The translations under genes were made by a program, and so were the position numbers. A DNA stretch of 64,000 bases from NCBI GenBank assembly GCA_034620365.1, contig JAQGEQ010000175.1:1364001-1428000 (forward strand). Direction: 5' to 3'. Below the pieces are notes generated by a model, which was not told the origin of the DNA, did no database searches, and was given only the letters and a program-made list of their open reading frames with translations. Source of the DNA: Pegea sp. RAD2-039 (Eukaryota > Chordata > Thaliacea > Salpida > Salpidae). Positions 1-64,000 of the stretch are shown one piece after another. Positions within the stretch are counted from its first letter, which is position 1. The number at the start of each line of letters is the position of its first letter.

Positions 1-28
1 ACTTCACAACAAAAATCTTTTAACTAAC

Positions 29-2985
29 TTGGGTTCCAGCACTAATTCTTGCAATCATTGCTCGTAAATAGTTGGCTTCATTGCCTGGAAAAGGAGGATA
101 AGAAACAATTGGAGCATCCAAGTTACCAGTAAACATCTTCTTGATCTTTCTACTGATAGAGATTTGATCTGGTGTCACCGGAGGTAGCTTGATCCACTCT
201 TTTCCTAATCAAACAAATTATTTAGTGGTACAATAAAGATGTTGAGAAGAAAATACCTGGTTGACTGCAGACAAAATAGACAAATTTGTTGGTTCCAAAT
301 CGGTTTTCTTCTTTTGGAAGAACAGGAGGAGGTTTGTAAGTTGATTTGGGAAAGTCATCTTCTTCTGCTTCACCTTGAACTTCTTCTTCTTCTTCAACAC
401 TTTCAACTTTATCTTCATTCTGAACAATTTTTCATCAAAAATTTTTTCTTGTTTAATTGCAAGCGTCAAATTATTGAGAAATTAGTGAAACTGGTTATCT
501 AAACCTTTTCATTTTCTTCTTCTTCTTCCTCTGCATCTTCACCTTCTCTATACTGAACCTCCCCAATAATGTAATTTGAGCTTGTTCCTAAAATTTTACC
601 TGGAAATTCAGTCAGTTAATATATTAACTTTATATTATTATTTAAATTATTCTACCCCAAAATCGAACAGTTTGAAGAGGATTAGATTCTACAAGCTGGC
701 TGAGAGCAAGAAAGATTTTATAAGTCTCTTCACGCCCAAGACCTACACCAGCTTGCTCAAAGTTAAAAGCAAGATCCATAATGTCAGGGAGGGGTGAATC
801 TACTTCTTCGTCAGTTTCCTGTGGTTATAGAAACATTATATTTAGATTTTAAACAATTAAAGTTGATGTTTTTATAATTTACTACCCCTTATACCTATAA
901 GTTAACAAGTCAATGCCTAAAAGTAGAAAATTGTAATGAGTTCAGAGTGAGAAAAACAATAAAAAGATTTTTAAGAATATTTAAAAAGTCACAAAACTTG
1001 ATTTATATAATAATTGTCAATTTTATATTACAAGAAATTTGATTTCCATTATCAAAAAAGAGACATTAACAGTTAATTTGAAATAGAATATTTATTGATA
1101 TTAAAGTTAAATAACTAAAAATATTAACCATTTCTTGTTCTTGTTCTGAAACTTTGCTAAATAAACCCTTTTGATCCTGAGCGAGTTGATATTGAAGAGA
1201 AGGAACATACTCATCAATAATTCTATCTTTTTCAGAAGTGAATTGCTCATGCTTCACTTGGCGGCTTATATTTTCAAAAATCTCAGTAGGGTTTACAGGG
1301 CGTTCATCAAACAGTTTTTTCAACACATTTGTCAAATGATCATATCTAAAAATAAAAATCGTAAATAATAAGTAAATTAAGTACTACAACTATACAAACT
1401 TACAGATTGGGTTGAGAATCAGTGCTAGATGTCAGGTATGCTTTTGCATTTATAATAGACATTTCTCTTTCACTAACATGTGTACCATCTCCACCAGCCT
1501 CACCTGAGTTCATATCACTTTCTTTTTTATCAAGCATACCGCTATTTAAATTTATATTTATGATCCTAATCAACAAATCTTTCAATTTAGCATCATCAAA
1601 AATAAAAATATGATAAATTCAAGTTACTTATTCAAAATTATTTATATTTATACCAAAATACCCACATAAGAAAGAATAAAATATATTGATTGAATTATTT
1701 TTCATCTTTATAAATACAAAATTGTCATTATTTTACCCGCTAATATCTTACAATAACAAAGTGAATAAAGAATAAGAAGCTTTGACTATCAACTAAACTC
1801 TCTGTTAAGCCTTTACATTAAACTTTCATTATTTCTTTTTATCTTTTATATTTATCTCACTCGAAACTAAAAAAAACTATAAATAAAAGTCACCTTCATC
1901 ATCATCATCACCAAAACTGTCTTCCTCACCAAATCCTTCAACAATGATAAGATTAAAAATTAATAAATAAAAAAAATAAATAAAACTATAACTGATATTT
2001 TTATATGAGAATAAAATACCAAGTTTTTTTGTTAATGATTATGAATAAAATTGAAACAAAAATAACTATATAAGCATTCCTCACTAGCTTCATGAGTTTA
2101 ACTTTCATAAATAAATTATTTTCAGTAAATTTCAATTTCTACAACCTACAAGTATCTATAACAGCACTTGAAAAAATGTATACTTTTAATTCCAACAAAT
2201 ACTATCTAAGTCTCTGCTTCTATTATACTTAAAAAACTATCCATAAATCTCACACTAAAATTACCTTCTATTTCAATCTCATCACCGGCATTGTCTAAAA
2301 TAGTATTGATAACTTCTTCAGCACCATGCTCTATGACAACTTCACTAGTAGCTGTATCTAAAATAGTTTCAACTACTTCGCTAGTAGCTTGTTCTAGTGC
2401 AGTAAAAAAAGTTTCACTGGTAGCATTATCTGTTACATTATTAATTAGCTCTTGCACAATCTGTTCTGAATCATCTTCAGCATTATCATCTGTTTCTTCA
2501 TTTCTGGTATTACCATCTTCAGTTATAGCTTGTTCTAAGTTATTATTGTCAAGACTAACTCTACCTTCTGTAGCATCTTGTTCTAAGTTATTATTGTCAA
2601 GACTAACCCTACCTTCTGTAGCATCTTGTTCTAAGTTATTATTGTCAGGACTAACTCTATCTTCTGTAGCATCTTGTTCTAAGTTATTATTGTCAAGACT
2701 AACCCTACCTTCTGTAGCATCTTGTTCTAAGTTATTATTGTCAGGACTAACCCTACCTTCTGTAGCATCTTGTTCTAAGTTATTATTGTCAAGACTAACC
2801 CTGCCTTCTGTAGCATCTTGTTCTAAGTTATTTATATTTTCTTCATCATCATTAATAGCCTGAACATTTTCTTCATTTTCATCATTAGTGTTTAAATTGT
2901 TTTCATCATTGGTGTTATTTTCATCATTCTCTTCTGCATTTGACTTTATCTCATCAGAATCTTTAGAAGGATCATCTGAATTCAT
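29..2985 (-). CDS. RSPH4A: Radial spoke head protein 4/6 homolog (RSPH4A/RSPH6A-like), 3' end beyond window
   Basis: This encodes a structural protein of the radial spoke head of motile cilia and flagella. Exons read on the minus strand are 2985-2265, 1935-1894, 1521-1404, 1345-1129, 818-656, 599-505, 419-257 and 204-29. Phases agree at every junction, giving about 565 residues before the gene leaves the window after an AGTQ sequence; the family normally has roughly 200 more. Diagnostic stretches are [16 protein letters not shown] followed by [11 protein letters not shown] (1345-1129), [20 protein letters not shown] (818-656), [21 protein letters not shown] (599-505) and [19 protein letters not shown] then [15 protein letters not shown] (204-29). 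The first exon is very acidic and carries seven 16-residue repeats, in keeping with the low-complexity N-termini of this family. The weakest joins are the 42-nt exon 1935-1894 and the acceptor at 1522-1523, which lacks a pyrimidine tract. Assignment to RSPH4A rather than RSPH6A cannot be made. Confidence 0.88.
2531..2832 (-). repeat. 48-bp tandem repeat coding a 16-residue acidic unit
   Basis: Six complete units and part of a seventh lie in the first exon of the radial-spoke gene. The unit encodes [16 protein letters not shown], with L/P exchange at position 14 and one G/D exchange. Substitutions between units are few, so the array expanded recently and remains in frame. The reverse strand is also open here, but only because the 48-bp period preserves whatever frame is open. 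Confidence 0.95.
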
Positions 2986-5815
2986 TTCAAGTTTATATAA
3001 AACTCGTATATGTTAAAAATCAATATCGAATAAAATAATTATAAAAATTTATTAGTGAAAAATGATCGATTACAAAAATAACGTTATATCTCTTTAAGCA
3101 TTTATATTTAAAGTATCATGAGCCTAGATATATAAACTTTGACAAAAATGAATTCGTATCACTAATAGCTTGAGATGTTGTTATAACGACAGTATCAATA
3201 CATGACAAGGACACCTAGTGTGAAGTAAAAATGTCCACAAGTCAAATATTCTGTTAACTACCCAGTATATATATAATTTAAAAATTGCTTTCAAAGCTAA
3301 TTTTACTTTTAATAGTGATATTAATAATATTCTAATATAATTATTAATAACAATGTAAAATAAAGAAATATAGCTTAGTAATTTTACGAAATTATTGTAT
3401 ATAATATTGTTAAACTACTTAATGAATATTTATTTTTTTTAATTAAAAAAAAATTATGTGAAAAAACTTAGCCTACGTTTCTTTTAAATCTGCAAAAAAG
3501 TTGTAAAGACTTCACATATCTATTATACGATAGTTTATATAGGCTAGTTCTAAGACGATAAAAATTGTTGCGCAGAAAATTTTTTTTCCACAAACTTTAC
3601 AGTTATAATGATATGCTTATGACAACAGTAGACTGTGGACCTCTTCTGCATGGGCAACGACTTCCATAATTTCTACGTGACCTACAAAATAGCCAATCTT
3701 GGCCGACGCAGGCCCTGCTACTCTATCAGAAAATTACTAGAGTTTCTTAGAAGTACACATACTATTTTCGATGTGCCTATTCTTGAAAACTGGCTCAGTG
3801 AATTCATTTTACATTGCCAAGCAAAAATTGTATCTTGAAGATAGACGTCGTTAAAACATGTTTTTCAAATCAAGATATGGTATTGTATTAAGCAAAGAGT
3901 CTTATAAAACAAAGGGCGAATCAGCTGATTAAGCCTTTATTCAAAGTACTTTGTCATATATGAAAGTTGAATCAGTTTTGCAGGCAGGACAATATTACAG
4001 ACTTATTTGAGAGTCACACAAGCTTTTTTTTCAAAAATTAATATAAAATGTACTGATAGAAACTGATTAATCATTTATTCACTGATAATTGAGTCTCACT
4101 TTATAAAACCTTTACAAGTATAGCTTACTGTTTTAGACCATATAAATGTATGCAAAATCACATTACATCACATCAACAATGTGCTTTTATAAATATTGCA
4201 CCTCTCTAATATTAACCACAAGCACCAACTATTCTGTTTTTACAGTGTAAAACTTAAAATTTGAAAATTTACATCAAATATTTCACTTTGGACTTATACT
4301 TTTGCAGAACGTAAGTAAAGAAGATATTTCAACAACAATTGTCCAGTTGCAACTCATTTTACTATTTATATTTGCAACCAATATAGTTTCACCAGAACAT
4401 CGCACAAGATAATAATTTTATTATTATATTGCTATTATTATGTTGCTATTATATTTCATCTGTGACAATAAATAAATTGATTCGAATACATTTTAATTTG
4501 TTTAAGAATAATCTTAGGGGAAGATTAATCTATAGATTCTTTAAAAGACTTCGATATAAAAAAATGCTTAATATGCAAAGATCATTATTTAAGTTTGATT
4601 AATTATTTTCAATATTCCTATTTTAAATGATAAATGATAAAAATGGTTACATAACATACATCAAAGTTTATTTTTCTGAATTTTGGTACTCCCCCAACAA
4701 TCATGCCTGTCTTCACACCACTTTGTTTTTCAGGTTTCTTTCTTAATTGTTCAAGTCTACATCTATATCCTTTGTTTAATGTCTTTGTTTGCCTATTTTT
4801 AATTTGATCTTTATTCTTTGAATGATATTATCGAAAATTGCTTTCTCTGATTTTAAACAGTTCTTTATAATTTTTTTGTTAATTAAATCATTTTATCTAA
4901 CTTGATATAGTATACTTTTATATATTAATCTACATTATTATTTATAAATTGTTTTGGATTAGTTTTCATCGTTTTTGTATAAATTTATGTGGAACTGAAT
5001 TATAGTAAGTACATTTTTATTTATAAAAATATGTCTGATATAGTTTCTTTTAAAATGTATAAAATATAATGTCATTATAAAAATTTATAGAATTGTAAGT
5101 TTCTAAAGAATTTAATGTAGTAAAAACATATTTTGTATAAAAATTTAGATTTCATATCTATTTGATTTGCATGAATTCTAACTTAAGAATAATTTTAGAA
5201 AGTAACCTTTATGTTTAATTAAAAATTTAAACTTATACTTGTTATTAACATATATTTTTTTACCTTTAATATGTTTATTTCTTACGTTGTCAATTATAAC
5301 AATTTTTAAGAATCGAAAAGTATTTTTATCAACTTTAATAGTCATACTATAAATATGTGACCTTATTTATAGTTTAAACTTGTTTAAAAAATTAGTATTT
5401 AGAGTATTTTTTAAGTTTTACTTTTGTTAGTAATGTAGGATTTCTGAACTAATTTTCAGCTTATATTTTATTATAAAAAATATTTTATTTATCTATTTCA
5501 TTCATATCTGTTTTCCAAATGATTTTATCAATTAAGAAATTATAAAAAAAACTATTTGATAATCATTAGTCATATCTTAATTATTTATCAAACATTAAAA
5601 ATAGTTCATTTGTTTTTCTTTCACTTGAATCTCATAAATTTCTTAATAATTTTAATTTATTTATCAAAGCAAATTATAATTAGATCTTAAAACAGTTATT
5701 TACAGATAACTATAAAATATCATTTTAAGCTACCATGTCATATTTTTTTATAATTTTTACTCAAATTTTTTTATAGATAACCCTCTCATTAAGGTTTAAG
5801 ATCATTTAATTTGCT
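2986..5815. other. Intergenic region between divergent genes
   Basis: No coding exon is recognised. The sequence is A+T-rich apart from one more GC-rich block at 3630-3730 that resembles the 3' part of the SINE at 8632-9030. It must hold the promoters of both the radial-spoke gene (leftward) and NUB1 (rightward). The sequence shows no element that locates either promoter. Confidence 0.6.
3630..3730 (+). repeat. Fragment of a dispersed repeat related to the 3' part of the SINE at 8632-9030
   Basis: The stretch around ATGGGCAACGACTTCCATA and the following block ending in a GGCCGACGCAGG-like segment match, with scattered substitutions and small gaps, the segment 8945-9020. No tRNA-like head precedes it, so it looks like a truncated copy. 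The short open frame of 67 codons here is not a gene. Confidence 0.45.
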
Positions 5816-7774
5816 ATGAGTGGTTTTAAAGCTTCTCCAATGAATAGTTTGATCTTATCTAAAGTTAGAGATGCCATCAAAAGTGAAAGTATAAAACTTT
5901 GGTTAGAACCTTATACTTTAAATGATTCTGATACAGCTTTTGATGAACTTAGTGAATCTTTGAGCGTTAAGTTAAATCTGTGCAAAGAAGATATTCTTTT
6001 GTGTTTAAAATCATTACAGAAGCATTCAATTGAGAAATTGGAACAAAATAATAAGTTTAAGAATGAAGGTATTGCCACTTTACTTTTAAAAGTTTCTCCT
6101 TATGATGAAAGTAATCAAATCAAGTTTATAGAAACAAAGCTTGATATAACAGTTGAAGAATTCGTTGAAAATGTCAAAACTAAACTTCAAATTACATCTA
6201 CACATACTGTTCGAAAAGTTGTTTATTCTGGTAAAATTCTCAACATGAAAAAAACTTTAAAAGATCAAGGCGTTCTGCATAACAAGCCAATATTATGTAT
6301 GATAGAAACATCTAATGAAGTCACAAAGATGAAAGAAACTGAAAAAATTATGGAAGAGTTCAAAAGAACAAGAAGAGGTGCTGAACTGTTTGCAGGAGCA
6401 AGTACATCATATGATGCTCAGATAACAGATCAAAATGGAAGAACAATTGATCTTCCAAAAAGTGAAAAAGAATCTTTAGTTTTAGCTTTAAGTATTCATA
6501 AGCATGGACAGGTTTTTCTGAAATCAAAAGAATATAAAAATGCTTTGATCTTATTGTTAGAAGCTGATGAAGAATATAAGAAATGCCGTGGAATGATTCT
6601 AAAAGTTGTAGACAATTATGCGATTTTACAGTTAGATATTTCATGGTGTTATTTGCGAATGAAAAATTTGGATGCTCTACCAGATGTTTCTGAAAGATTA
6701 AATATGAGCGAGGAATCTTTCAATAAAACTTATGGTAGCAATTTACAAAGGTTGTATGCTTTGAAGGGTAGCACTGGTGAAGAAATTGCTCAGTTTGTTC
6801 GCTTGTATACTTTACAAGGAGTTGCTGCTTTTCATAAAAATCAATTTGATCTTTCAAATCAATTTCTGAAGAAGGCTCAGGGTTATTGTAGTGCATTAGA
6901 AATTGAAGAAAAGGATTTGTTAGAAATGTTACAACTTGGTTTTGATTCTGAAGAATCTAAAAAAGCTCTTAGAGCTTCTAATAATGTCTTAGGAAATGCC
7001 ATTCAGTTTGCTTTTGAAAAACGTGAAGAACAAAAAAAGATTGAAAAAGAAGAATCTATTAAGGATGAAAGAAGACTTTTGAAGATTAAGCTTGGGAAAT
7101 GTTCAAATGGTGATTATGTTGATATTGATGCATACAATAATATTGTCACAAATTTGGGATATGATGAAAAGATAGTAAAAGTTGCTCTCCAAAAATATAA
7201 TAATGATATAGTTCAAGCCCTTCAAGCTCTTCAAACTCAACCTGAAGTTTTGTTGGAAGCTTCTAGCAAAAAAAGTATTCCATCTGTTCTAAAAGCACAG
7301 GTAGTTGATAAAAAAGATTTTTCTACTATTTTATAGTTGAAACAATTAAACTAATTGTTTATTTTTCAGTTGTTATCCCTTGGTTGGAGTAATCAAACAA
7401 TCAAGCATTGTCAAGATATTCTTAAAGATGACTTTGAGAAGACATTAGAAGGACTACTTGCTGATGATACTGAGAAAGGAGTTATGCTGAAACAGCTACT
7501 AGGTCAACAGAAAGATATATTTTTACCAAAGAGCTCAGATAAAATTGATGATTTGAAATTATGGCTGATGTTAAATGGTGAGACAATTAGTCCAAAGTTA
7601 AACAGTTTGTTGCAGAAACTTATGAGTTCTATATCTTCTAAAGTACATGATCAAGAATGTATGGAAAATTTAGCAAAATCATTAAATGATAACACTACTT
7701 ATGATGATAAGTTGAGTCTTATTGAAGAAACAGAATACATTAATGAATATTTGGCATTATTAAATAGTTTGTGA
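5816..7774 (+). CDS. NUB1: NEDD8 ultimate buster 1 (NUB1)
   Basis: NUB1 delivers NEDD8- and FAT10-conjugated proteins to the proteasome. Two exons, 5816-7300 and 7370-7774, join in phase 0 to give 629 residues, close to the usual 600-615. Residues 86-164 form a ubiquitin-like domain, containing the VRKVVYSGKILNMKKTLKDQG segment. Residues 210-345 match the NUB1-specific helical region, with the family motif LQLDISWCYLRMKNLD. Three UBA domains follow at about 366-402 (LQLGFDSEESKKALRA), 441-472 and 496-530 (LLSLGWSNQTIKHC). The C-terminus ends in the conserved INEYLALL-type sequence. The intron lies exactly at the start of the third UBA domain. An acceptor-like site at 5775-5776 suggests a 5'UTR intron. 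The first AATAAA downstream is at 8415-8420, implying a long 3'UTR unless another signal is used. Confidence 0.95.
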
Positions 7775-8631
7775 GCATTTATGCAAAATTCTCTTTCTCT
7801 GCCTAAAAATGTATTTTTTTTATTTCCATTTTCTACAAAAACATTTTCTAGAATTTATCTAATTCACAATGATCATTTTGTTCAAACTTTTTCTTGTTTA
7901 AAATGTTGTCTTCTGTTCGTGTTTAGAAATTATTTAAATCTGTTTATTGTCTATCCAATAAGTTCTTGCTTCTGTTGTTGAAATACAACCAATCATATTA
8001 TCAATAATATCTTGATATGTGACAAAAACTATTAAATTTTATTATGAGCTCAGTGAAATCCAATCATAACTGTTATTTATAAGAATATCAACTTGAAAGT
8101 CTTTTGCTTGAAACTTATCTCAGAAGTAAGATCTAACCGGACCTTCAGATGATGCGGAAGAAATCCAAAGTAGCTCTGAATTAGGTCTTGCAAACATTTT
8201 ATATTCTGTAAGAACTTTATGATTACTTAAGAGCCTAATTTAACTGAAATCTTACTCTTGTAAGTCATCATAACTGTGCTTGTAGGAAAATGATTTTTGG
8301 TAAAATCATTGAAAGAATTTAATTTAAATGTTTGATGCTTGATTATTTAGCTAAGTTTTAATTTTAAACCTATTTATAAACCGATTTTAAATAGATATTT
8401 TTGTTAGATTCAATAATAAAGTTAAAGATTGCAAAATACTTATTCCACTATTATTGATTTTTATTTATTAAACTAATTTAATGAATCAAATTAAGTGAAA
8501 AATAAACATTTAAATAACCTTTATAAGTTTGATTCTGATAAAGATTAAAAATTCATTAAAAACAACTTTCATAAAATAACGTTTATGTTTATATAAATTT
8601 CATTTAAATATTTTATCAAATAAACACATCA

Positions 8632-9030
8632 GTTCTAATAGCTGTGTGGTAAAGCAGTTGCCACATCCACCTACCAAGGGGGAGGTGTCGGGCTCGATGC
8701 CAGATGGACACTTATTTGTGACATAAAGTCCATAAGAAACTCGGGTATAAGGGGTCTGTGAGTCTGGTTAATGATATTACTCCTAAGGGATGCAAAGCTC
8801 CAAATTTAAAGCCAGAGTTGGAGCCTCGTAGGTAGCTGTACTCAGTGTCGTTCTGGCAGCTCCTGCGACGCCAACTGGGCGTAGCTGCATCAGTCTTTCT
8901 GTTCCGCTGTATACTCTCTTGGCATAGAGAGTAGAATTCCGCTGTATGGGCAACAACTGTATTTCCATAGTTTCTACCCTTGCTCACAACATTACCATTT
9001 TGGCCAAAGTAGGGCAGTTATTATTCTTCT
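8632..9030 (+). repeat. tRNA-derived SINE, about 400 bp
   Basis: An RNA polymerase III A-box-like sequence TAGCTGTGTGG (8639-8649) and a B-box-like GGCTCGATGCC (8691-8701, one mismatch to GGTTCGANNCC) form a tRNA-like head. The element is strikingly GC-richer than its flanks. The head is related to that of the minus-strand SINE at 50209-50026: both continue into a CATAA..AAACTCG segment downstream of the B box. The rest of the body differs from that copy. Its 3' part recurs at 3630-3730. A reverse-strand open frame of 91 codons lies inside and is not treated as a gene. Confidence 0.75.
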
Positions 9031-10628
9031 AAGAACTTTTTTAATTTACCTACACTCGTTTTTTTAATTTAACTAATATCATAATTACCGATTTGCTACA
9101 TGCTGTAAAAAGTAACCTAGTAATTAGTATTCTCTATCAACCAGTGCAAGATTTATTTTTAAGACTAATTTTTCAGTTTGGTTCTTCAGACTAAGCAGTA
9201 TAATGGATTATAGTACCATTGACACTTGTTCGGAGCAAACATGAAGCATAAAAGCTTAGTAAAAACCATTTGAATTGATTAAGCTTGTAACATCTCCTTG
9301 ACTAACAACACATAGACAAAACAACTTAACATAATGAGAGATCTTTGACCGTTAAAAGTCTTTTTGAGATCTTTGTTTACCTGCGGTAATCCCTCTTTTT
9401 GTCATAATATGTTGTTTTCTGTAATTTTTAATACTTGTAGTTATTACTTGATAAACTCTAATAAACTAAAAAAAATACGATTTTGAGAATTTTAAGTAGA
9501 TTTGATTAGCTCTAATGAATTGCATATAATATTGATTTATTATCTTATAAGTTTTGATTTACTGATAAATAGCCAACAAAATAGATAAGGAAGTTATGCA
9601 ACTCAAACTTTAACACCTGTGTTTTCAAATAAAATAAATTCTAAATCGTCTTTCAATCATTCTTATATTTTCTGGCTTAAAACCAATTTTAGAACAAATA
9701 ATGAAAAATTTTTTGTCACTGTTTACAAAAAAGAAAGTCACATATTTTAGGTAGTCTAAATTGTTTAATGATAAATCAAATATAAACTAAATAATTTATA
9801 ATTTAAAATACATTTTTATATTTTTCATTATAACTTTTGATATATTCTATTTTTATAATAACCATCGATTCTACCATGGATTTTTATTAAAAGTTTGTAA
9901 AAAAGAAATAGTTGTAACAGATATTTACAGTTTTGAAGTACAATAAAGCATTTTTATTCGTCTATCAAAAACAATAAATGTTTTTATTTAAAACTTAAGA
10001 GCTTAAATATCAGCTAGTCAAGTTTATTAGATAAAGGATCAACTACTTGAAGCTTACTGATGGTTACAAAATCAGCCTTTCTTAAAAACGATTGATTAAC
10101 TTTTAAGTAAAACTCCTTCCTAAGGATTTTAAAGTTTATTTAGATAATCTAAATTATAAATTATTATTATTTACAAGAAAATAATTTCGAAAGAATGATG
10201 CAAAACCTTAAAACATGATTCAAACAAAATTTAATTGACAGAAATAACTCAACTAAACGATAACTCTAACTCTAAGATTATTTATATTAAATAATTTATT
10301 ACTTTATCTCTTTATACTATTTAGATCTGTTAATCAAAGTTATTGTCTCAATTAAAGTAAAAATTAAAGTTGATATAATTATGCTTAAAAGTGCATAAAG
10401 TAACTAGTACTAAGTAGCAACAGTACTAAATAATTGTCACATTAATTTCTTTATCCAATTATTTGAAGTTTTAATCTGGAGTTTTTTATGATTAGGAAAT
10501 TTCGATTGCTCGTCAGAATTTGCATCGAATACTGCTAAGTGTTTTCTCATGACAAAAAAACATCTTTATTTTTTGCTTAAATTTAATTGCAACCCTGCTG
10601 ACCAATTGTTTCTTGGTTTATAATAGAC

Positions 10629-10735
10629 CAGAGGTGAAAAACATCTAACAGAAATGATACCAGCAAACATGCGGGCCTCGACCAACTTCGACGCTGAAAT
10701 GCGGCCCTTTAGCCATCAACATGTTGAGAATATGA
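10629..10735 (+). mobile_element. Possible short hAT-type DNA transposon remnant
   Basis: The stretch starts CAGAGGTG, the typical terminal sequence of many hAT elements, and contains two clustered GC-rich motifs (ATGCGGGCC and ATGCGGCCC) in an A+T-rich setting. No matching inverted terminus or 8-bp target duplication could be confirmed and no transposase is present. The call rests on resemblance only. Confidence 0.25.
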
Positions 10736-11199
10736 TTAAGATTCTTTGAAATTTTTTAACTCGATTTCTACCAATCATTTCTTATCATATTTTATAATAA
10801 ACAAAACATGTTATCTAACAATTACTTGAGCTTTTTAAATTATAGTTATAATATCTTATATTTTAAGACATGTTTGATCGACTTGAATGCAATACAGGTT
10901 TATAAGATTACCAATTAATAGAATTTAATTGTTGAGTAATTAGTTTCTTTCTTAACTTAAAATGAAGATTCTTTTAAACGTTTTAGATTAAGTTATTTTA
11001 ATTTGAGTTAGTTGTTGATTTGAAAATAAAATTTCGGTGTTTAAAGTTTGGAATAATACTTCAATTAACCTTAATTATAGTCTAAATAAAAAACATTTTA
11101 TGAACGTTTTTATGGAAATATTTGCTAAATCAAAACTAAAATGTGATTTAATTAATTGTTTCAAAATATGACAAAAATTTTCAGATAGTTAAAAAAGTA

Positions 11200-11270
11200 A
11201 ATAATTGTGTGTTAGCGAGAGGTGCTCTCTTCAGGTACCTTTCTTCTCATTTATTGTAATAAATAAATAG
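11200..11270 (+). repeat. SINE/LINE 3' tail remnant
   Basis: A GTGTTAGCGAGAGGTGCTCT core, an AGGTACC block and a terminal (AATA)n run match the tail of the SINE at 50209-50026 and the 3' end of the retrotransposon at 30662-32190. No tRNA-like head is present, so this is a 5'-truncated insertion of either element. Confidence 0.7.
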
Positions 11271-11626
11271 AAAAATTGAAGTCTGTAAATCTTCAAATGC
11301 AAAGCACTTAATTAATCTTGAATAATATTTGTTTTAGAGGTTATCCAAGTTATAAGTCAAATAGCTAATGCATAAAATATAAATCATCCTAAACATATTG
11401 TCACAAAAGCTCATGTAATCGCTCCTATGCTTGAAACTAAACAAATTTTTCTAATTCTTTTTAAATAAGTTTCATTCTTAATCAAATACTTTTTTATCGT
11501 AATCTTTTTGATTGAAATTATCATTATATTGTGGTTTTACTAAAAGCTATATATACACCATACCAGTAGCACTATCTTTACAAATCGAATTAGAATTACT
11601 TAATAGTGTTCTTGTAAAATTGAAAA

Positions 11627-14600
11627 ATGGTATCTACCAAAAGAGTATTTTTAACTCTTCTACTTATCAATGTCTTTGCTGTTCAATCTTTTATTATTGA
11701 GGTAAGATTTAGATCTTTTAGATATTTTATTGCTATTATTTGAAAAATCTTTTTGAAATTGATTAAAATTAATTTAAATTTATTTTGAATAATATTTTTA
11801 GCCCAATAACCTAAATGGTATCTTGATTTTGAACACTTAGTATGTATTTATAGTCAGCAATTTAAATATCCTAAAAAATAATAACACAAATATTTTACAT
11901 TTTTAGATTGAAGAACAAGAAATAAAACGATCAACAAGATCAGGTAAAAACATCTTAAATGTTTCAAAAAGTTGTGTTAAAAATCATTGCTTTTTATTTA
12001 TCATTTTTTAAACTTGCAGTTCCTTCATGTAGAGGGTCACACGGTGAACCTATCAGTACAGGACCATTTGAGAAGCCAGGAGATTGTAACAACTTTTACC
12101 AATGTGGCGCAGGTTAAAAGACAGAGTTGATAATTAAATTATAGGTTATGTGCTTTTAATTGTGATAAGATAGTAATTGGAAATATAAAAATTCCGTTTT
12201 TCGAATTTTATCTTAAGACAATTTAACAACAATTTTTAAATGACTAGAAAATTCATTTTTGTTCTTAAATAGTTAACGATTTTTAAAGGAATCTTGTACA
12301 CAATGCCTTGTGCTCCTGGAACTGCTTTCAATCCTGCTCTTGGGGTCTGTGATTGGCCTTACAATGTCCCAGGATGCGGTGGCGGAAGCAGTGGAGGCAG
12401 CAACGGAGGTGGTCACGGTGGAAACAAACCTCCTTGTGGTATATCTTATTAAAATTATTTCATCTTTTATTAAATCACCTTACTTTCATAAAGTTAGAAT
12501 TATTCAATTTAAGTTTAGATCGTAACTTTATCCTCAGAATATTTTGCAAGTTAGTTCAAACAATTTTTTTAGATCATCAATGCTCTGATCATAATGGCAA
12601 CCCAACCAGTGGACCACCATTTGAGAAACCAGGAGACTGTGAACACTTTTATCAATGTGGATGTGGTACGTTTAAAACTATTTTTCAAATTTACAATTGA
12701 AAACAAACATTTGTATTTCAAAAGGTATTCTCTACACAATGTCCTGTGCTCCTGGAACAGCTTTCAACCCTGCCTTAGGAGTTTGTGATTGGCCTTACAA
12801 TGTTCCCGGTTGTGGGGGAAATTGTGGCTGTTCCCATGGTAATTATATCTTTCATTTAAAACCAGCAAACCTTAAAAACTATTTTTTTAAATCAGAAACA
12901 GAGTAAATTTTAATATAAAGTGGAAACAGAATTGGTTTAGATAAAATAAATCATTAAAAGAGATTTAAAAATACTTTTCATAGTAGCTTATAGTAGCTTT
13001 GTGAGGAAGATTAAATTTAAGATTATTAAATGAAATGATTTATGATTACAAAAGCCTTCAATTATTTTCGGTTATCTATATACGCGCTGAACTAAAATAC
13101 ATTCATCGTTTATTTTAATTAAAAGCCAATTATTTGAGACTGAGTAACATCTTTCACAATTGAATAAACAGATAGAGAATGTCAAGATTCAAACGGAAGA
13201 CCAATTAGTTCATGTCCAGAAGCAATTCCTGGAGATTGTAAACATTATAAACAATGTACAGCAGGTCAGTTTATTCGTATTCAACCGACTTAATCAGGAA
13301 TTGTTGATAATTTTTTGTTCTGTTTTTATAGGAGAACTTGTGATTGGTGAATGTCCTGATGATTTAGTTTTCAACCCTGACACTGCTGCCTGTGATTGCC
13401 CAGAAAATGTTGTAGGCTGTGGTGCAGGAGATAATTGTACTGGTGTAGAAAGAGGTGAGATAAATTAAGAGCTTATCAAAATATCCAAAGATGTTTTTCA
13501 ATAGTATCATTTTAGTCTATCTATGAAATAGTTTTATTTCAAAGAAATATTTTTTTAAAAAAGTAAATAGTTTTTTTAACTTTTGTATAATATATTCATA
13601 CCACAAATTCAATAGATGTATGCCATGATTCTTATGGAAGACCTTTGAGTACAGCACCTTTTGAGAAACCAGGAGATTGTACCCACTTCTACCAGTGTGG
13701 AGCAGGTACGCTCATACTTTTTAATAAGCTTAAATTTTGTCAACAAAAACCTTTGTAAATTATTTGGAAATTTTTAGGAATCCTTTACACAATGCCATGT
13801 GCTCCTGGAACTGCTTTTAATCCTGCTCTTGGAGTCTGTGATTGGCCTTATAATGTTCCCGGATGTGGAAATTGTTACTCAAAATCAAAAAGCAATAGTT
13901 AGTTCAACAAGTTTTAACTTGTTCACAATCTTTAACTTTTTGAAACTAATCTCCATAATTAAATTATGTAGTTTTTATTTAATTTTTTAATCTTTTTCTT
14001 TATTTACAGACGTTTGTTTAGGACCTAACGGTTATCCTATTAGTGGTGATCCATTTGAGAAACCTGGAGATTGTACTCACTTCTACCAATGTGCAGCAGG
14101 TAGGTTATTCAAAACATCAACTCATAGCTTGGAAATTACTGCTATTATTAAAATAGTTCTATTTTTATACATTCAATCAAATTAACACTTTTTCAAGTTG
14201 AAATAAATCATCAAATCTTGACTACGTATAAAATTATTTTGGAAATTAGCAAAAAAATAAATTACAAAATATCTGTTAGTCATTTCTGATACTTTTATTC
14301 AGGAATCCTATATACAATGCCTTGTGCACCTGGAACTGCTTTCAATCCTCGCATAGGAATCTGTGACTGGCCCTACAATGTCCCTGGATGTGGAGGTCAA
14401 GATCCTGGATGTAGAGGTTAGTTTGTTTTATTTTTACTTTTAAAGATCAAAGATACTTTTATGGAAAACAAAAATACAGAAATTTATTCTTGTACCTGGA
14501 TAAGAAAAACTTTTTATTTTCTAATTAAATGCTGATTACGTTTAGATCAATGTCATGATGCTAGTGGACGACCAATCAGTACTGGTCCATTTGAGAAACC

Positions 14601-17600
14601 AGGAGACTGTGGCCATTTCTACCAATGTGCTGCCGGTAAATGCGATCAGATATCAATATGTTCTTTTAATAATTACACTTTTGTTTAGGAATCTTGAAAA
14701 CTATGCCTTGTGCTCCTGGAACTGCTTTTAACCCAGCTCTTGGAGTTTGTGATTGGCCTTACAATGTTCCCGGATGTGGTGAAAGTCATCATGGTATGAG
14801 ATAAACTATCTGATTAAGTTTAAGGATTTTGATATTCAAAAAAATATTTCGTATAATTAATAAATAAATAAATAATAATACAAATAAAATATGCAAATGT
14901 GAAATAAGTTAAGACTTACTTGATAAACAATTGAACATGACTTAAAGGACCTTGTACACTCACAAATGGTATTCCAAGAACAACCGGACCTTTTGCTATT
15001 GCTGGAAATTGTACTCACTACCAAAGATGCAATTCAGGTAGATTTGATTTTCATTTGGTTATAGTTTAATAATCACAACATCATAGCAGCAACTTGTGCA
15101 ATACAAAACAAACTTAATGTGTCTCCTGTATCTTGATTTTCAAGAAAATATTATTTTCAGGAAACGTTCAAGAACTGTGTTGTCCTGATGGAACTGTATT
15201 TAATCCAAATACTGGTTTGTGTGATTGTCCTAATAATGTACCAGATTGTGGATGTGATGTTGAAGAACCAAACTATGGTTAGTTATATGATTCAAGTCAT
15301 TTTATTGAATACTCATAAATCGAAATTTCTTATAAAAGATCCAGAATGTATTGATTGCTATGGAAATCCAACTTGTGAAGGACCGTTTGAAAAACCCGGA
15401 GATTGCAACTTGTACTACCAATGTGTTAATGGTTAGATAATTACTTTTGTTAATTAATTTTCTATTTTAAGAAGATTTTTGAAGAATTCATCAAAAACTT
15501 GTTACGTTTCACTTTTGTATTAAAGTGATCTCTTACAAATAATACCAAAAATACTTTTTCATTGAACTATAAGTAATTTTTCGTAAAATACAGGGTACTT
15601 GGAAGTGATGAGATGCAAAGAAGGAGAATCATTCAGTCCTGAATATGAATGCTGTGTTGATTCTTGGAGAGTTCCAGGATGTGGGTGTGGATGTGATAAT
15701 GGAAACATATGTGAATCTCCTTATGGTGATTACAAAAATGTTTTTGACTAAAATATACGATAATATTTCATATAAAAAGAAACATTTAGTGCTAAAGACT
15801 TTAGAATAAATTAGTTCATTTTTTAAGATGATGAATGTGTTGGATGCAATGGTGAACCAATTGACAAAGCACCATTTGATGAACCATCAGACTGCTGTAC
15901 TTACTATCAATGTTGTAATGGTAAGTTGAAACAAACAAAACTAGATTTGTTACAAGTAAAATTTTACAATATGTAAACATCATAAAAAAACAAAAGATGA
16001 TGACAATTTTCTACATTTCCAGGAAAATTGGTGGAATTTAAATGTCCAAATGGCCAAGCCTTTGATCCTGACTGTGGACACTGTGTACCTGACTATTTAG
16101 TACCAGGATGTGGATGCAATGGAGGATGCCATGCACCACCAGGTAAGACTTACTCGAGTGTTGTAGATCAAATTAACCAAAATGATTTTTGTTTGATTAA
16201 AAAAATGTTTTTAGAATATTTCAACAACTAATTATTAAAAAAGCTTAAAAAAAGAGATTAATTCCTAAATTACTTTAATAATTTTAAATAAAAGAAATTA
16301 ATCGATGTACTAATCATTTTTGATCATTATTAAGATCAATGCCATGATGCTAATGGAAGACCTTTGAGCACTGAACCATTTGAAAAACCTGGAGATTGCG
16401 ACCATTTCTATCAATGTGGAGCAGGTTTGTTTAAAAATACTAAGTTGAATTGATATTATAATCATAATTTGCTTTTCAGGAATTCTTTACACAATGCCTT
16501 GTGCTGAAGGAACAGTTTTCAACCCAAAATTGAAAGTTTGTGATTGGCCATACAACGTACCTGGATGCTATAACCCAACACATTGTCGATTAAGTAATTA
16601 CAATTAGTTATATGATTCAGATATCTTATCAAACTTTTCAGCTTTCAAAAAGCTTGTTGTCGATTAGAACTCGATAATTTTGTTTAATTAATTAAACTTA
16701 AATGAGTTTGAATTTTGTCATTTAAATTTCAATTATTCATTTTGAAAAGACTTTCCCTTAAAGTATTTCTTTGTTTCAATTTGTCTTTTTGTTATTTATG
16801 AAAAGTTGAAAATTTTTGGATGAACTATCTGATTATTAATAGTTATAACTTTAGCTATCTACAACAGGCTACTAAACAATTGATTGTATATATGTCTGAA
16901 TAACTTGTTTGTCGTTTATTAGATCCAAAATGTGTAGAATCAGATGGCCGACCAAAAAGCACAGATCCATTTGAAGAACTTGGACAGTATTTCCAATGTG
17001 GTGCTGGTGGGTTGAAAATGTTTTGAACAAACTTTCATTGAATTTTAAAAATAACTTCAATATTTTCAGGAATTTTAAGCTCAGTTCCTAAATGTGGAGG
17101 AAATACTTGTGGTATGTTCCGTATATTTGATTACTTTTCTATTTTTGATTATTTCTTGATTTCACTTGATAATTTCTAAAATTTTCAGACGGCCCATGCT
17201 GTGATAAATATGGTCAACCAATAAGCACAAAACCATTTCAAATACAAGGAGATTGTAATTGCTTCTATCAATGTTCATGTGGTTAGTAAAACTTCTTTGT
17301 TATTTTAGTAAATGGTAAAAATAATTAATTCAAATTTACTTTTCAAAAATTGTGAAACAATAAAACTGGATGTATCAACAGGACATTTGAGAACAGAATG
17401 TTGCCCTGATGGCTTAACTTTTAACCCTGTGACTGGTACATGTGATTTTGACCACACAGTTCCAGGCTGTGGCTGTGCACCAAATGGTACGTACAAAAGA
17501 TTTGAGAAACTTTTATGACATCAAATTTTGTTTCTTATTAACTGATTATTTATAAGATATTTGCCATGGATCCAACGGAGAACCAATTTGTGGTGATCCA

Positions 17601-20600
17601 TTCCCACTTGAGGACAATTGTACTCATTATCAGCAATGTGTACAAGGTAACGTTTTGTTGACTAAGTTTTTAGAGAAATAAAAATTTGAATAATTTGTTT
17701 ATTTTTTGTTTGTTAGGTGAACTAGTCATCAGAGCATGCCAACCTGACTTTGCTTTCAGTCCAGAACAAGGACAATGTGTACCAATGTGGGAAGTTCCTG
17801 GATGTTATCCTACTTGTGGTGGACATTGTGGATGCTATGGTTAATTACTTTTATTGTTTGTTCATTGTAATAATTGAATATTTCAAATTGAAATTGCTCA
17901 TTTCAGTTTTCAAGAAATATAATTTGATTACAATTTATTGAAATTTTCAGACCCAGAATGTGTTGATGATTGTGGAAGACCTCTCAGCAACATCACATTC
18001 CCTATTCCTGGAGATTGCAATGATTATCTTCAATGTTCATGCGGTGAGCTTTTTTTAACATATTTTAATTTACATATAATATATTCTTATGATATTATAT
18101 ATACTAATTAGATGCTTTCTAGTTTGTAAAACTAATTTCATATTTGTTGCTTCTACAGGTAAACTTCAACGAATGTCTTGCCAACCTGATCATTCATATA
18201 ATCCTGATACACATCAATGTGATCATTCTTATAATGTATGTGGATGTTGCATTCCAACATGTGGTATGTAAAAGAATTATATTTAAATATCATTTTAAAA
18301 ATCTTTAAAATATCACCAAAAAACTATTTTAGTTCTTCTATAAAAGTTATTCAAATTAACCCTAACCAAAATAAGCTATTAGAATCTTATCTTTGAATAG
18401 ATCCTTGTCACACTGAATGTGGAAAACCAATTTCAACCGGTCCATTCGCTAAACCTGACAGCTGCTCGTATTATATCTGTACTTGTGGTAAATAATCTTT
18501 CTGTGGCTAAGTAGTGGTTTATATAATTTACACAAATATTCAATTTGCAAATATTTTCAGGTGAATTGATTGAGAAAGAATGTCCAAAGGGTTATGCTTT
18601 CAATCCTGATACTCTAGTTTGTGTTCCTGCTCATTACGTTGAAGGATGTTATGATGAGACTTGCCATTTACCACCTCCAGGTAAACTTCAATACTGAAAT
18701 ATAAATGAAAAAAATCTCAATTTGTTGTATCAGATCCAGAATGTGTTGATGACTGTGGTAATCCTATTCCATCTGGAAGATATCCGATCAAAGGAAATTG
18801 TAGCTTTTACATCGAATGCTGCGGAGGTAAAATAATATGTATAAAATAAAACTTTACACGAGTTTCTATTCTTTTGTTAAATTTACTGACGTAATGTTTA
18901 CGGTTTGAAGGATACAAGACAGTTGTTAATTGTGGAGATGGTTTTGCTTACAACCCAATCACAGCCTTATGTGATTTCGACTATAATGTTGATGGTTGTT
19001 GCACACCAAGCTGTCCAGGACATTATGGTAAATATTGAACAATTTATTTAGTAGATTAGTTTTTACAAAAAAAGTTCTTTTAAAGATCCTTGTTGTGTCG
19101 ATGAATGTGGAAGACCAATCAGCAAAGAACCAGAAGCGATTCCTGGTGACTGTAAACATTTCAAAACATGCTGTGGAGGTTTGTGAAATAATTATTTAAA
19201 ACTTAAAATTGCTGTAATAAGAAAGTGGTTTTAGTCAGTAATAAGCTAAAATTCTTAAACATTAAAATAAATATTATTTACAGGTAAACTTGTGATAAGT
19301 GAATGTGGTGATGGTCTAGCATTTAATCCGGAAACAGGATATTGTGATCATGCTTATAATGTTCCTGGATGTTATGAATGTCCACCTCATTATGGTAACT
19401 TGACAAACTTTTATTTAATTTTTCAATGATTGTTTCGTTATTATTTTGTCAACTAAATTATGATTTGACTTTCTAGATGCTTGTTGTGTTGATGACTGTG
19501 GAAGACCAATTAGTAGAGGCCCGGAAGGTACTGGAGATTGTAAACACTATACAATTTGCTGCGCTGGTAAACTGATATCATTGAATGAAATAACTAAATA
19601 ATTACTTGTATTGGCTTCTAGGAAAATTGATTACAGAGTCATGTCCCGAAGGAACAGCTTTTAATCCTGAATCTGGTCTTTGCGATAACCCATTTAATGT
19701 TCCTGGTTGCTATGTCACACCGAACCCTGGTTGTGGTCTGTAAAATTTAAAAAAATAGAAAACAGTTTTAATAATCCATTTTCAAATTTTTCAGATATTG
19801 ATTGTCAAGATGATTGTGGGCGACCAATCAGTTCAGGTCCTTTCCCTATTCCAAATAATTGCACTCATTTTTATCAATGTGCTTGTGGTAAGTAGATTGT
19901 TCATATGTAGAGATAAATGTTAAGAAATTAATTATTTCTATTATTCAGGTGATTTGGTGGCTTTCTCTTGTCCAAATGGTCAAGCTTTTAATCCTGATAC
20001 AAATGAATGTCAATGTGCTTTTGAAGTTTGTGGTTGTGAATATGTTGGTAAAGAATGTAACCATCGTCCAGGTAAGTTCATTTTAGCTATTTTGTGAAGT
20101 TTCAAAGTTTGTTTCAAATCTGAATGTCGCTTAATGAAAATGGTTAAAAGAAAGTTTATTTGTTACAATTGAAGCAACTAATTATTTGTATATTTACTTT
20201 TTAGATGGACCATGTGTAGACAAAAATGGAAAACCTTTGAGTACCGAGCCTTTTGAAAAACGAGGAGATTGTGAACATTTCTATCAGTGTGGAGCAGGCA
20301 AGTTTAAATTTTATTAAAAACTGAAAAATTTGGTAATTTTTTTGCATCAGGTGTTTTGTATACTTTATCATGTCCATCTGGCCTTGTGTTCAACCCAATT
20401 TTAAAAAGTTGTGATTGGCCCTATAACGTTCCCGGATGTTGCACAAACACTCGTGCTGTTTACTTCTTTGGTTAGTTGATTCAGTTAGATTACTGTTGAT
20501 AACCTACTTTCAAATCAATATAATGGCTTTACTATTTGTTTTAGATACAATGTGTGTTGATTCTACTGGTAGACCAAAGAGTACTGATCCAGTAAAAGTA

Positions 20601-20883
20601 CCAAACAAATGTGATTCATTCCAACAGTGTGCTGCGGGTTAGTTGCTGTTGATAAGAATTATGTGAAAAAACTAAATTATTTACAAAATATATGTTCATT
20701 AGATTTTAATTATAGAACTTAATGTTGTTTAAACTATTTTTTTCAATTATAAATCAGTAAGTCCGCATTTAACTCTAAAATTTCAAAATATCAGGAACTC
20801 TGTTTACACGAACTTGTCCTGAGGGAACATTGTTTAATTCTGATAAAGGATTTTGTGATTGGGAAGAAAATGTGATTTGTTAA
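11627..20883 (+). CDS. Secreted protein with 21 chitin-binding CBM14/peritrophin-A domains
   Basis: Forty-four exons encode about 1468 residues. Exon 1 (11627-11701) gives the start and a signal peptide ([20 protein letters not shown]). Exon 2 (11907-11943) adds a short basic segment ending KRSTRSG. Exons 3-44 form 21 exon pairs, one CBM14 domain per pair. The first domain has the spacing CX18CX5CX10CX12CX8C, typical of peritrophin-A. Every intron after the first is phase 1, and every exon from 3 to 43 is a multiple of 3 nt. The protein should be secreted and bind chitin multivalently, as in gut-lining or extracellular matrices. No enzyme domain, transmembrane segment or mucin-like linker is seen; the only spacer is a Gly/Ser/His-rich stretch in exon 4. 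Domain 11 is degenerate. The intron 20298-20350 begins with GC. The last domain ends at its sixth cysteine, directly before the stop. Name and tissue cannot be inferred. Confidence 0.93.
16923..17111 (+). other. Degenerate 11th CBM14 cassette
   Basis: The A exon is 84 nt and reads [13 protein letters not shown] where its neighbours have FEKPGDC plus about three more residues, so the second cysteine is lost. The B exon is only 42 nt, reading [15 protein letters not shown]. An internal deletion removed cysteines 4 and 5 and the FNP and CDWP blocks. Splice sites and frame are intact, so the remnant is still translated as a linker between domains 10 and 12. Confidence 0.85.
20298..20350 (+). other. 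GC-AG intron
   Basis: The donor after exon 41 reads CAG/GCAAGT, the form known for functional GC donors, and the acceptor is TGCATCAG. It joins the two halves of domain 20 in phase 1. No usable GT donor preserves the frame nearby. Confidence 0.85.
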
Positions 20884-20954
20884 TTAATCTTGGAGTATTT
20901 TGAAAGTTATTTCTAATCATTGATGACATATATTCTTCGTATAATTTGATTTCA

Positions 20955-20960
20955 AATAAA
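20955..20960 (+). promoter_or_regulatory. Polyadenylation signal of the chitin-binding gene
   Basis: AATAAA, 72 nt downstream of the stop codon, is the nearest canonical signal. Confidence 0.6.
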
Positions 20961-22748
20961 ATTAATTCTTGCATGTAAACTTAAAATTGTGTTTTTTGGT
21001 ATAAAACTTATAGAAAAGAAAGATTTATTAGTGTTTAACTGATAGTGTTAAAAGATATTGTAGCTTTTTATTTCTAGTTATTTTATCAAATAACTAAAAT
21101 CCTAAGGTTAGTAATAGGATAAAAAAGAAACACTTAGAGAAATTTATTCAGAAATTCCCACAAAAAGTTAAGAAGTTTAAATATATCCTATTCATCCTAA
21201 GGCAGATGAAAACTTGTGCTTAAAACTTTTATATTTGCATAAGATACATTTGATTAATTTTTATTATTGTCAACATTTTATAGTTCATTACTTTTAGTTT
21301 CTTCTTCTGATGTTCTATCTCCAAGACTCAAAGTTCTACGGATATTATAAATTATATTTAAAAGAGAAAAAACTTTTGATTAATTTCTAATTGTAAAGAA
21401 TATGATTAGAAAATATTTTCTAATACTAACTATAAAGCACTGAAAATTATTTTAAAAGTCACAACAAACCAAATTTAAATTGAAAAAGTTTCATTTTAAG
21501 TTTTTACAGAAGTTTTTGTAACTTTATCAAAAAAGCTTTAATCAATATCCAATCTCAATTAATAAATTTAAATAATGACTTTAAAAGCTCATTTTTCTAA
21601 TTTCAACTAGACTATATTCAAATTAATCTCAATCAGTATAAATTTGTTAGATAATTATGGCTTTACTTCCTGTTTTTCACGTTTTAAAAATTTAATTATC
21701 AAATTACAACGAAAATCAAAATTGATGTCAACAAATTTTCAGTAAATATTATAAAAAATCAAGATTAATCATTTACTTTTGCTTCTTGCAGTCTTTTTCT
21801 GAAACAATTTTTTTCACTGAAATCTCTTGAAATATATATTTTCAAGGATTAAAAGCACAAAATAATTTTAAAATTTTATTTATTTTGAGTAAGATATTTT
21901 ACACGAGAAACATTTATACAAAAAAATAAAACAAAACTATGAAATTAGTATTTTTACAAACAAATAAATTTTGATTAAGACGTTTACTTAAAAAAATATA
22001 TCCAATATATCCATCAAACGCTTTATAAGTTCCCTGATTTTGTATTTATTGGTTATACCTTATTGGTTCCCAACCTTATACGCTAAAGGACTTTAAACAT
22101 ACCAATATATATATATATATATAATTTCAGAAAATACTAACTCACATACAAACTTACTACAAGAACAAAAAAGACGATAACAAGATATACAAGCATAAAG
22201 ATTTAAACAAAATTCGCTGGCTTAGCAGCTTTAGTAAGAATCATTTATAGGAGCTTTTATACAATAGTTACTAATTCAGTAGTATGCTTTTTTTCTTAAA
22301 AAAAATCATGTCACCACATTTTTTTATTCAATTTTAGCAGTAAAATGATCAACAGTTAAACTATCACATCTGATGCTGGGTATAAAGAGGAAAATAATTT
22401 GGATAGAAATTTGAAATATCAAACTTTGACCAAAGTGAATTTTCAAACATTGGTATACGACTTAAATACCCTACCAAAGGTTTTGTTTTGCAGATTAACA
22501 AATTGATGTCTGGAACATTTGATTGAGGGTTCACTCCTATGAAATGATTATCAATCACTTTTGGCATATTTAGAGAGTCTAGGAACTTCTGAGATTTTGC
22601 TGTAATTATTGAAGGTTCAGAGGCAAAGCTAGAAAAGTTTGAATTTGTTTTATTAAATATGTAGAATATTCAGAATTATTTATTTTAGTTAAGAAGGTTT
22701 TGAAACAAAAGTTATCTATTACAAGTTTTTAATAAAATAAAATCATTG

Positions 22749-22754
22749 TTTATT
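22749..22754 (-). promoter_or_regulatory. Polyadenylation signal of the MECOM-like gene
   Basis: On the minus strand this reads AATAAA, just over 20 nt after the stop codon, implying a very short 3'UTR. Confidence 0.6.
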
Positions 22755-22776
22755 ACTTCAAGTAAAAAGCTATTAA

Positions 22777-24910
22777 CTACCGTTTCCTGCAATGGTTCTT
22801 GCGATGACGATCTAAATTATTTTGTTGCCCAAATGCATAACCACACAAATGGCAAATATAGGGGCGCTCCTACAATAAGCGAAACGATTAAGATGATTAA
22901 AGTTGTAACTATAAGATGTCTTACTTTGTTGTGGATATTACGAATGTGTCGTTGTAAATTTGATGAGATTGAAAAGCCACGGTCACAGAATTTACAGATG
23001 TATGGTTGCTCTCCTGTGTGAGTACGCTCATGCCGGATCAGATTGGCGCTTCTTGGGAAATCTTTATCACAAAATCGGCAAATATATCGATTTTTCTTCT
23101 GATTAATTTGATCTTGGTTGGTGATCTGGGAGTGATTTGTAGGTTGATTGAAGCGTTTTACTTCAAGTTGATGTAATGATCGATTATTGAGTATATTTTC
23201 ATGTATTTTGAAACAATTATTTTCTTTCGCAACCATTTTATCTTCCCAATCTTCATGATTAGTGTCTTCGTATGCCAAAATTTTAGTAGAAAGATCCAAA
23301 GGTTCAACTTGATCAGCAACTTGATCAGCAACTTTTTCGCTTTTTTCTCCCCTTATTTGTATTTGAGTTTTATCAGAAGGTATCGCCATTTTGTTTAGTA
23401 CGTTCGAATTTTCTTGAAAGAATGTTTGCGTAGAAGCATCACTTTTTTTCTTCCAAAGATTCTCATAAGAAACAGAAATATTCGATGGAATAAACTTCAA
23501 TGAGTTCCCATACACAACTACAGGCCCAGCATCATTAGTTGAATCGCTTTTAATGGTCTCAGCAGCTTCTAATATTGCAGTAACATCAGGCTTGGAGCAT
23601 TGAACTTGGGCGTCAGCGCTTGTGTACTTTTGAGAAAACTTATTCTTTTTAGTTGCCTTGTCAGCTTCAGATACAACTTTTTTTAGTTGTTTCAAACTTT
23701 TTTCATCATCTTGTTTGTGATCTGTTTAAAATATATTTTATAAAACTTTTTGGTGATGGTAGATAACGAAATTATTTTGGGCTTTAGATTTTAATACACA
23801 TAAAAGCTTCGATAACATAAAAGATCTTTGTGGAAAAACACTTGACACAAAATATCAAACTGACCTTTTATCATGGTGTTGTATGAATTCGGCTTATACC
23901 TCTTTGAAAGCCCCGAACTTCTGCCAAATTATTGAAAGTTTTGTGAGTTTCTCAGTAATTATTAGAAAAACTTTCCACTTTGCTGAATTTTTTTCTTATA
24001 TATTCAGCTCAATAAATTTTCTTTTATATTATACACAACTTGAAATATTTACTGAAAACTTTATTTTGTAAGAATGTCTTACCGATCATAAGATAACTTT
24101 TGAGTGCTTGCAGTCGCCTTAAAAGTTTTCATAACTTTTTCTTGATTCTTATGTGACACTAGCTGACAATCAAGACTCATTCTTTTATGGCGACAAAGAT
24201 TACTCGACTGAAAATCAAAATGTTCAGAAAACACAAATCATCAAGGACAGGATGATTTTGAAATAGACCAGCCAGTACCTGAGTGTATGATCGATTACAA
24301 CCTTCGCAAGCATATGGTTTAATGCTACTGTGAGTGTGTTGATGCTGTTTCAAACCACTAGATGTCATAAATCCTTTTCCACATTCAAGACAAATATGAT
24401 TCAATTTGTAATTTATCTCGCTGGTGCTGGATTGAGAGACTTCCTGGTCATGAAAGGAATTAGTTTGACTTCTTTCTTTTCTTGGCATCAGACTAACACA
24501 ATTCATCTTTCTGTTGGAAAGAATTTGACGTTTCAAATCGTGACAAGGCTTAACATTTATCTCTAAAGAATTTACGATATTATCTTTAATTGCTTTTGAA
24601 AGTCTTACAAATTGTATTTAGTAATTAAGGAGATAAAAGTATCAGAACCTTTTTTGGAACATACACCACGGGGTCGGTGCCTTTTCAAAATTATCCTCCA
24701 ATTTGGCTATCTACAAACATTTATATTTTTATAAGATAAATAAAGAACATAAAAATATGTTTCTAAAGATAAAAAAGTACAAACCGCTTTCAATTTTTCT
24801 CTGTTTATTATTTCATAATTCCGTTGAAAAATATTTCCGCAAAAATACGATGGAGCTTTTGGTGGTATGCAGCGAGTCGGTTCCAATGAAGAAGTGTTCA
24901 TGAAATTCAT
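22777..24910 (-). CDS. MECOM: MECOM/PRDM16 (EVI1, hamlet, egl-43) family zinc-finger transcription factor, shortened
   Basis: Exons 24910-24785, 24710-24649, 24603-24279, 24207-24083, 23920-23865, 23721-22925 and 22869-22777 keep phase throughout and give 527 residues; human EVI1 is about twice as long. Zinc fingers: ZF1 132-154 ([18 protein letters not shown]), ZF2 160-181 ([17 protein letters not shown]), ZF3 444-466 ([14 protein letters not shown]), ZF4 472-495 ([15 protein letters not shown]) and ZF5 501-523 ([18 protein letters not shown]). ZF1-2 match part of the N-terminal finger cluster of EVI1 and ZF3-5 match its C-terminal triplet almost residue for residue. PLDLS at 372-376 is a CtBP-recruitment motif also used by EVI1. 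No PR/SET domain is encoded. ZF2 lacks its last histidine in the normal position, though a cysteine follows. An in-frame stop precedes the ATG and an acceptor TTTTTGCAG lies upstream, so a 5'UTR exon is likely. It should be a nuclear DNA-binding, CtBP-dependent repressor. The intron 24604-24648 is only 45 nt and is the least certain junction. Confidence 0.85.
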
Positions 24911-27900
24911 TTTTTACTTTTCTAACTGCAAAAAGTTAACTCTGAATTAGACAAGTTAATGATAAAAACTTATTTATTGAAACTATTTTCGATATAATTT
25001 AGCAGTTAAGAAATTAAACTTATGAAGAACTGAACAATTTCAAAATCTACTATTATTTATAGTCTCCATTTGTCGTTATTATGACTTTTTAGCCACAGAA
25101 CTTTGTTCTATTTTTTAAGAAAAAAAAAGAGAACTAAAGAATAGACAATGCTGAGTTTCTACTTATTTAAAAGTACTTTAACTTTATTTGACCTGAAAAC
25201 ATTACTGAAAACAAGACCAATCATTATATTAAATATATCTATAAAATGAAAAAAGTTAAAAAAATTGCAAAAAAAGTTACCTGAGATTATCCAAATCGTA
25301 ACTCTTGATTCAAAGATGCTTCTGATTACTTTTTGAAGTAATTGCGAGTTAAATGAAATTTCAAATATTAAATGTAGGTTAAATAGGAAAAGAAAAAAGA
25401 CATATATATCCGCAAGGTGACGTAGTTTAAGATTTCATAGCTCTTACAACTTGATCAAATTCAGCACTAAGTTGTTAGGTGAGATAATGAAAAAAACTTT
25501 CTGATAAAATTGAAAGTTTAATGAACTTAACATAAAACTCACGTTTGTAACATTGAAATCTATTTTCATTCCTAATTGATTCATGTTATTTTTAAAGCAT
25601 AATTTCACAATAAATTAATGATAGTTGAATAAAATAGGAAATATTTAAAGTGACAATGTTAAATCAATATACAATTGGAAATATCAAAAAACTTATTTTG
25701 TTATATTACTTATTTAATTAAGTTCATTTTTGTTCATTTTGTTCATTTTTAACAAAGTTTCTTATTTAGTTTGTTTATTATACTGTACTTGAAAGCTATA
25801 TTGTATAAAATCTTAGTTTACTAAGCTTAACTTATAAAATAATAACCATTTGAACTAAATTCCTTCAAATAGAAATAGTTATATATAATCCAGAATAACA
25901 GGAATAGCAAAAGAATGAACAAAAATTTAAGGGAATTGTTCGCCTATGTCTAATGACAATAACTAACAGTAACTAACCTTATAGTTAATTCTTAAATTTA
26001 GTCTTACGTTAAGTTTTAGCTGCGTAATTAGGTTGCGTAAGCTAGCTAAAGTCAAATTAAAGAGCTTGGTGAAGATGATAAAGGTGTAGGATACAGGTTT
26101 CAAATATTAGACCCTAATTGATGGTTTTGATAAATAATATTCATCTTAAATATCACTAGGATTTAATCTTTGGTTTACGCCCCGTAAGTTAGAAGCAAAA
26201 AAAGTCCTTTGAATGATGGTTTTCATTGAATCTAAAGTAAATAAAAGATTAATATTTCTTTTGAATTAATTTTTAAGTTTTTTGAGCTTATAGATCCTTC
26301 CATAAGGCCCAAACAAACAGCATAAAAAGTAAAATATTGCGTAAGACATTTTCAAAATCATTACAGCTAACTACTTTCAGTAATATAAAAGAAAACTTCA
26401 ACGCGATAAGATTGGAGTTTGTTGAGCTTTCAGGAGGTTCTCATATTCAAGGGGAGATTGAAAGGAGACAGTCATACGATCCTCAAACCTCTAAGCAATC
26501 TTATTGGTAGAGAATCTTTTTAGTGCTGTAAGACGACCTAAGACGACAGTTAGAGTTAAGTACAGTTAATTCTAATGATCTAAAGTTTTTTAAAAGCTTC
26601 AACAAGACATTGAAAATAGTTTGTTACAAGCTGTATTTTGTGGATATTACAAACACCATTGAGATGGAATTATTCCATATAACTTGGGATAACAAAGAGG
26701 TTTATTGAATAAAAATGAAAATATATGAATTTTCATTATCAAAAGCATTACTAATTTTAATATAAGTGAATAAATTAAAATAAATATGAATAACTATAAA
26801 CTACCAGAATTAATTTAAACAGTAACTGTACTAAAGCTTTTGGAAAAAATATGATACCTGCAGATATAACCACATGAATTTAGATATTGTATTGAATATA
26901 AATAGATATTCTGTAAAACTTTTTTGTTAATCAAACTGATTAGACTTATATCAACGACTCAGATAAATTTAAATTCAATTCTTTGAATTAACAAATCTTA
27001 AAGAAAGCTTTAACATTTTTAAATTTTTAAACTAATAATCAAACTATATACTGGATAATCAACTAAATAAGCCAACTGATACAGCTCTATTAAAAGTTAG
27101 AATTATAAATTAACAATTAAAAATTGGATTCAGTGATTTTTAGAATAACTTAGATAGTTGTTTGAAGAATAAACCAAATAATTTTTTACTAAATCATTTT
27201 AAATGGTTTTTCTAACAATTATTGTGATTTTTTAGTTTTAAGAAAAGGGATTATAATGTAGTACTTCTTATTACTTAACTAAATAATTCATTAATAAGTT
27301 GAACAGTTTTGATTCGAAAAACTACATGAAAGGTTGATTTTTTTTTTCGTACAAGGCTTATAAAGCTTATAAGTAGATTTCTTTTTAGTTATTTTAATAT
27401 TGTATTAGTAAAACTAGTTTGTAGATTAATTAAAAAATTTGTATCAAATATTTGCAATATTTCTTTTTACTTGAACAATCATAAAATATAAAAATATCAA
27501 TTTCAAAAATATGAGAAAAAACCAGATAAGAAAACTAATAAAACATAATGAATAAAGTTTTGTATACATTTAGTTTGCTCAAACAATTTATGACTAACTT
27601 ATTTCATTGAACAAGTAAGCTATAATTTTCTAGTAGTTATAATTTTCGATTTATCTAATTCTCAAAAAACATAAGAACTATTTTAACATTTTAATTATTA
27701 GATCTTTGATTATTATTCATGTTTATCTGTGAACTATCTTATTATTACATATTTAAAAAAATTAAAAACGTTTCTTTGAAATCCTTTAACCATTCAAACT
27801 TTCATTTAAAAAGATACTAATAAAGATATAACAACTTAAACTGCAAAATAACTAAACTAAATACTGCTGAAATAATCTTACTAATCAAAGCATTTTTTAT

Positions 27901-30661
27901 ATAATTTAAAATAGCAGACTAGACAAACACTGATTAGAGCAGTAGTATTTTAAAATCAAGCTATCTAGATTTATAAAATACCATAGTTTGTATTTACTAC
28001 ATAAACTAAAAACTAAAATTCTTCTCATATGTATTTAAGTATATTATTGATTAATATTTTTTCTACTTTAAAATTTGCATTTTTGATTAGTTGAGAACTA
28101 CTGATTTATAACCTTTTCGAATCGATGCCTATTATGTTTCAAATTACAATAAGACAACCATACGAATAACTAGACGATTAAACTAAGTATTTCAGAATCA
28201 TAGAAGAAAATCTTAATCTCAAAACAAGTAATGATATGACTATTACTTATGGTGATCTTATATTAAATTAATATATAACCATAATATAACTAATATTAAA
28301 TTATTCTTAATTTGTAGTTTTGTACATGATGTTAATTTCATAAGAATTAATCGTAAACTGAATCTTGAAGATTAGATATTATTTTAAAATTATAATTTTC
28401 TTTTTAAATTTTAGTTTTTAGTATAACCTCAAATACATGGAGTCTACTTGTCTAGTTAATCGTCTTCATAAAAATACAATAAAAATAAAAACTTTTTTAA
28501 TCATTCTCTGTTTTTTGTTACTTTGGTAATTAAACAAATTTTTTATGGAGCAGAACAAAAAATGTTCTTTGATAAATAATTAAATTTTGTGAGCTATTTC
28601 ATTTAGAGCAGACCGAAATAATTCTATCATTTTAAAATTAATGTTTAATAAGTTTTTTAAATACAGTTTCTTAATTATTTGCTTTTAAAAATACGAAAGG
28701 TACAAAAGTTTCTTGTTTCACTTTAGAATTTCACAGTTACTTGATAACTTCAATTTTCTTTTAATACCAAGCTGTTCAAAAGGGGCCAAAAGGTTACAGT
28801 TGTTTAGTATTCTAGTTTGCGATCGGTTATTATAAAGTAATACTGTAGGTAAACGCTTTAAATAATCTGATCACTTTTCACCAACAAGTTATTCTCACCA
28901 TGTTAAACAGAGAGGTCTTCTCTTTTGTAAGCTGAGACGGATGATTAATTATAAAAAGAATAAAATCTTTCCCACTGGCTCTATGGTTTCACATCCTGTA
29001 TGCTCCAGCTACAAAAACTCTACTAAATAAGATTACTTTATAGATTATTTCTTAAAACCTTGTGATTAATTCATTTATTTGATAAATTTTTGTTTTATAT
29101 CATTTATAAAAGTATTCTTAAAAAGAGCATTTTATTTTAAGTCTACTTTTATCAAAACTTTGAAAGTTTAGTTTTACTAAAACATTGCGTAAGCTACGAA
29201 TGAATCAAACTAAATAAACATCTAAATTTTGATCCAAAGTTTTACAATCTTACCAGTTAGCTTTGAAAATAATTAAATTTTATCAAAATATTCTAGTATA
29301 TTTCGTATTTTGAAAAATCAAGAATGTCTTCAGAAGTAAATTAGAGTCTTTGAAATTCATTTTGTTGATTGTTGGTTTCTTGTGGTCAAAAGTAGTTTTT
29401 TCAAATGCACACATTTAGTAAAGTTTGAAATGGGTTAAAAAGTTACTTTTAATTAAAAACGTTTTAGATATGAAGCCATAGAACGTTTGTCGATAAAACT
29501 TTAAACTAAAAATAGTAAAAAAATATGAAGACTGGGACAAGAGTTATCAATATCTGGTAATAATGACTACAAGCAGAAAATAGCATTCAATGGTGTATTA
29601 GGTTTCCTGGCTTGGTAGTAACTGCTGTAACTTTTTCGCTGGAATGGCTTTCAAGCTAAAGACAAGCTAATCGCTAAGGATAAAGCAGTTCCTTAAGTGA
29701 AGTTTGAATAAAATTGGATTAGTGTTTTTTTAATCATCAATAAAAGCAGTCCTGACTTTATATCATTTTTATTATTCTATAAAATACTTTGTTCTCAAAA
29801 GTGTTTTACTGTCTATCTTGTTTTGTTTATTTGCGTCGTTTTTATAGTTCATTTTTAATTAAAAAACTTAGAAAGACCAGCTTATTGTTTTAGAAAACAA
29901 ATTTTGATTTTGTGGTTAGCTAATTACTGCTTTACTTCATCATCTATAACCTTCTAAATTGATTATGCAAAGAGATATTTAGTGTCTAAGGTAAAACCAC
30001 TCATCAAATTATTCGTTTCTTAGATTTTACTTGAAGTTATTCAAAAATAAAACTATCAGCTAAATGGCTGTTAGTCTTTTCGATAAATTTAATAACATAA
30101 TTTGTCTTAGATTAAAGTTTCTTGAGTATTGTTTATATTACTGAACTTATTTATTCTTTTTAAATAATTGGAATTTCTAAATAATGTATTGAATAAATAT
30201 GATTTTAGTCTTAATCAAATATTTTCTAATTCCAAAGGAAAATAATGGAAAGTTTCAACTTCTTGTTATTTATATTATACTTGCTTTAATACTTTTGACT
30301 TTGACTTGTCCACATTAAGACAACTTCAGACTTGCAGAATATTATATAAGACTATATCAATTTCATTTTCAGATTTGTAATAATTTAGAAAAACTGTTTT
30401 ATCATTTTATTAGATATTTTTCAGCAAATCTAAAATTACCATTCAGAATATATTATGTTTGACACACAAATGACAAAATACCAGTTTGAAAAAAGAGATT
30501 GTGATATTACTAGTTTTTTTATTAAAACTGTTCTTTTAATAATTAATTATATTTAATTATATCATCTATTTAAGAAAATCTTTTAACTCTTTCATCGTTT
30601 TCTGTCGATTAATTCACCTACATCAAGAGACAACAAAATGAACAAAGTTATTTTTAGTTAT
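24911..30661. other. Gene-poor A+T-rich region
   Basis: No exon, RNA gene or repeat with recognisable identity was found. The region includes whatever promoter the leftward zinc-finger gene uses. A large cis-regulatory space is typical of developmental transcription factor genes, but no element can be named. Confidence 0.5.
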
Positions 30662-32190
30662 TTATTTATAATAATAAACGCGAAAGAGGGTTCCTGAAAA
30701 AAGCATCTTTCGCTAGTACTTATTCTTGTAAATAATATCATATATAATAATCATTATTATATATAGTTAAGATATAAGTATAGAAATAAATGTAACATAA
30801 TAATTATAAAGAATATTAATAATGTAAAAAAGAGAAAACGAATCACAGTTTACAAATAACAATTGAAGCAGTATTAAAACGGTTCAACTTCTGCTTGAAC
30901 AGCACGAGTTATTCTGACATAACAATGTCTGATGGCAGCTTGTTTCAAGTACTAGTTGTGCGGTATGAGAAAAAATTGCTCTAATTGAAGTACCAGGTGG
31001 GCTTATTAAAGTGTAATTTGTGTCGTCTGAGTTGATATAACTTTAGGAAAGGACTAATGGAAAAAAATTCATCAAACTGAATGGCAATTAAATTGTGGAT
31101 GACTGGAAATAATTGAATTAATTCGTATTTAATTCGTCGAATTTCCGAAGTATCTAAAATTAAGAAGCTGAGACGATGTTTATGACTATCATATTTAATA
31201 TTAAATTTCCTACATACTAATCTTCTAAATGTGGCCTGAACAGATTCGATTTTTTTGATATCACTAACTTGATATGGCATCCATGCACTAACATTGTATT
31301 CAAAAATTGGACGTACTTACAATTTGAAGAGGTTGATAAAAAACATGGATCATTAGACTTAAAGGTCTTTACAATAAATACTAAACATGATTGACTGGTT
31401 TTGCAAAGATATTAGGATACATAATTGTGTCATTTAAAGTCAGATGATAGAGTAATGCCAAGGTCTAGGACCGAAGATATTTGTGAAATAGTAAATCCAG
31501 TGATGGAAAGTTAATATAAGGAATTTGCAGCTGGTTTGGAGAAAGTTATAAGTTCAGACTTCTTGGGCTGGATTCTTAGCTGCCAATTGATAGACCAATC
31601 TTTTACAACTTGTAGATTTACATCTTGTAGAAGTTTTGAAGGATTACAAGATAATAGCTTGATGTCATCTGCATACACAAACACTCTGACATTATCTACT
31701 GCTACTAGTCTTCTGATGAGGAATAGTCTTATAATAAAAAGTAAAAAGAGAAGGGGTCCAGAAAGGAACCCTGAGGAACACCACTGGTGACTTGATTAGG
31801 AGTAGATACAAATCTTTCACCACGAGTTTGTTCGATCCTACCGAATAAATATTCTTCTAAAACAATAGTGAGCTTGTTGTGTGGGACAGAATCACATGCT
31901 TTAACAAAGTTATAATATATCATGTCTCAAAGAGTATTACTTTCATAATGGGATGTATACTCAGTAAAAAAAGTGAGATTAAGTTAAAGAAGATCACCGT
32001 TTCACAAAGCCATGCTGGGCATCAGATATTAGATGGTGCTTCAGTAAATGAGTGTTCATATAACATGTCTTTAATTCTACAGATAATTGAAGTCAGTGAA
32101 ACTGGTCTGTCGTTAATTGTAATGTTTCTAGAACCCTTTTTGTGAATAGGAATAAAATAATCCTTTTTCCAAACTCGAGGACCTCTCTCT
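30662..32190 (-). mobile_element. Decayed non-LTR retrotransposon (CR1/Jockey-like LINE), 5'-truncated
   Basis: On the minus strand the 3' half of a LINE reverse transcriptase is readable in broken frames. In order: a KKDYFIPIHKKGSRN..NDRPVSLTS segment (about 32185-32090), a YYNFVKACDSVPHNKL segment and SGVPQGS (31923-31740), the catalytic FVYADD (YADD at 31675-31664), and a C-terminal domain with DIKKIESVQATFRRLVCRKF (31280-30981). Several frameshifts and stops separate these blocks, so the copy is dead. The 3'UTR ends at 30720-30662 in a stem-like AGCGAAAGATGC..CCTCTTTCGC block and an (ATAA)n tail. The endonuclease domain and 5' end are absent. The clade assignment comes from motif style only. 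Confidence 0.85.
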
Positions 32191-35146
32191 CGCCTTAGAG
32201 TGATGTTAGAGATTTTTTAATTGATAATGTATAAAAGCGGGTTGTAGTCTGTGATCAAAAACATTGTTAATCTCTTAATGATTGAATTTTTTCAAATATT
32301 TTTAGTGGTATTTTTAGTTTTTAGTAAAAAAAGTTTTAATGGATTGCTAGCTGAATTACTAAAAGTTATATTGTTATTGTAGAAAGTTAGATAGAGCTGT
32401 TTATTTTTTGAGGTTTTTTTCATCTAAATCTTTTATTTCCAAATGTTTTAAAAGTTTTATTTACATATAATTACAGATAAATTATTTCGATGAAGAAAGT
32501 TTGTAAGCAGAAATATTTGGAGGATTTTAAAACTAATTAATCTTAATATCTACATTTCTTTAAAGTAATTTTCAAATAACTATAAAATTCTTTCATATCA
32601 ATGAATGGAATTAATAGAATAAAAAAAGAACCATTTTCGTCAAAAGTCACACTTGCAAAAGGAAATTAAGCAAAGTAATAAAAACGTTTTTTGAAATAAT
32701 TTTTTAACAATAAGATAAAAACTTTGATTTGTATTTGAAACTTCAAAGAAGTAAAGAAATTCAGTAAAGAGTCCATCTATAACTAGGATCTGTAAGAGCC
32801 TTATGGCAAACAGCAACAAATTGAGAAAGCTTGTTTTGGTGAAGAAATAAAGAGACAACAACAACAAATGACGATTGTTTTTTATATCAATACCTTGTAA
32901 TTTTAGTTAAGTTAAAAAACAAACTTAGTCCTTTTTTAAGGACTCTTATTTTACACAAACTGCTAAACTAAGAAAATTCTAAGTTGTTGAAATTTTAAGT
33001 TTGTTCAAAATCCTAAACTTTGAAGCAAACTTTAAAATTCGTGAATAAAAATTTTTTTTCTCACTTTCCTAATTTAATACAACAGTGATTCAAAATTCTG
33101 AGAACTTTAGACAATTAAAATGATTAATTTTTTATTGATTTATTGACATTTACAACAAGCAGTTGAATTAAACTGACCGATGATGTTAAGTAAAACTATC
33201 ATTTAAAAAACAAATAGTTTCAAACAAACTTTATCTGTGATTTGAAAAACTTTAAAAATCACTTAATTGAGTAATCAAATGAAAATGTCAAAGCTTGTTA
33301 AACAAGTACAAAAAATAGTAATCATAATTTATTCTAAAAATTGAATTCAAAGCATAATTTATTTGTTTCTTAATTTAGAATGATGTTTTCTTCATACCAT
33401 TAGAATTATTTCGTATTCGTTTGTTGCACAAACATTAAAGAAAAAGTTATTTCGGTCAAATTAAATTTAACTTAGTAAAATCTTCTTTACTAATAATTAA
33501 AGATACACTTTTCTGTTAGTCTTGCGCTTTGTGCTTGAAAGTACTTAAGACTTTCCTGATTTTGAGTAGACTTATCTAAACTTGTAAGAAAACATCAATT
33601 CTTGGTTTGGTGTTAAATAAAATTTTTCTTAACCATGATTGATAATACAAAGGCTTAACCTGGCTTAGCTCTTTTATTGCAGTTTTGTGTGAGAATTTAA
33701 AGTGATTGACGAAAGGTTGTATAGACTGATGTCTTTTTGTTTCCAAGCCAAATTATCAAATCAAGTTGTATTGGTACAGGGTACAAAATATATCCGAGAT
33801 GCTCCACCAAGGGTTACTATCTTGTTTAATTTTTCTCTGCATATATTTTTGCAAACTATTTTTCCAGTTTTTCTTTGTTAGTTTGTTTTTCTAACCTCAA
33901 TAATATATTTTACAATCATATAATAAGCTTTATTTAAAAAACTTAATCTAAGTAGTAGTATAATTGGAATATTGAATATAAAACAATATTTCAATGTAAT
34001 ATCTATTTATACTTATTTTATTTTATTGAAGTTCAGCAAAACTGAGTCTAACTATTATCACAGATGTTTAGATCAATCAATAATCATTTTGTGTTAGTAG
34101 CTTTAATGTGATATCCTTCTTATTTTAAAAGTTTGATATATTAGCATGCTTAATCTTTTAACGATAATTATAATAATTATGAGTTATATAATTGACTCTT
34201 TGAAAAGTGCGTAGAATAGCATCAGCTCAGTATTTTTGAGCATTAGTAAAAACAGAAGACATCTTAGAGGTACCAGCTGCTAATTTCAAGATTATATAAT
34301 AATTCTTTTTTAGATTTGTTATTTTGTTGCATGAATTAATATATAATTCTGTAAGTATCTAAGATCGTAAATTGACTGAATTAGCTTCAATTGAATGAAT
34401 ATGTATTAGGCGTTATTAAAGCCAGTATTGTAAATACTATGAGCAGAAGTTATCAACTTACAACTAGAGTCCACAATATTACAAGTCATTCAAAAATATT
34501 TTTTCAGATCAATTATTTACTTAATCGCTGATAACTTAGTTCAACCAAAGAAAATGACGATTATTCATTGGGAATAAGTATTTCTATAAATATTTAATGA
34601 TATTTTTTAATTTGATGATTTTCAAACAGTATTTCAACTGTTTAGGTTCTCTTGTAAATTTGTAAATTAGTACATAAAATTGTGTGCCAGTAAATTGTAA
34701 GCAAATAGTATGAAAATTATATGGCCAGTTTCGTATTTTTGGTCTTATTATTTTTCCATCAAGTATTTCTGATATAGTACATATACGGTGCATACAATTG
34801 TATTAAAGTTTGGTTGTTTACATAAAATTTATTAAATTTGTAAGTTATTTTAAAATTAATTTGTTAACTATTTTTTTTCTAATTTCAGAAATTTTTTGTT
34901 TATACTTTAAAAGTTTTGAATATTTTATTAAATAATTTATAATGGTTATTATCTGTCATAAATAAATAAGAAAAAATTACAAATAAGATCATAATTTAAT
35001 TATTATTATGTGTTATTATTCGTATGGAAAATGTAATACTCAATTGTTTATTCAATTAGATGAAAATAACTTTTTAAAATTATGTTTCTTTAGACTTTTT
35101 TAGGATTTCTAGCTTAAAATAAGATCTTCATCAATAGGTCTTTAAT
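32191..35146. other. Intergenic A+T-rich region
   Basis: No coding exon or named repeat was recognised. The open frames here are short and of low-complexity composition. Confidence 0.5.
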
Positions 35147-35881
35147 ATGGCGAGTGAGTACTTTTTTTGTTTTATATTTGTTATATATTTTACTATAAAT
35201 ATTATTAATATTCTCATATAATTTTTTTATCATTTGAAAAGAATTTTCACCTATGTTTAAATATAATAACAATAATAAGCTTTGAATTAACAGTTTGCTA
35301 AATTACCAAAATATTAACAATCAGTCAATTTATGACTTTATAAATTTAGGAGGAAACCAAAGAGAGTTGGCCCGTCAAAAAAATCAGAAAAAGATGCAAG
35401 GGGCAAATAAAGGCAAGAAAAAGGAGGATGGTCAATCTCACAAGAGTAGACAAGAAAGGTCTTTCTAGATAAGGATATAAATTGTTGTTTATTTTTTGAT
35501 AATATATCTTTAAATTTGCTCTTATTCTTAATGAAGCAAACTATCATTAGCATTTTATTATTATTTACACAAAAGTTATAAATAAGTTAAAGATTCATAA
35601 AAGCAATCACAAGATTATTTTTATTTAAAGAAATTAATTTTTAATGCTATTTTTCATTTAAATATATTTAGTTAAATTAAATTGCAATTTTTACTAATAA
35701 TTATAGTTTGTTAAACATTATTTGTCTTATAAATTGATAAAGTGTGATATATTTAAAATGAATAGAATATTCTTTTAAGTATAGAAATTTATTATTTAGA
35801 GATGCTGAAATTATGAGACAAAAACAAAAAGCTAAAGAGGAAAAGGAAGCTGCTAATGCTAAGAGTGAATCTTCAAAATAG
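35147..35881 (+). CDS. SERF: Small EDRK-rich factor (SERF family)
   Basis: Three exons, 35147-35153, 35350-35458 and 35800-35881, join to give 65 residues beginning MARGNQRELARQKNQKKM and ending in a Lys/Glu/Ala-rich tail. The length and the N-terminal GNQRELAR signature match SERF1/SERF2/MOAG-4. This is a short, disordered, highly charged protein reported to modify amyloid aggregation and to bind RNA in the nucleolus. The first exon contributes only the start codon, one alanine codon and the first base of the arginine codon. It ends in a strong GTGAGT donor, so the gene is invisible to ORF searches. A likely polyadenylation signal AATAAA is at 36081-36086. SERF1 and SERF2 cannot be told apart. 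Confidence 0.93.
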
Positions 35882-38800
35882 AAAAAAAAACATTTAAACT
35901 CTTTAGATGTTTTGGGAACATTTAGTTTTATTTGTATTTTGAGATTTAATAATAATAAGATTGCAGTTGATAGCTTTTGTAAAGTTTTTAGTAGTCACTT
36001 GTTAATTTCTGATGGTAAAGTAAATGTAAAGAATTTCTACTTTTGTTCTTCTAAAACGACTGCTTTTTTATCATCATAACAATAAACTTGCATTTATGTA
36101 GCTTGGTGGTATGTTTTTATTTGTATAAGATTTACTAAACACATTTGTGGATGCTTAAACGAGTATTTCACCAAAGCACTTCATTGGTATAAGTAAAATT
36201 GTTAGGTTCAATTTTTTTCTGTAACACATTTGATAAGGTATTCTGTGGCCTACATACTTTTAAAGTAGATCTATCATGTGTAAATGTACAGATTTTGAAA
36301 ATATTTTCAGTAAACTCTAAACGATTTGGAAATATTACCATTAAAAAAATAAATTGATCATTTTGTACTTTCTAAACTCTAATAATCTAAATCTTTATGA
36401 TTAATCAAATGATTAAATTTCAAATTTTATAAAATTGCTATGAGCTTGTCATTAGTTTTGAAAGACTTTATGCTTTACTGCTCAAGCATTAGGCTTCATT
36501 TTTGCGATTTTGGTCACGGAACAGTAATTTTCGGATTCTTCAAATACTAGAAATAGAGACAAATTATTATATGAAAAATGTGATAAACTATTTATAGGAT
36601 TTTATATAGTCAGATACAGTAAAAACTCATTTTATTAATTTTTATTCTATTTTTTGTTTATTTTACAAGTTTACGTGACTTTAATCATATATTTTGATAG
36701 CTCTACACAATCTATAAAAGTAGGTATTTTTTGTTCACAGTTGAAACGATGAAAGTTCATATAAGTACCAATAACCACAAAGCCTGCTCTTAGTTATTAT
36801 TTTTACTAATCAAAATCTTAAACTAAATGAAATAGTTTCTACTTTCTACTTAAAATTTGTTTTATAAAAAGTGTTTTCATATGACTGCAGCTAAGTTGGG
36901 TACGCTAAAAATACCATTTAAAATTAAACAGCCGCCTAAATGATTGATTTTAATTATAAAAGAATGTACATATATCATCAATATAAAGTTGCGTAACGAG
37001 AATAATAAACAATATTAACGAAATAATTAATGAAAATAAATGAAGTATAAACATAAAACGATAAAATAGTCATTAACTAAAATTAGCAAATAAAAAGCCC
37101 AGTTATTTTAATTTATTGTAGTTATATCATAGTAGTCAAATCGACCAAAACTAGAATTCAATAAAATTACTTTGTAATTAGTTCTAAACAAATTATTTTA
37201 TTATATTACTTTAATATTTTACATCAAATTACGTTGTTAAGACCCTAAACAAATTTAGGAATTGTAGTTTGATTGATTAAAAACAAAAGCTTTTTAACTG
37301 GGTTTGTCGCTTGTGAAGAGATTTGGATATGAAAGAAATAAAATAATAAAATTACTACTACCTAACAATGTATTTTCGTACAATAAATAAGATACGTATT
37401 TTAAAATTTGGCCTTATTATCATTATATTTGAGTTTTCCTTCAACTTGCTTCTACTATTTCAATATTAAAAATTACTTTTGGCAACACTATTTACAAAGC
37501 CTCTCCGAAAGTTTCTGAGGCTGGCTCAGGTTTTGTTTCGACTGGTTAGATTTTCGTTACATCGACATTCTTCAATTTTCAGTCTTATTTCTAAGTAAGT
37601 TTTGATTTTTATTTCCATCTAGCTGTTCACTGTGATTATTTAGTCTTTTAGTAGCCACATTACTTGTTACTTTTATATTGTAATAATTTAGCATGACAAC
37701 TCAATTAAAAATATTTGTTCACAAATTTTTTTATTTGAAATGTTTTGTTTGATTTTATTTGCTATGAAATATTTTCAAATTAAAATCTTTTACTAAATTA
37801 GTTTGTCGTCATTGTGGTTGACTGATGTATGATTTTTGATTCCTATGTTTGTTTAAAAACAAAGATACATCAAAATTAATTCTTGTAAGCTTCGGTATAT
37901 TTCACTATTTCTGTTATAAAATTAGTATAAAAAAGATAAATGTAATTTTAAATCTTGGGAAGGTTTATGGCACGATTGTTGTGTTGTACTTAAACACTAA
38001 ATTTAATTTCTTTTTCACTGTTTTTGTTGAAAACGTTTAGTTGCAACTATAATCTGATAGAAATATTATATAAAATAAATTTCAACCAAAGTGAACATTA
38101 AAAAAGCTGCGTTTTAGTTTGTTGTAAACAAAATTACTTAGCATTAAACTAAATTGATAATCAGTTAGTGTAGGGCTAAATAGAAAAAATATATTTTTTT
38201 TGTTTTTTATTTCTAATGCAGAGTCAAACTACAGTATTCAAATATCCTCAGTGATAAGCTTATTTTAAAAGTAAATCCTTCATTTAGTGGTCCATTTAAA
38301 CCTTTCATAATGTTTTTCTCTCTAAACAATTATATAAATTCTGTTGATTTGTTCTAAATAGTAAGTTTAACTTAAAGATCATATTGTCACATCTGATCAC
38401 TTTTATAACTTTTATTTGTTATTTTTTAGAAGTAAATTGATGAAATTTTATTAAGGCTGTTACTTAATTTCCAAAGATATTTGATGGAAATTATGTTTAT
38501 TTATATATTAAAATGCTTTCATCAATCAAAATTATTTTTTGATAGATACTCCAGAATAATTAATAAATAGTGTAAAAAATTAACATTTTATGATTATTTA
38601 AAAGTATAACATTTTGATTTGATTACATTGAGAGATAAGAATTACTTTTTCCATTATAAGTTTTACAATTAACAATTAAAAGGCTACTAGAAATCAGTTT
38701 AATCAAAATATATTTCATTAATGTAATCTTACTTTGTTATATTAAAATTAATTTCACTAGAAAGTCCATAAAATTATGTGTTAATTAATGGCAGTTCAGG

Positions 38801-40171
38801 TTTCATCTTAGAGATATTTTTACATCTTCTATGATGGATTATACAAAATATTGCTTGACAATAATTTCCTTTAGATTTAAAAAGACTGCTGTTTCTTTTT
38901 TAGGGGTTTTAGAAATATTATTACTTTCTTGAGGAGTGACTTATAGTCATAAATAATCAAATTCTAATTTTTATGAAGGTAATACTTTTTAGTTGAGCAT
39001 AAATCTTTATAGTTTATCTGTTGATACTTAATTGTTTACTTATTACATAAACATAATTTCAAGTTCTTCAATTATTATACATAAAGACAACTTTATAATC
39101 TTGCTGATGATTTTAAAGTGGTGAATAGTTTATTTAAAAAACAATTTCATACTTACAAAAAATCATAAAAAATTTTTTAATCTCTCTTTCATAAGGCCAT
39201 CATCATGGGTTATACTTATTTCTGAATGATTTTGATTATTTCTTAGCTTATGAAGTTATTCAAAGAGTGTTACTTTAAATTATTTCTTAATATTACATAT
39301 TCTTAATTATTTTCTAAGTTTTAAGAATATACTTGTAATTTTCTTTATTTAATCAATATCTAGTGAATAACATTTTTCTTAAATTCAATTTTAAATGTAA
39401 ATAACATTAAAAAACTGACTATTAAATTTGTATCATAATCAGTGTAAGATAATTAAGTGAATATAAAGAATAAAACACATTTAAAAACATTTTACAAGCA
39501 TAATTAACAAGATTAGAGATTTATATATTAACCATACTATTTGAGTCAGCCCATAGAGTCTTATGAAATAGTTTTCTATAAAATCTTTCAGATTGTATTA
39601 TCTTCATAATTATTTACCATTTTCGATACTGTCCTAAGATTTTTAATAATTTGTTCTACATACTTCTTCAAACAAGTTTTATAAAACAATATAATAATAT
39701 TTCAATGTAAACATTTTTAGCATATTATTGAAACAAAATTCAATTTATTCATATTTTACTCAGGCTGGTTTCATTTGGTTTAAAACTACTTTTTGCTAGT
39801 TGCCAATCAATCACTTCAGAAACATTTTATATAATAAGTAGAAAATTTTTGGGAGTACTCAAAAGAATGATTTTTTTTTTGTAATTTAAAAAACTCATCA
39901 GATTAATCTGACAACTTTTTACACTAAAACAGTTATTTGAAAAATATTTTATTAAACAAAGATGTTACTATGTGAACAGTATACTATTTCATTTTATATA
40001 ACAATCTTTACAAAATATTAACAGAAAAAACCAGCCAAAAAGTCCAGATTTACTTCAAATTTTCATATGTTCCTTTTCCAATTATTTATATTAACTGTTA
40101 TTGGTGCATATATTAAACTTTCAAAATCTATTTTAAACAGGTATGTATCATTGAAAAAGAGTTTTATACAG
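35882..40171. other. Intergenic region upstream of the HNRNPUL gene
   Basis: No coding exon was recognised. A less A+T-rich stretch at 37500-37600 contains a TTTTCAG acceptor-like site and a GTAAGT donor-like site and may be a 5'UTR exon or promoter for the HNRNPUL gene. I looked here for an exon encoding a SAP domain and saw none. Confidence 0.4.
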
Positions 40172-40172
40172 T

Positions 40173-43100
40173 ATGTTGAATTATTATAATCAATCTTCTG
40201 CGGAAGTGAAACTTGATTCTTATATATGTGACTTAAACTTGGACATTTCAACTGATGGTTACAGTTGTACTCCAGTGAGTAATGATGGATTCTGTCATAT
40301 GTGGGCTGGAACTAAAGCTAATTTTGGCATAAGGTGAATTGATTTGGATTACATTTATATTGAAGAGATAAAAATGATGGATTCTGCTCACTTAAATGAG
40401 GGAATGATATCTGATAGTATTAAATAAAGTATTGAGGTTAAATCAATGTTGATAGATATTAAAAAAAAAATTGTTCAGTTATTTGAAAGTTTATGATTTA
40501 TCTGAATAGTAATCACATCAACTTTAAATTATAAAAATTAAATATATCTACATTCTCCAAATAAAAAAAACTCAATTAAATAAATAAGAATTGCAAAAAG
40601 TATTAACAATTTACAACAATAAATATGAAAATATTTGAACAAATATTACTGAATATATGAAAAACTAACTGATCTGTAATTTAATATGATTGAAAACTAT
40701 TCCAAAGTTTTTTAAATTGTTTAACAACAAAAAGATTTACAAATATTTCTTGCTTCGTAGAGTTTATAATGTCAGATTTAAACTATTTTGTTATTAATTA
40801 GTTTAAAGTGAATAAAAGAACAATATTAGGTTGGGACTGATCAAAACTCCATTTTAAACTAACTACTCAAGAGCTATTTTCAAATTATTAACTAAACACA
40901 GCAACTTAACATGGCCAGCTGTTTTGAATGCAAATTTCTGGTTAATATCTATATGCTTTATAAGGCAGGAATCGTGTGTATAGTGTGCAGGGTTGTAAAA
41001 CATTAATCACTTTGCATAATTTAATTGAAAATTGACAACTTAAATGTGTGTAGATCTGGAAAAGTGTGCTACGAAATTAAAGTTGCGGAATACAACGAAG
41101 TCGCTGATGACACACAAAATGATATTCATTCTGTACGCGTTGGGTGGTCTTCTGAAAAAGCCATTTTACAGTTAGGTGAAGACGAAAACTCTTTCGGATT
41201 TGGAAGCGCAGGTTATGTTTCTCATAAAAGAAATTTTTCCAGTTATGGAATTAAATTTGGAAAAGGTAAGTTTAATTTTTCAAAGCAAAAGATTTTGAAA
41301 CAAATTATGGTTTGTTTATTTGGCAGCTGCTCTATCGTAATTACATCTGAATATTATGAGCTTATAGATCATTACAATTTTTAAGATAACAAGACACTAA
41401 TGACTTTTTGACTGAAAATAAAAATCTTTATAAAAATATTTTAAATAATTAACAGATAAAATCATTACACTTAACAACGTGATAAAAGACATTTTTAGTT
41501 TTACATAAAATCTTACAGGCGATGTTGTCGGTTGCTATTTGGCGATTCAATCTGGTTGGCTTTCAATATCCTATAAGATGAATAAATGTTATCTAGGAGA
41601 TGCTTTTAAAATGAGATGGGTATCAGATGAGGTAAATACAGTAAAAGACATATTTCTAAATCATTCTTAGCTTTCATTCGCTACAAGCTCATCTTCCTCA
41701 ATTATTATTTCAATAAATATTAGATGATTAATCACTTAATCAATTTCTATTTTCTTCAAGGCTTTGTTTCCTCACATACTGACGAAAAATTGTAAAGTTG
41801 AAGTCAATTTCGGTCAAGCACAATTCCCCTATTTCCCAATAGAGCCTCCATATAAACTTGTGGGTCACATACCTCGCCAGGCCTTAATCCCTTCTATAAG
41901 GCGTCCACCAACCCAAGCTGATTGTGAAATTATCATGTTAGTAGGATTGCCTGGAGTTGGTAAGTGTCCATCAAGTTGGCTTCAACTCTTCAATTACCAG
42001 CAACATCTTCAGGTAAAACTACATGGGCGAATGAGTTTGCCAAAAACCACTCAAGCAAAAAGTACTTTGTTTTGGGAACTGACTCAGTCATTGATAAAAT
42101 GAGGATCATGGGGAAACCCCGTCAGAATAATTTCACAGGTTTTTCGATTAGTTTTCTAAAATAATTCACTAAACGATAAACTAATAGGTCAATGGGAGAT
42201 TTTGATTAAACAAGCAACTGACTGTTTCACAAAACAGTTGAAAAAAGCAGCATTAAAACCTCGGAATTTAATTCTTGATCAAACAAATGTATATGCTGTA
42301 GCTCGTGAAAGGAAAGTTGCTCAATATCGTCAACGTGGGTACAAGGTATATTCCCAAGTTACATTTCCATCATCAACTTTTTACCGGTTTGTTTTGAAAC
42401 TTCAGCAAATCAAATGTATGGTCCTGGTCCCAACTGATGAAGAGATGATCAGAAGATCAATTGCGAGAACTCGTGAAAATGGAAAAAATGTCCCACTAGC
42501 CGCTATGCTTGATATGAAAGCAAATTTTACTCTTCCTCAAGAAAATGAGGGATTATTTGATAGCATCACGTTTCTAGAACTTCAACGTGAAGATGCACAG
42601 CGATTAGTTACTCAATACAACAAGTAATCACTTGAATTGATCTTTTAATAATTTCAAATAACATTTTAAATGATTTTCAGTGAAGCGTATCAAAAAGGCC
42701 ACGTGGCAAACATCTATAGATCGATTAAACAATCAACTACCGACAAAAGGTTACCATTTTTTAAATTAGAGTTTGTCTTAAAATGAATTTCATTATTTAG
42801 ATCTTCCGAAACCCAGCAGAGCCAATCTAGCCTCCCCAACAAGACTTTTGCTAACAGAAATCAACTTAGTACTCCTTACCAGATCAAACCTTCTTCACAT
42901 AATCTTGTGGATAAGCAAGACCCAAATTTTCGCGGTGTCAGAAAAATGTTGAATGCAAATGAAGAAGCTTATAATCGAGAAGGTGTTGCTAAGCGATTTG
43001 AGACTTCAAATCAAACGAATGATGTGAGTAGAATTTAAATAGTTGCTTGTTTCCAGTTTTGATGTTTTGTTTTTAAATTTTAGGAATACTCATACGGTCA

Positions 43101-45781
43101 TAATTACAACAATGAATCAAAAGTAGAAAACACTTCTTACGCTGAATACAATCAAAACTCGCGGTACTTTTTCATTCCTGTTTTTTTTCTAATTTTTTTG
43201 CTTTAAGTAATTTATGAATGAAAATTGTTCTGTTTAGAAATGAAAGTTGGTCAAGTTGGAACTATCCCGAAAATAAGATCAATCAAGTAAGAAATTGGCA
43301 AAAGTGTTTCAGTTTGTAAAATTTAACATTCACAACTAATTTCAATTTTTTCATTAAAATAGAAAAAAGTTAATTGAAAGATTTCGTCAAAACAACCTCT
43401 TTTTATTCATCTTTATTTAGCATCCTGATCAGATGCAGCAAGCACGATACCAACAACCTAGATTAAATGATCCACAAACCTCCGGTCAACGCTACAACGC
43501 TCCTTATGAAGAACCAGCAGAAAGAAATTGGCGTCAACCAATTGAACATCGTCAAACTAACTACCCTCATCCTGATAACAGATCGATGAACCAAACCTCT
43601 GAATATTGGCATAAACCCGAAGAGACACGATCAAATCAATTCCACCAAAAAGGTTAGTTGATACTTCCAATTTCTATTTGATCATCTAAATTATTTTATG
43701 AAGATTTCTCAGAGCACAATGTAGAATACAGTGATGCCCAGAACCATTCAAACCCCGAATTTCTACGACCCATGTACCCTGAAAGGTAAATTTCAGCATT
43801 TAACTTCTCTTTTAATGCTTCGATCTTTACAGTGATCGAGCAATCGAACGAAAACCCTTCTTCCAGCCTCCCTTTCCTCGCTCTTTTCCCAACAGAGCCC
43901 CTGAACCTCATTGTAAAGATCCATCAAATTACGACTCGGAACCAAACACGGGCTACGATCATCAACCATTCAACCAAAGTGGTTTCCATGAAGCTAATAA
44001 ATTCCCAGATGCTCCATATGAAGACATACGAAGTAATATAAGAGATCGATACGATGAAATGAAACCTCCTGCGAAGTTTGAATCAGTTGGGAACTGTCGT
44101 ATCCCACATCAAGATCAAATGTCTTCAGCACGTGCATCCAACAGATCAAATCAATCTCGAAATCCTGCAATCAAGAATTTCACTTCAGACACATTCAATC
44201 GTCGAAATCATGAAGAAGAAGATTGGAGATCCAATAACTGCGAATATAACTCCAGGATTCCCGAATCAGAAAGAAGAGCGCGAAGAGGAAGAAGTCGAGA
44301 GCGTTTGCGAAGATTCCCAAGCCGCCAAAGATCAAAATCAAAATCGTTGTCTCCGAGAAGAAGAACAAGATCCTTGCGCTACAGTAGCGAGAGATCAACG
44401 CGGAGGTTGCCTCGATCAAGAAGTCCTAGAAGTAGCAGAACGTACAAAGAACGAACTGATAGATACAGTAGTAGTAGAAGTAGTGGCGTAAAAACTGAAG
44501 TTCAGCCACCAAGTGGTGATAAATCTTGCCAAGAAGAGACAGATGGTTTTAGGTCATCTCAGTTAGTGAAAGGATATTCTAGAAGTGAAAATGATCCTAG
44601 AAAGTCAAGTTTAGATATTTCAAGCAATCAAAGCTTACCTAATACAGAGATGAGATCAACAGCCAATCAGCAACCTCGTAATTATTCAAATGTCGAGCAA
44701 GAGTTTGGAATGAGAAATTCTTTTCCACAAGGTAAGCTTCTAAAACCATTCATCAAATTTTCTTGATTATCAACAATGTTTTAAACAGATAACTCCAACT
44801 CAGAACCACCGTATCGGGCTACAAATAACAACTTGGTTCGTTCACTTCTTTAAACTTTCACTATTTTACATCTAATATTTTCATTTACAGAATGTGGAAA
44901 CAGCAGAAGCAAATCGTACAAACCCCGGTTAGCATCTATTGAAAAGTTTCTTTCTCTCACAAACAAATTCAATTTTTCAGCTTCCAACGCTTCAGAAAAC
45001 ATTTCTGTAAACAACAGACTCACAGAAGACCCCCAACATGTCCACAACATTCCAAATGAGCGAAATATGCAACTCGCCTTCCACAACGATGGACAACAGA
45101 TGCTGAGACCTCAATTTACCGGATCAGGTTGCTCCATCACCAACTCACATCTTCCAATCATCTACTTACATCTTTGTTTTAGATCATATGAACCATCAAC
45201 AGAAAATGGCTCGGCCTGGCTTCGGCCCGCCCCAGACATATGTCCGTAGCCGACCACCAACAGGGTTCAGAATGCCAAACGAAGCAAGACCATCACATGG
45301 CAGAAAAATCTTACTTGGTGAGTTTTCAAACAACAGTTTGTCTTCACTTCATGTTTGGATTCCTTTCCAGCTACACCAGGTTCAAACGTTCCCAACATGG
45401 CGAGTAGTTATGAAGATAACAGTCAATACGGTGAAGAAGGATTTGAACAACAAGAATATTATGAACCAGAAACACATTGGGATGAATCCGGTTATATGGA
45501 GCATAATCAGATGAACGGAGCACCTAGATTCCATTCCAACTTCCAACAAAGAGCCCCTATGATGAGACCCAGAAAACCAATGATCAGAAATATGAATCCC
45601 AGGCTGATGCTTCCAAGACATCCGATTAGGCATCCTCGTATGCGACCCTCAGGTAACTAATAGTTGATAAAAAGTCCATTTGTCAAATGTGTTGTTTTCA
45701 GGCCTTAGAATGGGTTTAAGACCACATCGACCGGGGTTTATGCGACCACGTAGACCTATTATGCGTCCGCATATGATGTAA
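40173..45781 (+). CDS. HNRNPUL1: Heterogeneous nuclear ribonucleoprotein U-like protein (SPRY, P-loop kinase-like and RS regions)
   Basis: Exons: 40173-40333, 41054-41265, 41519-41631, 41761-41959, 42013-42138, 42188-42345, 42406-42623, 42681-42749, 42801-43023, 43084-43163, 43238-43286, 43421-43652, 43704-43785, 43833-44731, 44789-44835, 44891-44927, 44981-45127, 45183-45317, 45371-45652 and 45702-45781. They encode about 1182 residues. A SPRY domain (about 10-190) has RSGKVCYEIKV, VRVGWS and VVGCY. It is followed by a polynucleotide-kinase-like AAA domain with Walker A GLPGVGKTT, split by an intron, and the Walker-B-like strand LILDQTNVY near 300. KANFTLP and ELQREDAQRLVTQYN match HNRNPUL1 closely. 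The C-terminal half is a disordered Gln/Asn/Arg-rich tail with an RS-rich block (44266-44490) and a Met/Arg/Pro-rich end. The likely role is nuclear RNA binding, splicing or DNA-damage response. The SAP domain typical of the family was not found; ATG 40173 follows an acceptor, so upstream exons may exist. Confidence 0.9.
42346..42405 (+). other. 60-nt stop-free, frame-neutral intron in the HNRNPUL kinase-like domain
   Basis: The segment starts AAG/GTATAT, ends CTTCAG, and is 60 nt long with no stop in frame. Read through, it adds 20 hydrophobic residues between GYK and the CMVLVPTDEE strand, where homologues have no insertion. It is therefore best read as an intron, although the ORF is uninterrupted across it. 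Confidence 0.8.
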
Positions 45782-48123
45782 CTTCTTTATTTTGCCTGTA
45801 ATCGTTGTCTTACACCTCGACCGATTTGTCAGTTTGACGAAGCAAGCACTTGGTCACTTTGTTATCAAACTGGTTATGGTTTTTGAACAAATTGATTTTT
45901 AGAGTTTTCTCAAAATACTTTCGTTGAATATTTCTTTTGATTTTGATTTTCTTATTGAGAGAAATTAAAAGAAATTTAGTTCTATTTGAAAGTTGTCATT
46001 TTTTTTGTTTCAAAGTTTCATCGATGAAAGCAAATTAGAATATTTTCTTCAAGTTGTTCCACAGCAGAAAGTGAAAATGTTTGTTGGTTCTATCCAACTA
46101 TTTCTGTAAACTTCTTGTTTAGATCGAAGTCAATTCATTAAATAGAGCTTAATGCTACTAGAAAAGGATATTTGTCTGTTACTCGAACTTTAGCATATTT
46201 AATTTGAGACTTTGTGTTAACTAGCTTTTAGGACAATAAGATATTCCTGTAGCTCAACACACTACTTCAACTTATTAAATCTCGTTAATAGTGATTGTAC
46301 CTAAACTGATAAACATTAGACCAGTATCTAAATTTGAAGTGAGATTTAACATTTGCAATCAACAAAGCTTTACGAAAACTATCTTGCATGTATTAACTCA
46401 TTATTAAAACAGATCATAAAGCTACTGGTATAATAAAAGTTAATAACATAGATAAACTGAGTCATAAAAGTTAAAGATGTTAAATCAGTCTAAGGCAACT
46501 GTAAAAAATTATGTCTACAAAAACTCATTTTTATTGACTAATTGTATAAAAATCAATCAGATGCTCTACAAAAGTATTCTAAAAAGTTTGTTAATTTCTT
46601 AGTTCGAAAAAAGTTTACAAAAATTGAAAGCTTTTTTTTAAATGATGTGAAGTTTACAAGTTTTCTGCTGGCATCCGAGACAAACGTCACAAAAATTTAA
46701 CTTCTTAGTCAAAGAAACTTCGTTGACTTTTAACTTGAACTTTTTGTAATAAGTAGCACTGTAGACTTAGTTTGATTTTTGCAGAATAACTTAGCTTCAG
46801 ACCATTTAAGTTAGTATTTTGTGAATTTTTAGTAAATCAATTGAGATAGAAATAACTAAACAACTGATATAATATCATATAAGGAACTAAAATGCGTTCG
46901 TCTTTAGCATTTTTTAACTTGGTATCTACTAAATTGTAAACATATTTTATTTAAAAGTATTTTATTTCTACTTGTTATTATGTTTTTTTTTGTCAAATTC
47001 TTTATAACATGTGCTTTATTTCATCAAGCTTTAATTGATTTTATCACAATATTTCGAATCTTTTCAAAATTATCAGCTAAAACTCATAAAGTTTGTAAAA
47101 AGTTTTTTTTTCTAGATTTTTAACTTTAAATGGCTTTTAATTTTCGAAAATTTATGTAACTCAAAGATTCCATACAAGGAATTGTTTATTTGAATTAGAT
47201 TGATTGCTTTGTTAAAATTGATTTATATTTTGTATATTAAGGATTGAGTTAGTGATTATAACAAAGAATTCAATTTTATTCTCTGGTAGACATAGGCTTA
47301 TATAAATTACCTGATTCTCATGACCTTTATAGCCTTAAACTATATAGAATTATAAAATAATGTAATTTTTATTTTATTTTTAACATTATGTTAAATACAA
47401 CTATTATGCTCAGATATTTGTAATTTCACAATAATGTAAAACTCCATAATGGAATTACCCGCCATAAAATATCGTAATAGACTAAAACTGAAAGTTACAG
47501 GACTCTAGCTTTATTTTCTACTACAGCTTATATTTTCCAATAATTTTATTCAAAAAGTGTTATTTTTGAATGAGTAGCAATAGTAGAAACAAAAGTTTGT
47601 TCTAAACATTTGAACAGTTTATTTTAAGTATTTCATTTAATTCTGCTAAACAATATTTGATTATTTTTGTAATATAGTGCTTTTAAGATTTCAATTTTAG
47701 CTACTTCTTGAAAAAGATAGTGACTGACAATTTTTCTAAAATATATCTCTTTTTAGCTCTTTTGGGTATAATTAGAATTTTTTCAGTTAAACTAATGCTT
47801 TAAATGTTGATTATTGATTATATTATTGATTGATTACTTTATTTTAAATTTTTACAATTTTTATTTAATTTTAAGTTTAAAATTTTGCTTGTTATTCTTT
47901 ATTATATATAAAATTAATAAAATGTTTTATAATATATCTTTATTCAAGTTGTTTTATTTTGAAAATATTGTTTACAAAATAATTATATTTAAAATAGATA
48001 TATTTCTATAAATTAAATATTAAAAAAATAAATATATTGAATAAATTCAGTATATAAATTTATATGGTTTTATAAAATTGAAAACTTTTTAATTAGAAAA
48101 ATATTTCATTTCAGATTCAGAAA
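45782..48123. other. Intergenic region
   Basis: No exon was recognised. It should include the HNRNPUL 3'UTR (an ATTAAA lies near 45964) and the promoter and 5'UTR of the kelch gene. An acceptor TTTCAG at 48109-48114 just before the kelch ATG suggests a 5'UTR intron. Confidence 0.5.
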
Positions 48124-49323
48124 ATGGGAAACCAAAGTTCAAGTAGCAAAAATATGATTAAAAATGACGTCATTATTAACTGGTCCCAAGACCCTGAATC
48201 CTGTCCATTTCCTGCCAGAGAGGGTCAAGCTGCTAGTATCATTGGTGACACACTCTACCTTTTCGGGGGTGTTGCTTCATCTTTTGATCTGAAAGGAATC
48301 GTTGAATCTGATGACTTGTATGTCTATGACATCATCAAACATAGTTGGTCAAAAAAAGTGAAGCAATCAGATGAAGTTTGGCCCAGTCCTCGTTCAGGAG
48401 CTTGTATGACGTCACATGGCGACAAGTTGTATGTCTTTGGTGGATTGAGTCAAACACATGGATGGTTTGATGATTTTTATTCTTATGATACAATTTCTCA
48501 ATTGTGGAAACGCATCACCACTGGAGGGCACCCTTCAGCTCGCGATAAAGCGACTATTTGTTGTCAAGCTGATAAGTTGTTTCTGTTCGGGGGATTTTGT
48601 CCTAAATTTGAAGATGCAAATGAAGATGATATCAACACAGATGATGAAGATGAAGATTTTAAAGATATAGTTGATAGTTTGAAGCAATCTCAAGAAGCGA
48701 TGACTTTCACTTGGTCCAATGAGCTCTTCTGCTATGACGTCATCAAAGATGATTGGAAGTTGATCAAGTGTTTGAGTGAATCGAAGCCGACTCCTCGCGC
48801 TGCTCATGCGATGACGTCACTCGTCGATGACGTAGGCAACGTCAAGTTGTACGTGATTGGTGGGCGCGACTGTCAAGAACGACAAAATGATTTGTGGCAA
48901 TTTGAAGTCAAGACCAGCAAGTGGCAGATTGTTTATTGCTATGGTTACCACCCGCCAGCGCTTTCCTTTCACCAGATGGTTGCTATTGGCAACGAGCGGC
49001 TAGTTGTGTTTGGTGGAAGAGGGAATGATAATCAACATTTTGGTGATGTTCATTGCTTGCTCCTGGATTCATGTCAATGGATTCAACCATCAGTCAGTAA
49101 ATCTTCATCCCCTCCACCACCCATGGGACTTCATTCTATGTGTGTCACGGATCATGACGTCATTCTGTTTGGTGGCTCGTCGAATCTAAATCAATCAACC
49201 GGAACTTGCTCAACATTTTATAATTCTGCTTACCGAACATCTAAGAAAGAGTTACTACAAGGCGGGGTTGTGAAAGTCGATGAAGCCGAACAAACGACAG
49301 AAACGGATGTGACGTCATCATAA
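48124..49323 (+). CDS. Kelch-repeat beta-propeller protein (KLHDC1/2-like), putatively N-myristoylated
   Basis: A single uninterrupted coding exon gives 399 residues. At least six kelch blades are visible through the pattern LYxFGG...Dx(Y/F)xYD....W: about 28-85, 86-138, 139-208, 215-275, 276-332 and 333-375. An acidic insert (about residues 160-185) loops out of the third blade. Blade order and the RDKATICC and PRAAHA motifs resemble KLHDC1/KLHDC2, substrate receptors of CUL2 ubiquitin ligases, but the C-terminal region does not obviously continue into a VHL/BC box. The N-terminus MGNQSSSS fits the N-myristoylation consensus (Gly2, Ser6), suggesting membrane tethering, which is not typical of KLHDC1/2. 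The exon is clearly GC-richer than its surroundings and contains six TGACGTCA palindromes. AATAAA at 49465-49470 is the likely polyadenylation signal. Family placement beyond kelch is tentative. Confidence 0.9.
   Translation: MGNQSSSSKNMIKNDVIINWSQDPESCPFPAREGQAASIIGDTLYLFGGVASSFDLKGIVESDDLYVYDIIKHSWSKKVKQSDEVWPSPRSGACMTSHGDKLYVFGGLSQTHGWFDDFYSYDTISQLWKRITTGGHPSARDKATICCQADKLFLFGGFCPKFEDANEDDINTDDEDEDFKDIVDSLKQSQEAMTFTWSNELFCYDVIKDDWKLIKCLSESKPTPRAAHAMTSLVDDVGNVKLYVIGGRDCQERQNDLWQFEVKTSKWQIVYCYGYHPPALSFHQMVAIGNERLVVFGGRGNDNQHFGDVHCLLLDSCQWIQPSVSKSSSPPPPMGLHSMCVTDHDVILFGGSSNLNQSTGTCSTFYNSAYRTSKKELLQGGVVKVDEAEQTTETDVTSS
48165..49317 (+). promoter_or_regulatory. Six TGACGTCA (CRE-like) palindromes inside the kelch coding exon
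   Basis: Copies are at 48165-48172, 48407-48414, 48735-48742, 48812-48819, 49155-49162 and 49310-49317, with a 7/8 match starting at 48827. They fall in two codon contexts, ATG-ACG-TCA (Met-Thr-Ser) and GAC-GTC-ATC/ATT (Asp-Val-Ile). No other exact copy was noticed by eye in the window. The sequence is the CREB/ATF palindrome; binding is not shown. Confidence 0.6.
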
Positions 49324-51192
49324 TCCTCTTGTTTTTTTTGTTATTTATTTTTGATTTATAATTGAAGAAAAAAGAAAATTGCTACTTAATGGAATATGAT
49401 CAGATTTTATCGCTTTAATCAATTACTTTTCTGTAGGGTTGTAAACAGCTTCCAAATGAAATTAAATAAATGAAGCAGCAACTAAGCATTTCTTATTTCT
49501 ACTAAAATTCTATTAATTTCTATTTTTTCATTTTTATTGACTACTTCTGAGGTTGCAAAGAAAATTTTAAGATTTTTAAGAGGCATCTACTAACTTAAGA
49601 GATGTATAATCCCTAAAATTTGATTAAAACATGATTTTATAATTAAATATCATGGAAGATATTCCCAAACTTTACATTCTCAAATATTAGTTGTTTCTGA
49701 TGCCATTTCCGTGTAGGTGATACCGAGTCATGTTCTGAGCTGTCTGTTAGCAGAATTGACTTCCAGATAGTACCTCACACCAACCTTTATATAAAATTGA
49801 TGAACATATACTAGCCCTATGTACTGATTAAAGTGAAGAGTTTCTCCACTTATCAGTTGGATGAATTAATTGATGAAATTGTAGAAATGAAAACTTCAAT
49901 TGTGTTTGTGAATTAAGTTGGGTATTCTAAAAATTATAATAAAAAAATAGGATCTAAAATGAATTCTACAGAGTTAGTAACCAAAAGTTTAATGATATTT
50001 AATTAAAGTTTAATTTGCTGATATTATTTATTTATTTATTTATATAAATGCGAAGGAGGGTGCCTAAAGAGAGCACATCTCTCTAACACACATTCTCACG
50101 AGTTTTTTATGGTTTTTCTCAGGAGTTTTATATGTCTCCACCTGGGGGTCGAACCCGGTACTTCCTAACTAGAAGGTAGGTGTAGTAACCGCTTCGCCAC
50201 TAAGCAGGACATTTAATTATAAATTAAAGACTTAAATTTGTTCAAACAGATAAACTGAATGACAAAACCGAACAAGTTCTTAAAATTTCAGATAAAAGTA
50301 AAACTATTCTAAGCATACTTGTTTAAGAAGTAACTTGATATTACAACATTCTATGTATTTGTCTATCAATTCAATGAAAATTTTTAATAAGACTTTTGTT
50401 TTCTAGAATATATCTCAGTATAGCTACAAAGTTAGAGCTATAATATAAATATTTGTACTTAAAAAAAACTTTATTCTAAACTTGAACAATGAATTCTGTA
50501 TTTTTGACAAAGTATTTTTATTTGTTGCAATTCTTGTTTATTTTTCTTCGACTAAGTAAAATTTTCAACTAATATTTGACTCATTTAAGAAAAAACAGAA
50601 ATATTCTGGTGATACAGAAGTTAAATTTGACTTGTGACCGACAAAGGTAAAAAAATTGTGATAAAAATCATCAGTTATTTACAGATGCAAAAAATGAAAC
50701 GAACTGAACGATGTTTTTAGGCAAGATGAAGTTGAAATTGGCAATCAAGAGTTTTATATTTATTTATCGCAATAAATTTAGATATTAGTTTGTTGTTTAG
50801 TGAAAAAAAAAATTGCACAAATTTCTAAATCAAAATAAATAAAAGAATCTAAAAAATAGACTAATCTTCTATAGAGGAAGTAACTCATGGCAGCTAAACA
50901 CATACTTATGTAAATGTATATCAGAAAAAGCCAATTTTATGCAAATAATTGCAAAGTATTTCAATTCTTTTAGCAATCGTTTAGTTGTTTAATTGACAAA
51001 TATCTTATTTACAATAGGCAAGAGTTGGAAACATGAAATTGACCAATTTGGAAATTAAAAAGCAAAATACTTGGAATTAGACAAAGATTTGTAGAAATTA
51101 CGGAAATTATTTAAACCACAATGAAAGCTTTTTTTAGTAAAAGTTATTTTTATGAGTTGGAATAGTCGTGAGAATTGATCAACGTAAAAAAC
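49324..51192. other. Intergenic region with one SINE
   Basis: It contains the kelch 3'UTR, the minus-strand SINE at 50026-50209, and otherwise unremarkable A+T-rich DNA up to the TMEM164 stop codon. Confidence 0.5.
50026..50209 (-). repeat. tRNA-derived SINE, about 185 bp, with LINE-like tail
   Basis: Read on the minus strand, the element opens with a tRNA-like head. The A-box region contains TAGTGGCGAAGCGG and there is a perfect B box GGTTCGACCCC (50155-50145). A short body follows, then a tail containing GTGTTAGAGAGATGTGCTCT and CACCCTCCTTCGC, ending in (AAAT)n at 50047-50026. The tail matches the 3' end of the LINE at 30662-32190 and the fragment at 11200-11270. It is not a functional tRNA: the body continues past the acceptor-stem position. 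Confidence 0.85.
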
Positions 51193-52645
51193 TTAATCAG
51201 TTTTAATATCAGAAGTTACAGAAGAAACCCTAAAAAAACCGAACAAATACTTGATGAAGTTGAAGAAGGTATCCATCAGTTTAGTGACAGCATAAGCATA
51301 TAAAGGATATAACTTTGCATGTAGAAATATCAAGACATGCTGATGTAGAAAAGCCCACATTCGATAGTTTTCACCAGCAAAAGGATCTGTAATTGCAGGA
51401 CATAAGATGTTGTTTAGATTGACATGAGTGAGCTGAAATCCAAAACAAAAGATTTAATTGTTAAAGTTGTTGGCAGATTTTTAAATATCTTACCAAAGCA
51501 ATCGGTTGTAAAATAGTGAAGTGGTAAAGAAATCCACAACCTGATGATAAGATCGGATAATAGTAATCATTTAAAGATTCAGTTCTAAAACATCCACCAC
51601 AAGCTAGTAAAAATGGAGGTATAATAAAATAGATAAAGATATGATGAATCCAATATGATTCAACTTCAAACAAGCGAGTTCTAGTGTTTGTGACTGGTAA
51701 CAAGATTGCCAAGAGGGCACCACTAAGTAGATGTAGATGAACCCTGAAGTTGTGAAGTTAGTTTTTCAGTGAGGTCATAAAAATGTTCAAATAAATATTT
51801 ACCTAAAGATTTTGTTTGTGCTTTCATGCTGATATTGCGATATAAAAAAGTAAATCTAAAAACAACATTTCAAATTCTTTTGATATTTTTATTAACTTTT
51901 CTTTAATTCATAAAAACTAAGCAACTCAATTTTATTGGTTTAAAATCAATAATATACAATATTTTCAAAATATCCAAAATTATACTTAAAAAATTAGTTT
52001 TTTAAACTGTTATCTCACAATTTTCAAAATTGAATACAACCTGAAAAAATGAGGTGATATGACATGGATTTAGCAAATATATTAAACTTCCTTCAGTTAT
52101 CTTAAATGCAATCTCTGCACCAAATATAAGCAACAGTAAAACAAGGGCAGCTTTTTTCAGGTAGCTATAAAAAGAAGAAACAATACATTTGTATCATTAA
52201 ATTATTCAAAGAAAAATATAACAATAGCTTTAATATTAAACCATGAAGTAAGAAAAAAATTATAAATATAACTTATTTATAAACTAAATCATTACAGTTT
52301 AAATCTTATAACTATTTCAACTTCATTGTTGCACATACAACAATGAAACAATAAAATTTAATAATTATAATCTTATAGAACTTACTTAATTGTTGAATTG
52401 CTACAATATTTACTCAATATTGAATGATTAAGATGATAAGAATTAGTAATTTTTTTATTTTCATTTATCTTTTTTAAACTCCAAAATATTTCCAACAGTG
52501 ATACAGTAATAATCAGAATTGACTCAAAAGCTCTTCGCTGCAAACTTAATGAAGTAAAACAACTCCAACCACCGTTACCAGGTATAGAATAGTCTACTCC
52601 ACCATAAATAAAACTTTTAACAAGAATCTAATAACTTTAACATAC
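51193..52645 (-). CDS. TMEM164: TMEM164 family multi-pass membrane acyltransferase, first exon not found
   Basis: Exons 52645(approx)-52387(approx), 52164-52041, 51855-51803, 51743-51494 and 51432-51193 join in phase to about 240 residues or slightly more, near the usual size. Signature stretches are FIYGGVDYSIPGNGG at the N-terminus, IYLLNPCHITSFF at the end of exon 52164-52041, LLSGALLAILLPVTNTR and LTHVNLNNILCPAITDPFAG. Several hydrophobic helices are visible. Family members reside in intracellular membranes; human TMEM164 is reported to transfer acyl chains to ether phospholipids and to promote ferroptosis. The NPCH motif holds conserved Cys and His. The first exon shown opens after an acceptor TTATTAG with an in-frame stop just before it and no ATG, so the start lies in an upstream exon not identified. 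WDR18 ends about 100 bp upstream on the same strand. Confidence 0.88.
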
Positions 52646-52743
52646 TTTAATACAACCTACACACCTAAAGTTACATTTAAATTATAAGAAAAACTATTTT
52701 CTATTACTTTAAACAACAAAAAAACTTTTATAAATTGATAAAG

Positions 52744-52749
52744 TTTATT
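52744..52749 (-). promoter_or_regulatory. AATAAA overlapping the WDR18 stop codon
   Basis: On the minus strand the sequence AAAATAAAC contains both the TAA stop (52747-52745) and an AATAAA hexamer (52749-52744). If used, the 3'UTR is only about 20 nt. Confidence 0.5.
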
Positions 52750-54004
52750 TTGAAGTCATTCCATTTATAACAAATTCATTCAATCTTTTATGTCTTGAAG
52801 TTAAGTCATTAAAAGCTTTTAGCAAATCATCTATCGGGGTCTCAGATGATGAAGATTTTGTTGTAAGAGTCTCATCAATTTCAGTGACTTGAATTTCATC
52901 AACTACACAACTATTTGGAGTCAAGATACACTTTTCACCACAGTTAGTCTTTTCAACATCACTAGAAGTCAAGAAATTAGCTGGAAGTTCAAAGGTTACT
53001 TTTTTAGCAACATTTTGAGAGATAGATGGAAAGCAAGCAAACTTCAAGTTACAAATACCACTTTTAAAACCAACACTTTTTATGCATTGCATACTAACTG
53101 AATTCCAAACTTTTAGTGCTTTGTCATGAGAACCACTTATAACAATATTTCCACCAGTTGAAACACATAAAGCTGATATTTCTAAGCTATGAGCTTTCTT
53201 TTTCCACAGAGTATATTCATTAAAAGAGCTAGCATCTAAACTGATATCCTTATTTCTATAAATTTGAATATGATTATGAGCTTTACCTAGTGATATTTTT
53301 CCAAGACTTCCATCTTTAGAACCAATAAACAACATGCTTTCACAAATATCTACAGATAGAGAAGCAACAGGCTTATAAGCATTAAACATGAGAATAACTG
53401 TCTTAGTTTTTAAGTCCAAAATACTTATTTGCCCATTTCTAGATCCTGCATAAACTTTTAATCCATTTCCTAAATTAATATTACACCAAAAATCAGTTAC
53501 TATGTCAAAACTGGCTTGAATACTAGAATAAGGTTCAGTATGATGTCCTCCAATATTACTGACAATATCAGGTATAGACCAAGCACAAACTAAACCATCT
53601 ATAGCAGCAGAGATAATAAATTTTGAATTACCAGTTATCATCACTTTAGTTATACATTCATAGTGTTTTGACATAGAACCAAGTTTATCACCAGAAATCA
53701 AATCCCATAAAATTACATCTTCTCCAACACCACAACACAAAAATAAACCATCATCACTTACATATGCAGCAGCAACTTTCCCGGGAAAAACTTTCTTTTT
53801 CGGTTGTTGAACGTTTTTTGTGACCTCAAAAGTTGTTATAACTGGTTTCTTTGAACTAGCCCAAAATATATAGTCATCTTTTATATTACACAGAGTGTTT
53901 GGTTTTGCTTCAGATGAATCTTTAAAAGTTACAACAGGTTGCAAGTTTTTGAAATTATATAGAGTTGTAGCTCCAGAAATTTCATTTACTAATAAAGACT
54001 GCAT
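52745..54004 (-). CDS. WDR18: WD repeat-containing protein 18 (WDR18)
   Basis: One coding exon of 419 residues, close to the family's usual length (432 in human). WDR18 is a subunit of the PELP1-TEX10-SENP3 rixosome (Rix1/Ipi complex) needed for 60S pre-ribosome maturation in the nucleolus. WD units are visible as VILWDLISGDKL, LVCAWSIPDI, GQISILDLKTKTV, GSLGKISLGKAH and SGSHDKALKVWNSVSMQCI. The order and spacing match WDR18, including the GxNxxISGSHD..VWN..S.QCI block. The C-terminal 35 residues (IDDLLKAFNDLTSRHKRLNE) form the short helical tail seen in the family. The human N-terminus is about 12 residues longer; an acceptor CTTTTTTAG lies immediately before the ATG, so a 5' exon is possible. 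It is the upstream member of a same-strand pair with TMEM164. Confidence 0.92.
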   Translation of the reverse strand: MQSLLVNEISGATTLYNFKNLQPVVTFKDSSEAKPNTLCNIKDDYIFWASSKKPVITTFEVTKNVQQPKKKVFPGKVAAAYVSDDGLFLCCGVGEDVILWDLISGDKLGSMSKHYECITKVMITGNSKFIISAAIDGLVCAWSIPDIVSNIGGHHTEPYSSIQASFDIVTDFWCNINLGNGLKVYAGSRNGQISILDLKTKTVILMFNAYKPVASLSVDICESMLFIGSKDGSLGKISLGKAHNHIQIYRNKDISLDASSFNEYTLWKKKAHSLEISALCVSTGGNIVISGSHDKALKVWNSVSMQCIKSVGFKSGICNLKFACFPSISQNVAKKVTFELPANFLTSSDVEKTNCGEKCILTPNSCVVDEIQVTEIDETLTTKSSSSETPIDDLLKAFNDLTSRHKRLNEFVINGMTSK

Positions 54005-56361
54005 TATCTAAAAAAGATTACACATTAATTAAAACTTATATGAAATTTCAACTTATAAATTCTAATATTGTATGAGTATGAACAAAAGTTGATTCAAAAT
54101 AAAAAATAACACCTAACACTTCATGTAATCAACACAATACCTCATCTACTAAATTCCTGGTTTCATATCTATATGGAAATCTACCATTTTGATGAAAACT
54201 TTATTATAAAAATATGATTTTTATAACAACTGAATTATAATGTCAGTCTTTTCTTTTAATTCACTTATTCTGTTATTTTATATTTTTGATATAAAACTAT
54301 TTATAACTTTGTTTAAAGAAGTTTCAAGTAAATATTAAAAGAAATTTTCTTTACAATAAATTAAAAACTATTTTGCAAACTTAGATCAGAAAACGACCAA
54401 TTAGCTGTAAACGCAGTGAGCAAAATTTGAAATATATACTTGCACATAAAACATTCCCACCACCGAAAATCGGGTTCTCGTTTACCATCCAATATGCACT
54501 ACAAGAATAAAATAAGTAATTTGAAAATAAAAATAAATTATATAAGATGCATGAATTTTTCTTAATGGATTTTCACTATTTTTTAATTATGAGATTTATA
54601 CTTTTCGTTTTAAAAAGAGTGTGGATCTGGCTAACATCGTCTTTTTAATAGGCAATTTGATTCACAAACTTTTAAAAACTTTCCTTTAATTTTTTGCTAA
54701 GAAGAAAAACATGTATATACTACTAATATCATTTTTGTCTTTAAAAAGTTTCTGCTTTCATTTAAATAAAGTAGTTATATAAGTAGTAACGGAGAAGTCA
54801 TCAGGACTCTTACTACTTTTTCATTAGGTCGGAACTCCAACACTCAAGCTCTCAATAGTCTAAAGTATAAAACAAACAGACTTAATAAAACCATTTTCTT
54901 CAATTCTGGATAAGTCAGTATGATTTTAACATAACTTTTTTATCAAATGTATCTAATACTTCATTTTTTAATATAATCTATTAATTATAATTTTAAGTAC
55001 CACTAAAGTGAAAATTACAACCAAAATTGAAAAAAATAATAATTTAATGATATCATCAGTTTGTTATTTCTGCTTGGTGTTGACAGCCGGAATATAATTG
55101 TCTACAAGTAACGAATTCTTTTAAAAATCTTAATAAGCTGGATTTAAATAATAATTTTAGAGTGGTTCATATATTTCGATATTCGTTTCATTTCTATTTG
55201 AATTATGTCAAATTTCCTGATTTTCATAAATGATTTACTTTGATTTCAAACTAGGTGAACATTTACACTTGATTTAATCGGAAATGCATACAAAATTACC
55301 ATCAAGCATATTTCATTTAAAGTCCTAGATCAAGATAAAAAAGAATAAAATAATTTAATCAAATAGACGTTTATCCATAAATGAAATAAGCTTATTCATT
55401 TAAAAATCAGTAACCTTCTTACAAACTTTACTTAAGTATAAAATTTGAACACAGCTAGTAGTGTGAATGTTAAATCTATTTTTTGAATGTTTCTATATCT
55501 AATTAAAAAGATCAAATAAGGTAAAAGAAATTAAAAATATTTAAGACCTTTGGAATAGATAAACAAGAAAAAAATTTCCAGAAGTTTTACCATTTTTAAG
55601 TTTGAAACTTCCGAATGTCTAGTAAAATTATTTTAAAAAATATGTACAAGTGAGAAAAAGGGAGCGATTTCAGGTTTCATAAAATAAATGTTGTAATAAA
55701 GATTTGAACAATTTAGATACAAATTTTATAAATTTGATTTAGCGATTCAAAAAAAAATCATATTTAGTTCTGCTACTATAAAGATATAGTTTTATTATAG
55801 GGGGTTTTAAAGATTAAATATTTATAATTTGAATTGCTGAATATTATATAAAAAGAGTGAATATTTGAATAATTTTAGTATCAAGTAGATATTATAATCC
55901 AGATGTCAGTTCTTTTTTTTTTAAGTATCGTAGTATTTAATAAAAAGTACATATTTTTATTTAAGTAATTGATTTATTCTATTGTATTTATAAATTGAGA
56001 TATACTACTTTATCAAAACAATATTTATCTGTTTAAGTTTTTATGTAAAGAAATTTTTATATAATTCTATATAAAATGATAATATATAACTATATAAATC
56101 ATGTAGTTAATTTCTTTAAGGTTTTGGTCAATGGTATTTTCTATTTATTTGTTCTATTAGTTAATTTACAAAAATTTACTAAGTAGTGACTATAATATAT
56201 ATATTAAAGCTGTTGACAGCTACTATTTAAAAATTTTCTAAAACTTAAACTAAAATTATGGTTATAAAATGTAGATCTAAAAATATGAATTATTTTAAAC
56301 TAAATTTATTTAAAAATGATTTTTGTACAGCTGTTAATAGCTTTAATTTTCCTCAATTGCC
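54005..56361. other. Intergenic region between divergent WDR18 and GEMIN7
   Basis: A+T-rich with no convincing coding exon. A slightly GC-richer segment at 54415-54480, flanked on the minus strand by TTCTTGTAG and GTATAT, could be a 5' noncoding exon of WDR18 or TMEM164 but does not join either frame. Confidence 0.45.
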
Positions 56362-56938
56362 ATGACAATTATTGATGAATTATTAGAAACTTCATCTAGA
56401 ACCTTAGAAGAAAAAGAGGAAGTGGCTAACCATAGAGAAAACTTTCTAAATGTATTATCTTATGTGTCAGGTACTGAAGTTTCTTTTAGTTAAATTTTCT
56501 ATTACTAGTTGTAGTAATGTTGATAAAAAAAGTTGTTAGGTTTGAGACCTTATTATCATCATTACTCTCAAATTCTGGTAAAATACTTTTTAACTTTACC
56601 AATAGCTTTAAGTTATATGTTGATATTGTACTAAGTAAAGTATATATCATTTAGTATCTTTAATGAGTCTAAAATAAGGATATGTTATAACTAATTGTCA
56701 TACAAGTAGTTAGTACACATTTATTATAAAATATTTATTCTACATTTAACTTCTAGAAAATGTTATTTTAGGAAAACATGGTGTCATCAACATGTGTGAT
56801 CACATTGAAATAACTGCAACAATTCTGAACTTTGATGTTTGCCTAAATCATGTAATTGTTAAAGAGGCAACAACTTTCATGGGAAAAACAGATCATATTA
56901 TCTTAAGAATGTCTGATGTTCTTTCTTTAACTATTTAA
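56362..56938 (+). CDS. GEMIN7: Gem-associated protein 7 (GEMIN7-like)
   Basis: Two exons, 56362-56470 and 56772-56938, join in phase 1 for 91 residues. GEMIN7 is an Sm-fold subunit of the SMN complex that pairs with GEMIN6 to help assemble Sm cores on snRNAs. The pattern HRENFLNVLSYVSGKHGVI, the central strands ITATILNFDVCLNHVIVKEA and the terminal LRMSDVLSLTI follow the GEMIN7 order (LRERYL..LL, Sm1/Sm2 strands, LRCSDIISYTF). The human protein has about 40 extra N-terminal residues that are absent here. AATAAA at 56975-56980 is the likely polyadenylation signal. The protein is short and similarity is modest, so another Sm-like protein is possible. Confidence 0.7.
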
Positions 56939-59171
56939 TTTTATTTATAAGTTGTGGTTTAAAAATGCAAAGTAAATAAAACTATCGTTATCAAGTTATG
57001 ATGTTTATAGTACCCAACATTCTTCTTGTAAAGTGTTGATGTGCTTCATATGTATTCAGCATTATCATGATAATAAGATAAGAAATAATTTCTTAAACTT
57101 ATTCATTGTTTACAATAAAGATGTCTTTATTTTTCCTAAAATAATTCAATTTCTGAAATCAGATCATGAAATCTGTAAGAGCAGCTAGCTTAACTATCAC
57201 ACTGTTGTCAATATAATTGACATCTGCAACATAAAAAACAGTAAAATCTTGTAAAGATTTCATGCAATTGTTCTTATCCAACTTACTATTGAAATACAAA
57301 GTTCAATACATTTAGATTGTTCAAAGTCTTATCAATTCAGTATTTTTATGTAGAGGCCCCTTTCTTACAAAGTAATGAAATCGTCGACTTAATAAGTTTT
57401 TTCTTCAATGAAAATTTGTTTAAAATTTTGGAAATAAACCATTTTTTTAAAATGTTAAAACTCTTGTAAAAAGTTTCTTTTGAACACCTGGTTAGTATTG
57501 CTGTTAGTTGAGATTGTCATTTTATTTAAACGTGAAATCCAAAATGCAACTTGACTCGTTAAAAAAAGATTTGATTTCACAATACTCTTTGATAGAAATT
57601 GGTTAACTAAAGTACTTATTTAATAACCGATTTTTTTTAATGATAGACATTCAAAATTGTAGGATAAAGCATAATAAAAAGGAATGAATGTGACCGAACA
57701 AGAGCCTCAAAAAAGGAGTGTAAAGATAAAATCACGGGTTTGTGTCTTTTTGGTAGACATGTTTGTGACTCAATAAACCAATACACGAGAGGCCCTGTTC
57801 TTGTATAAGTTTAATAGTAAATAAAATCTGTAATAGCGGAACCCTCTCTTTGAGAAAGATCTTTGCTTTCTTATTTGCACAGTTATGTTGGAAGCAATTT
57901 TTTGAATGTAAAGTAGTATGTGACGTCTACTCAAACTTGAAATGCTGAATTAAAATCTTTCTTTAAAAGAATATTGCTTGAGATTTACAAATTTATGGTG
58001 CTGGATAATTTTAATCCGAACCATTTTAATTCTTTACTAAAGATAAAATAAGTTTAGAAGATTGATAATTAAAAGCATTTACCAGTTTAAATAATTTTTA
58101 TAATTGCTTAAAGATCTTGATAAGAAATTTTAAAGAATACAAGCTTTCATTAATATTAAAAACTATGTGGTCAATTGCTTTTTAAAAAAGTAGATTCTTT
58201 CGCTTAAATACTTTTTTCATATAAGTTGTTTCAAAATTATTATCTTCATAATTTGGAAAATTGTCTTACAGTAACTTTTTTACAGGTTTTCATAAATTTT
58301 TAGTTAAAGATATTTAGCAAATTAAGTTTGTGCTTTCTTCATGAACCTTTTAGAATAAATATCTACAGAAGGCTCTCATTTGTTCTTTTAAAGTCCTAAC
58401 AAAAACGGGATTCAACTGGTTCACTGAAGGCTTTCTCGCTTTTGAATGAAAGCTTCTAAAAGTATTTTAACTATTCATCAATATAACTAATAAACAATAA
58501 TAAATATACAGAAGTAGTTTAAGTGGCATAAAAATTTAGTATCTGTCTCAAAATTTTCTCTTTTTTAATACCATTAGTATGTATTATGAAGCATACCTGA
58601 GTATTGATTAAGTTTGTCTAATATTCAAAAGATTTAATTTAAAAAAGTTATGAAAAAAATTTAAATCAATTTCATACTTAAAAATTGCAAAAACTGAATC
58701 AATGAGAGATTTTATTATACTAAATAAATAATTTTACAAATAATGCTATAACCGGCATCTAGTCAACGTTTGTCAATGCAATCCTAAAAAAAGTATAGAT
58801 TAAGGTTTGACCCTTCTTTTTAGTATTTTTTTGAATATTTTATCTGCATTTACTCAATAATATACCCGTTTACTTTATTATAATAATAATCTAAATGTAT
58901 ATTCTGTTGCTATAGCTTAACCATGTTTTTGAGTTGTAAAACTACTTAACATACTATAACTTATTATATCTAAATTAGTTTTATAATTAAATATGTTTTT
59001 ACAACTTCAAAAAATTACATGATTTGTTATTTTATTGTTAAAACGACTAAATTTTTGAAAATAAAACATATTTGTAAACGACCATATTTTCATAGAAGCA
59101 TGTCGACCTCTGTAAATTGAGTTTTGACGAATTCCTATTGAACATTACCGTTATCTACCTACTAATATATC
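56939..59171. other. Intergenic region
   Basis: Holds the GEMIN7 polyadenylation signal at 56975-56980 and otherwise no recognisable exon, RNA gene or repeat. Confidence 0.5.
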
Positions 59172-60885
59172 ATGGCATCTTTTATAAAATTTGGGTTAAC
59201 AAGATTCCTTCCAAGTTTACGTTCACCAAGGTAATGATAATGTTTTAATTGTTAGGCTTTTATTTATACTATGCACAAGTAAATTTTAGAAACTATTTAA
59301 TTTTACTCTTACTTGAAATCTATATTTATGATAGCTTGGATTATATATTTATTATTTTTTGTCAAATGGTAAAGTTTTATCCTAAGAAGTTCTTAATATA
59401 AATTTAATTTTATCAATCAATTATATTTATCAATTAAACTGTTTAAATAAAGGTTTTATATTTAGTATTAAGTAAAAAAAACTATTATCAATTATTGATA
59501 GTTTTTTCTATTTTTAATTGAATATTAAGATTTTACTTTGCATTCATCCTAATTTTCAAACAAGAGATGATTATATGGTTTATTGTAACTATATTTTGTT
59601 CATAATTATGTCATTGGCAAATTTTGTTCTTAGGTTCGCTTTAATATGTAATCTTTCATTGAGATCTCCTCAAAAGTTGAATGGAAACAATTATTTGATT
59701 TCTTCTGCATTGAAAAATTCCTCTGTGAGAACTTATAGTTCAGATGGTAAGATTAAATGGTTCAACATAAACTTTATCAAATTAATATCAAGAATTATAA
59801 ATAATTAGATTTATGAATAGAAAATCAAACTTCTATATTTTATACTTATAAGTTTATTATATGGAATATGGTATTATATATATTGAATAAAAATTAATAT
59901 AATTTGTTTTTTTAATATTTTTATGAGTAACTTTATTTAAATTTGTTGATTATTTTTGATTGATATGTTTAATTGTATTCTGGAATAAGCAATTTCTAAA
60001 AATATATATTATATATAAATGTAATTATATATTTTTTATTATAGCTGACAGAGAATTTCTTAATGTATTGAGCCAAGAACTTGAAAGTGAAAAGCAACAA
60101 GCTTATAGTATTCCAACCTTTAGTGATAGTTGGAAAGTGTCCAGGAATGGTCCTGAATGTTCACTTTCAAATGATTACAAAAATGATAGGTTTGTTTTTC
60201 TAGTTGTTAGTTGATATGAAGAAAATTAGAAAGTTTTTGCTTGTTTACATAATTCATCAAACAAATCTTTTTTGAATAGCATCAAAGTATCTTTTAATGT
60301 CAACGGCTCAATCCCTCCTTTTGAATCTGAAGATGAGGATGCTATGGTCAGTGAAATTTTATCAAACTAATTTAAGTTCAGTATGATCATTACTTGTCAA
60401 TTTTAGGATGATGTTCGATCAGAACCTGATTTTATGGTTGATGTAAAAAAGGGAGCAAACTCAGACGTTCTGTCATTCGAATGTTATTTTCCTAATTATG
60501 AACAAGACAGTGATTATGAGGGTAAGATTCGTTTTTTAACATCCTTATTGAAAATCTCAAATAATATATTTGTGTTTATTTATCTAGAGCATTCTCACAA
60601 CTTCTGTATTAGATCTTTAACCCTGCATACTGGCGAGATAACAGATTCATCTTATTCTATGGAGACAGAACAAATTGATTCAGTGAGTTATTATCTCGAC
60701 TTCAAAGTTTATAAATAAATTTAATTGATTTTTGGCAGAATCTCTATGAAAGTTTGATGACTTATCTAAACGAACGAGGTGTCAACAACATGTTTGCAGA
60801 TGAACTTGTCGAGTTTTCTACTGCTGTTGAAAACAACTGCTACATTGACTCGCTTGAGCGATTAAAGAATTTTATTCGTCGCTAA
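59172..60885 (+). CDS. C1QBP: Complement component 1q-binding protein / p32 (MAM33 family)
   Basis: Seven exons, 59172-59230, 59634-59746, 60045-60189, 60280-60346, 60407-60521, 60588-60682 and 60739-60885, give 246 residues. C1QBP is an acidic, doughnut-shaped trimer of the mitochondrial matrix involved in mitochondrial translation and RNA metabolism. The first 58 residues are basic, Ser/Leu-rich and free of acidic residues until a YSSDG junction, as expected of a mitochondrial presequence. The mature part shows the family blocks REFLNVLSQELESEK, IKVSFNVNGSIPP, FMVDVKKG, LSFECYFP and the C-terminal helix NLYESLMTYLNERGVNNMFA, then DELVEFSTAVEN. The exon phases agree at all six junctions. AATAAA at 60932-60937 ends the transcript within a few bases of the convergent HAUS5 3' end. 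Confidence 0.94.
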
Positions 60886-60931
60886 CTGAATTCTATCTAA
60901 CATTAGTAAAATAACTTGTATTAGATTTTCA

Positions 60932-60937
60932 AATAAA
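60932..60937 (+). promoter_or_regulatory. Polyadenylation signal of C1QBP
   Basis: AATAAA 47 nt after the stop. The expected cleavage site lies about 15-25 nt further, where the HAUS5 transcript should also end on the other strand. Confidence 0.65.
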
Positions 60938-60971
60938 ATTTATACGAACACAAATTGAGTTGTAATCAAAT

Positions 60972-60977
60972 TTTATT
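60972..60977 (-). promoter_or_regulatory. AATAAA overlapping the HAUS5 stop codon
   Basis: The minus-strand sequence GAATAAAA contains the stop TAA (60975-60973) inside the hexamer AATAAA (60977-60972), the same arrangement as in WDR18. Confidence 0.55.
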
Positions 60978-62814
60978 CAGTTGTTAATATTGTTGAGTTG
61001 CAGTGAAACAGATTAGGAATAGATTTTTCATCTAGAGACATCCATGGTACAGCTAATCGAGCAGGTTGAACAGTCCAATCGTTTGCTGCACGGATTAAGT
61101 TATCCTTTTCTTCATCAATTACTTCAATAAATTGTCTTGTGTCATTAATTGGACCACTCAAAGTTTTACATATCTTCTTTTTCTGCTTTTCCCATTTGAT
61201 AATAAGATCTTTAAGCATATTGGCATTAATGTGAACAGATTTGATTAGGTTATCAGCGTTGTTGATGGCGGTACAATTTTCGTGGATTGAAATAGAATAA
61301 GAAGCAAGCTCTTTTAGAACTTTTGAAGGAAATGACATAGAAGGAAGGTCAAGTTGACGACAGATATGCTGATAAGCTAATTCTTCAAATTGAGTAGAAA
61401 TCTGTAAAGGTCTTCGTATTGAAAGCAGATTAACAGATGTATGGACATCTGGTTTAATTTTACACACAAGTAGTGAAGACAAATCTTTGTGTAAACAAAA
61501 ATTGATCTCAGAATCATAACAAACTTTCATTTCACTAATGTCTTTTTTTAATAAGTTCAAATTAACTTGTGTTGCTTGTATTTCTTTAGCAAGTTGGGTT
61601 TCTTCTATCATTTTACATATTTTTTTGCGGTATCTACTCTTCTTTTCAGCTAAAAGAATCTTTTTTTTGTTTTCTTCAATTGCAGCTTTATTATTTCTTG
61701 CTACTTTAATAAGTTTATCATAGCTCATTTCAGTTTGAAGCTTATCATTTATATCATCCTCTAGTTTTGACATTGTAGAGCATATTGAATCATAGTAAGC
61801 TTCTTTTCCTTTTAATTCAACTGATCTTATAATATCAGCTTTTTTAATCAGTAAATTAATTGAAGAAGTGTCTTTATTATCCTTTGAAAAATCTTCAGTT
61901 ATTAGTTGCTCTACAGCATTTACCAGTTCTTCCTTAACAGTTTTATAATCTTCAATCTTTTTTCTGAAGTTCATAACATTATTCAAATCTTCATCAATCA
62001 AACTATTGCTTTTAGCAAAATTTCTTTCTAAAATTTCAAAGGGACCATACTTAAGTTCTTCATCAACAACAGTTTCATTCTTTAAGTCACTCATAGTTTT
62101 TGAATTTTGATTTAATGATAATATTTCAACAGCTTTTAATAAATATGTCACTGGATAATCATCGATCAGATTCCATATTTTTTTATTAAACGATGAATTT
62201 GGGTCAAATGTTAGAAATTCACATTTTTCAACATCTTGTACACAAGCAAGTTGATTAATGATATTTTTAACTTCAGAACAGCAAGTGTAAAATTCTGATG
62301 ATCTAAAATCATCTTTCATCAACAACTTTTTTTTAAAATGAATCACTTTGTTACTTAATTCTTTCATTTCTAATAACTTGCTAAAGTTATTTAATTTATT
62401 TTTTTGAGAACTTAACAAAATATTTATAAATTTGTTTTCAGCCTTTTCAGTTTGAGCTTGATGTAATTCTTTTTCAGTTAGTTTCCCTTGTACTGATTTA
62501 AATTTATTTTGCACATCAATCAATTCTTTTTGAAGTTCGTTTAATTTCAACTGTTTATTTTCTAGAGATTGGATTTTGCACTGATTTTCTTTTTCTAAAT
62601 TATTACATTCACATGACAATTGGTAATTGATTACATCATCATTATTATTAACACAGTCCATTAATGATTCAAATGCATTTGTGAGTATGGAAGATTTGGA
62701 AAGTTTAGCAATCCCTTTTTTAATATTTTCATCTTTCAAATCTAGTGAAAGTTCCTTTTGAGTCCAAGTCCTAAGTTTTTCTTTAAACAAAGAATTATCT
62801 TTTTGTGAATTCAT
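60973..62814 (-). CDS. HAUS5: HAUS augmin-like complex subunit 5 (HAUS5)
   Basis: One coding exon. The first true ATG is at 62814 (five codons inside a longer frame that opens with TTG), giving 613 residues; human HAUS5 has 633. Augmin binds spindle microtubules and recruits gamma-tubulin for branching nucleation. Long coiled-coil segments cover most of residues 75-140, 275-330 and 340-430. The N-terminal FKEKLRTWTQKELSL and the segment ending AFESLMDCVNNNDDVINYQ follow the HAUS5 N-terminal pattern. The C-terminal AANDWTVQPARLAVPWMSLD matches the DWWEQP..AxPW block found near the end of HAUS5 proteins. Overall similarity is low, as expected for this fast-evolving family, so another coiled-coil protein cannot be excluded. 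It converges on C1QBP with 87 bp between stop codons. Confidence 0.7.
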   Translation of the reverse strand: MNSQKDNSLFKEKLRTWTQKELSLDLKDENIKKGIAKLSKSSILTNAFESLMDCVNNNDDVINYQLSCECNNLEKENQCKIQSLENKQLKLNELQKELIDVQNKFKSVQGKLTEKELHQAQTEKAENKFINILLSSQKNKLNNFSKLLEMKELSNKVIHFKKKLLMKDDFRSSEFYTCCSEVKNIINQLACVQDVEKCEFLTFDPNSSFNKKIWNLIDDYPVTYLLKAVEILSLNQNSKTMSDLKNETVVDEELKYGPFEILERNFAKSNSLIDEDLNNVMNFRKKIEDYKTVKEELVNAVEQLITEDFSKDNKDTSSINLLIKKADIIRSVELKGKEAYYDSICSTMSKLEDDINDKLQTEMSYDKLIKVARNNKAAIEENKKKILLAEKKSRYRKKICKMIEETQLAKEIQATQVNLNLLKKDISEMKVCYDSEINFCLHKDLSSLLVCKIKPDVHTSVNLLSIRRPLQISTQFEELAYQHICRQLDLPSMSFPSKVLKELASYSISIHENCTAINNADNLIKSVHINANMLKDLIIKWEKQKKKICKTLSGPINDTRQFIEVIDEEKDNLIRAANDWTVQPARLAVPWMSLDEKSIPNLFHCNSTILTTE

Positions 62815-64000
62815 AGTTTTAACAACCAAAAGAATAGCTAGTCATGAAAAAATATTTTACTGGAGTAAAAGTCTGAAAATATAAAACAATTATTTAATAT
62901 GAAGTCTTTTAAATAATTAAATAAATGTTTAATAAAACTAATACAAAATATATACATGAAAAGGTTGAAAAATAACAAATGAATAAATACCCCAAAAATG
63001 CATAAAAATGAATGAAATTATTAAAAGAATATTAATTAGTCAAAATAATATTATGAACTTTAATTAATTTTAAATTAAATTACAAAGTTAAAGTATAATA
63101 AATATTTATTTATCTAATCAAAAAAATTATAAATTTGTTTGGAAACATTACATACAGTTTAATTTAAAGCATATAATTAAAATACTATATATCCAAGAAT
63201 GTATTTACAAATTTATTTGAAAAAAGCAACTAAATGATTCTATATAATTAAAACCAAATATAAAATTTGAAATAACAAAAGTTTATTAAATACTAATATA
63301 AAGAACTTATAATATAAAACATAAAGTATTTATAAAGTATGATTTTAATATAATAATGTAAACTTAAATTCAATTTGTAGAGCAATTTTTGATTATCAAT
63401 TATAAAAAAAACATCTAATAATAATGACCTTCTTAAGCTAAGAACAGCCATGCTGGTTGTGCTCAAGAGTTATTATCAAAAACTAAATATAGCACAGTGA
63501 AATGCAAGAGCTAAACATTCTTTCACATTTCTTTTGTTTATTTTTCTTCTTTATCTTTCAGTTCTCTACATTTTTGTCTATCATCAAGAAAATATTTAAT
63601 TAAACTAAAGATAGTTAAACACAATACATTTTTAAAATATACTTTATCATTATCAGACACAATAAGTATGATAAATAAATACAATTTAATACTGCTGCTT
63701 GTAAATTATTAGTTCTTTTTTTAGTAGAACGAAACAAGAGTTTAGATTAGAAAATAATGTAAGAAAAATAAATGACGAGCTAATTATGATATAGAAAAAT
63801 ATTTTGAATATTCAAACTTAATAAAACGAAATGTATTTAAAGTAGATAATATACTGCAATAAATAAGATTTCTTAAATTAAGTAATTAGGATATAAATAT
63901 TTTCTTACAGCGCGAACAATTTTTCAAAATAAGTTTTAATTTCGTTATTCAGATTTCAAACTTCATAAAATTAAAAAAAAATGTTTAATGTTAACGAAAG
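62815..64000. other. HAUS5 upstream region and window end
   Basis: A+T-rich with no recognisable exon, RNA gene or repeat. It should contain the HAUS5 promoter. Confidence 0.5.

Follow-up and report, generated by a model that had tools for sequence, protein, structure and literature searches.

A 44-exon gene of 21 split, CBM14-type modules that probably encodes a secreted chitin-binding matrix protein

The locus analysed here raises the question of whether a long run of small, cysteine-rich exons makes up one functional gene, and of what such a gene would encode. The window, meaning the whole 64,000-nt stretch of DNA that was analysed, corresponds to positions 1364001-1428000 of contig C258 in an assembly of 105.7 Mb, and its DNA is low in GC. 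A search for COX1 in this assembly gave no match. A preliminary description had placed a gene at 11627-20883 of the window, with 42 exons in 21 pairs and a product of 1468 residues, and our gene model confirmed these points. On the plus strand, the model joins a signal exon, a short exon 2 and the 42 paired exons (an A and a B exon per pair) into a 44-exon gene with a spliced frame of 4407 nt, a single stop and a hydrophobic, signal-like N terminus (judged by eye). Introns are 53-333 nt long (median 100), 42 of them with GT-AG borders and one, after exon 41, with GC-AG. All introns had been described as phase 1 and all internal exons as multiples of three. This holds for introns 2-43 (42 of 43), which bound every one of the 21 modules, and for the module exons before the last, but intron 1 is in phase 0 and exon 2, at 37 nt, is not a multiple of three. 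The donor of exon 38 is ambiguous, with three in-frame GTs at 19730, 19733 and 19736 as read by eye, and the model takes the last of them. The features are listed below; modules were defined by the gene model and matched by Pfam unless stated otherwise, and the Trp class is described further on.

11548-11555, +: TATA-like box (TATATATA), about 72 nt upstream of the start codon; consensus only
11627-11701, +: exon 1, signal-like peptide, 75 nt, followed by the phase-0 intron; gene model, kept in copies
11907-11943, +: exon 2, 37 nt, short basic pro-stretch (..KRSTRS); gene model
12020-12438, +: module 1 (12020-12112, 12289-12438), Trp class
12573-12838, +: module 2 (12573-12665, 12725-12838), Trp class
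13172-13454, +: module 3 (13172-13264, 13332-13454), without Trp
13616-13897, +: module 4 (13616-13705, 13778-13897), Trp class
14010-14416, +: module 5 (14010-14099, 14303-14416), Trp class
14546-14793, +: module 6 (14546-14635, 14689-14793), Trp class, exactly six Cys, mosaic-looking B exon
14948-15277, +: module 7 (14948-15037, 15161-15277), without Trp
15339-15725, +: module 8 (15339-15431, 15594-15725), 12 Cys
15828-16142, +: module 9 (15828-15920, 16023-16142), 12 Cys
16335-16593, +: module 10 (16335-16424, 16480-16593), Trp class
16923-17111, +: module 11 (16923-17006, 17070-17111), shortened, four Cys; gene model, no Pfam match
17189-17486, +: module 12 (17189-17281, 17382-17486), Cys-rich
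17557-17839, +: module 13 (17557-17646, 17717-17839), Cys-rich
17951-18263, +: module 14 (17951-18043, 18159-18263), Cys-rich
18401-18680, +: module 15 (18401-18487, 18561-18680), Cys-rich
18734-19027, +: module 16 (18734-18826, 18911-19027), Cys-rich
19086-19394, +: module 17 (19086-19178, 19284-19394), Cys-rich
19477-19735, +: module 18 (19477-19566, 19622-19735), Cys-rich, B-exon donor ambiguous by 3 or 6 nt
19795-20071, +: module 19 (19795-19887, 19949-20071), Cys-rich
20205-20470, +: module 20 (20205-20297, 20351-20470), Trp class, internal intron GC-AG
20545-20883, +: module 21 (20545-20637, 20795-20883 including the stop TAA), Trp class, exactly six Cys
20955-20960, +: AATAAA, polyadenylation-signal-like hexamer 3' of the stop; consensus only

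When Cys-rich candidate exons in phase 1 were counted coarsely, 41 bins were occupied in the gene and 2 on its antisense strand, and the same count over both strands of four other stretches of the window of equal length gave 2, 5, 2, 1, 3, 5, 2 and 4. With so few bins outside the gene, the exon array is not the product of chance.

Searched as a whole, the chain matched the Pfam family CBM_14 (PF01607) with an E-value of 1.5e-201 and 653 bits over 20 stretches, and this was the sole Pfam family found in it at E up to 0.001. Taken module by module, 20 of the 21 passed the CBM_14 cut-off with 36-57 bits against a threshold of 22.1, and failure of most modules in such a profile scan, envisaged in the preliminary description, was thus not seen. 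Module 11 was not matched by Pfam at E-values up to 1 and has four cysteines, two in its A exon and two in its 42-nt B exon. The proposal of one CBM14 domain per pair is therefore sound for 20 of the pairs but does not extend to module 11; similarly, the statement that the chain is nothing but CBM14 fits those 20 modules and the single Pfam family, but overlooked the degenerate module and the presence of two module classes.

Six cysteines are in register in all 20 aligned modules, and module 11 lacks the full set. The single split point claimed between cysteines 3 and 4 is the same in these 20 CBM14 modules, and the cut common to all pairs falls about three residues past cysteine 3, ahead of cysteine 4. 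As for the modules having been called six-cysteine domains, the register bears this out, but exactly six are found in modules 6 and 21 only and the other 18 recognised modules carry 7-12. In total the chain has 184 cysteines, which is 12.5% of its residues. The number is odd in 12 modules, the division of the chain at the linkers being arbitrary, and this hints at bonds between modules or between chains; the extra cysteines could also all pair within modules or linkers.

All ten tryptophans of the chain sit between cysteines 5 and 6. In 8 of the 21 modules (1, 2, 4, 5, 6, 10, 20 and 21, the Trp class) the residue lies two positions past cysteine 5, and in modules 8 and 13 it lies four positions past. 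The CDW tryptophan of the modules was matched by eye to Trp465 of human CHIT1, which has been proposed as key to chitin binding, and a CHIT1 construct without Trp465 and Asn466 is reported to lose that binding (PMC4844120). CBM14 domains devoid of this tryptophan may still bind chitin via other aromatics. According to the same report, two of the CHIT1 disulfides recur in the further CBM14 structures with which it was compared (PMC4844120). Module 11 appears to retain the partners of these two disulfides. The two classes of module, together with the conserved excess of cysteines, are the more interesting part of this protein and had gone unmentioned in the preliminary description.

A CBM_14 profile search of the assembly gave at least 119 matches from the 150 candidates scored out of 260, and most of the matches span roughly profile position 16-29 to 53, which corresponds to the B exon. 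Copies of the gene were sought in 31 stretches of the genome, within which eight further copies or part-copies were found on four contigs. C123 carries four of them, two complete (C123b and C123c) and two cut by contig ends; C147 carries one, cut by the contig end; C189 carries two about 20 kb apart, of which C189a is complete and C189b stops within exon 2, where the contig ends; and C197 holds a decayed piece of the gene. The three complete copies keep all 43 introns, with GT-AG at every splice site from exon 2 on. A 75-nt exon 1 with an ATG and a GT donor is present in C123b, C123c, C123d, C189a and C197. Apart from C197, the exon order in the other copies is that of the window, degenerate module 11 included, and the frame is open from exon 2 on in the five translated copies (for C147 and C189b, over the part that each holds).

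Aligned with C123b or C189a, the window gene shows 91% identity in its exons and 69% in its introns. The dN/dS ratio between the window and the five translated copies was 0.110-0.119 at a dS of 0.31-0.32, in counts that omit C123a, C123d, C197 and the 12 nt inserted into exon 4 in the copies. The three complete copies keep 184 of 184 cysteines and 10 of 10 tryptophans, compared with 1164, 1164 and 1165 of the 1259 other residues, and each has one extra cysteine and one extra tryptophan relative to the window. Comparison of the copies shows a chain evidently held under purifying selection. Trp-class modules and the remainder are constrained alike (pN/pS 0.139 and 0.136, respectively), and the fastest-changing modules are 6 (pN 0.099) and 10 (pN 0.088). 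Module 11 differs between the window and C123b by no synonymous and two nonsynonymous changes, too few to judge selection on it. Since both of its exons were found in seven of the eight other copies (they were not found in the C197 piece) and its four cysteines are kept in the three copies compared, the view of module 11 as decaying was rejected.

Complete copies that retain the introns, an open frame, a low dN/dS and the cysteines and tryptophans support a single functional gene independently of transcripts, and the 44-exon locus is thus probably one functional coding gene. As first described, repetition of a two-exon unit with phase 1-1 borders yields a single long chain with a signal-like start, and this chain is conserved as one gene in the other copies. 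Alternatively, the locus could give rise to several shorter products, through alternative promoters, poly(A) sites or the skipping of pairs, with the full chain of 1468 residues made rarely or not at all. Skipping of pairs would keep the frame, given phase-1 module introns and exons in multiples of three. However, the gene has a single signal-like exon at its start and a single stop at its end, its short introns should leave scant space for additional promoters, and the modules are coding in the translated copies and keep their order in all but C197; we therefore regard shorter products as unlikely.

The copies also bear on how the exon pairs have been duplicated and exchanged. Over 20 modules, distances between A exons correlate with those between B exons (Mantel r 0.66, 0 of 10000 permutations), a correlation driven mainly by the difference between Trp and non-Trp classes. 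The 12 non-Trp modules alone gave a weak signal (r 0.26, 604 of 10000), so that duplication of whole pairs is not shown for those modules. In a tree of B-exon cores from the window, C123b and C189a, which covered 19 modules (without 11 and 21), 16 grouped by position and modules 2, 4 and 6 did not, the placement of module 2 having nil to low support. In the corresponding A-exon tree of 18 modules (without 11, 15 and 18), 17 grouped by position and module 10 did not. B1 and B4 are 96.6% identical in C123b, 94.4% in C189a and 89.9% in the window, and the two window exons are less alike than each is to its C123b counterpart (93.3% and 91.0%), so that exchange among B exons is only partly borne out by this pair. 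The B exon of module 6 in the window shares 88.8% identity with B4 of the same gene and 84.3% with B6 of C123b, and has the look of a mosaic whose middle part resembles B1/B4. Sequence exchange among the Trp-class B exons is thus likely for some modules.

The decayed C197 copy shows that recombination at the level of pairs does occur, albeit in a dead copy. It runs from A1 through a B1/B4 hybrid and modules 5 and 6 to A2; pairs 2-4 are missing from their place and the first exon of pair 2 stands after pair 6. The junctions fall in or beside B exons, and the piece has an in-frame stop and one lost cysteine (by eye). Any exon or pair had been thought free to move. The pairs lost or moved in C197 agree with this, but a single exon would represent half a disulfide fold, and the single exon as a free shuffling unit was rejected. 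Since skipping of one exon would keep the frame but remove half of the fold's cysteines, only pairs are plausible as free units. Taken together, the copies hint at two regimes, in which a few chitin-binding B exons exchange and the exons of the Cys-rich block stay put.

The phase-1 cut was also found in other CBM14 genes of this genome. In a cluster on C100, 29 of 31 A-like donors are followed, after about 100 nt, by a B exon in phase 1, one of the two misses being near the end of its stretch, and a CBM14 gene on C6 has the phase-1 cut as in the window gene (by eye). A phase-1 intron universal in CBM14 genes was rejected: genes on C8 and C3 have a phase-0 intron directly before cysteine 4, and those on C19 and C88 are uninterrupted from cysteine 3 to cysteine 4 (by eye). 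The phase-1 cut thus belongs to some CBM14 genes of this genome and not to all. Division of a CBM_14 domain has a precedent in amphioxus, where several such domains are spread over two ORFs; however, most amphioxus CBM_14 domains lie in one ORF, and the VCBP exons use splicing frame 0, in contrast to phase 1 here (PMC2632668). A search of open-licence PMC papers brought up no account of a CBM14 cassette made of two exons with phase 1-1 borders.

Among known proteins, insect peritrophins (CBM14, PF01607) are secreted, as the window protein probably is, and resemble it in having several tandem CBM14 domains with conserved cysteines. They differ from it in that the window protein has 21 modules with an intron in each, 7-12 cysteines in 18 of them and one shortened module. 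The expectation that known peritrophins have fewer domains agrees with a Tribolium castaneum survey, which gives 1-14 ChtBD2 domains per protein (PMC3504105), a range that the 21 modules found here exceed. The moth protein LstiCBP has 8 such domains and, made in E. coli, binds chitin (PMC4227266). A profile search of the genome for the RR cuticle family PF00379 gave no match, and the controls gave none either. Module 6 was compared with PDB sequences, and the 15 that were listed at an E-value of up to 1 include chitinases, tachycitin, a 25 kDa polyphenol-binding protein (8in3, E 2.9e-12) and chitin binding beak protein 3 (7bwe, E 1.1e-6), the latter a squid protein. The chains of 7bwe and 8in3 have 64 and 229 residues, respectively, compared with 1468 in the window protein. 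CBD-1 of Caenorhabditis elegans, which has about 12 CBM14 domains and belongs to the egg vitelline layer, is likened to the window protein by description. It carries chitin-binding domains, is located on the surface of oocytes and embryos, and is required for the eggshell to form properly (PMC5603424).

On this basis we consider it probable that the gene product is a peritrophin-like matrix protein that is secreted and binds chitin at several sites, with a tryptophan grip and a cysteine spacer, grown by duplication of pairs. By analogy with known CBM14 proteins, the chain would be secreted and would bind chitin via its Trp-class modules. The eight Trp modules, placed towards either end of the chain and around its middle, would be those that grip chitin, the remaining modules, with their extra, strictly conserved cysteines, would serve as a disulfide-stiffened and perhaps interchain-bonded spacer, and the protein would tie chitin fibrils together in an extracellular coat. 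The gene would have grown through duplication of the two-exon unit, and recombination between similar Trp-module B exons may still shuffle them and can delete pairs. Given the several intact copies that the genome keeps, the long chain probably does serve as a structural component of a coat that contains chitin, for which a gut lining, a cuticle, a jaw or an egg coat are candidates. In rotifers, the lorica and the mastax contain chitin (PMC5333405); the open-licence PMC papers searched held no description of a rotifer peritrophin.

A more specific version of this role, which we put forward tentatively and hold to be doubtful, is that of a staple with two functions. The Trp modules would bind chitin, the Cys-dense block would be non-binding and would make interchain disulfides, giving an insoluble coat network, and B-exon recombination would keep the gene adaptable with the cross-linking block fixed.

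The chain could alternatively be a defence or recognition molecule, whose Cys-rich modules would bind microbial glycans in place of a structural role in linking chitin. Chitin-binding domains are carried by the antimicrobial proteins tachycitin and mytichitin (PMC8878817) and by the amphioxus VCBPs, which are immune proteins (PMC2632668), and the present gene is multi-copy. A dN/dS of 0.11 and fully conserved cysteines, however, give no overall sign of diversifying selection, although modules 6 and 10 change most, and the chain is far longer than tachycitin (74 residues in the PDB); a defence role thus seems improbable. The comparative argument would be weaker if the copies had arisen as an artefact of assembly or were haplotypes left unmerged, but we regard this as very unlikely. 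Contig ends do truncate two copies on C123, one on C189 and the one on C147, and some copies match one another at 98-99.8%. However, C123 alone holds four copies or part-copies at separate places, C189 has two well apart, and the dS of about 0.31 between the window and the others was judged too large for haplotypes.

The chitin-binding matrix protein that we favour is of a known kind, and its exon-pair design and dense cysteines make it an unusual version. It offers a clear case of a probable structural protein in which split-domain exon pairs are the repeats. The proposed division of labour between Trp modules and Cys-rich block makes the role of each module testable, and if it is true, an animal coat protein can be chitin glue and disulfide network at once.

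Among the matches listed in the CBM_14 search of the genome, none lay in the window beyond the chitin-binding gene. The gene is flanked by the following features of the window:

2529-2832, tandem repeat with a unit of 48 bp, present in 6.3 copies at 96% matches
5810-7774, a pair of ORFs lying upstream of it
22817-24617, downstream of it on the minus strand, ORFs encoding C2H2 zinc fingers

The tandem repeat sits within an antisense ORF of 268 aa (2206-3012), the product of which carries a 16-residue repeat and gave no Pfam match at E values up to 0.01. The first of the two upstream ORFs (5816-7333) encodes ubiquitin-like and UBA domains, and is presumably NUB1-like. On the 3' side, ORFs matching AAA_33, kelch and WD40 were found between 41740 and 54007, together with others lacking a match.

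Elsewhere in the genome, CBM14 exon pairs form another multi-copy cluster on contig C100 (L023-L033, stretches between 176 and 383 kb), in which they are mostly spaced by ~1.0-1.5 kb and the introns inside the domain are of ~100 nt. The CBM14 genes of contig C19 share their stretch, L037, with a trio of tRNA genes:

L037:889-1352, minus strand, three tRNA genes of equal score, ~196 nt apart

Contig C197 (L022, ~5730-8400) holds a recombinant, decayed copy of the chitin-binding gene, in which pairs 2-4 are absent from their usual place and an in-frame stop is present. The sequence that follows it is unrelated and possibly mobile-element-like.

Further copies of the chitin-binding gene were located on contig C123:

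1-6k, copy
34-45k, copy
185-195k, copy
204-210k, copy

These copies lie in opposed orientations on a single contig, the ends of which cut two of them. This combination of opposed orientations and truncation at the contig ends suggests an inverted-repeat array that the assembly failed to cross.
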